A stretch of DNA of 33,930 nucleotides, from contig JADGCQ010000036.1 in the NCBI GenBank assembly GCA_015228925.1, positions 1 to 33,930 on the forward strand. The letters are read 5' to 3'. Below, in pieces: positions 1 to 33,930 of the stretch (position 1 is the stretch's first letter; each line of letters opens with the position of its first letter). Made by a program: the position numbers and the translations under genes. The notes beneath the pieces were generated by a model. The model ran no database searches, had not been told where the DNA came from, and saw only the letters and a program-made list of their open reading frames with translations. This DNA is from Magnetococcales bacterium. Its GTDB lineage: Bacteria; Pseudomonadota; Magnetococcia; Magnetococcales; UBA8363.

Positions 1-3000
1 CGGTTTTGAACGATACCGATGGTTCCGAATCGCTCAGTATCACGATCTCTGGCGTCCCCGATGGGGCGGAGTTGTCTGCCGGTGTCCAAAATGCAGACGG
101 TTCCTGGACCCTTTCCGCCGAGCAGTTGTCTGGGTTGACCATTACACCGCCCGCCAACTCCGACGCCGATTTTAGCTTGAGTGTTGCCGCCACCGCCACC
201 GATGGTTCCGATACTGCGGTGACGACGGGGACCATCAACGTCTCTGTGGATCCCGATGCCGATGCCCCGACGTTGGTGGTTGATGATGCCAGCGGTACGG
301 AAGATCAACCGATCGCCCTGGATCTTTCGGCGGTATTGAACGATACCGATGGTTCCGAATCGCTCAGTATCACCATCTCTGGCGTTCCCGATGGGGCGGA
401 ACTTTCCGCCGGTGTCCAAAATGCGGACGGTTCCTGGACCCTTTCCGCCGATCAGTTGTCTGGGTTGACCATCACACCGCCCGCCAACTCCGACGCCGAT
501 TTTAGCTTGAGTGTTGCCGCCACCGCCACCGATGGTTCCGATACTGCGGTCACGACGGGGACCATCACTGTCTCTGTGGATCCCGATGCCGATGCCCCCA
601 CGCTGGTGGTCCATGACATCAGTGGTTCGGAAGATCAGCCTATCCCTCTGGCCATCAACCTGTCTCTGAATGATCTGGATGGGTCGGAAACCATCAGTGG
701 GGATATTGTGCTGACCGATATTCCCGATGGTGCAACCCTCAACATGGGCCACGCTGGAGCGGAGGCGCATACCTGGATCATTCCCCAGAACCTGTTGACG
801 GTGACACAAACCAATGAACAGGGTAGTGCCGTGGCGTGGGAAATTCCTGGTCTGCAACTGACCCCTCCGGCAGACAGCGACGCCGATTTTACGCTCGGTA
901 TCCAGATTACGACCAGCGATGGTGTCGATACGTTTACCGCCAATAGTTCGTTCGATGTGACGGTGATGGCGGTTGCCGATGACCCCGCATTGACGATGAC
1001 GGATGCCGCAGGCGATCAGGACCATAGTATTGCCCTGGATATCGTTTCTGGATTGGGCGACATCGACGGTTCGGAAACACTGACCTTGACCATCGGTGGC
1101 GTTCCTGCGGGGGCGGTCCTTTCTGCTGGTACCGATAATCATGATGGAACCTGGTCCCTTTCGGCGGGTGATTTGGACAACTTGACGATTACCCCGCCGC
1201 CGGGCAGTCACGCTGATTTTTCCTTGACGGTCACAGCCACGGCGACCGAGGCCGATGGCGGTGATGCCAGGACCATCACCGGTACGTTGGATGTCAGCGT
1301 TCGGGAAGACCTGGACGGAGTATCCATGGCCCTTCCTGCCGCTGCCGGTAACGAAGATAGTGCTATTGGACTGAACATTCGTATCGATCTCAACGATACC
1401 GATGGTTCCGAGTCACTGAGTGGTGCGATCATTCTGACAGGGGTACCCGAAGGGGCTGTCTTGAATATTGGCCATGCCGGGGCCGTCCCCGGCACATGGG
1501 AAATTCCTCAGGATGCCCTGGGTGTTGTGGAACATAATGGCAGTGGTGTCGCTATCGCCTGGGATATTCCGGGATTGACTTTGCAACCCCCTGCCGATTC
1601 CAATCAAGATTTCTCCCTGGGCGTTCAGGTGACCACCCTGGAGGATGGTGAGGAAAGGGCTTGGACTTCCAACCTTGATGTCCAGGTGGCGGGTGTTGCC
1701 GACGCCCCAGAGGTCTCTTTGGGGGTGGGGATCAGTACGTTGGTAGATGTGGCAGGTGTCCCCGCGACGCAAGTGTATGAGGCTCCGATCACCATCAGTG
1801 CCCAACTGGCAGATACCGATGGTTCCGAAACGTTGTCGATCATCCTCGGTGGACTTCCCCAGGGAGCGACCCTTTCTGCTGGTATCGACAATGGTGATGG
1901 CACTTGGACTTTGGCGGAGGCCGATCTTCAAGGATTGTCCATCCAGGTTCCCAAGGAGGCGGGTGATAGTCCTTTCAATCTGACCGCCACTGCCACCGCG
2001 ACGGAAAATGATGGGGATGTCAGGTCGGCCAATGCAACGTTGAATGTTGATTTTACCGATGATTATGATCCCCAGGCCCAGGATGATACCGGTGTAACCC
2101 AATCGGCGACGCCGGTGACGATTGATGTTCTGGCCAACGATACCAGCCCTACCGACCAACAGTTGTCTCTCCATGCGGTGGAGGGGGCCGAAAATGGTAC
2201 GGTGGCGATCGTCGATGGCAAACTGGTCTATACCCCGGATAGCGATTTCACCGGGGTGGAAAGATTGACCTATACCGTGATCGACGAAAATGGTCATGCC
2301 GATACCGGTTCCGTTGTGGTCAACGTCGGTTCTCGGGTCAACGTCCAGGAGGTGTTGGAAAGCGGCAATGCATGGCCTGGGGCGACGAGCAGCACCGATA
2401 AGACCGTCATCAATGCCAGCGATGGTGTCAGCGATACCGTCCATGCCGATCTTTATCCCGAAGGGGGGACCATCACCCTGACCATCTCGGCCCAGGCTCC
2501 GGCGGGAAGTCTGCCGGATTCTTTGGATCTTTATATTCTTCAGGATCTGACCGGCTCCTATAAGGACGACATCAATACGATCCGGGGGGATCAAAATTCC
2601 ACCAATAATTCCGGGGATTTGGGTATTCTCGACAATTTGGTACAGGGGATCAATGCCTTGGTGCCCGATACCCACTACGGTCTTGGGTCTTTCAAAGATG
2701 CCGTCGCGGGTGTGGATACTTCCGGCCAGGACAGATTGATCCACGAACTTGACTTGCGTACAGATACGACGGGTTCCTACCTGGATGGTACGACGAGCAG
2801 CAAGGGTTATGACAAGATGTCGGCCAACGGTGGTCAAGGGGGTAATCCGAACGAAGACCAGATCACCGCTCTCAACGATGTCGCCGTGGCGGCGTTGAAC
2901 AATCAGTATGGTTTTCGGGCTGGGGTTCCCAAGGTGGTGGTCATCGCCACCGATGCCCCTTCCGATACCTCGGCTGCCGAGATTGCCGAATGTGCCGCCA

Positions 3001-3935
3001 ACCTCCAGGCAGCCAATATTGTCCCCATTTTTCTGGTCGCCGATGGTTGGGCGGATTTGGATGAGATGGGGTTTTATCGGGATATCGTTGACCAACTGGG
3101 TCGGGGTGGGGTCGTGGAATTGAGTCTTACATCCGACAATTTGGTGGAGGCGGTTCGGTCAGCCGTGCAGCAAGCGGTGGGTAACATTCAGTTGAATATC
3201 GAAGGTGACGAGTACGGTTATGCCCATGTTGTCGATCACAGTGCAACTGGCGATGGGCTTCATACCTGGACGGTTGAGTTGGATGCCGCCCTGTATGATA
3301 GCCATAGTGCCGATTCTCTCCAACTGACGGTGACCGATGCCGATGGGAATACCCTCGGTACCACCACCACGGTGGATGTCACGGCCCAGATCGATATCGC
3401 CGGGACCGCCTATAATGACGTACTCACCGGACACCAGGGCGATAACGTGATCGCTGGTGATGCGGGGGATGATGTCATCCATGGTCTGGGTGGTTCGGAC
3501 ACGATTGACGGTGGTGCTGACAATGACACCCTGTATGGTGACGCGGGGGATGATACCGTCCATGGCGGGACTGGGGATGATACCGTCTACGGGGGGACCG
3601 GAGATGACATCATCGACGGGGGGGCTGGCAGTGATACCCTGTGGGGTGAAGAAGGCAATGATCTGTTCATCTTCGGTGCTGGCGGTGGTCACGATAGCGT
3701 GGATGGCGGCGTTGGTGCCAGTTGGTTAGATTCTATCGAGTTGGAAGGGGTTGTGGGAGGCCCTGCGGAAAGTCTTGAACATGTGGGCGATTGGACGTTG
3801 GATACAAACAGCGGTTTTACGGTGGATGCGGATAGCCATCATATTGACTTTGATGATCCTGATGCCTCGGGGACCATCACTTTGGCCGATGGTTCTGTCA
3901 TCGAGTTCCACAACATCGAACACATTCAGTGGTAG
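1..3935 (+). CDS. RTX-type giant adhesin with Ig-like repeats and integrin-like VWA domain (5' partial)
   Basis: The frame is open from the first base, so the true start lies upstream; the TTG at 6 sits inside a repeat and is not a start. Numbering from base 6, six repeat units begin at residues 1, 111, 221, 350, 462 and 601, each with an L-x-D-x-D-G-S-E-[ST] opening. A different cadherin-like/VCBS-like module follows at about 690-775. Residues about 838-1040 form a VWA domain with an integrin-beta-like MIDAS (DxTxS at D847, T849, S851, and a later TDAPS near 982). RTX calcium-binding nonapeptides of GGxGxDxx type run from about 1138 to 1225, followed by an acidic and aromatic C-terminus typical of type I secretion signals. 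By family analogy this is a secreted or surface-anchored calcium-dependent adhesin. No type I transporter genes are in the window. Function as an adhesin is inference; the RTX and VWA calls are seen directly. Confidence 0.93.
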   Translation, partial: VLNDTDGSESLSITISGVPDGAELSAGVQNADGSWTLSAEQLSGLTITPPANSDADFSLSVAATATDGSDTAVTTGTINVSVDPDADAPTLVVDDASGTEDQPIALDLSAVLNDTDGSESLSITISGVPDGAELSAGVQNADGSWTLSADQLSGLTITPPANSDADFSLSVAATATDGSDTAVTTGTITVSVDPDADAPTLVVHDISGSEDQPIPLAINLSLNDLDGSETISGDIVLTDIPDGATLNMGHAGAEAHTWIIPQNLLTVTQTNEQGSAVAWEIPGLQLTPPADSDADFTLGIQITTSDGVDTFTANSSFDVTVMAVADDPALTMTDAAGDQDHSIALDIVSGLGDIDGSETLTLTIGGVPAGAVLSAGTDNHDGTWSLSAGDLDNLTITPPPGSHADFSLTVTATATEADGGDARTITGTLDVSVREDLDGVSMALPAAAGNEDSAIGLNIRIDLNDTDGSESLSGAIILTGVPEGAVLNIGHAGAVPGTWEIPQDALGVVEHNGSGVAIAWDIPGLTLQPPADSNQDFSLGVQVTTLEDGEERAWTSNLDVQVAGVADAPEVSLGVGISTLVDVAGVPATQVYEAPITISAQLADTDGSETLSIILGGLPQGATLSAGIDNGDGTWTLAEADLQGLSIQVPKEAGDSPFNLTATATATENDGDVRSANATLNVDFTDDYDPQAQDDTGVTQSATPVTIDVLANDTSPTDQQLSLHAVEGAENGTVAIVDGKLVYTPDSDFTGVERLTYTVIDENGHADTGSVVVNVGSRVNVQEVLESGNAWPGATSSTDKTVINASDGVSDTVHADLYPEGGTITLTISAQAPAGSLPDSLDLYILQDLTGSYKDDINTIRGDQNSTNNSGDLGILDNLVQGINALVPDTHYGLGSFKDAVAGVDTSGQDRLIHELDLRTDTTGSYLDGTTSSKGYDKMSANGGQGGNPNEDQITALNDVAVAALNNQYGFRAGVPKVVVIATDAPSDTSAAEIAECAANLQAANIVPIFLVADGWADLDEMGFYRDIVDQLGRGGVVELSLTSDNLVEAVRSAVQQAVGNIQLNIEGDEYGYAHVVDHSATGDGLHTWTVELDAALYDSHSADSLQLTVTDADGNTLGTTTTVDVTAQIDIAGTAYNDVLTGHQGDNVIAGDAGDDVIHGLGGSDTIDGGADNDTLYGDAGDDTVHGGTGDDTVYGGTGDDIIDGGAGSDTLWGEEGNDLFIFGAGGGHDSVDGGVGASWLDSIELEGVVGGPAESLEHVGDWTLDTNSGFTVDADSHHIDFDDPDASGTITLADGSVIEFHNIEHIQW
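6..665 (+). repeat. Near-identical tandem 330-bp repeat in the adhesin gene
   Basis: Two adjacent 330-bp units start at 6 and 336. Their first ~290 bases differ at only a scattering of positions, and the encoded residues differ at about two positions before the end of each unit diverges. A third unit begins exactly one period later at 666 but is much more diverged. The DNA-level similarity points to recent duplication or gene conversion, and the copy number upstream of the window is unknown. Confidence 0.9.
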
Positions 3936-3959
3936 GTTTTGCAGCGTAGAGAGAATGGC

Positions 3960-4000
3960 GGGGGCTGAGGGGAATCATCCCCTTCAGGCCCCCGTTGTTT
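3960..4000 (+). terminator. Hairpin terminator after the adhesin gene
   Basis: Arms GGGGGC (3960-3965) and GCCCCC (3988-3993) pair, and the stem continues inward through TGA/TCA and GGGGA/TCCCC with single-base bulges to a 4-base loop. A short T-rich run (GTTGTTT) follows. It lies 25 bases after the adhesin stop and just before the 3' end of the convergent hicB-like gene, so it may serve both strands. Confidence 0.7.
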
Positions 4001-4409
4001 AGATCGGCTCCACCATCCTCCTGGCCGCTTCCATCAGAAAGCCTGAGCGTGTCATCCCTATTTCCCGAGCAGTCACATCAATGCGTTGTAACAGAGTTTC
4101 TGCCATGGAAACGTTGACCGTTACCCATTTTGCCGGTACGTCCACCCGCACCAAGGCACGCAAAACCTCATCGACCTCCTGGTCATGTCCGATCTCGCCG
4201 AACCGCGATGGGGCAGGAATATCTTCGCCATCTCTCACCATGGCTCCAATATGCAGCACCAACGCCTTCTCCGCATTGCGCAGAGCCTCTCCCAACGAAT
4301 CTCCGCCAGACACACATCCCGGCAAGTCCGGGAAAAATCCCCCAAACCCAACTTCTCCGGCATCGTTTTCCCCGCGTTCAATGATGATGGGGTAATGTTT
4401 CACATTCAT
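3999..4409 (-). CDS. HicB-family antitoxin, no adjacent HicA
   Basis: This 136-residue protein has the two-part HicB layout. The N-terminal half is the degenerate RNase-H-like HicB fold with the FFPDLPGCVSGGDSLGEALRNA signature. The C-terminal third (about 95-133) is a ribbon-helix-helix DNA-binding segment with the pattern VTVNVSMAETLLQRID. HicB proteins neutralise the HicA mRNA interferase and autorepress the operon. Start ATG at 4409 is preceded by AGGAGGA about 8 bases upstream. No HicA-like double-stranded-RNA-binding ORF is visible on either side: downstream is only the adhesin terminator, and upstream is a short ORF unlike HicA. It is either an orphan antitoxin or acts with a toxin encoded elsewhere. 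Confidence 0.85.
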   Translation of the reverse strand: MNVKHYPIIIERGENDAGEVGFGGFFPDLPGCVSGGDSLGEALRNAEKALVLHIGAMVRDGEDIPAPSRFGEIGHDQEVDEVLRALVRVDVPAKWVTVNVSMAETLLQRIDVTAREIGMTRSGFLMEAARRMVEPI

Positions 4410-4460
4410 GGGATTTCATTCCTCCTGCGGCCTTATGGGAGGTTCCAGGAAAGGCCAAAA

Positions 4461-4622
4461 TTACCATTCACGCTGAACCAGTGCAGACTGCTTGCCGGGT
4501 TTGGCCAAATTGGGCAATACTTCCGCCATGGACCGCATGGATGCCAACTGTTCATCGGTCAAGGGGGGATTGTCAGGGTCGGATAGTGCGGCTTTGGTGA
4601 TGATCACATCCTCTTCAGGCAT
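4461..4622 (-). CDS. Short ORF resembling the N-terminal half of a BrnA-type antitoxin; possible remnant
   Basis: This 53-residue ORF begins MPEEDVIITKAALSDPDN and continues with PPLTDEQLASMR and EVLPNL. That arrangement (acidic start, DPD-x-PPLTDEE, then M/R and EVLP) resembles the N-terminal region of BrnA/CopG-type antitoxins. The usual following ribbon-helix-helix and C-terminal helix are absent because the frame stops soon after EVLPNLAKPGK. No strong ribosome-binding site is visible before the ATG. It sits between the diguanylate cyclase gene, 41 bases upstream on the same strand, and the hicB-like gene. I think it is a decayed antitoxin, though a genuine small protein is possible. The family resemblance is from memory, not from a search. 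Confidence 0.4.
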   Translation of the reverse strand: MPEEDVIITKAALSDPDNPPLTDEQLASMRSMAEVLPNLAKPGKQSALVQREW

Positions 4623-4663
4623 CAGGGGTTTGATTTTGGCTATCGTGTTTGATCTTTCTGTTG

Positions 4664-6454
4664 TCAGCTCAGAATCTCTTCAAACTCTGGTTGATAGACC
4701 TGACAATGGTTGCGTCCGCACTGCTTGACGGCGTAGAGGGAGAGGTCGGCCTTTTTCAACAAGGATGCGGAATCATTTCCGTGTTCTGGATAGAGGCTGA
4801 TGCCAATGCTCGCCCCGACCTTGGGGGAGATCCCATCGATAAGATAGGGTTCGTTGATGACCTGAATAATTTTTTTCGCAACTTTTTCGGTATCACTGTC
4901 AAGAGATATGCAGGGTAAAATCAGGCAAAACTCATCGCCTCCCATACGTCCGATGACATCACTCTCGCGCAAGCATTTGCTGATTCTGTTGCCAACCATC
5001 ACCAACAGTTCATCGCCAACCTGATGTCCGTGGTTGTCATTGACTTTTTTAAAGCCATCCAAATCGACGAACAAGACCGCGAGACGCTCGCCCTGGCGTT
5101 TGGCACGGATGATTTCCTGATAGAGTCTCTCCAGGAAGGCGGCCCTGTTGGGTAGTTGCGTCAAGGCGTCGGTACGGGCCATTTTGCTGATTTTTTCTTC
5201 CGCCTTTTTGCGCTCGATAATACCCGCCAGCGTATTGGCAAAGGTGACGAGAAAATGTTCCTCGTCTTCATCACGGTCATGACCATGGGCAACGTAGAGA
5301 TTCAATACTCCCAACAATTTTCCCAGGGATTCAATGGGGACGCAAAAATGACCGTGAGGTTTGATCCCATCAAAAGAGACATCGTGCCGCGCATCGATGC
5401 TGGATGCAAAGACGACGGCCCGGTCCCGGGCGGCCCTGCCACAAAGGCAGTAACCGTAATCAATCTGAGTGCATAATGAAAGTAATGGCAATGAAAGATT
5501 TCTTTGAACAGTCAGGTTGAGTACTTTATTCTCCTCATCGGCCAGAAAGATGCTCCCTTTGGGTTGGATGGTGAGCCATGGGACGGAGATGATGAGATCC
5601 ATGGCCGCCTCAAGTTGCTGATGAAGGGTCATGGCCTGAAGCGATGTTTCAAGGAGTGCGGCAATGGCGATTCTGGACTTGTAATCCCTTTGATTTTTAA
5701 TGGCCAGTTCGCGTCCTTTCTGGAGGTCTCTTTGTGATTGAATTCCAAATGCGATATCGCGGGACATGGTAAAGAGAATGTCGATCTCTTCGTCGGAGAA
5801 ATAATCATTCTCTTTTGAGTACAGATTCAATGCACCCAGTATCGTGTCGTCGGGGAGAATGAGCGGCAGGGACAAGGAAGAGGCATACCCGCGTTTGAGT
5901 GCCTCTGACCGCCATGGGGCGAAATCTTCATCGGTGGTGATGTCACGGGAAAGCTCTGGTTTTTTGTTGCGGATGGCCCTTCCGGTCGGTCCTTGTCCGG
6001 TTGGTGATTCATCCCATGTCAGGTTGAGATGTTCGACATATCCGTGATCAAAGCCACTGTAGGCCATGGGGAGGATGGATTTGCGCACATCATTCATGGC
6101 ATAACCGATCCACACCATGGAAAAGCCACCGCTCTTGACGATAAAATCACACACCTGAGAAAGGAACTGTTCCTCGGTATCGGCGGAAGCAAACGCCTTG
6201 TTACAACTAGTCAATGCGGCGGTGATGAGCTTCGAGCGTTCCAGTTCATGTTCAAGTTGTTGTTGTCTTTGTTCGCTGGCCGATAACCGCTCTGCAAACT
6301 CCAGATGTTCCACATCCTTGATGCCCAGGAGGGTGCTGAATCGTTCGTTGATGCATCCGATAAGTGTCTCCAGGTTGCTGAACCGCTGTTCAAAAGAGGC
6401 TATTTTGGGGAGTAAAGGGTCGTGTTCTTCATGGACGATTGCGTTGTTATCCAT
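4664..6454 (-). CDS. Diguanylate cyclase with two GAF domains (GAF-GAF-GGDEF)
   Basis: This 596-residue soluble protein has an N-terminal coiled-coil region (about 1-80), a first GAF domain (about 85-245) with the TGQGPTGRAIRNKKP motif, a second GAF domain (about 270-415) and a C-terminal GGDEF domain (about 425-590). The catalytic GGDEF motif is intact at 505-509. The inhibitory RxxD site (RESD, 496-499) lies exactly five residues before it, so product feedback inhibition by c-di-GMP is expected. There is no EAL domain, no transmembrane segment and no signal peptide. It should make c-di-GMP from two GTP in the cytoplasm in response to a small ligand or redox state sensed by the GAF domains; the ligand is unknown. 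ATG at 6454 follows AGGAGG by 10 bases. The neighbouring adhesin is a plausible c-di-GMP-controlled output, but that is inference from position only. Confidence 0.95.
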   Translation of the reverse strand: MDNNAIVHEEHDPLLPKIASFEQRFSNLETLIGCINERFSTLLGIKDVEHLEFAERLSASEQRQQQLEHELERSKLITAALTSCNKAFASADTEEQFLSQVCDFIVKSGGFSMVWIGYAMNDVRKSILPMAYSGFDHGYVEHLNLTWDESPTGQGPTGRAIRNKKPELSRDITTDEDFAPWRSEALKRGYASSLSLPLILPDDTILGALNLYSKENDYFSDEEIDILFTMSRDIAFGIQSQRDLQKGRELAIKNQRDYKSRIAIAALLETSLQAMTLHQQLEAAMDLIISVPWLTIQPKGSIFLADEENKVLNLTVQRNLSLPLLSLCTQIDYGYCLCGRAARDRAVVFASSIDARHDVSFDGIKPHGHFCVPIESLGKLLGVLNLYVAHGHDRDEDEEHFLVTFANTLAGIIERKKAEEKISKMARTDALTQLPNRAAFLERLYQEIIRAKRQGERLAVLFVDLDGFKKVNDNHGHQVGDELLVMVGNRISKCLRESDVIGRMGGDEFCLILPCISLDSDTEKVAKKIIQVINEPYLIDGISPKVGASIGISLYPEHGNDSASLLKKADLSLYAVKQCGRNHCQVYQPEFEEILS

Positions 6455-6831
6455 TATCTACCAGCCTCCTACTAGGTCCGCGATCATAGCTTTGTACCTG
6501 GACTATGAATTGAAACTATAAATGATTGTTGGTTAATAACCGCGCCGATGCGCCAGCGTGTAGCCGGAATAGGCGCACAATTGTATGTGAAATAAGCCCA
6601 CGTATCATTCACAAATTCTATAAGACTTGAACGATGTAAGCAAGTGTATAATGGTATCATGGAATAATAAATAATTCGCCAGAGTATATGTATTATGGAG
6701 AACATGTTTTTTTTATGCATAAGATTTGAATGTGTACAATAAATAATGATAAGATCAATATTATAATGTTGAATAGCATGAATAAACATTATATCCGTGT
6801 AATATAGATGAGGGATGCGTGGGGTGACAAG
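6455..6831. other. AT-rich divergent intergenic spacer
   Basis: About 375 bases separate the divergent diguanylate cyclase and dtd genes. From about 6590 to 6800 the composition becomes strongly AT-rich compared with the flanking genes. A TATAAT is present at 6762-6767, but without a convincing -35 box at the right distance. A 101-codon minus-strand frame across the spacer reads as low-complexity and matches nothing I recognise. I expect promoters for both neighbours here but cannot place them firmly. Confidence 0.6.
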
Positions 6832-7278
6832 ATGAAAGCTTTAATTCAAAGGGTCTTACAGGCATCGGTTGTTGTTGATGGTGCCGTGGTTGGGCAGATT
6901 GATCATGGACTATTGGTTTTTTTGGCCGTCATCCGGGGGGATGGTCCTGAACAAGTGGACAAAATGGTTGGGAAGGTGGCAGGGATGCGTATCTTTCCCG
7001 ACGGGGAGGGGAAGATGAATCGTTCCGTCAAGGATGTGGGCGGATCGGTCTTGGTGGTTTCACAATTTACTTTGGCGGCGGAGTTGAATAAGGGATACCG
7101 CCCCTCATTCAGCCAAGCGGCTGACCCGCAGACGGCCAGGAAAATCATGGAGACTTTCTGTGAGAACCTACGGCATCAGTCGCTGAACGTGGCGACGGGA
7201 CGGTTCGGTGCGGATATGAAAGTCCACCTAGTCAACGATGGGCCGGTGACGTTTTGGTTGGATTTTCCCGGCGGTTGA
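6832..7278 (+). CDS. dtd: D-aminoacyl-tRNA deacylase
   Basis: The enzyme hydrolyses D-amino acids mischarged onto tRNA (notably D-Tyr) and also glycine from tRNA-Ala, protecting translation in the cytoplasm. The 148-residue length matches the DTD family. The signature SQFTL is at 77-81, followed by NKGYRPSF at 86-93, and the cross-subunit NDGPVTFW segment with the Gly-Pro pair is at 137-138. The start is the ATG at 6832, giving MKALIQRV and preceded by GGGGTGA; an in-frame ATG at 6808 would add eight residues not expected in the family. It stands alone on the plus strand and converges with the minus-strand cluster that ends at 7302. Confidence 0.96.
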   Translation: MKALIQRVLQASVVVDGAVVGQIDHGLLVFLAVIRGDGPEQVDKMVGKVAGMRIFPDGEGKMNRSVKDVGGSVLVVSQFTLAAELNKGYRPSFSQAADPQTARKIMETFCENLRHQSLNVATGRFGADMKVHLVNDGPVTFWLDFPGG

Positions 7279-7301
7279 TTCATCCCAAAGACCCCGGTGG
7301 A

Positions 7302-7550
7302 CTATTGGAAAACATCGTCGATTGACTTGGCATCCAAAATGTTCTCTGTCCACTTCTTAAGAGTCTCCATGTCAGTCTTTGCCAGCTTGGCAGGAACCCA
7401 TTTTGGCGTCGAGCCGAAACGTTTTGAAAGGAGGCGCAGCAAGATGAGCGTTTCTCCTTCTCGGCGGCCTTTTGCAATCAGATCCTGAGCGAATAGGGAC
7501 ATCATCTTCTCTTCCTCCTCGGGACGTACCTTGTGAATAATCTCACGCAC
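7302..7550 (-). CDS. DUF4351-like small protein; probably the C-terminal part of the upstream ORF
   Basis: This 82-residue frame starts at GTG 7550 and overlaps the end of the upstream ORF by 8 bases. The segment LIAKGRREGETLILLRLLSKRFG followed by LKKWTENILDAKSIDDVF is typical of the C-terminal helical region (DUF4351-like) found at the end of Rpn/PD-(D/E)XK transposase-like proteins. Such a domain is rarely free-standing. It is either translated by coupling at the overlapping GTGcgTGA, or it is the displaced tail of a single ~245-residue protein broken by a one-base indel. The family name is recalled, not searched. Confidence 0.6.
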   Translation of the reverse strand: MREIIHKVRPEEEEKMMSLFAQDLIAKGRREGETLILLRLLSKRFGSTPKWVPAKLAKTDMETLKKWTENILDAKSIDDVFQ

Positions 7551-8040
7551 TGTCCCGAAACACTACCGATGATTGTTCCAACCGGCTGATTTTCTCGTTC
7601 AGATGGGGCAGAACATATTCCTTGATGTGCTGTACCCGTTCCAAATCCAGTTTTTCCATGGTGTGTCGCTCCTCCTCCGAGGTGTCGGGGCCGATTTTTT
7701 TATGCTTCCACATCAAAAGCCAAGCGAGTTCGTTCAAAACCTCAAATTCGTGGCGAATCCCTTCCGGCAACGGATATTCCGGCGTAGCCTCACCGGGAAT
7801 GACGGGGTGGATGTGTCGTTGGGCCATACGCCGGATGGCTCCAGGGATCCAGTGAAGAAACTGGTCCCACAGCCCTTTGCGGCAACAGGTCAGTTGTGAA
7901 TGAATGGTCTCTTTGATGAAGGCGCGGGCCGATTCTTTTTCTTGTTCAGTCAGGCTGTCAAACTCGCGTAAATCCAGAAAATTGTTCGTCACAAACGCCG
8001 CTGTTTCCGCCTCATTCAATTCAAATCTGGACATGACCAT
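7543..8040 (-). CDS. Conserved hypothetical protein, likely N-terminal part of a frameshifted or coupled pair
   Basis: This 165-residue protein has no signal peptide or membrane segment. It is rich in charged and aromatic residues and ends in a helical stretch (YVLPHLNEKISRLEQSS). I do not recognise a defined enzymatic motif, and the N-terminal PD-(D/E)XK nuclease core of Rpn proteins is not evident. The ATG at 8040 has AAGGAG eight bases upstream, so translation starts efficiently. It follows the response regulator gene by 36 bases on the same strand and is probably co-transcribed with it. The next frame (7302-7550) continues a plausible protein after a one-base shift. Confidence 0.6.
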   Translation of the reverse strand: MVMSRFELNEAETAAFVTNNFLDLREFDSLTEQEKESARAFIKETIHSQLTCCRKGLWDQFLHWIPGAIRRMAQRHIHPVIPGEATPEYPLPEGIRHEFEVLNELAWLLMWKHKKIGPDTSEEERHTMEKLDLERVQHIKEYVLPHLNEKISRLEQSSVVFRDSA

Positions 8041-8076
8041 GGGATGGACTCCTTGATGACACTAGAATGCGTCGGT

Positions 8077-8859
8077 TTATGGTTTGGAGTCGATTCTTTC
8101 AACTCGGATAGAGAAGACATACCCCAGACTACGGACGGTCTTAATAAATTCAGGGCTTTTGGGATCGTCACGCAAACGTTTGCGTAGACGGCTGATCTGC
8201 ATGTCGATGGTGCGGTCATAGGGTTCGATTTCCCGTCCATGGGACAGGGTCAGCAATTGGTCTCTGGTCAAGACTTTGTTGGGATGACTGAGTAAAACCC
8301 GCAACAATGCAAACTCACCGCCACTCAGGAAGATTTTTTCACCACTGGGGGCGAAAAGTTGGCGTGTGGGAACATCCAAAGACCAACCGGCAAAGCGGTA
8401 GCGGGCGTTGGAATCATCGGGACTACCGGCCTCTTCCGGTAAAGATCGGGAGCGGCGCAATACGCTTTTGATGCGTGCAAGAAGCTCACGGGGATGAAAC
8501 GGTTTGGGGAGATAATCATCGGCCCCCATCTCCAGGCCAATGATACGATCCATCTCTTCGCCACGGGAACTTAAGATGATAACGGGAATGTTGGAACGGG
8601 AACGCAAATTACGGCAGACGACGAGACCATCTTCATCGGGAAGCAGAAGGTCAAGGACGATGAGATCGATTTTGTGACGTTCCAGGATCTCCTGCAACCC
8701 TTTGCTATCGTTTGAGATGGTGACTTGGAAATCATTTTTTTGGAAAAAGTCGGCGATCAGCTTGCAGATGTCTGGATCGTCGTCGATTACCAGGATATGA
8801 TTCGATGCCGCCATGGCACCTTTTCGTGAACTGTTGGCCGTTTGATAGGTCGTGTTCAT
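8077..8859 (-). CDS. OmpR/PhoB-family response regulator
   Basis: The receiver domain occupies residues about 20-135 and contains acidic residues D26-D28, phosphoacceptor D70 (VLDLLLPDEDG), S97/S98 and the conserved K119 in the KPF motif. A winged-helix DNA-binding domain follows at about 160-255, with the recognition and wing features DRTIDMQISRLRKRL and VRSLGYVF. It should be a transcription factor activated by phosphorylation. The ATG at 8859 overlaps the stop of the HPt gene by ATGA; an internal ATG at residue 16 (MAASNHILV) is an alternative start. The co-encoded HPt protein is the likely phosphodonor. No histidine kinase is nearby, so the kinase must be encoded elsewhere. Confidence 0.95.
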   Translation of the reverse strand: MNTTYQTANSSRKGAMAASNHILVIDDDPDICKLIADFFQKNDFQVTISNDSKGLQEILERHKIDLIVLDLLLPDEDGLVVCRNLRSRSNIPVIILSSRGEEMDRIIGLEMGADDYLPKPFHPRELLARIKSVLRRSRSLPEEAGSPDDSNARYRFAGWSLDVPTRQLFAPSGEKIFLSGGEFALLRVLLSHPNKVLTRDQLLTLSHGREIEPYDRTIDMQISRLRKRLRDDPKSPEFIKTVRSLGYVFSIRVERIDSKP

Positions 8860-9164
8860 TCGTAGACCACTTCAACTTTTCTGAGATAATCGATCAGTTG
8901 ATCAAGGCAGTCGCGAATGGTGTCCAGGTCTTGGATTGTCGCCGCCTGTTCCATGCGGTTGCCGATGTCGGAGATTTGTTGGAAGCCATATCCGGCACCA
9001 GATCCTTTCATGCGATGACCGATCATTTTCAGGGAATCAAAATCATTTTCCCGGATGGCTTGGGGAAGGAGAATAACGTCTTTTTCTCGATTCTCAAGGT
9101 ATCCTGGGACGATATCTGCGAGATCCTTGTCGATGGTGATGCGCAGTTTTACCTTTGTTTCCAC
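8856..9164 (-). CDS. HPt (histidine phosphotransfer) domain protein
   Basis: A single-domain phosphotransfer protein of 102 residues whose HRMKGSGAGYGF motif carries the phosphorylatable histidine (residue 50 from this start). HPt proteins relay phosphate between a hybrid kinase receiver and a final response regulator, here presumably the OmpR-type regulator encoded directly downstream with a 4-base overlap. I chose the GTG at 9164 because GGGAG lies 6 bases before it and it gives METKVKLRITIDKDL. The frame is open further to a TTG at 9239 and contains no ATG before the domain, so a longer form remains possible. Confidence 0.88.
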   Translation of the reverse strand: METKVKLRITIDKDLADIVPGYLENREKDVILLPQAIRENDFDSLKMIGHRMKGSGAGYGFQQISDIGNRMEQAATIQDLDTIRDCLDQLIDYLRKVEVVYE

Positions 9165-9292
9165 GGGTGGCTCCCAAGATGAGTGGGAAAGGTGCTTTCG
9201 TTTCTCAATGAACACGCTCTCATGTTCATAATACGCCAACTTGGATAATTTTTCACTGGGTAAGCAAGAATTTTTCTGTCGGTTGACTTTTT

Positions 9293-10087
9293 TTATGATC
9301 GCGACGTTGTAATTGTAACGGATTGTAAGGCTTGTGCCAAGGTGGCAATCATGGCTTCGGCAGTGGGTTGGTGGGAAACCAGATCGACGCGCAGACCTAG
9401 GGAACGCATGACATCGGCGGTGGTGGTGGAGAGGGCTGCCAGCATGGGTTTTTCCAGCAGGGCGAACGGGTCACCTTGCGGCAGCAGGTTCAAGAAGATT
9501 TGTGCGGTGCGCCCACTGAAGAATGGGATGGCATCGATACGTCGCTCCTGTAGGCGTTCAATGGTGACGGTCTCAAGCTGACGGACGGGGGCCATGTGGT
9601 AGCAAACCACCCGGTCGATGTGACGGGCATGTTGGTGGAGGATTGTGGTGAGTTCTTCGCGTCCTTCTTGGACTTGGGGGAAGAGCAGTCGGTGGTTGGG
9701 CTGGCTTGTACGAAGGATTTCAAGGGCGAGTTCCTGTCCTCCCATGGGATGCGCGGGGACGATGGGATGATAGCCCCCCTGTGCCAGCAGTGCGGCGGTT
9801 TTATGACCTACGGCGTAAATCTTGGGGCTTTTGGGGCTGGGTGCCGGAAACTGAAGAAAGGCACGGACCGCCTGGATGCTGGTAAAAACGATCCCGTCGT
9901 AATGGGATAGATTGGCCATGGCTTGACGAAACGGTTCGGGATCATCGGGAGGTTGGGCTTCCAAGAGGGGTTGCAGGATGGTTTGGGCACCATGGCGTTG
10001 CGCCAGAAGGGCGGTATCGTGGGCTTCCGGGAGGGGGCGGGTGATCAGCAGACGCCTGCCGGCAAGATTCTGCGATGGGTCGGGCAT
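9293..10087 (-). CDS. hemD: Uroporphyrinogen-III synthase
   Basis: HemD closes and inverts ring D of hydroxymethylbilane to make uroporphyrinogen III, the branch point for heme, siroheme and cobalamin. The 264-residue length fits. Family-typical features are the N-terminal GRRLLITRP strand, YDGIVFTSIQAVRAFL near 65, IYAVGHKTAALL near 90, and the second-half motifs IPFFSGRTAQIFL and AALSTTTADVMRSLGLR. HemD sequences are poorly conserved, so the call also rests on context: hemC lies directly upstream, 27 bases away on the same strand. The two genes form a hemC-hemD operon. Confidence 0.93.
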   Translation of the reverse strand: MPDPSQNLAGRRLLITRPLPEAHDTALLAQRHGAQTILQPLLEAQPPDDPEPFRQAMANLSHYDGIVFTSIQAVRAFLQFPAPSPKSPKIYAVGHKTAALLAQGGYHPIVPAHPMGGQELALEILRTSQPNHRLLFPQVQEGREELTTILHQHARHIDRVVCYHMAPVRQLETVTIERLQERRIDAIPFFSGRTAQIFLNLLPQGDPFALLEKPMLAALSTTTADVMRSLGLRVDLVSHQPTAEAMIATLAQALQSVTITTSRS

Positions 10088-10114
10088 AGGAATGGGATTC
10101 CAGTAACGAATGGA

Positions 10115-11053
10115 TTATTCGGAGATTTTTTGTGTCAATGCGGCCAGAAGTCGGTCTGCCCCCGCGTGCAGCAGACGTGTGGCCAGCTCGGTCCCCAAGC
10201 GTTCTCCCTCCTGGGTGCTTCCGGTAACGGTCCCGGAAAAACAAGTTTGTCCATCCAAAGAGAGGATACGCCCCTCCAGTGACAGGTTGTCACCCGTCAG
10301 CGTTGCATGGCCGGCGATTGGGGTTTGGCACCCCCCTTCTAGGGCTTTGAGGAAGGCGCGTTCGGCGAGGACGCAATGACGGGTCGGCGGATCATCCAGG
10401 GGTTGAATCAGGGCATGTATCCGGGGATCGTTTTTGCGCATTTCGATGCCGACGGCACCTTGGCCGTTGGCGGGGAGCATCTGTTTAAAATCAAGATATT
10501 CGACGACATGGCGTGTGGCTTGAAGTCGTTTGACACCCGCTGCGGCCAGGATAATGGCGTCAAACTGGCCCTCCAGGAGTTTTTCAATCCGGGTGTTGAC
10601 GTTACCCCGCAAGGAGAGGATACGTAGGTCGGGGCGCAGGGCCAAGAGTTGGCTTTGACGGCGGAGGGAGGAAGACCCCACACGGGCACCGGGAGGGAGG
10701 TCATCCAATCCCAAAGCGGTCAGCGATAACAAGGCATCACGGGGGTCTTCACGGGTCAGCACCGGCCCCAGGATCAACCCTTCGGGAAAGTCAACCGGGA
10801 CATCCTTCATGGAGTGGACCGCTATGTCGCACCGGCCATCCAGAATCGCCTCCTCCAGTTCCTTGACGAAAAGTCCCTTGCCCCCCACCTTGGCCAAAGG
10901 GACATCCAAAATTTTGTCGCCACGGGTTTTGATGGGGATCAGTTCCACCGTGACCGCATTGTGGAGCGACTCGATTCTGCTTTGAACCCAACGGGCTTGC
11001 CAGAGGGCCAGTTGACTGCTACGGGTACCGATTTTCAGTTTCTCTTGCACCAT
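10115..11053 (-). CDS. hemC: Porphobilinogen deaminase (hydroxymethylbilane synthase)
   Basis: The enzyme condenses four porphobilinogen molecules into hydroxymethylbilane in the cytoplasm. At 312 residues it is full length. KIGTRSSQLALWQA opens the protein. The catalytic aspartate is D84 in HSMKDVP, and the dipyrromethane cofactor attaches to C242 in LEGGCQTPIAG. Both residue numbers coincide with those of the E. coli enzyme. VGSSSLRRQSQL, SLRGNVNTR and ANGQGAVGIE are further family motifs. ATG at 11053 starts the protein, and hemD follows in the same operon. Confidence 0.98.
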   Translation of the reverse strand: MVQEKLKIGTRSSQLALWQARWVQSRIESLHNAVTVELIPIKTRGDKILDVPLAKVGGKGLFVKELEEAILDGRCDIAVHSMKDVPVDFPEGLILGPVLTREDPRDALLSLTALGLDDLPPGARVGSSSLRRQSQLLALRPDLRILSLRGNVNTRIEKLLEGQFDAIILAAAGVKRLQATRHVVEYLDFKQMLPANGQGAVGIEMRKNDPRIHALIQPLDDPPTRHCVLAERAFLKALEGGCQTPIAGHATLTGDNLSLEGRILSLDGQTCFSGTVTGSTQEGERLGTELATRLLHAGADRLLAALTQKISE

Positions 11054-11105
11054 GGACGGCGTTCTCCATCAATAGGACTTTCAAGGTGAGGCGGATCGGA
11101 CGTAC

Positions 11106-11125
11106 ACTGCCATCCCTCTGGCAGT
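11106..11125. repeat. Perfect 7-bp inverted repeat in the hemC/tsaD divergent spacer
   Basis: ACTGCCA and TGGCAGT flank a 6-base loop within the 130-base spacer between the divergent hemC and tsaD genes. It could be an operator or a 5' leader hairpin of tsaD. A third partial copy of the arm (TGGCAG) occurs at about 11132. No T tract follows, so a terminator is unlikely. Confidence 0.5.
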
Positions 11126-11183
11126 CCCTCATGGCAGATTCTCATGATTAGGATAGACCAGGAAATTCATCGGGGACAAGGGA

Positions 11184-12287
11184 ATGATCATTCTGGGGTT
11201 GGAATCCAGTTGTGACGAAACGGCGGCGGCCATCATCGAAGTGGAGGATGGGGGTCGGCTTGGGGATGCCAGAATTCTGGCCGATACGGTCTGGAGTCAA
11301 CTGGAAGAACATGCCCTGTATGGTGGCGTGGTGCCGGAATTGGCCAGTCGGGCGCATATACGTCATATCGGTGCCGTTCTGACCGAAACATTCAAAAAGG
11401 GGGCCATCGCGCCGACTCAGTTGGATGGGGTTGCGGTGACGCAGGGGCCTGGGCTGGTGGGTGGACTGTTGGTGGGTTTGGCGGTGGCCAAGGGGATAGC
11501 CCTGGCGGCGGATATTCCCCTGGTTGGTGTCCATCATATGGAAGGGCATCTGTTAAGCCCGTTTTTGGCAAAAACCACGGCGGCTCCCCTGGATTTTCCG
11601 TTTGTGGCTTTGTTGGTTTCCGGCGGCCATACCATCCTGCTGCATGTGCGAGGGTTGCAGGATTATGTGTTTTTAGGTCAAACCCGTGATGATGCGGTGG
11701 GGGAGGCGTTCGACAAGGGGGCAAGGTTGTTGGGATTGGGGTATCCGGGGGGGCCGGCGATTGAAAAGGCGGCAGGGGGGGGCAACCGCAAAGCCATCCC
11801 CTTTCCCAGGATCATGCTCGATAAAAAACGGTTTGATTTTTCTTTTTCCGGCCTGAAAACGGCCCTTAAAGTCCAGTTGCAGCGTCAGCAGGGGGGAGAA
11901 CTCCCGGACCATGACCGTGCCGATGTGGCCGCTTCCTATCAGGAAGCGATTGTTGATACTCTGGTTTTTAAAGCCATGGCGGCTTGCCACCAGTGCCGAT
12001 GTGGACGGCTCCTCGTGGCTGGGGGGGTCGGGGCCAATCAACGGTTGCGGGAACGGTTGGCGGAAGAGGCGTCAGGCAGGATTGCCCTTTATTTCCCTCC
12101 CATGGCATTGTGTACCGATAACGCCGCCATGATCGCTTTGGCTGGATGGGGGCGGTTGCAGAGACAACCTGGGGTGCATTGGGAGACGTTGGACGCCCGG
12201 GCGCGTTGGCCTATCCAGGAAATCTGTCGTGTCGAACCTTCAACCATGGATCCCCCTTTCCTTAGTTCCCGATACTGGGAATGTTAA
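11184..12287 (+). CDS. tsaD: tRNA threonylcarbamoyladenosine synthase subunit TsaD
   Basis: TsaD, with TsaB and TsaE, transfers the threonylcarbamoyl group to A37 of ANN-decoding tRNAs. The family start MIILGLESSCDET is present. The metal-binding histidines of the HMEGH motif are H118 and H122, and LLVSGGHT, GEAFDKGARLLGLGYPGGP and CTDNAAMIA are also present. The kinase-like ASKHA fold is complete. The last roughly 20 residues after the usual ARARWPI ending form a short extension. The gene is followed after 18 bases by gpsA, so the two are probably co-transcribed. TsaB, TsaC and TsaE are not in this window. Confidence 0.98.
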   Translation: MIILGLESSCDETAAAIIEVEDGGRLGDARILADTVWSQLEEHALYGGVVPELASRAHIRHIGAVLTETFKKGAIAPTQLDGVAVTQGPGLVGGLLVGLAVAKGIALAADIPLVGVHHMEGHLLSPFLAKTTAAPLDFPFVALLVSGGHTILLHVRGLQDYVFLGQTRDDAVGEAFDKGARLLGLGYPGGPAIEKAAGGGNRKAIPFPRIMLDKKRFDFSFSGLKTALKVQLQRQQGGELPDHDRADVAASYQEAIVDTLVFKAMAACHQCRCGRLLVAGGVGANQRLRERLAEEASGRIALYFPPMALCTDNAAMIALAGWGRLQRQPGVHWETLDARARWPIQEICRVEPSTMDPPFLSSRYWEC

Positions 12288-12305
12288 TCTTGCGCAGGAT
12301 ATTTT

Positions 12306-13325
12306 ATGAACCCCATGGCATTGGATCTTCAACATGTTTCGGTGATCGGAGCGGGTTCCTGGGGAACCGCTTTGGCGGCACTCATGGCCGAGAAATCCCA
12401 GACGGTCACCCTCTGGTGCCATGAACCTGAGGTTGCGCAGGGGATCAATGAACATCATCGCAATCCCCTGTTTGTTTCCGGGTATCGACTGCCCGCCAAT
12501 ATTCGCGCTACAACCGACTTGACGGATGCGGCGCACAATCCATTGTTGGTGGTCGTCGTCCCAACCCAGTTTACCCGATCCTTGCTGGAATCCTTGCGCC
12601 CGCTCGTTGGCAAAGAGTGTGTGTTTATTTCCGCCTCCAAAGGGATCGAAGTCGCCACCTTGACTTTGATTTCGGAGATCTATCAGGATGTATTTGGCCG
12701 GGACGGGTTGGAGAGAACCTGCTTTCTTTCCGGTCCATCCTTTGCGCGGGATGTGTTGGCCGGTTTGCCGACGGCGGTTGCCCTCGCCGGTTTTCGGGAT
12801 GATTTATTGCAAACGTTGCAACATTATTGTTCCAACAGCTTTTTTCGTGTCTATCGCACCAGCGACATCATCGGCTTGGAACTGGGTGGGGCGTTGAAAA
12901 ACATCATCGCGTTGGCGGCGGGGATTAGTGACGGTCTGGGATTTGGTTACAGTGCCCGGGCCGCCTTGATCACCCGGGGGCTTGCGGAAATGATCCGTTT
13001 GGGGATCTGTTTGGGGGCCAGAGCGGAGACGTTTGCGGGATTGTCGGGTTTGGGTGATTTATTGCTGACGGCAACCTCGGATAATTCGCGCAATCATTCG
13101 GTGGGGTTCCGTCTGGGGCGGGGGGAATCTTTGGAAGATATTCATATCGGTTCTGGGGAAGTGGTGGAAGGGGTACGAACGGCGCAGGCCGTTTTTGCCC
13201 TGGCGCAAAAAAATGGTATCGAAATGCCCATTTCCAACGCCGTCTATGCCATACTGTATGAAAAACGGACGCCCCGTTCGGTGGTGTCGGGATTGATGGA
13301 ACGCGATCTGAAAGGTGAAACGTGA
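12306..13325 (+). CDS. gpsA: Glycerol-3-phosphate dehydrogenase [NAD(P)+]
   Basis: GpsA reduces dihydroxyacetone phosphate to sn-glycerol 3-phosphate for phospholipid synthesis. The 339-residue protein has the N-terminal dinucleotide-binding motif VIGAGSWGTALA, the FISASKGIE and LSGPSFARDV segments, and the catalytic lysine region LGGALKNIIALAAGI. The C-terminal GLSGLGDLLLT and EVVEGVRTA motifs complete it. ATG at 12306 lies 18 bases after tsaD, and a second ATG four codons on (MALDLQHV) is an alternative start. A small membrane protein gene follows closely on the same strand. Confidence 0.97.
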   Translation: MNPMALDLQHVSVIGAGSWGTALAALMAEKSQTVTLWCHEPEVAQGINEHHRNPLFVSGYRLPANIRATTDLTDAAHNPLLVVVVPTQFTRSLLESLRPLVGKECVFISASKGIEVATLTLISEIYQDVFGRDGLERTCFLSGPSFARDVLAGLPTAVALAGFRDDLLQTLQHYCSNSFFRVYRTSDIIGLELGGALKNIIALAAGISDGLGFGYSARAALITRGLAEMIRLGICLGARAETFAGLSGLGDLLLTATSDNSRNHSVGFRLGRGESLEDIHIGSGEVVEGVRTAQAVFALAQKNGIEMPISNAVYAILYEKRTPRSVVSGLMERDLKGET

Positions 13326-13365
13326 TGCATGAATATGATGACGGTTGCCGGTTTATGGTTTGTGT

Positions 13366-13899
13366 ATGACGACGACGCCATTACCCCCTCCCCATGTTAC
13401 GGCCCACTCGGATGATAATCGGGTGGGGTTCATGTTTGTCCTGGGTGTTTTGATTCTCTACGGCGTTTGGCAGATTTTTGGTGGGGAGTTTGCCGGTCTC
13501 CGGGGGGGGGTAGCCCTTGTGCTGTCGGTGCCGGGGATTCTTTTTTTGCTTTTGGCGGTGCGGCGTCTGTTCCGGCCTGGGTGCAAAATGATCCTTCGGA
13601 TCAACCATGGGGGGGTGACCGATTTTCGTTTGGGGAATCAACCAGTTTTGTGGGAAGAGATCATCGGCGTGGAACGGACTCAGGGTTGGGTGGGTTGGGT
13701 GTTGCCGGCGGTGGTACTGAAGCGGCATCCTGCGCAACCGTTTGGGCAGGATGCCACCTTATGGTGCAAAGTTCTCCACACCGCCCTGTCGTTTTTGTAT
13801 CCCGGGAGTGTGGTCATCCTGTGCGCGACTTTGGATGTGAGTTGTCATGACATCCATCGGGTGATGGTGCAACACCATCGATGGACAAGAAGCTCATAA
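13366..13899 (+). CDS. Small membrane protein with two predicted transmembrane helices
   Basis: A 177-residue protein of unknown function. Two hydrophobic segments, roughly residues 20-37 (GFMFVLGVLILYGVW) and 45-65 (VALVLSVPGILFLLLAV), are followed by a soluble domain with the strand-like ILRINHGGVTDF and PVLWEEIIGVERTQ. This layout resembles STM3941-like and other PH-like small membrane proteins, in which a short beta domain follows two helices; that resemblance is weak. I start at ATG 13366 rather than the TTG at 13345, which adds seven residues. The gene follows gpsA by about 40 bases, and its stop overlaps the convergent cysteine-cluster gene by 6 bases. Confidence 0.7.
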   Translation: MTTTPLPPPHVTAHSDDNRVGFMFVLGVLILYGVWQIFGGEFAGLRGGVALVLSVPGILFLLLAVRRLFRPGCKMILRINHGGVTDFRLGNQPVLWEEIIGVERTQGWVGWVLPAVVLKRHPAQPFGQDATLWCKVLHTALSFLYPGSVVILCATLDVSCHDIHRVMVQHHRWTRSS

Positions 13900-14256
13900 T
13901 TCTCTCAGGGAGGCGTTGACTCCGGGACAGGTCTGGGGTCCGGTCAGTTCCAGGGGGGTGTGTTCTTCGGGGACGCGCACAAAGGCATAGCCGCAACCGA
14001 CATCGCCGCCCACGCGGGCGACATCATCCAGGTCACGCTTGTCAAAGGGGAAATGCTGACAGACGGATGGACGCAAGGCCGATTCATAGATCATGCACAG
14101 ATTGTCTTTGGATAACATGGGACATCGGTACAGGAGTTGACAACAAATCGCGCAACGGTGACAGCCACCCTGCCGCAAGGCCATGCGTTGCGCTAGGGTG
14201 TTTGGGCGAAACCGCATGATTAAAAAGCGGCGGATTTTGCCCAAAAGCAGGGGCAT
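13894..14256 (-). CDS. YkgJ-type cysteine cluster protein
   Basis: The protein contains the CxxCxxCC pattern (GGCHRCAICC) characteristic of the YkgJ/Fli zinc- or iron-chelating family, followed by CPML, NLCMIYESALRPSVCQHFP, and two further cysteines near the end. Eight or nine cysteines in about 120 residues point to a bound metal or Fe-S cluster. The biological role of the family is not established. The ATG at 14256 is my choice; a GTG at 14277 would extend it by seven residues, and neither has a strong ribosome-binding site. The 3' end overlaps the convergent small membrane protein gene. Confidence 0.82.
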   Translation of the reverse strand: MPLLLGKIRRFLIMRFRPNTLAQRMALRQGGCHRCAICCQLLYRCPMLSKDNLCMIYESALRPSVCQHFPFDKRDLDDVARVGGDVGCGYAFVRVPEEHTPLELTGPQTCPGVNASLREL

Positions 14257-14484
14257 ACTGAACCGATGCACGTTCACAGGAATTTTCCCGGGTTGAAGAT
14301 GGAATGGCGAGGGTTGTCCAAATTTTGGTATTCAGCTTTTCTTCGGGAGGGGATGTTACCCCCTAATGAAATAAAAGGAAACGGCTTCCTGTTTGGATTC
14401 GCAAGAAACTTGAGCGGCAGGGGCCGGTTATTTTGTGTCAACCAACCGTCATTCAGAGTGTACGACGAGGAAGAGGAAGTTTTC

Positions 14485-16830
14485 ATGCAAACCACCGGAT
14501 CGTTGCCATCATCTGCACAAGATTCCAATCGTGGAATTTATCGGCGTATTGCCGAAGAACTGGGTGTTGGAGAGCATCAGGTCGCCGCTGCGGTGCAATT
14601 GTTGGACGAAGGGGCGACAGTCCCTTTCATTGCGCGATACCGCAAGGAGATTACGGGAGAATTGACCGACACCCATTTGCGGATGCTGCATGAGCGGTTG
14701 GGTCAACTGCGGGAGTTGGAAGATCGTAGGGTCGTGGTGTTGAACAGTATTCGGGAGCAGGGCAAACTGACGCCGGAATTGGAGGCGTCGATTCTGGAGG
14801 CGGCGACACGAACCCGTGTGGAAGATCTTTACCTGCCGTATCGCCCCAAGCGTCGGACCAAGGCTTCCATGGCACGGGAGGCGGGTTTGGAACCGTTGGC
14901 GATGCGGCTGTTTCACGATCCCTCAAAGTCTCCAGAGCGGGAGGCCGCCGCTTTTGTCAATCCCGAGAAGGGGGTTGACGATGTGGGTGCCGCTTTGGAA
15001 GGGGCGTTGCACATTTTGACCGAGGTGATTTCCGAGGATGCCGCTTTGATTGGTCAGGTCCGGGAGGCGATGTGGGAAGAGGGGGTGATGCAATCGCGTT
15101 TGGTCAAAGGTAAGCAGGAGGAAGGGGAAAAATTTTCCGATTATTTTGAGTTTGATCAGCCGGTTAAAAAGATCCCCTCCCATCGGGTATTGGCGTTGTT
15201 GCGGGGGAAAAGCCTGGGGATTTTACGGTTGGAACTGGAACATGCCCAGGATGTGGCCCAGGAGGGAAAGCGGTTGGCTTATGGGGAATCTTTGATCGGT
15301 CACCATTGTTCCATTCAGGACAAGGGGCGTCCGGGTGATTCCTGGTTGAAAGAGGTGGTCCATCAGGCGTGGTTGAAGAAGATGAAACCGCAGATGGCGA
15401 CCGATTTGATCAAACGCCTGACCGAGCAGGCCCAGGCGGAGGCGGTTCGGGTTTTTTCAGCCAATTTGCGTGATTTATTGTTGTCGGCTCCGGCGGGGAT
15501 GATTGGGGTGATGGGGTTGGATCCCGGTTTGCGGACGGGCGTTAAGGTGGCGGTGGTGGATAAAACAGGAAAGGTACAGATTACGACGACCATTTATCCG
15601 CATCAACCCAAGAATCAGTGGCAGGAGTCCAAGCGACGTTTGGCCCTGCTCGCTAAAGAATATGGGGTCCGTTTGATTGCCATCGGCAATGGGACGGGTT
15701 CGCGGGAGACGGATCGTTTGGTTTTGGAACTGAAGAAGGAGCATCCCGAATTGCGGCTTGAGGGGGTTTTGGTCAGTGAGGCGGGGGCTTCGGTTTATTC
15801 GGCATCGGAGTACGGGGCGAAGGAATTTCCCGATATGGATGTCTCCTTGCGGGGGGCGGTTTCCATTGCCCGGCGGTTGCAGGATCCGTTGGCGGAGTTG
15901 GTCAAGATCGATCCGAAAGCCATTGGGGTGGGACAATATCAGCATGATGTGGATGCCCGGCAATTATCGCAGTCCTTGGATGGTGTGGTGGAAGATGCGG
16001 TGAACGCGGTGGGTGTGGATGTGAACACGGCATCGCCGCCGTTGTTGGAGCGGGTATCGGGGCTTAACGCCACGTTGGCGGCGAACATTGTCACCTATCG
16101 GAATGAGCATGGACCTTTTGTCAATCGGCGTGCTTTGAACAAGGTTCCCCGATTTGGTCTTAAGACGTTTGAACTGGCGGCGGGATTTTTACGCATTCAA
16201 AATGGCGATACCCCGTTGGATTGCTCTGCGGTCCATCCAGAATCTTATGGTTTGGTGGAACGTATTTTGAAGAAAACTGGCCTGTCGTTGCCGGAGTTGA
16301 TTGGCAATCAGAAGGTATTGCGGGGCTTGCGGGTTTCGGAATTGACCGATCAAAATTTTGGCGAACCGACGGTCCGGGATATTTTGTTGGAACTGGAAAA
16401 ACCGGGTCGTGACCCCAGGCCGGAGTTTCGTACCGCTGTGTTCAAGGAAGGGGTTGAGGATCTCAAGGATTTGCAGCCTGGGATGATTTTAGAGGGGGTT
16501 GTGAGCAATGTGACCAATTTTGGTGCTTTTGTGGACATCGGCGTGCATCAGGATGGGTTGGTACACATTTCGGCCATGGCGGAAAAGTTTGTGAAGGATC
16601 CCCGCGAGGTCGTCCGGGCGGGGGATATCGTCAAGGTGCGGGTCATGGAGATTGATATCAAGCGCAAGCGTGTTGCCTTAAGTATGCGTTTGAATGATCC
16701 CATGGAGGCCACCGATCAGCCCAAACGGGGACCATCGTTCAATCCCAAGGTTCGGCAAACCCCGGTGAAGGATGACCTAGGTGACAATGCCATGGCTGCG
16801 GCATTTTCACGGGCGGTCAAGCGGACGTGA
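14485..16830 (+). CDS. tex: Tex family RNA-binding transcription accessory protein
   Basis: At 781 residues the protein matches the Tex family length. The N-terminal helical region includes EGATVPFIARYRKEITG. A YqgF/RNase-H-like domain begins near 340 (MGLDPGLRTGVKVAVVD). A helix-hairpin-helix pair lies near 510-580 (VNTASPPLLERVSGL and ALNKVPRFGLKTFELAAGFL). The S1 RNA-binding domain is at about 664-735 (GMILEGVVSNVTNFGAFVDIG). Tex binds nucleic acid and influences transcription and stress tolerance. The start at 14485 (MQTTGSLPSS) follows a GGAAGAGGAAG stretch; the frame is open back to 14266, but the extra residues do not resemble the family. Confidence 0.97.
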   Translation: MQTTGSLPSSAQDSNRGIYRRIAEELGVGEHQVAAAVQLLDEGATVPFIARYRKEITGELTDTHLRMLHERLGQLRELEDRRVVVLNSIREQGKLTPELEASILEAATRTRVEDLYLPYRPKRRTKASMAREAGLEPLAMRLFHDPSKSPEREAAAFVNPEKGVDDVGAALEGALHILTEVISEDAALIGQVREAMWEEGVMQSRLVKGKQEEGEKFSDYFEFDQPVKKIPSHRVLALLRGKSLGILRLELEHAQDVAQEGKRLAYGESLIGHHCSIQDKGRPGDSWLKEVVHQAWLKKMKPQMATDLIKRLTEQAQAEAVRVFSANLRDLLLSAPAGMIGVMGLDPGLRTGVKVAVVDKTGKVQITTTIYPHQPKNQWQESKRRLALLAKEYGVRLIAIGNGTGSRETDRLVLELKKEHPELRLEGVLVSEAGASVYSASEYGAKEFPDMDVSLRGAVSIARRLQDPLAELVKIDPKAIGVGQYQHDVDARQLSQSLDGVVEDAVNAVGVDVNTASPPLLERVSGLNATLAANIVTYRNEHGPFVNRRALNKVPRFGLKTFELAAGFLRIQNGDTPLDCSAVHPESYGLVERILKKTGLSLPELIGNQKVLRGLRVSELTDQNFGEPTVRDILLELEKPGRDPRPEFRTAVFKEGVEDLKDLQPGMILEGVVSNVTNFGAFVDIGVHQDGLVHISAMAEKFVKDPREVVRAGDIVKVRVMEIDIKRKRVALSMRLNDPMEATDQPKRGPSFNPKVRQTPVKDDLGDNAMAAAFSRAVKRT

Positions 16831-16838
16831 GGGGCCAT

Positions 16839-17144
16839 TTATAGATCCCTTAGGATTTCAGGCAGATCCCTAGCTCCATGCAAGAAACGCAGGACTATCG
16901 GCGGTTCCAACGCGGCATCATAAACGATGATGTAGGGAAAGCCAGACAGGGGAAGGAATCGAACTGGAGGCAAGGCAAGGTCCGTGAACGTCCGGCCTAG
17001 AAGAGGATGCTTTCCCAGATGGCGAGTTGCCTGATGGACGGCGTTCTTCAACGCTTGGGCCGAAGCTGGGTTGTCATTGGCAATCCAACGGATGGCCTCG
17101 ATAAATTCCTCACGAGCCTTCGAGGAAAAGATTGCGGATCTCAT
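16839..17144 (-). CDS. parE: ParE/RelE-superfamily toxin
   Basis: This 101-residue basic protein has the ParE-type layout: an N-terminal FSSKAREEFIEAIRWIA helix, NPASAQALKNAV, HLGKHPLLGRTF and the C-terminal strands RFLPLSGFPYIIVYDA and IVLRFLHGARDLP. ParE toxins inhibit DNA gyrase, while RelE relatives cleave mRNA; the RFLHGARD ending favours the ParE side. It overlaps the antitoxin gene by 4 bases (17141-17144), the usual antitoxin-first order. It converges with tex, whose stop is 8 bases away. Confidence 0.93.
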   Translation of the reverse strand: MRSAIFSSKAREEFIEAIRWIANDNPASAQALKNAVHQATRHLGKHPLLGRTFTDLALPPVRFLPLSGFPYIIVYDAALEPPIVLRFLHGARDLPEILRDL

Positions 17145-17398
17145 TGGGGATTGGATGCTTTTTCGATAACCCTGTCTGCTTCTGCCATGACATCCTCAAG
17201 GGGATGTCCGCCGTCCTTTTCGGTTTCTGCTCGTACCATATCCAGCATGGCACCGAACCGGGTACGCCGTTCCTCTCCGTCCTGGAGCAGACGCAAAGCA
17301 TTGCGTACAACCTCGCTGACGTTGTTGTATCGCCCGCTTTCCACGCAACTGCGTGCGAAGGATTCAAGTTCCGGTGTGAGATGAACGTTTGTAGCCAT
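17141..17398 (-). CDS. parD: ParD-family ribbon-helix-helix antitoxin
   Basis: This 85-residue antitoxin has an N-terminal ribbon-helix-helix DNA-binding domain (MATNVHLTPELESFARSCVESGRYNNVSEVVRNALRLL, described here as residues 1-38 with the key G-R-Y-x-x-x-S-E-V-V-R stretch). An acidic C-terminal region that would wrap the ParE toxin follows. ParD neutralises ParE and represses its own promoter. The ATG at 17398 is preceded by AAGGA seven bases upstream; an upstream ATG at 17431 would overlap the operator palindrome and is unlikely. Confidence 0.93.
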   Translation of the reverse strand: MATNVHLTPELESFARSCVESGRYNNVSEVVRNALRLLQDGEERRTRFGAMLDMVRAETEKDGGHPLEDVMAEADRVIEKASNPQ

Positions 17399-17413
17399 GA
17401 CGTAATCCTTGAA

Positions 17414-17428
17414 TGTCAATGATTGACA
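17414..17428. promoter_or_regulatory. Operator palindrome upstream of parDE
   Basis: TGTCAATGATTGACA is a perfect 7+1+7 inverted repeat 16 bases upstream of the parD ATG. It starts two bases after the predicted -10 box, an ideal place for autorepression by the ParD ribbon-helix-helix domain. Binding by ParD is inferred from family behaviour. Confidence 0.75.
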
Positions 17429-17429
17429 C

Positions 17430-17458
17430 ATCGTAAACTAAGGCATTTTGGTTGGCAA
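17430..17458 (-). promoter_or_regulatory. Predicted sigma70-type promoter of parDE
   Basis: Read on the minus strand, TTGCCA (17453-17458) and TACGAT (17430-17435) are separated by exactly 17 bases. Four of six -10 positions match consensus. The palindromic operator follows at once. Confidence 0.6.
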
Positions 17459-17634
17459 GCAACAGGCTATATGTTCGTTTGGCGCAGCATATGCAAGAAC
17501 TCTCCTGAAACCGCGTGGTTGCAGGCAAAAATCCGGTTGAGTTCCTGATTCCGGGTTGGTTGCCACGGTTCTCAAGTGTGCATTGAGGAATAATTTGCCG
17601 TTATGCGACGGTTGTGAACCGACTGAGAGGAAAC

Positions 17635-17763
17635 ATGCCTAAGCATCTACAATGGGCCATTTTTGGCAAAGACGCTTTCGTGAGTCTGTTGCGTTGGGTG
17701 TGCAACCGCAATAGGCATCGCAGGATGGAAACGGCCATCGAAAAGATCGATCTTATTTTTTAG
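17635..17763 (+). CDS. Possible 42-residue basic small protein
   Basis: In the 370-base gap between parD and the outer-membrane protein gene an ATG at 17635 follows GAGAGG by 4 bases. It opens a 42-codon frame reading MPKHLQWAIFGKDAF and ending EKIDLIF. The peptide is basic in the middle (CNRNRHRRM). I do not recognise it. The good ribosome-binding site is the main support; composition is like the surrounding DNA. It may also be a chance ORF or the remnant of a larger gene. Confidence 0.35.
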   Translation: MPKHLQWAIFGKDAFVSLLRWVCNRNRHRRMETAIEKIDLIF

Positions 17764-17769
17764 GACGGG

Positions 17770-17813
17770 CCGCCGGATTTTTTTCTTCCTCTTTAAAGAT
17801 CAGAATCCGGCGG
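17770..17813. repeat. 10-bp perfect inverted repeat spanning the stop codon of the outer-membrane protein gene
   Basis: CCGCCGGATT (17770-17779) and AATCCGGCGG (17804-17813) are perfect complements separated by 24 bases. The right arm is the last codons of the minus-strand gene. A run of seven T follows the left arm on the plus strand. It may form an mRNA 3' hairpin for the minus-strand gene or a terminator-like structure, but the long loop and lack of a T tract on the minus side make it atypical. Confidence 0.5.
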
Positions 17814-18963
17814 ATATGCCCAATGAAACGAGGCCGTAGGGCTTGTCGAACTGATGTGAACTGAGCAGATTATAGGCGTAGGGAACGTCACCCAGGAATT
17901 GATTGGTCATGTATTGAGATCGGAGGAAGAGGGCGACCTGGGGGTGGATCTTGTAGCTGACTTCGCCGGTGATGTGGTTATTGGTCTTGTAGACGGTTTT
18001 GTCGGCATGTTGCAGAGTCGAGACCGCTTCGTCCAATGGTCCTCGATCCCATGTTTGCAGCCGGTATCCAAGTTTTAGCCGCCAATCCTCATTGCGCCAC
18101 TGGATCATTCCGCCAAATTGCAGATAATCGGCGTCATAACTGACATACATTCCAGGGGGCAAGTCTGGGGCATTGTAGAAACTCATGGATTGGGTAAATT
18201 CTGTCAGGCCGCAGTTGGGATCCTTGGCATTGACGGCGACCCCATGGACGCCGGTATCCCAGCCGCCATTGACCTCATCGGTTAGCAGTACCCGATCCAA
18301 TTTGTAGTTGCAACCATAAAGGGTGGCGTAGGTATCGCCGATACTGACCTGACTGACACCATAGCTTGTGAAGAGAGATATCGAAGTGGACGGGGTTAAA
18401 GCCCAGGAGCCGATGACATCCCCCTGGAATTGCCGGTCGCTGGGATCTTTGATTGTAAAAGAATCGGCGGAGATTCCCGTTCCAAAGACCGGCGTTGACG
18501 AACCCTTGTAGATTTGGCCGGTCCCATTGCCCCACCCGGAGATTCTTAAGGAGATGGCGGGTCTGTATCTTTTGTTGTCTACGACGCGATATTGGATGCC
18601 CGCTTGGTAGGTTCGATTCTTTCCCTCATCAAAGGGGGTTTTTACCGTGCTGTTCCAGAAACCTCCATCCACCCATAGGCGTTTATCCAGAGCCAGTCCA
18701 CCGCGCAGGTGTTGTCCTTCATAGTCTCCAATGGATTTCCCCCGGGGATCTTCCTTGCGAACACGAAACAGATCAATGGTGCTGTTCATGGCATCCCATC
18801 CCGCTTCGACCTCGCCATGGAGGGGTCGCGTTTCCTCTTGAACGGAGAGCAGCTCATCAAGAGGGGCGGCGGTGGTTGCGCCGGGGATGGCCAAGCCGAC
18901 CAGGACGGGCAGACATACGGGTGAAATACAACGCCGCAAGGCTTTTGGGGATGGTTTGATCAC
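17800..18963 (-). CDS. Outer-membrane beta-barrel protein (porin-like)
   Basis: The 387-residue protein begins with a Sec signal peptide: basic start KPSPKALRR, hydrophobic core LPVLVGLAIPGA and an Ala-rich cleavage region near residue 32. The mature part has alternating hydrophobic and aromatic strands (for example LRLKLGYRLQTW, VALFLRSQYM) and ends in SLGISAGF. The C-terminal phenylalanine is the signature recognised by the BAM complex. I do not recognise a named family. The start codon is GTG at 18963, with GGTGGA about 11 bases upstream. It is a single gene with no partners. A pore or a sensor barrel are both possible; the barrel call is firm, the substrate unknown. Confidence 0.8.
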   Translation of the reverse strand: MIKPSPKALRRCISPVCLPVLVGLAIPGATTAAPLDELLSVQEETRPLHGEVEAGWDAMNSTIDLFRVRKEDPRGKSIGDYEGQHLRGGLALDKRLWVDGGFWNSTVKTPFDEGKNRTYQAGIQYRVVDNKRYRPAISLRISGWGNGTGQIYKGSSTPVFGTGISADSFTIKDPSDRQFQGDVIGSWALTPSTSISLFTSYGVSQVSIGDTYATLYGCNYKLDRVLLTDEVNGGWDTGVHGVAVNAKDPNCGLTEFTQSMSFYNAPDLPPGMYVSYDADYLQFGGMIQWRNEDWRLKLGYRLQTWDRGPLDEAVSTLQHADKTVYKTNNHITGEVSYKIHPQVALFLRSQYMTNQFLGDVPYAYNLLSSHQFDKPYGLVSLGISAGF

Positions 18964-19311
18964 TTGGATTGAAATCCACCTGGATTGGATTGATGTCTGG
19001 ATTGATCAGCGCACATAGCCTATCGGCATCTGCCCCGTCACGTCGTGCAACACGCTGCAAGCAAAGCAACAATCAAGCCAAAATAATTCATTCGCGGCAA
19101 CGGCCCAACAGTACCTGGAATGGGGATTTCAGGGAAGGGTTTTATGGGGTGCGTTCGCGTTTTTTGCCCCCTTTTAGGAGTGGGGGAGAAGGTCACGTTC
19201 TTTTGCGAGAAGACAAACCTGGCGAACACGGCGTCTTGATGCATATATCGACTTGGTTGGGGAAAAACATGAGGAAAAAATCAACTCGTCTCCTGAATGG
19301 GGTGTGATGAT

Positions 19312-19332
19312 ATAGTGTATTGATAATACTAT
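19312..19332. repeat. AT-rich inverted repeat upstream of flagellin
   Basis: ATAGTGTATT and AATACTAT pair with one bulged G around a three-base loop (GAT). It sits about 290 bases upstream of the flagellin start, at the transition into AT-rich DNA. It could be a protein-binding site; no T tract supports termination. Confidence 0.45.
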
Positions 19333-19387
19333 GAAAATAAATAAAAAATTAATAATTGTCTTTGTTTGTTCCAAGCCGTTTGCCCGT

Positions 19388-19445
19388 AAAAATCAACCAA
19401 CCACCGAAATAATCAACCAGTGGGGGGATGGTATGGTTGATTTTT
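19388..19445. repeat. Two direct and one inverted copies of AATCAACCA upstream of flagellin
   Basis: AAAAATCAACCA at 19388-19399 is perfectly complementary to TGGTTGATTTTT at 19434-19445. A second direct copy, AATCAACCA at 19411-19419, can pair with the same right arm. The right arm ends in six T. Two alternative hairpins are therefore possible: an outer one with a 34-base loop and an inner one with a 14-base loop. They could be operator half-sites, a terminator for an upstream transcript or an attenuator-like switch. Confidence 0.6.
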
Positions 19446-19466
19446 TCTGAGATTGAAGAATAATAC

Positions 19467-19496
19467 TTGACTTGATGGCCAATGTTTATCTTAAAT
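19467..19496 (+). promoter_or_regulatory. Weak candidate promoter for flagellin
   Basis: TTGACT (19467-19472) and TTAAAT (19491-19496) are separated by 18 bases, about 130 bases before the flagellin ATG. It fits a sigma70 pattern loosely. I found no clear sigma28 (TAAA/GCCGATAA) or sigma54 (GG/GC) promoter, which would be more usual for flagellin. Confidence 0.3.
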
Positions 19497-19622
19497 GGAA
19501 GACGCGAGAAGGCAGTCTGGCGGCATGAATCTTCGGTCTGATTGAAAAAAACAACTTGGTTTCGCGTAAGGATCCTGCGTCGCGGTCTTGGGTGAAAATC
19601 AGGTCAAGAGAGGAACCGAACC

Positions 19623-20459
19623 ATGCCCATTTCGATTGCAACCAACGTCATCTCCCTTGCGGTTCAGCGCAAGCTCGGTAATACCACCGCCGATTTGGGG
19701 AAAAGCTTCCTCCGTCTGGCTTCGGGGTTGCGCGTCAACTCAGCCCAGGATGATGCGGGTGGTTTGGGCTTTGCAACGCGCCTCACAACCCAGGTTCAAG
19801 GGCTGGCGGTCGCCGCCCGTAATACCAACGATGGCATCTCCCTGGCGCAGGTGGCCGACAGTGCCTTGGTGGAGACTGTCGGGGCTATGCAGAGAATCCG
19901 CGAATTGGCCGTGGAGGCCACAGGGAGTACCAAATCCAGCACGGATCGCTACGCTCTTCAGGATGAAGTGGACGAAATGGTCGCCGAGGTCACCCGTATT
20001 GCGACCGATATCAAGTATAATGGTATGCGTTTGCTTGCGGGTTCTTTCACTGGAATGGACTTCCAAATCGGGGCCGATGCGGGCAATACCTTGCAGGTCG
20101 CTTTCGCCGGTGCCAGCACCAACTTGGTGGGCATGGGGGTTGCCGGTAACTCCATGACCGTGAGTACCACCACCAAGGCCAGTCGTACCATCCTTCTTAT
20201 CGATAGTGCCTTGGATAGCATCTCGGCCATTCGTGCGACGATTGGTGGTGTGCAAAATCGGTTTGAGTCCATCATCAACCAGATTCAATCGCTATCCGAT
20301 GCCTATACGCAGACCCGTTCCACGATCATGGATGCTGATATTGCCAAGGAAACAGCGTTGTTGGCGCGTAACTTGATTATTCAACAGGCGGGTGTTTCGG
20401 TATTGTCCCAGGCCAATCTGCAACCCAATGTGATGCTGCAACTATTGCGGACTCAATAG
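19623..20459 (+). CDS. fliC: Flagellin
   Basis: Flagellin is the self-assembling subunit of the flagellar filament, exported by the flagellar type III system. The N-terminal D0/D1 region (about 1-140) has the family features SIATNVISLAVQRKL, LRLASGLRVNSAQDDAGGL and RNTNDGISLAQVADSAL followed by MQRIRELAVEA. The C-terminal D1/D0 region (about 200-278) has LDSISAIRATIGGVQNRFES, MDADIAKETA and LLARNLIIQQAGVSVLSQANLQPN. The variable D2/D3 middle is very short, so at 278 residues this is a minimal flagellin. A strong AGAGAGGA ribosome site lies just before ATG 19623. No other flagellar genes are adjacent, so it is a stand-alone flagellin gene. Confidence 0.97.
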   Translation: MPISIATNVISLAVQRKLGNTTADLGKSFLRLASGLRVNSAQDDAGGLGFATRLTTQVQGLAVAARNTNDGISLAQVADSALVETVGAMQRIRELAVEATGSTKSSTDRYALQDEVDEMVAEVTRIATDIKYNGMRLLAGSFTGMDFQIGADAGNTLQVAFAGASTNLVGMGVAGNSMTVSTTTKASRTILLIDSALDSISAIRATIGGVQNRFESIINQIQSLSDAYTQTRSTIMDADIAKETALLARNLIIQQAGVSVLSQANLQPNVMLQLLRTQ

Positions 20460-20540
20460 GTCTTTCCCACCTTGCTGCGGTTGTGGGACCGTTGGAAAAT
20501 CTGGGTTTGTTTTGTTGAGGCCGACGGGGGCCAGGTGATA

Positions 20541-20579
20541 GCGGGGGTTCAGGGGGGAATGATCCCTCTTGGTCCCCGC
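20541..20579 (+). terminator. Hairpin downstream of flagellin, related to the one after the adhesin
   Basis: Outer arms GCGGGG (20541-20546) and CCCCGC (20574-20579) enclose an imperfect inner stem AGGGGGGA/TCCCTCT around ATGA. No long T tract follows. The layout (G-rich arm, TCAGGGG, A-A-T-[CG]-A-T core, C-rich arm) matches the hairpin at 3960-3993. Confidence 0.55.
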
Positions 20580-20736
20580 CGTTCCGCATGACTGCTTGTT
20601 ATTATAATTTTTGGCCTAAATGTTGCTTGCCATTTGAACGGAGATGGGTATCCTTTCCCTCTGAATGGTTCCTCCGCCTTTTCCCACCGTATCTTCCTAT
20701 GAAACCATGACGTCTGAATGTTTTTTGGGGAATTCC

Positions 20737-20781
20737 ATGATGACTGTGACCGATTGGGAACAACCTGATGCGTCGAGATAA
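20737..20781 (+). CDS. Possible 14-codon leader ORF overlapping the response-regulator start
   Basis: ATGATG at 20737 opens a short frame (MMTVTDWEQPDASR, then TAA) that runs through the start codon of the downstream gene at 20768. The downstream ATG lacks a good ribosome site of its own, whereas GGGG lies just upstream of this short ORF. Translational coupling is a reasonable inference; a chance ORF is equally possible. Confidence 0.3.
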   Translation: MMTVTDWEQPDASR

Positions 20782-21904
20782 AGGGAGGCGTCCCATTATC
20801 CTGGTGGTGGACGATACACCGGAAAATATCGATGTCCTCAAAGGTGCATTGATAGACGACTATACGATTCGTCCGGCTCCCAATGGTGTGGTTGCCCTGA
20901 AGGCGGCTTTGGTTCATCCGGTTCCCGACTTGGTGCTTTTGGATATCATGATGCCGGGAATGGATGGTTATGAGGTATGTCGCAGGTTGAAGGGTCACAA
21001 GGAAACCAGCGATATTCCCATCATTTTCGTTACGGCCAAGTCGGAGGAGGCGGATGAAATCGAGGGGTTGAAATTGGGTGCGGTAGACTATATTACCAAG
21101 CCATTCAGTGTTCCCATCGTCCAGGCTCGCATCAAGACGCATTTAGCACTCCGTTTTGCGACGCGGGCCATGAAAGCAAGCAATCAAAAATTGTTGTATG
21201 AACGGGAGCTGATTGAAAACATCATCATCAAGATGCGTGGCGCGGATGTGTTGGATGAACGTTATCTGCGTCATTTGATTGCCCCGGTGGAACAGACGGC
21301 GGGGGACATGTTGATGTCAACGTTTACCCCGGCAGGGCGGCAGTTGATCCTTTTGGGTGATTTTACCGGTCATGGTTTGCCGGCTGCCATTGGTGGTCCA
21401 TTGGTTGCCTATATTCTGCATGAGCAAGCCCAACGGGATGTTTCGGGCCAGGAAATTTTGGAGCTGATGAATACCCAATTATTTAATCGTCTGCCGACAG
21501 GACTTTTTTTTGCGGCACTGCTGGTGGAGATTTCGGAGCGACGTGATCAGGCCAAGGTATGGAATGCGGCGATTCCCGAGGCGTTGTTGGTCAGGCAGGG
21601 CCATGTGGTGGAGCGTTTCCCATCGTTGATGCCGCCTTTGGGTGTCACGACATCGTTGGACATGCATGCCAATTACACAACCAGTAGTTTGGAACACGGG
21701 GACAGACTGTATGTTTATTCCGACGGACTCACCGAAGCTCGCGGGTCCAATAAGGAAATGTTTGGCGGTGAGCGGTTGGAGGCGTTTTTGATCCGGGTGG
21801 CGACCGAGAGGATTGTGCTGGAGGGTTTGCTTAAATTGCTTGAGGAACACACTGGGGCGAACACGCACGACGACGACATCACCTTGGTTGAGGTGTCGGT
21901 GTGA
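20768..21904 (+). CDS. Response regulator fused to SpoIIE/PP2C-type serine phosphatase (RsbU-like)
   Basis: The N-terminal receiver domain (about 9-125) has D15/D16, phosphoacceptor D59 (LLDIMMPGMDG), T89 and K111. A helical linker (about 130-165) leads into a PP2C-like phosphatase domain (about 165-378) with metal-binding signatures LGDFTGHGLPAA near 196, YSDGLTEARG near 317 and HDDDITL near 367. Such proteins dephosphorylate anti-sigma-factor antagonists of the STAS type when phosphorylated, controlling a sigma-factor or biofilm and motility switch. No STAS or kinase partner gene is adjacent, so the target is unknown. It lies downstream of flagellin and converges with tRNA-Leu. Confidence 0.95.
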   Translation: MRRDKGRRPIILVVDDTPENIDVLKGALIDDYTIRPAPNGVVALKAALVHPVPDLVLLDIMMPGMDGYEVCRRLKGHKETSDIPIIFVTAKSEEADEIEGLKLGAVDYITKPFSVPIVQARIKTHLALRFATRAMKASNQKLLYERELIENIIIKMRGADVLDERYLRHLIAPVEQTAGDMLMSTFTPAGRQLILLGDFTGHGLPAAIGGPLVAYILHEQAQRDVSGQEILELMNTQLFNRLPTGLFFAALLVEISERRDQAKVWNAAIPEALLVRQGHVVERFPSLMPPLGVTTSLDMHANYTTSSLEHGDRLYVYSDGLTEARGSNKEMFGGERLEAFLIRVATERIVLEGLLKLLEEHTGANTHDDDITLVEVSV

Positions 21905-21920
21905 CAGGTATGGATCGGTA

Positions 21921-22005
21921 TGGTGCGAAAGGGGGGATTCGAACCCCCACACCCGAAGGCACTGGATCCTAAGTCCAGGGCGTCTACCAGTTTCGCCACT
22001 TTCGC
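21921..22005 (-). tRNA. tRNA-Leu (anticodon TAG)
   Basis: Read on the minus strand the acceptor stem GCGAAAG/CTTTCGC is perfect, with an encoded 3' ACCA. The anticodon arm is CTGGA-CTTAGGA-TCCAG with TAG at positions 34-36. A long variable arm with a TTCG loop marks a class II tRNA, and the T arm is GGGGG-TTCGAAT-CCCCC. The total is 85 bases. It decodes CUA and CUN leucine codons. Confidence 0.98.
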
Positions 22006-22043
22006 ATGGTTCGATTTTGCCATCGCTTGGCGGCTGTGGGCTA

Positions 22044-22065
22044 TGGAAAAAATAAATATTTTCCA
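22044..22065. repeat. 7-bp inverted repeat between bioA and tRNA-Leu
   Basis: TGGAAAA and TTTTCCA flank an eight-base AT-rich loop, 9 bases past the bioA stop. It could weakly terminate the biotin operon, but the stem has little GC and no T tract, so it is not a convincing intrinsic terminator. Confidence 0.4.
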
Positions 22066-22073
22066 GGATTGAT

Positions 22074-23399
22074 TCATGTGACGGTATCCAGGGCTTCATG
22101 GATGGCGTCCCAGGCGGTATGGAGTTCCTCATCGGTCAGGCAATAGGGTGGTAGCAGGTAGATGACTTCGCCCAGGGGACGGATGAGGAGTCCCCGGTCG
22201 AGGAAAAACTGTTTGAGCTTGGGGCCGATGGCGGCACTGTATCCGCTGGAGCCGGGGTTTGCGACATTGAGTGCGGCGATAACTCCGGTACAGCGGGGTT
22301 TGGTGACCCTGGGGTGGGTGATGAGTCCTTGGAGGCGTTGGCGGTGGATGGTTTCTAGCCGGGCGCAGTTTTGCAGGGGTTCGCCGGAAGCAAAGAGATC
22401 CAAGGAGGCCAAGGCGGCGGCGCATCCCAGGGGGTTGGCGGTAAAGGAATGGCCGTGAGCCAGGGCACGGTCAAAGGTATCTCCCAGGAAGGCGTCATGG
22501 ATTTTTTGCTGGCAAACGGTGACCGCCATGGGCATAAACCCTCCGGTCAATCCCTTGGACAGACAGATGATATCGGGGATGATCCCCCCCTTTTCACAGG
22601 CAAACAGGGTTCCAGTGCGTCCAAACCCGGTCATGACCTCATCGAAAATAAGCAATCCCCCCGCTTGATGGATTCTCTGAGATAATTTTTGCAGAAACAT
22701 CGGACGGCACATGCGCATCCCGGAGGCCCCCTGTACCAAAGGTTCCAGGATGATGGCCGCCAGTTCTTGACCGTGTTGGGATAACAGTCGGTCTAATGCC
22801 GCCAGGGCCGTTTCTTCGCGGTTTTCCACCTGGTCATCCCCCTCCCAGGTTTCCGGGAAGGGGATGGTGTCCACCCGAAACAGATAATCGGTGAATGGCT
22901 CAAAAAAGCCCGAAGAGCGGCCCACGGACATGGCACCGACGGTATCGCCGTGGTATCCCCCTTGGAGTACGGCAATCCGATTGCGTGGTGTCCCCAGGTT
23001 GCGGTGATACTGAATGGCCATTTTCAGGGCGACTTCCACGGCGGTGGAACCGTTGTCGGAAAAAAATACCCGACTGAGACCTGGCGGGAGTCGGTCGGTC
23101 AGGCGTTGGGCCAGCCGGACGGCGGGTTCGTGGGTGAAGCCGGCGAAGATGACCTGTTCGAGTTGTCTGGCCTGTTGGGCGATGGCGGCGGCAATGACGG
23201 GATGGGCATGACCGTGGACGCAAAGCCACCAGGATGAGATAAGATCCATGATTTTACGGCCATCGGTGGTATGCAACCACGCCCCTCGGGCGGAGGCGAT
23301 GGGGATGGGCGGTGGGGCGGTGGCCTCCTGGGTGAACGGGTGCCAGACGTGCGACCGGTCCAGATGAACCCAACTATTTTCCGGGTATTGCTGAGACAT
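22074..23399 (-). CDS. bioA: Adenosylmethionine-8-amino-7-oxononanoate aminotransferase
   Basis: BioA is the PLP enzyme that converts 7-keto-8-aminopelargonate to 7,8-diaminopelargonate using S-adenosylmethionine as amino donor, the second step of biotin ring assembly. From the chosen ATG it has 441 residues. VWHPFTQ near the start, SSWWLCVHGHAHP, VFFSDNGSTAVEVALKMA, GGYHGDTVGAMSVG and DEVMTGFGRTG are class-III aminotransferase and BioA motifs. The PLP lysine is K282 in LSKGLTGGFMPMAV. A TTG at 23429 overlaps the bioD stop and would extend it by ten residues; the ATG at 23399 has GGAG upstream and fits homolog starts better. It is the last gene of the biotin operon. Confidence 0.96.
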   Translation of the reverse strand: MSQQYPENSWVHLDRSHVWHPFTQEATAPPPIPIASARGAWLHTTDGRKIMDLISSWWLCVHGHAHPVIAAAIAQQARQLEQVIFAGFTHEPAVRLAQRLTDRLPPGLSRVFFSDNGSTAVEVALKMAIQYHRNLGTPRNRIAVLQGGYHGDTVGAMSVGRSSGFFEPFTDYLFRVDTIPFPETWEGDDQVENREETALAALDRLLSQHGQELAAIILEPLVQGASGMRMCRPMFLQKLSQRIHQAGGLLIFDEVMTGFGRTGTLFACEKGGIIPDIICLSKGLTGGFMPMAVTVCQQKIHDAFLGDTFDRALAHGHSFTANPLGCAAALASLDLFASGEPLQNCARLETIHRQRLQGLITHPRVTKPRCTGVIAALNVANPGSSGYSAAIGPKLKQFFLDRGLLIRPLGEVIYLLPPYCLTDEELHTAWDAIHEALDTVT

Positions 23400-23425
23400 G
23401 GGTTTGCAACTCCATGATCGAATGG

Positions 23426-24043
23426 TCAATACGCCTCAGACGGCAGGGCTGCCAGGGTTTGGGCGTTCAGAGGGGTGAGGTGCGGTATGGCTGCCAGAAT
23501 GGGGCAATGGGCATAATCGCGTAGGGCGTGCGTATTGGCCGGGTTTTCGGGACCATTGAGTATGATCCCCAGAATGGGAATCTGCCGATGGCGGAGGGCT
23601 TCAAGGCTCAAGAGGGTATGATTGATGGTGCCAAGGGCGGTCCGGGCGACGAGAACGACGGGAAGATCCAGATGGCGGATCAGATCCACCATGAAGTCTT
23701 TTTTGTTCAGCGGAACCAAAACGCCTCCAGCCCCTTCGACCACCAGCGGGCGTGGTGAGGGGGGGAGGGAAAAATCATCCAGATGGATGGAAATTCCGTC
23801 GCGGCGAGCCGCCTCATGGGGAGATAACGGCTGAGTCAGGGAAAAGGTGGGTGGATAACAATGATGATCATCCAATCCCGTCAGCTTTTGGATCAGGTGG
23901 GTATCGGTTTCCCCTTCCAGTCCTGACTGAATGGGTTTCCAATAGTTGGCACTCAGGCGATGGACTAGCCAAGCGGAAACGACACTTTTTCCGACTCCCG
24001 TGTCGGTTCCCGTGACAAAAATGTTTTGGGTTGGCCATTTCAT
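23426..24043 (-). CDS. bioD: ATP-dependent dethiobiotin synthetase
   Basis: BioD closes the ureido ring of dethiobiotin from 7,8-diaminopelargonate, CO2 and ATP. The P-loop GTDTGVGKS is at 12-20, preceded by NIFVT. PLSPHEAARRDG and VVEGAGGVLVPLN are further substrate and nucleotide-binding motifs of the family. The protein has 205 residues, slightly shorter than E. coli BioD. Its ATG overlaps the upstream lipoprotein stop by 4 bases, and its stop is next to the bioA start. Confidence 0.96.
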   Translation of the reverse strand: MKWPTQNIFVTGTDTGVGKSVVSAWLVHRLSANYWKPIQSGLEGETDTHLIQKLTGLDDHHCYPPTFSLTQPLSPHEAARRDGISIHLDDFSLPPSPRPLVVEGAGGVLVPLNKKDFMVDLIRHLDLPVVLVARTALGTINHTLLSLEALRHRQIPILGIILNGPENPANTHALRDYAHCPILAAIPHLTPLNAQTLAALPSEAY

Positions 24044-24714
24044 GGAGTGGGGTTGGCTTTGCGTGCTTCGCGCAGCCGCTCCTCCCGACGATTGATAATC
24101 TCTTGCATCTCCGAGGAGTATCCTTGGGATGAAGTTCTTCTTGGATTGATGGCGGTCTGGGGGTCATCCAGGGGTGGGTCGGGAAAAGGGACCGCAGCGG
24201 TTCCTGGGGAGGGGATCGGTTTGGGATACGATGCGTTGGGAGAGGCGGATTCGTTCACGGTGATTGTTTTGGTCTTGGCGGTGGCGAGGGCTTCTAGTTC
24301 GGCGATGCGTTCGTCGGAAAGTCCAAAACGTCTTCCCATTTCACGAATGCTTTTAAGATCGGGGGCGTTCTCCTGATCGAGAGACATTCCGGCATCGGCG
24401 GCACGTTTTTGGAGTAATTGGGCCTGTTCCTTAAGATGATCCCGGTCTAGCTTTTGCAATTTTTCCGTGGGAATCTCCTGGCGCAGAATATCCGATGGGA
24501 CCGGCTCATGCAGGAATAGATCTTCACTCAAGGAAACGGCTTCGAGACTGGAGCTGAAGATCCTCGTGATGGTCCCAAGCATCCCTTCCTGATCGGAACC
24601 CTCGGTCAGTTCCGCCGATTTTTTCTGGTCCCAGGTTTTATCGGAGTTGTTGGAACAACCAGCCAGTGCAACCAGTAGCAAGCTTGCGAGAATGGATATC
24701 ATGGGGGGGTGCAT
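24040..24714 (-). CDS. Uncharacterised lipoprotein encoded inside the biotin operon
   Basis: This 224-residue protein starts MHPPMISILASLLLVALAGC: a short hydrophobic signal with a textbook lipobox (LAGC), lipidated at C20. The mature part is hydrophilic, with a predicted helical stretch at about 78-145 (KLQKLDRDHLKEQAQLLQKR and FGLSDERIAELEALATA). A proline-rich linker (about 160-192) and a short charged helix at the end (SSEMQEIINRREERLREARK) follow. I recognise no family. AGGAG six bases before ATG 24714 supports strong translation. Its stop overlaps the bioD ATG by 4 bases, and bioB ends 80 bases upstream, so it is truly inside the operon. A role in biotin uptake, salvage or envelope function cannot be decided from sequence. 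Confidence 0.85.
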   Translation of the reverse strand: MHPPMISILASLLLVALAGCSNNSDKTWDQKKSAELTEGSDQEGMLGTITRIFSSSLEAVSLSEDLFLHEPVPSDILRQEIPTEKLQKLDRDHLKEQAQLLQKRAADAGMSLDQENAPDLKSIREMGRRFGLSDERIAELEALATAKTKTITVNESASPNASYPKPIPSPGTAAVPFPDPPLDDPQTAINPRRTSSQGYSSEMQEIINRREERLREARKANPTP

Positions 24715-24794
24715 GATGATCTCCTGGAATGGTTGCTTCGGTTTTGCCGGGGATGGGCTTTCAACCGAAGCGGGTGTGGTGGATGCTTGGCTTT

Positions 24795-25811
24795 CTAATC
24801 GGACGCTTCTACCTTTTCCACGAAGAATCCTGCATCTTCGATCATTTGTTTGGTTTTTTCAATACCGTGACCACCAACATTGAGATACCCTTCGCTGAAT
24901 AATGAGTTGGCGGGGAAGAGGGCCAATGATTCCAGGGTGCGCAGGTTGGCTTCCCGTCCCCCAGCGGCACGAATTTCGGCGTCGGGGTTGATGAAACGGA
25001 ACAACGCCAGGGCACGGAGGCATTTTTGCGGCGTCAAGTCTTGCCGGGCACCCAGTTTGGATCCTTCGACGTGGACATAAAAATTGACGGGAATGGACCG
25101 GGCATTGAGTTGTCGCAGTTTCATGGCCACCGTCACGATTTCCTCGTCGCTTTCCCCCATGCCGATGATGATGCCACTACAGATTTCCAACCCTTCGGTG
25201 CGGGCGGCTTCGAGGGTTTTGACCCGTTCGGCATAGGAATGGGTGGTGCAGATGCTCCCATAATGAGACTCGGCGGTGTTCAGGTTATGGTTATAACGGT
25301 CCAAACCCGCTTCTTTGAGTTTTCTGGCGGTGTCGCGGTCGAGAAATCCGGCGGACAGACAGACTTCCACGGGCCAGGATTGTTTGATTTTTTGCACCAG
25401 ACCCGCCATGTGTTCCACCCGTGCGGCGGGGGGCTGTCGTCCTGAGAGGACGATGCAATAGCGGTAGGCCCCACTTTTAAAGGATTCTTCGGCCCCTTGG
25501 AGGATCTCTTCGTCCGATTTTAAGGTGTATTTTTCGATGGGGGCCTTGCTGTTGGCCGCCTGGGCGCAATAATTACAATCTTCGGGGCAATAACCATTTT
25601 GCACATTATTCAGAATGTGGATTCTGACCCCCAGGCCAAAGTGATGTTGCCGTATTTTGAAGGCCCCTTGGAGCAGGGGCAACAACTCCAGGGCGGGATC
25701 GTTGAGGATCCGTAGGGCGTTTTCGGGGGAGGGGAGCTTCCCTTGAAGTGCGTCTTGGGTTAGGTGATGAATGAAATGTCCGTTGGTCATGGGATTGGGG
25801 TTCACGTTCAC
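24795..25811 (-). CDS. bioB: Biotin synthase (radical SAM)
   Basis: BioB inserts sulfur into dethiobiotin. The radical-SAM CxxxCxxC motif binding the [4Fe-4S] cluster is C75, C79 and C82 (GYCPEDCNYCAQ). Other BioB signatures are YRYCIVLSGRQ, VCLSAGFLDRDTARKLKEAGLDRYNHNLNTAES, GIIIGMGESDEEIV, and the AAGGREANLR and NSLFSEGYLNVGG segments around the [2Fe-2S] cluster region. The protein has 338 residues. The GTG at 25811 overlaps the bioC stop as GTGA; an ATG at 25790 (MTNGHFIHHL) is an alternative. Confidence 0.97.
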   Translation of the reverse strand: MNVNPNPMTNGHFIHHLTQDALQGKLPSPENALRILNDPALELLPLLQGAFKIRQHHFGLGVRIHILNNVQNGYCPEDCNYCAQAANSKAPIEKYTLKSDEEILQGAEESFKSGAYRYCIVLSGRQPPAARVEHMAGLVQKIKQSWPVEVCLSAGFLDRDTARKLKEAGLDRYNHNLNTAESHYGSICTTHSYAERVKTLEAARTEGLEICSGIIIGMGESDEEIVTVAMKLRQLNARSIPVNFYVHVEGSKLGARQDLTPQKCLRALALFRFINPDAEIRAAGGREANLRTLESLALFPANSLFSEGYLNVGGHGIEKTKQMIEDAGFFVEKVEASD

Positions 25812-26599
25812 GGTTTCCCAGTTTTTCTATGGTTGATAAAGGTTCCGAAGAACACATGGTGCGTTACGGTCAAAGGGGTGGGGATCCCTCCAGGGGGCAC
25901 CAGCAATCGGCGCAGTTTTCCGGCGGGTGCGGGTTGATGGTTGGGTGCGGGGGTTTCGGCACCGATGGCTTTGAGTCGTTTGAGGAAATCCAGGGTGGAT
26001 GGGTAGGTCTCCGGGATATGCTCCTCGGACAGCTCCAAAGACATCTTTTGTTTGGTCGCCAAGTCAAACCAAAAATCGGCACCGGGATAATGATGCAGAC
26101 CGCAGGGGATCTGATGATTTTCGCATAGGCTGCGCCATTCCTGGAAGGTATCGGGTCCAAGGGTGGCGAACAGGAGCCGTCCCGAGGGGGCCAAGAGGTT
26201 TAAAAGGTTGGCGACGCTTGCGGCGGGGTGATGAAACCATTGAAAAACCATGGAGGCGGCGATCAGATCGAAGGCGGTGTTGAGGCAGGGGGCCTCGGCG
26301 TCCATGACGGCGAATTTGAGGGTATTCTGGGGGTAGGATTGCAGATTGGCCTGGGTGCGCAGGACCATGGCGGGGGCGATATCGGAAAGGAGCAGGTGTG
26401 TGTGTGGCAGTCGCTCCAGCCACAAGCGACTCAAGAAGCCGGTGCCGCACCCCAGTTCCAGGCCGTAAAGTTTTTCTTTTGGGGGAACTTGGGCCAATCC
26501 CAGGGCCAGTTTTTCGGCGATTTGGGCTTGAATCATCGCCTGTTGGTCGTAGGCATGGGCGCGGTTGAAGGCGGTCCGTATGGGGCTTGGGCCGTTCAT
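25808..26599 (-). CDS. bioC: Malonyl-ACP O-methyltransferase
   Basis: BioC methylates the free carboxyl of malonyl-ACP with S-adenosylmethionine, disguising it so that fatty-acid synthesis can build the pimelate chain of biotin. The N-terminal FNRAHAYDQQAMIQ is typical of BioC. The SAM-binding motif LELGCGTGFLSRLWL is at 48-62, followed by LLSDIAPAMV and FDLIAASMVFQWF. At 263 residues it is full length. It overlaps bioH upstream and bioB downstream by four bases each. Identity rests on both motifs and operon context. Confidence 0.95.
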   Translation of the reverse strand: MNGPSPIRTAFNRAHAYDQQAMIQAQIAEKLALGLAQVPPKEKLYGLELGCGTGFLSRLWLERLPHTHLLLSDIAPAMVLRTQANLQSYPQNTLKFAVMDAEAPCLNTAFDLIAASMVFQWFHHPAASVANLLNLLAPSGRLLFATLGPDTFQEWRSLCENHQIPCGLHHYPGADFWFDLATKQKMSLELSEEHIPETYPSTLDFLKRLKAIGAETPAPNHQPAPAGKLRRLLVPPGGIPTPLTVTHHVFFGTFINHRKTGKP

Positions 26600-27291
26600 G
26601 AAAAATGCTGGTCCAGGAATGTGGAGACGATGGCGGCGTAGGGTTCGGGTTGGGTGATGAGTGGCATGAAATGTCCCCCTTGATCAAACCAGTGCAGCCC
26701 GCCCGCCGACACCGGGGGGAGGTGGCCAAAACAATCCAGGGTCATGGATTTGGGGACGATGCCATCGTCACGCTGGGCCAGGGCCAGCCAGGGGCGGGTC
26801 CAATGATGGAGTGTCTGGCGTTCATCCCAGGTGGCCAGCCAGTTCAACCCTTGAGCCAGGGCGGCTTCATCCCCTTGGGCGCGGAGTCCGGCCAAGGGGC
26901 GGTTGACCCCTCCCAGGGCCATGAATTGATCCAATACTTGGTTGGAGTCGTGGGACAGTTCTCCGGCCATTTTATGGAGTATGCGTCTGTCCACCCCATG
27001 GGGGAAATCGGAGCCACGGACAAAGCGGGAAAATCCCATGAAGGAGATGAGACCCAGACAATGGGATGGCCAGGGTGGTTGCCCCAGTTGCCGGAGGATC
27101 CAGAGGAATCCGGTGGAGTGTCCGATGGCAACCCAGGGTTGATCCTTGGGGATCTCCAGGCGGGGGGGGCCGAAAAAGCCCAGATCCAGGGTGTGTGTTG
27201 GCCAATCTCCCAGGGCGCGGATCAACGGTCGCCAGAAACCGGGGCCAAAGCCCCAGCCATGGACAAAGAGCAATGTGGGACGCATGGTCAT
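26596..27291 (-). CDS. bioH: Pimeloyl-ACP methyl ester carboxylesterase (BioH-type alpha/beta hydrolase)
   Basis: BioH removes the methyl ester from pimeloyl-ACP, ending the BioC-started chain-elongation detour. From ATG 27291 the protein has 231 residues. The oxyanion region LLFVHGWGFGPGFW is near 7-20, and the nucleophile is S59 in GHSTG. An acid at D175/D176 (QRDDGIVP) and H207 (GGHF) complete a plausible triad. The open frame extends to 27678, but that part is an antisense-style shadow of bioF with a low-quality composition. ATG 27291 overlaps the bioF stop as ATGA, so this is the true start. BioH sequence is variable, so the name also leans on context. Confidence 0.92.
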   Translation of the reverse strand: MTMRPTLLFVHGWGFGPGFWRPLIRALGDWPTHTLDLGFFGPPRLEIPKDQPWVAIGHSTGFLWILRQLGQPPWPSHCLGLISFMGFSRFVRGSDFPHGVDRRILHKMAGELSHDSNQVLDQFMALGGVNRPLAGLRAQGDEAALAQGLNWLATWDERQTLHHWTRPWLALAQRDDGIVPKSMTLDCFGHLPPVSAGGLHWFDQGGHFMPLITQPEPYAAIVSTFLDQHFS

Positions 27292-28469
27292 GGGTGGCAC
27301 CCGTGCCAGAGGGTGATGGCCGTTTTCAGCCGTTCCAAGGCGGTGTCGTCGTGCGCGGCGGTGAGAGAAAAACGGACGCGGCTCGATCCGGCGGGGACGG
27401 TGGGTGGGCGGACCGCTATCGCCATGATGTCGGCCTGGGATTCCAGATCGTGCGCCATGGCGAGGGTGCGGGTTTCCGAACCGAGGATGACGGGGATGAT
27501 GTGGGTGGAAGAATGCCCGTAATTGAGACCCAGGGATTCGAGATGTTGGCGCAACTCGTGGCCTTTTTTTAACAATCGTTGCCGTTGGGGTTCTAAGGTT
27601 GGCAGCAGTTCCAACGCCGCATCCATGGCACCCAGAACGCCGGGGGGGAGGGCGGTGGAATAGATGAATCCTGCACAATGGTTGATCAGGAATTGGCGCA
27701 GGGGTTGGGGACAGACGGCATAGGCACCGAACCCACCGAGGGCTTTGCTGAAGGTTCCCATGACCAGATCGGCTTCACCGGGAAAATCGGCGGCCAGGCC
27801 AAAGCCATCTTTGCCCAGAACCCCCACGGCATGGGCTTCATCAAGATAGAGGAAGGCATGATAGCGACGTTTGAGCGCAAGCAAGCCCGCGACATCGGCG
27901 CGGTCGCCATCCATGCTGAACACCGTTTCCGACAGGATGAATTTGGGGTTGGGAGCGTTGATGTGTTGTTTCAACAGCTCTTCCAGGTGATTCAGGTCAT
28001 TGTGTCGATAACGGATTTGGCGGATTCCGGTGGTTCGGATCCCCTGGTGCATGGAGGCGTGGTTAAGGCGGTCGGAGAAAACGAGGGGGGATTGTTTGAG
28101 GATGGATGGATCCAGCAAAGAGGCGAGAAGACTGGAATTGGCCTGAAAACCGGAATTGAACACCAAGGCCGATTCATACCCTTTGCCGCTGGCCAGTCTG
28201 GCTTCGACCTGCTGGAAAAGTTCCATGGTGCCGCAGACCAGACGTGATGCGGTGGATCCGGTTCCCCATTGGGTTGTCCATTCGTTGGCACGGGCGATCA
28301 GGGCGGGGTGGTCGGCCAGTCCCATGGTGTTATTGGAGGAAAAATTGAGGAGACTGCGACCGTCGCGGGTGGTTTGCCCCCCATGGCTGGGGCCAACGGG
28401 ACGCAAGGTGCGCAGGCAATGGGCTTGGCGGCGATCCTCAAGGAAGCGTTCGTAGGCGGCGTAAGGCAT
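27288..28469 (-). CDS. bioF: 8-amino-7-oxononanoate synthase
   Basis: BioF is the PLP enzyme that condenses pimeloyl-ACP (or -CoA) with L-alanine to make 7-keto-8-aminopelargonate. The 393-residue protein shows LNFSSNNTMGLADHP, GSTASRLVCGTM, ALVFNSGFQAN, LYLDEAHAVGVLG with D210, and the PLP lysine K242 in MGTFSKALGGFGAY. These are the alpha-oxoamine synthase signatures, and the operon settles BioF over relatives such as Kbl or HemA. It is the first gene of the operon, 20 bases downstream of the BirA-like operator. Confidence 0.97.
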   Translation of the reverse strand: MPYAAYERFLEDRRQAHCLRTLRPVGPSHGGQTTRDGRSLLNFSSNNTMGLADHPALIARANEWTTQWGTGSTASRLVCGTMELFQQVEARLASGKGYESALVFNSGFQANSSLLASLLDPSILKQSPLVFSDRLNHASMHQGIRTTGIRQIRYRHNDLNHLEELLKQHINAPNPKFILSETVFSMDGDRADVAGLLALKRRYHAFLYLDEAHAVGVLGKDGFGLAADFPGEADLVMGTFSKALGGFGAYAVCPQPLRQFLINHCAGFIYSTALPPGVLGAMDAALELLPTLEPQRQRLLKKGHELRQHLESLGLNYGHSSTHIIPVILGSETRTLAMAHDLESQADIMAIAVRPPTVPAGSSRVRFSLTAAHDDTALERLKTAITLWHGCHP

Positions 28470-28488
28470 GGATGTGGCGTGTGGACGT

Positions 28489-28526
28489 TATGGTAAACCA
28501 ACATGAGAGACAACAAGTTTACCATA
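28489..28526. promoter_or_regulatory. BirA-type biotin operator upstream of bioF
   Basis: TATGGTAAAC (28489-28498) and GTTTACCATA (28517-28526) form a perfect 10+10 inverted repeat. Read as the BirA consensus TTGTAAACC-N16-GGTTTACAA, the site is TGGTAAACC-N16-AGTTTACCA, with one and two mismatches in its half-sites and the same 16-base spacer as the E. coli bio operator. It abuts the predicted -10 box, so bound BirA-biotinyl-AMP would block initiation. The consensus is established knowledge; binding here is inferred. Confidence 0.88.
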
Positions 28527-28554
28527 CTATCGGTCTCTCTTCGGGCAGCGTCAA
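28526..28554 (-). promoter_or_regulatory. Predicted promoter of the biotin operon
   Basis: On the minus strand TTGACG (28549-28554) and GATAGT (28526-28531) are separated by 17 bases. The -35 box matches five of six consensus positions and the -10 box four of six. Transcription would start inside the BirA-like operator. Confidence 0.65.
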
Positions 28555-28583
28555 TGAAAAATATTGGAAAGAAGGATAACATC

Positions 28584-29306
28584 TTATGAAAAAATGGTTT
28601 TCCACTCTTGCCGGACATAGCCTTCCATGGGATGAAAGCGGGATTTATAGGTCATTTTGCGGCAATTTTTGATCCAATAGCCCAGGTAAAGCCAGGAAAG
28701 TTTTCGGGCGATGGTGTGTTGTACCTGCCAGAGGACGGCGAGAGAACCGAGGCTACGTTGGCGGGCTTCGGGATCGAAGAAGGTATAGACCGCCGACAGG
28801 GCATTGGGGAGAACATCGACGACCGCCACGGCGAGCAGACGGCGATCTTGGCGAAATTCGACGAATTGGGTATGACCCCAGTTGCAGAGGAGAAAATCGG
28901 AGAAATCTTTGGGTTCGGGGGTATCCATGGGACCGTCGGCATGTCGGGCTTCCAGGTAGCGACAATAGAGTTCAAAGCGTTCATCGTTGTAGAAGGCGGG
29001 CCGGCATGAAACGATGAGATCGGTATTTTTTTCCAATACCCGCCTGAGGCTCCGTTGCAGGGTGAACCGTTTGACGGGGATGCGAACCGGGACGCACTCG
29101 ATACAATGGGCGCAGTAGGGGCGGTAGACATGTGAACCACTGCGACGGAACCCTTTTTCCAGCAGCCATCCGTATTGCAGGGGGTCCATGGGCCAAGTGG
29201 GGTCCACGAAGAGGGAAGCGGAATTTTGTGCTGGGAGATACCCGCAGGGGTGGATGGGGCTGAGAAGGAGCGGTAGGGGATCACCGGGATGGGCATAATG
29301 GTTCAC
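28584..29306 (-). CDS. bpt: Aspartate/glutamate leucyltransferase (leucyl-tRNA-protein transferase)
   Basis: Bpt transfers leucine from Leu-tRNA to proteins with N-terminal Asp or Glu, tagging them for ClpS/ClpAP degradation (the N-end rule). The 240-residue protein has the N-terminal CGYLPAQNSASLFVDP, the cysteine motif YRPYCAHCIECVPVRIPV, and the C-terminal GNAT-like part LSAVYTFFDPE, YLGYWIKNCRKMTYKSRFHPME. It matches the bacterial ATE1/Bpt family in length and motif order. ATG at 29306 is the start. It lies upstream of the biotin operon on the same strand but is separated from it by the operator-promoter region. Confidence 0.95.
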   Translation of the reverse strand: MNHYAHPGDPLPLLLSPIHPCGYLPAQNSASLFVDPTWPMDPLQYGWLLEKGFRRSGSHVYRPYCAHCIECVPVRIPVKRFTLQRSLRRVLEKNTDLIVSCRPAFYNDERFELYCRYLEARHADGPMDTPEPKDFSDFLLCNWGHTQFVEFRQDRRLLAVAVVDVLPNALSAVYTFFDPEARQRSLGSLAVLWQVQHTIARKLSWLYLGYWIKNCRKMTYKSRFHPMEGYVRQEWKTIFS

Positions 29307-29350
29307 GAGCGTCTTCCAAATTTCTTTTCCAGATCATTTCCCCGGAGAAA

Positions 29351-29579
29351 TCAGCGTCCACCGTTGCCGTACATGGTTTCTCGACTCAAATCAATGCTGT
29401 CGTTCCATGTCTCGACGTGAATGGGTTTTAGCCATTCCAAAACGGAGGGGTATTTCCTTGGGGTGGTAGGCCGACGACGTAACGTAGTCTCCAGGTAGCC
29501 AATGAAATTCAATACTTCCGCCGCTTTGTTTTCTGGCAATTGCCGAACGCGCTGATAGATATCCTCGATGCATGGCCAT
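29351..29579 (-). pseudogene. Frameshifted orphan antitoxin (DUF2281/VapB-like)
   Basis: The frame 29351-29539 reads [17 protein letters not shown] and, at its end, IDLSRETMYGNGGR. These are the usual beginning and end of small antitoxins with a DUF2281-like body (LP-x-x-x-x-AEVLxFxxYL, and SREDMYGDxGR). In the same frame the DNA upstream reads EDIYQRVRQ, the expected start of the helix, but contains no ATG, GTG or TTG before a stop. The only good start, ATG 29579 with AAGAGG ten bases upstream, is one base out of frame. Removing one base near 29569 would give [23 protein letters not shown]. This suggests a single-base frameshift. The usual PIN-domain toxin partner is absent. A TTG at 29539 could still allow a shortened product. 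Confidence 0.6.
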
Positions 29580-29737
29580 TGCTTTGTATCCTCTTAATTT
29601 CGTGTGGTGTGCGTTGCTTATGTTCATTTGGTTATCGCAGAGTACCACCCAGATTTGTTTCCAACCTTGCATTTTGTGGCCAAAGGACGCACCATCAGGG
29701 CCATTATAACGGTTTGTACTGCAAGAAGGGATGCTTT

Positions 29738-30265
29738 ATGTTTGAAGGTACGACCATTTTATCGGTTCGCCGGGGACAATCGGTGGTCATGGGGGGGGAT
29801 GGCCAGGTTACTTTGGGTAATCTGGTGGTCAAGGCCAATGCGCGCAAGGTTCGGACCATGCATGATGGGCTGGTCCTTGCGGGGTTTGCCGGGGCTACGG
29901 CGGACGCCTTTACATTGTTTGAACGGTTTGAAGCCAAGTTGAGCAAGCATGGGGGGAATCTGACCCGTTCGGCGGTGGAGTTGGCCAAAGATTGGCGGAC
30001 GGACCGTATGCTCAGGCGTCTGGAGGCGATGCTGGTGGTGGTGGACCGGACGACCAGTCTGCTGCTGTCGGGTACGGGCGATGTCCTGGAACCGGAAAAT
30101 GGTCTCATCGCCATTGGCAGTGGCGGCCCCTATGCCCAGTCGGCGGCGCGCGCCCTGTTGTGTCATACGGAACTGACGGCGCGGCAGATTGCCGAGGAGT
30201 CTTTAAAAATTGCTGCCGATCTGTGTATCTACACCAACCATAACCTTGTGATTGAAGAGTTGTAA
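29738..30265 (+). CDS. hslV: ATP-dependent protease proteolytic subunit HslV
   Basis: HslV forms the double-hexamer threonine protease core of the HslUV (ClpQY) complex. From ATG 29738 it has 175 residues, matching the family. The start [13 protein letters not shown] is cut to expose the catalytic threonine before [25 protein letters not shown]-like [11 protein letters not shown] and [17 protein letters not shown] are conserved, and [14 protein letters not shown] closes the family signature. An AGAAGGG ribosome site is about 8 bases before the start. The open frame continues upstream to 29540 without homology. hslU begins directly after the stop. Confidence 0.97.
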
Positions 30266-31657
30266 ATGCCCGAATTCACCCCCCGCGAAACGGTCTCTGA
30301 ACTTAACCGCTATATTATTGGCCAGGATGCAGCCAAGCGGGCTGTCGCCATCGCTTTGCGCAACCGTTGGCGTCGTCAACAACTCGACCCGGTGATGCGC
30401 GAGGAGGTCTATCCCAAGAATATTCTTATGATCGGTCCCACCGGTGTCGGTAAAACGGAGATTGCCCGGCGTTTGGCTAAGCTGTCCGATGCCCCCTTCA
30501 TCAAGGTGGAGGCGACCAAATTTACCGAGGTTGGGTATGTGGGACGCGATGTGGAATCTATCATCCGCGATTTGGTGGATATGGCGGTCAAGATGGTGAC
30601 CGAAAATCAAAAGTCTGAAATGCGTCGGAAGGCGGAGGATTTAGCCGAGGAGAAAATTTTGGATATTTTGCTTCCGGCACCGCAATCCCAGAGTGGCCAG
30701 GCCAATCCGTTGGGGGCGTTGTTGGGCAGTGAAACCGAGGAGTCATCCTCTCGGAAAGCCAGCCCGGAAGATTCCCAGACGCGGCAAAAGTTCAGAAAGA
30801 TGTTGCGCGAAGGGCGTTTGGATGATCGTGAAATCAGTGTGGAAATCAAGGAGGCCCGCAACGGTCCCACCTTGGAGGTGTTTACCCCGCAGGGGGGGAT
30901 GGAAGGGATCAATATTCAGGAAATGTTGGGTGGATTGCTGGGGGGGGGACGGTCGCGCAGCCGCAAGATGACGGTCAAAGAGGCTCAGGTGTTGCTGACC
31001 GATGATGAGGCGTCCAAACTGGTGGATCGGGATCGATGCCGTCGGGAGGCCCTGGAACGGGTGGAACAATCGGGCATCGTTTTTTTGGATGAGTTGGACA
31101 AGGTGTGCAGCCGTAGCGGTGAGATGCGGGGTGGTGATGTCTCCCGCGAAGGGGTCCAGCGCGACTTGCTGCCGTTGGTGGAAGGGACGACGGTTTCCAC
31201 AAAACATGGCATGGTCAAGACCGATCATATTCTGTTCATCGCTTCGGGGGCCTTTCAATTATCAAAACCTTCCGATCTGCTCCCTGAGCTGCAAGGTCGT
31301 CTTCCAATACGGGTGGAACTGAGTAGCCTGGGGGTGGAAGAGTTTATCCGTATCCTGACCGAACCGGAAAATGCCCTGACCCGGCAATATATCGCCTTGT
31401 TGGCGACCGAAGGGGTGACCCTGGATTTTTCCGAGGATGCCATTCGCGCCATCGCTGAGATCGCTGCCCATGTGAACGAAACCACCGAAAATATTGGTGC
31501 CAGACGTTTGCATACGGTTTTGGAAAAACTTCTCGATGACCTCTCTTTTACCTCCCCAGATCGCGGGGGTGAAAGTGTCGTGATCAGCGGTGACGATGTG
31601 CGTAAACAACTTAAAGAATTGTCTGAAAATGAAGATCTAAGCCGGTTTATTTTGTAG
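30266..31657 (+). CDS. hslU: ATP-dependent protease ATPase subunit HslU
   Basis: HslU is the AAA+ unfoldase that feeds substrates into HslV. The 463-residue protein starts immediately after the hslV stop. Walker A GPTGVGKT is at 57-64, the pore loop GYVGRD at about 93-98, Walker B FLDELDK near 272, and the sensor-2 region [21 protein letters not shown] near 410-430. The I-domain inserted between Walker A and B is present. The protein ends LSRFIL, the C-terminal peptide that docks into HslV. hslV-hslU form a two-gene operon. Confidence 0.98.
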
Positions 31658-31770
31658 ATTTTGCGTCAACTTTTGTGTAGTCTCTGCCGAGTTCTTTATG
31701 GATTTGGTGAGGGGTTCCTTGATTCTTATTGGATTATCCGCGCTACGACGGTTGCTTGGGAGGGGTGTCG

Positions 31771-33819
31771 ATGAAAAATTTAAAATTGGGATACAAGCTG
31801 GGTTTAGGATTTGGGGTGGTTCTCCTCCTGACTGTCGTGGTGGCGGTCATCGGTTGGAACAGCATGTCGGGTATTGAGAGAAGGGTGGGTAATAACCAGG
31901 ACATGAAATTCTTGGAAGACCAAGTTATGGAGGCGTTGCGTGCGGAAAGGGATTTTTTGGGGGACAAAGATCTAGCCCGGCGGGATGCGGGGTTGAAGGC
32001 CGTCGAGGAACTCAAGCGACAAGCGGCGGACTCTCGTGACAATAAATTCAAGGATCCGCTCAATAAAAAGCAGATGGATGATGCGATCAGTTCTGCGGAT
32101 CTCTACGGCAAGGAATTTTCCGACTTTATCGATGCCGACAAGGCGGTTGCGGAATCTCTGCTTCGTATCCGTGGGGTTTCTGCCGCGCTGCTCGAGAAGC
32201 TGCTGAAATTGGAGGAGGGACAGTCTGAGGCGTTTGATAAGGAACTGGCAAAGGTTAAGGAGGGGATGACCGCAGCGGATGTGGAAAAAGCACAGAAGGA
32301 AATCAAGGATCGATTTGAGAAAATCGACGATGCCATGAACATCATGATTGCCTTTCGTGACGCCCGTATCGGTGAAAAAAATGTCATTAGCACCCGTGCC
32401 AAGGATGAAGCACAGATCAAGCGGTACAATGATGGTGTTGAGGAATCTTTGAAGATTGCAGCGTCCTTGCTTTCGAGGTTTTCGAATCCGGCCTATATTG
32501 ATGATACGAAGTCGGTTATTGCATCGCTGGAGGGGTATAAAAAAGAGGTTGATGGGATTATCAAAGCGTTGGAGTCTCAGTCGGCAGCCGAAGTACGCAT
32601 GATTGAAGCGCGTAAGAAGGTGGATGGTGTGGTGGATGCCGCCGTTACCGATCAAGGGGGTAAGATGCACGAGGAGATGTCTTCGGCTTCCAGTCTGATT
32701 GCCGGTGGCAGTGTGACGGCGGTGGTTTTGGGTGTGATCATCGCCTTTTTCCTGACCAATACGATTGTCAATGCGCTGACCCAGGGGATTGCGTTTGCCA
32801 AGACCATTGCCAATGGTGATTTGACGGCGACGGTTTCCATCAATCAGGAAGATGAGGTGGGTCAGTTGGCCGATGCGTTGCGTAGCATGGTGGTGAAATT
32901 GCGCGAGGTGGTGGAGAACGTGCGCAATTCTGCCGACAGCGTGACGGCGGGGAGTGCGGAGTTGAGTGATTCTGCGTCTAAGATGTCTCAAGGGGCGACG
33001 GAGCAGGCCGCTTCGGTGGAGGAGACCTCTTCGGCCATGGAGGAGATGGCATCCAACATCGCCCAGAATAACGACAACGCCACCACCACCAAGACGATTG
33101 CCTCCAAGGCGGCCAAGGATGCCGAAGAGGGTGGTCATGCGGTGCAGGAGGCGGTGACGGCGATGAAGCAGATTGCCGAGAAGATTGGCGTTATCGAAGA
33201 AATCGCCCGCCAGACCAACCTGCTGGCGTTGAATGCCGCTATTGAAGCGGCGCGTGCCGGGGAACATGGGAAGGGGTTTGCGGTGGTGGCTGCCGAGGTC
33301 CGTAAGTTGGCAGAGCGTAGCCAATCGTCGGCGGGTGAGATTACCCAACTGTCTGCTTCGAGCGTTTCGGTGGCGGAAAAGGCGGGTGGTATCATCAACC
33401 AACTGGTTCCCGATATTCAGAAGACGGATGAACTGATTGCGGAGATTTCCGCCAGTGGTCAGGAGATGAATTCCGGGGCGAGTCAGATCAATGTGGCCAT
33501 TCAGCAGTTGGATCAGGTGATTCAGCAGAATGCAGGGGCTTCGGAGGAGATGGCGGCGACGGCGGAGGAGCTTTCCGCGCAAGCTGAGATCATGCAGCAG
33601 GCGATCAGCTTTTTCCACACGGGTAACAGTGCATCGAGTGCTGTCCGTGCCAAACCGGCGGCGAGGAAGCCGGCGTATGCCAAGCCGCAAGCCCACAAGC
33701 CCAAGAGCCGGACCATGGCTGTGACGGCCAAGCGTGCGTTGCCGGCTCCGGCCAGGGATTCGGGGGCATCTTTGGACATGGGTGGTGGTGGTTCTGACGA
33801 TGAGTTTGAAAAGTTTTAG
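31771..33819 (+). CDS. Methyl-accepting chemotaxis protein
   Basis: This 682-residue receptor has a first transmembrane helix at about 11-30 ([18 protein letters not shown]). A large helical periplasmic domain (about 31-305) resembles four-helix-bundle or HBM sensors, with [11 protein letters not shown] near its start. A second transmembrane helix is at about 310-335 ([17 protein letters not shown]), followed by a HAMP domain (335-385). The cytoplasmic signalling domain has the conserved hairpin tip around residue 477 ([35 protein letters not shown] as key motif). It signals to CheA/CheW. The C-terminus is an acidic [12 protein letters not shown] tail without an obvious CheR-binding pentapeptide. 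The start is ATG 31771 with GGGAGGGG upstream; a TTG-like extension to 31729 is unlikely. The ligand is unknown. Confidence 0.96.
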
Positions 33820-33841
33820 GTTGGTTTGAAGCGTTTTTGGT

Positions 33842-33875
33842 AATGACCGGGGTTTCCCCGGTCATTTTTTTATTT
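33842..33875 (+). terminator. Intrinsic terminator after the chemotaxis receptor gene
   Basis: A perfect 11-bp stem, AATGACCGGGG and CCCCGGTCATT, with a three-base loop (TTT) is followed directly by a run of T. It starts about 23 bases after the stop codon and is the clearest Rho-independent terminator in the window. Confidence 0.95.
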
Positions 33876-33930
33876 CGCTCATGTTGTAAACTGTGTGACG
33901 CCGCATAGAATCCTTCGTCTTGAATCTGTG

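Follow-up and report, generated by a model that had tools for sequence, protein, structure and literature searches.

The biotin operon described here raises the question why the gene of an envelope lipoprotein should stand among those of a vitamin pathway. The window, by which we mean the whole stretch of 33,930 nucleotides that was analyzed, belongs to a Magnetococcales genome (G000) of 4.25 Mb in 219 contigs, and its minus strand carries, according to open reading frames and Pfam assignments, an operon of the order bioF-H-C-B-LPP-D-A, in which LPP denotes the lipoprotein encoded between bioB and bioD (Table 1). The end of bioB is separated from LPP by 80 nt, the AGGAG lies 7 nt 5' of the LPP ATG, and the LPP stop and bioD start codons share 4 nt (ATGA). 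A preliminary description of this DNA had recognized a lipobox protein with a strong ribosome site that is located between bioB and bioD and overlaps bioD by four bases, and the open reading frame, the LAGC motif, the AGGAG with its pairing energy of -7.4 kcal/mol and the ATGA bear this out. With a probability of roughly one half, LPP would be a lineage-specific passenger lipoprotein of the envelope that is held in the operon mainly by its coupling to bioD, for which it would serve as a translational leader.

Table 1. Coordinates of the biotin operon and of its control elements in the window.
Feature	Position	Strand	Basis
bioA, DAPA aminotransferase; alternative TTG start 23429	22074..23399	-	Pfam
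bioD, dethiobiotin synthetase	23426..24043	-	Pfam AAA_26
ATGA, LPP stop/bioD start overlap	24040..24043	-	bioD pairing -0.3 kcal/mol
LPP, 224-aa lipoprotein	24040..24714	-	ORF, lipobox, homologs
Shine-Dalgarno AGGAG of LPP	24721..24725	-	anti-SD pairing -7.4 kcal/mol
Hairpin GCTTCGGTT...AACCGAAGC, bioB-LPP spacer	24735..24771	-	folding z -3.0
bioB, biotin synthase	24795..25811	-	Pfam Radical_SAM + BATS
bioC, methyltransferase	25808..26599	-	Pfam
bioH-like alpha/beta hydrolase	26596..27291	-	place in the operon and conservation; weak Pfam hit
bioF, first gene of the operon	27288..28469	-	Pfam
BirA-type operator GTAAAC-N18-GTTTAC	28493..28522	palindrome	sole exact match in the 4.25-Mb genome
Sigma-70-like promoter TTGACG-17-GATAGT, adjoining the operator	28526..28554	-	promoter scan

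Elsewhere the window contains a large repeat adhesin-like protein with apparent calcium-binding RTX repeats, open at the window's left end (6-3935), a HicB-like antitoxin gene for which no HicA partner is evident among the listed ORFs (3999-4409), a ParD/ParE toxin-antitoxin pair with a 4-nt overlap (16839-17431), and two ORFs without Pfam match (7543-8040 and 17800-18963), the second of which resembles a porin-type outer-membrane protein.

Linkage of the lipoprotein gene to biotin loci

Using a profile built from 15 homologs, LPP was found in 16 of 48 Magnetococcales genomes, and all 16 homologs are housed in a bio locus, in agreement with the link to biotin loci drawn in the preliminary description, for which homologs mostly outside such loci would have been the adverse outcome. 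Carriers occur in seven Magnetococcales families (f1, f2, f5, f8, f9, f12, and f14), and f13 contains a weak LPP fragment. The order bioB-LPP-bioD is present in 13 genomes (G000-G007, G014, G015, G018, G022, and G029). In broken operons LPP was kept with bioD twice, once as an LPP-bioD pair that shares a contig with bioB but stands about 315 kb away from it (G025) and once as a pair with bioB on a different contig (G020), and with bioB once, where LPP follows bioB and bioD is located elsewhere (G008). In this last genome bioD (L132) is preceded, at a gap of 1 nt, by the gene of a different predicted exported coiled-coil protein (7504-8022).

Such exclusive and deep linkage, which survived two rearrangements together with bioD, might indicate an envelope factor that is made under biotin scarcity and that aids the acquisition or retention of biotin or its precursors, e.g., as an accessory of outer-membrane uptake; the BirA operator upstream of the operon, the purifying selection on LPP and the lack of homologs elsewhere, all described below, point in the same direction. 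We consider this reading possible, although rather unlikely. Most genomes of the order are without LPP, among them four close relatives of family f9 that carry the full bioF-H-C-B-D-A operon, with bioB joined straight to bioD and without an LPP match. Three of these are metagenome-assembled genomes of 65-82% completeness and one is 90% complete, and the bio locus itself is whole in each. Since the operon is intact in these genomes in the absence of LPP, the lipoprotein is, judged by gene content, dispensable for biotin synthesis. Furthermore, BioY is encoded in 0 of the 48 genomes, so that no BioY partner is available, the operon was not seen to include a transporter gene, and no ligand-binding fold was seen in LPP. 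The members of the LPP family lack similarity to known proteins of biotin synthesis or transport such as BioG, BioK, and BioY at Pfam and NCBIfam cut-offs. The earlier idea of a biotin-related surface or transport factor gained no support from any of the results: relatives with an intact operon do without LPP, and the order offers no BioY with which it could pair. A narrower version, in which LPP acts as an effector of biotin status at the envelope, e.g., in the passage of biotin or its precursors across the outer membrane, and is co-expressed with and translationally coupled to BioD, seems to us more doubtful still.

Mapped onto a tree of bioB and bioD, the presence of LPP requires at least 7 changes, 2 of which are forced by well-supported branches. 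This fits an old insertion of LPP between bioB and bioD followed by repeated losses, with transfer of LPP as a possible alternative history.

The bio loci of relatives also contain unrelated CheV, MCP, GGDEF, and PilZ genes, which makes it plausible that LPP is a passenger as well; unlike these signaling genes, LPP occupies a position that is conserved across seven families. A CheV-type gene (CheW and response regulator) adjoins bioD at L059, L060, L062, L063, and L064, in some of them between bioD and bioA, and is thereby present in bio loci of sister species and not in the window. By reading, an apparent MCP gene is found between bioD and bioA in G015 (L068:6189-8567), and in family f7 a PilZ gene follows bioB. 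In G019 (L077:10279-11507) a GGDEF-like gene and the gene of a 101-aa lipoprotein are located between bioB and bioD. This short lipoprotein, on the bioD side, shows a weak match of 8 bits to half of the LPP core and was left uncounted; it may be a decayed LPP copy.

Transcriptional control

The source genome encodes a single BirA (G000:C15) with an N-terminal HTH (HTH_11, 6e-8; BPL_LplA_LipB, 3e-23; BPL_C), and the palindrome GTAAAC-N18-GTTTAC occurs once in this genome, 53 nt before bioF, and 0 times in 100 shuffles of the window. This combination of a BirA carrying an HTH and a genome-unique palindrome upstream of bioF makes it very probable that the operon is under BirA control. Of 20 bioF-led clusters, 14 have a BirA-type palindrome close to the start of bioF at up to 1 mismatch and 18 at up to 2, while the 363 kb of those loci contain only 3 other matches at up to 1 mismatch. 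The operator fits the published BirA signal, TTGTAAACC-N14/15-GGTTTACAA (PMC545781), but in the window the half-sites are separated, if counted as in the publication, by N16, which exceeds N14/15 by one. In its bioF-H-C-B-D-A set, its BirA with N-terminal HTH and its GTAAACC...GGTTTAC near the first gene, the system resembles other BirA-regulated biotin operons, from which it differs by the lipoprotein gene embedded between bioB and bioD. The promoter-like TTGACG-17-GATAGT adjoins the operator in a region whose number of promoter-scan matches is not above that of shuffles. LPP would be transcribed with bioF-H-C-B from a promoter that is blocked by BirA-biotinyl-AMP, and in the window's species it is very probably a cistron of the BirA-controlled transcript.

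The preliminary description had expected LPP to be repressed by biotin with the pathway; as a general property this does not hold up. A promoter-like pair is located in the bioB-LPP spacer of 6 of the 8 members of the genus, its -35 element starting 23-24 nt after the bioB stop and its spacing being 18-19. It is clearest in G005 and G001 (TTGAAA-18-TATAAT, matched by 0 of 300 shuffles), the scores of the others being individually marginal (p 0.02-0.37). With these sites LPP need not follow biotin repression in such species, which suggests that, over the genus as a whole, it probably does not belong strictly to the biotin regulon and argues against a factor reserved for biotin scarcity, as an internal promoter would release it from biotin control. 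For the spacer of the window the promoter scan gave no promoter, the score being at shuffle level, and its near twin G004 likewise has none. Both carry a hairpin at the place of the promoter-like site of the sister species (-18.7 kcal/mol, z -3.0 in the window; z -1.3 in the twin). This hairpin, just 5' of the LPP ribosome site, is a perfect 9-bp inverted repeat with a 19-nt loop; window and twin agree in its arms and differ in the loop.

Probable translational coupling of LPP and bioD

In every carrier the Shine-Dalgarno of LPP pairs with an energy between -6.4 and -11.7 kcal/mol. For bioD the value is -0.3 kcal/mol in the window and G004 and lies between -0.5 and -5.1 kcal/mol in the other members of the genus; the window's bioD thus has essentially no ribosome site of its own. 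In the four f9 genomes without LPP, bioD directly abuts or overlaps bioB and is preceded by a Shine-Dalgarno of -6.1 to -13.1 kcal/mol, a clear GAGG within the end of bioB. The 4-nt overlap of LPP and bioD is present in 13 of 15 LPP-bioD pairs. Stop and start codons that overlap in this way commonly link the translation of both genes through termination-reinitiation (PMC6728339, PMC10666635). It speaks against coupling that removal of the Shine-Dalgarno usually weakens re-initiation in E. coli and that the overlapping pair bioBF of E. coli was uncoupled in a reporter test (PMC6728339). With known ATGA/TGATG pairs that use this mechanism, LPP-bioD shares the 4-nt ATGA overlap and the strong Shine-Dalgarno of the upstream gene; it differs in that the upstream gene encodes a lipoprotein without known pathway role and in that bioD is without an intragenic Shine-Dalgarno.

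Because bioD lacks a Shine-Dalgarno, the overlap is conserved, and the relatives without LPP have a bioD ribosome site, BioD synthesis probably depends on ribosomes that come fresh from LPP. Ribosomes would load at the strong LPP site, terminate at the ATGA and re-initiate on bioD. Termination-reinitiation of this kind can explain the linkage of the two genes, and the missing bioD ribosome site, which goes beyond the 4-base overlap noticed initially, would be a simpler reason for it than a common function. It would then mainly be coupling, and not a function in the biotin pathway, that keeps LPP and bioD together. In G025 and G020, however, the stretches before bioD are strongly Shine-Dalgarno-like (-8.0 and -9.3), so that coupling would be unneeded there, although the linkage persists.

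Taken to its extreme, the ORF would matter solely for being translated, and the lipoprotein would be inert. The window's bioD without ribosome site and the conserved 4-nt overlap would be accounted for in this way; nevertheless, we regard it as improbable in view of the selection on the protein. Compared with the near twin, LPP has a dN/dS of 0.32, and compared with two further species one of 0.21; bioB, at 0.04-0.07, lies below LPP, which is closer to bioC and bioD. By these ratios of 0.2-0.3 LPP is under purifying selection, and the lipobox cysteine is invariant and the core conserved across families. These ratios and the core also weigh against the passenger reading that we favor, since they indicate that the protein sequence matters beyond what a mere leader needs.

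The lipoprotein and its family

The N-terminus of LPP reads MHPPMISILASLLLVALAG/CSNN, in which LAGC forms a clean lipobox. A signal peptide (1-19) and Cys20 are followed by a charged stretch, a conserved helical core at about 43-150 (~105 residues) that is the part best common to all families, a Pro-rich linker (151-198) and a charged C-terminal helix (201-220), which ends RREERLREA in the window's genus. Among the 15 aligned homologs the lipobox Cys is invariant and nearly all have Gly at -1. A positively charged n-region is usual for lipoproteins and not strictly required; 13 of the aligned homologs have 1-3 Lys/Arg there, the window species and its 92%-identical twin (G004) none, which is a weak point in the assignment of LPP as a lipoprotein. 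At +2 most members have Ser and none has Asp, which suggests, by the E. coli +2 rule for lipoprotein sorting, an outer-membrane location. LPP is therefore similar to bacterial lipoproteins processed by Lgt/LspA in its signal peptide with lipobox, its invariant Cys and its mostly Ser +2, and differs from them by having no sequence or structural relative and, in the species pair, no basic n-region residue.

The preliminary description had suspected an undescribed lipoprotein, and the database searches are in line with this. None of the 15 members had an above-cut-off match in Pfam or NCBIfam, and no relative of LPP was found among the solved structures of the PDB. AlphaFold modeling of LPP plus one relative gave a pLDDT of 44, and the core alone reached a pLDDT of 63 and a pTM of 0.30; a PDB fold search returned nothing at E below 1. 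The profile search found no credible homologs in about 350 other Pseudomonadota; distant matches in G244 and G353 are confined to the N-terminal portion of the profile (positions 1-113 and 1-44, respectively, both starting with the signal peptide) and were left out of the count. By these searches LPP represents an undescribed protein family that is specific for Magnetococcales and has no entry in the family libraries that were searched, and a literature search found no paper on a lipoprotein within a biotin operon.

Residues 120-149 (SIREMGRRFGLSDERIAELEALA) resemble sigma factor region 4.2, with weak PDB and NCBIfam matches (E 0.009-0.06) and two helices at a local pLDDT above 90, and LPP could accordingly be imagined as a membrane-tethered regulator with an HTH related to region 4. 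We judge this very improbable: with so many searches, E-values of this size are close to chance, the structure search returned nothing at E below 1, and a domain behind an invariant lipobox would be extracytoplasmic and thus separated from DNA. The likeness to the sigma-70 region 4 HTH extends over ~25 residues, is below significance (best E 0.0092, far short of the curated cut-off) and stands in an extracytoplasmic context, and it was set aside as chance or convergence. That LPP is a spurious ORF or an assembly artefact, for which its lack of a database family might speak, can practically be dismissed, as the homologs in 16 carriers already refute it and the conserved Shine-Dalgarno, the selection and the conserved overlap argue against it as well. 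The invariant Cys, the homologs in seven families and the dN/dS of 0.21-0.32 mark LPP, at the level of sequence comparison, as a real gene rather than a chance ORF.

Implications

The passenger reading with LPP as leader of bioD can be outlined as follows. A lipoprotein specific for Magnetococcales, probably anchored in the outer membrane on its periplasmic side, would have become a fixed cistron of a BirA-controlled operon, with an added internal promoter in most sister species and not in the window's species, and the protein itself would do envelope work that is dispensable for biotin synthesis. BioD, an enzyme of vitamin synthesis, may in this way depend on the translation of an unrelated membrane protein. 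If a role in biotin were true after all, LPP would link the envelope to the supply of biotin, and to our knowledge no other lipoprotein does so. The LPP family has so far been met only in biotin operons. Constant adjacency to a given gene should be interpreted with caution, as it can stem from translational coupling rather than from common function.
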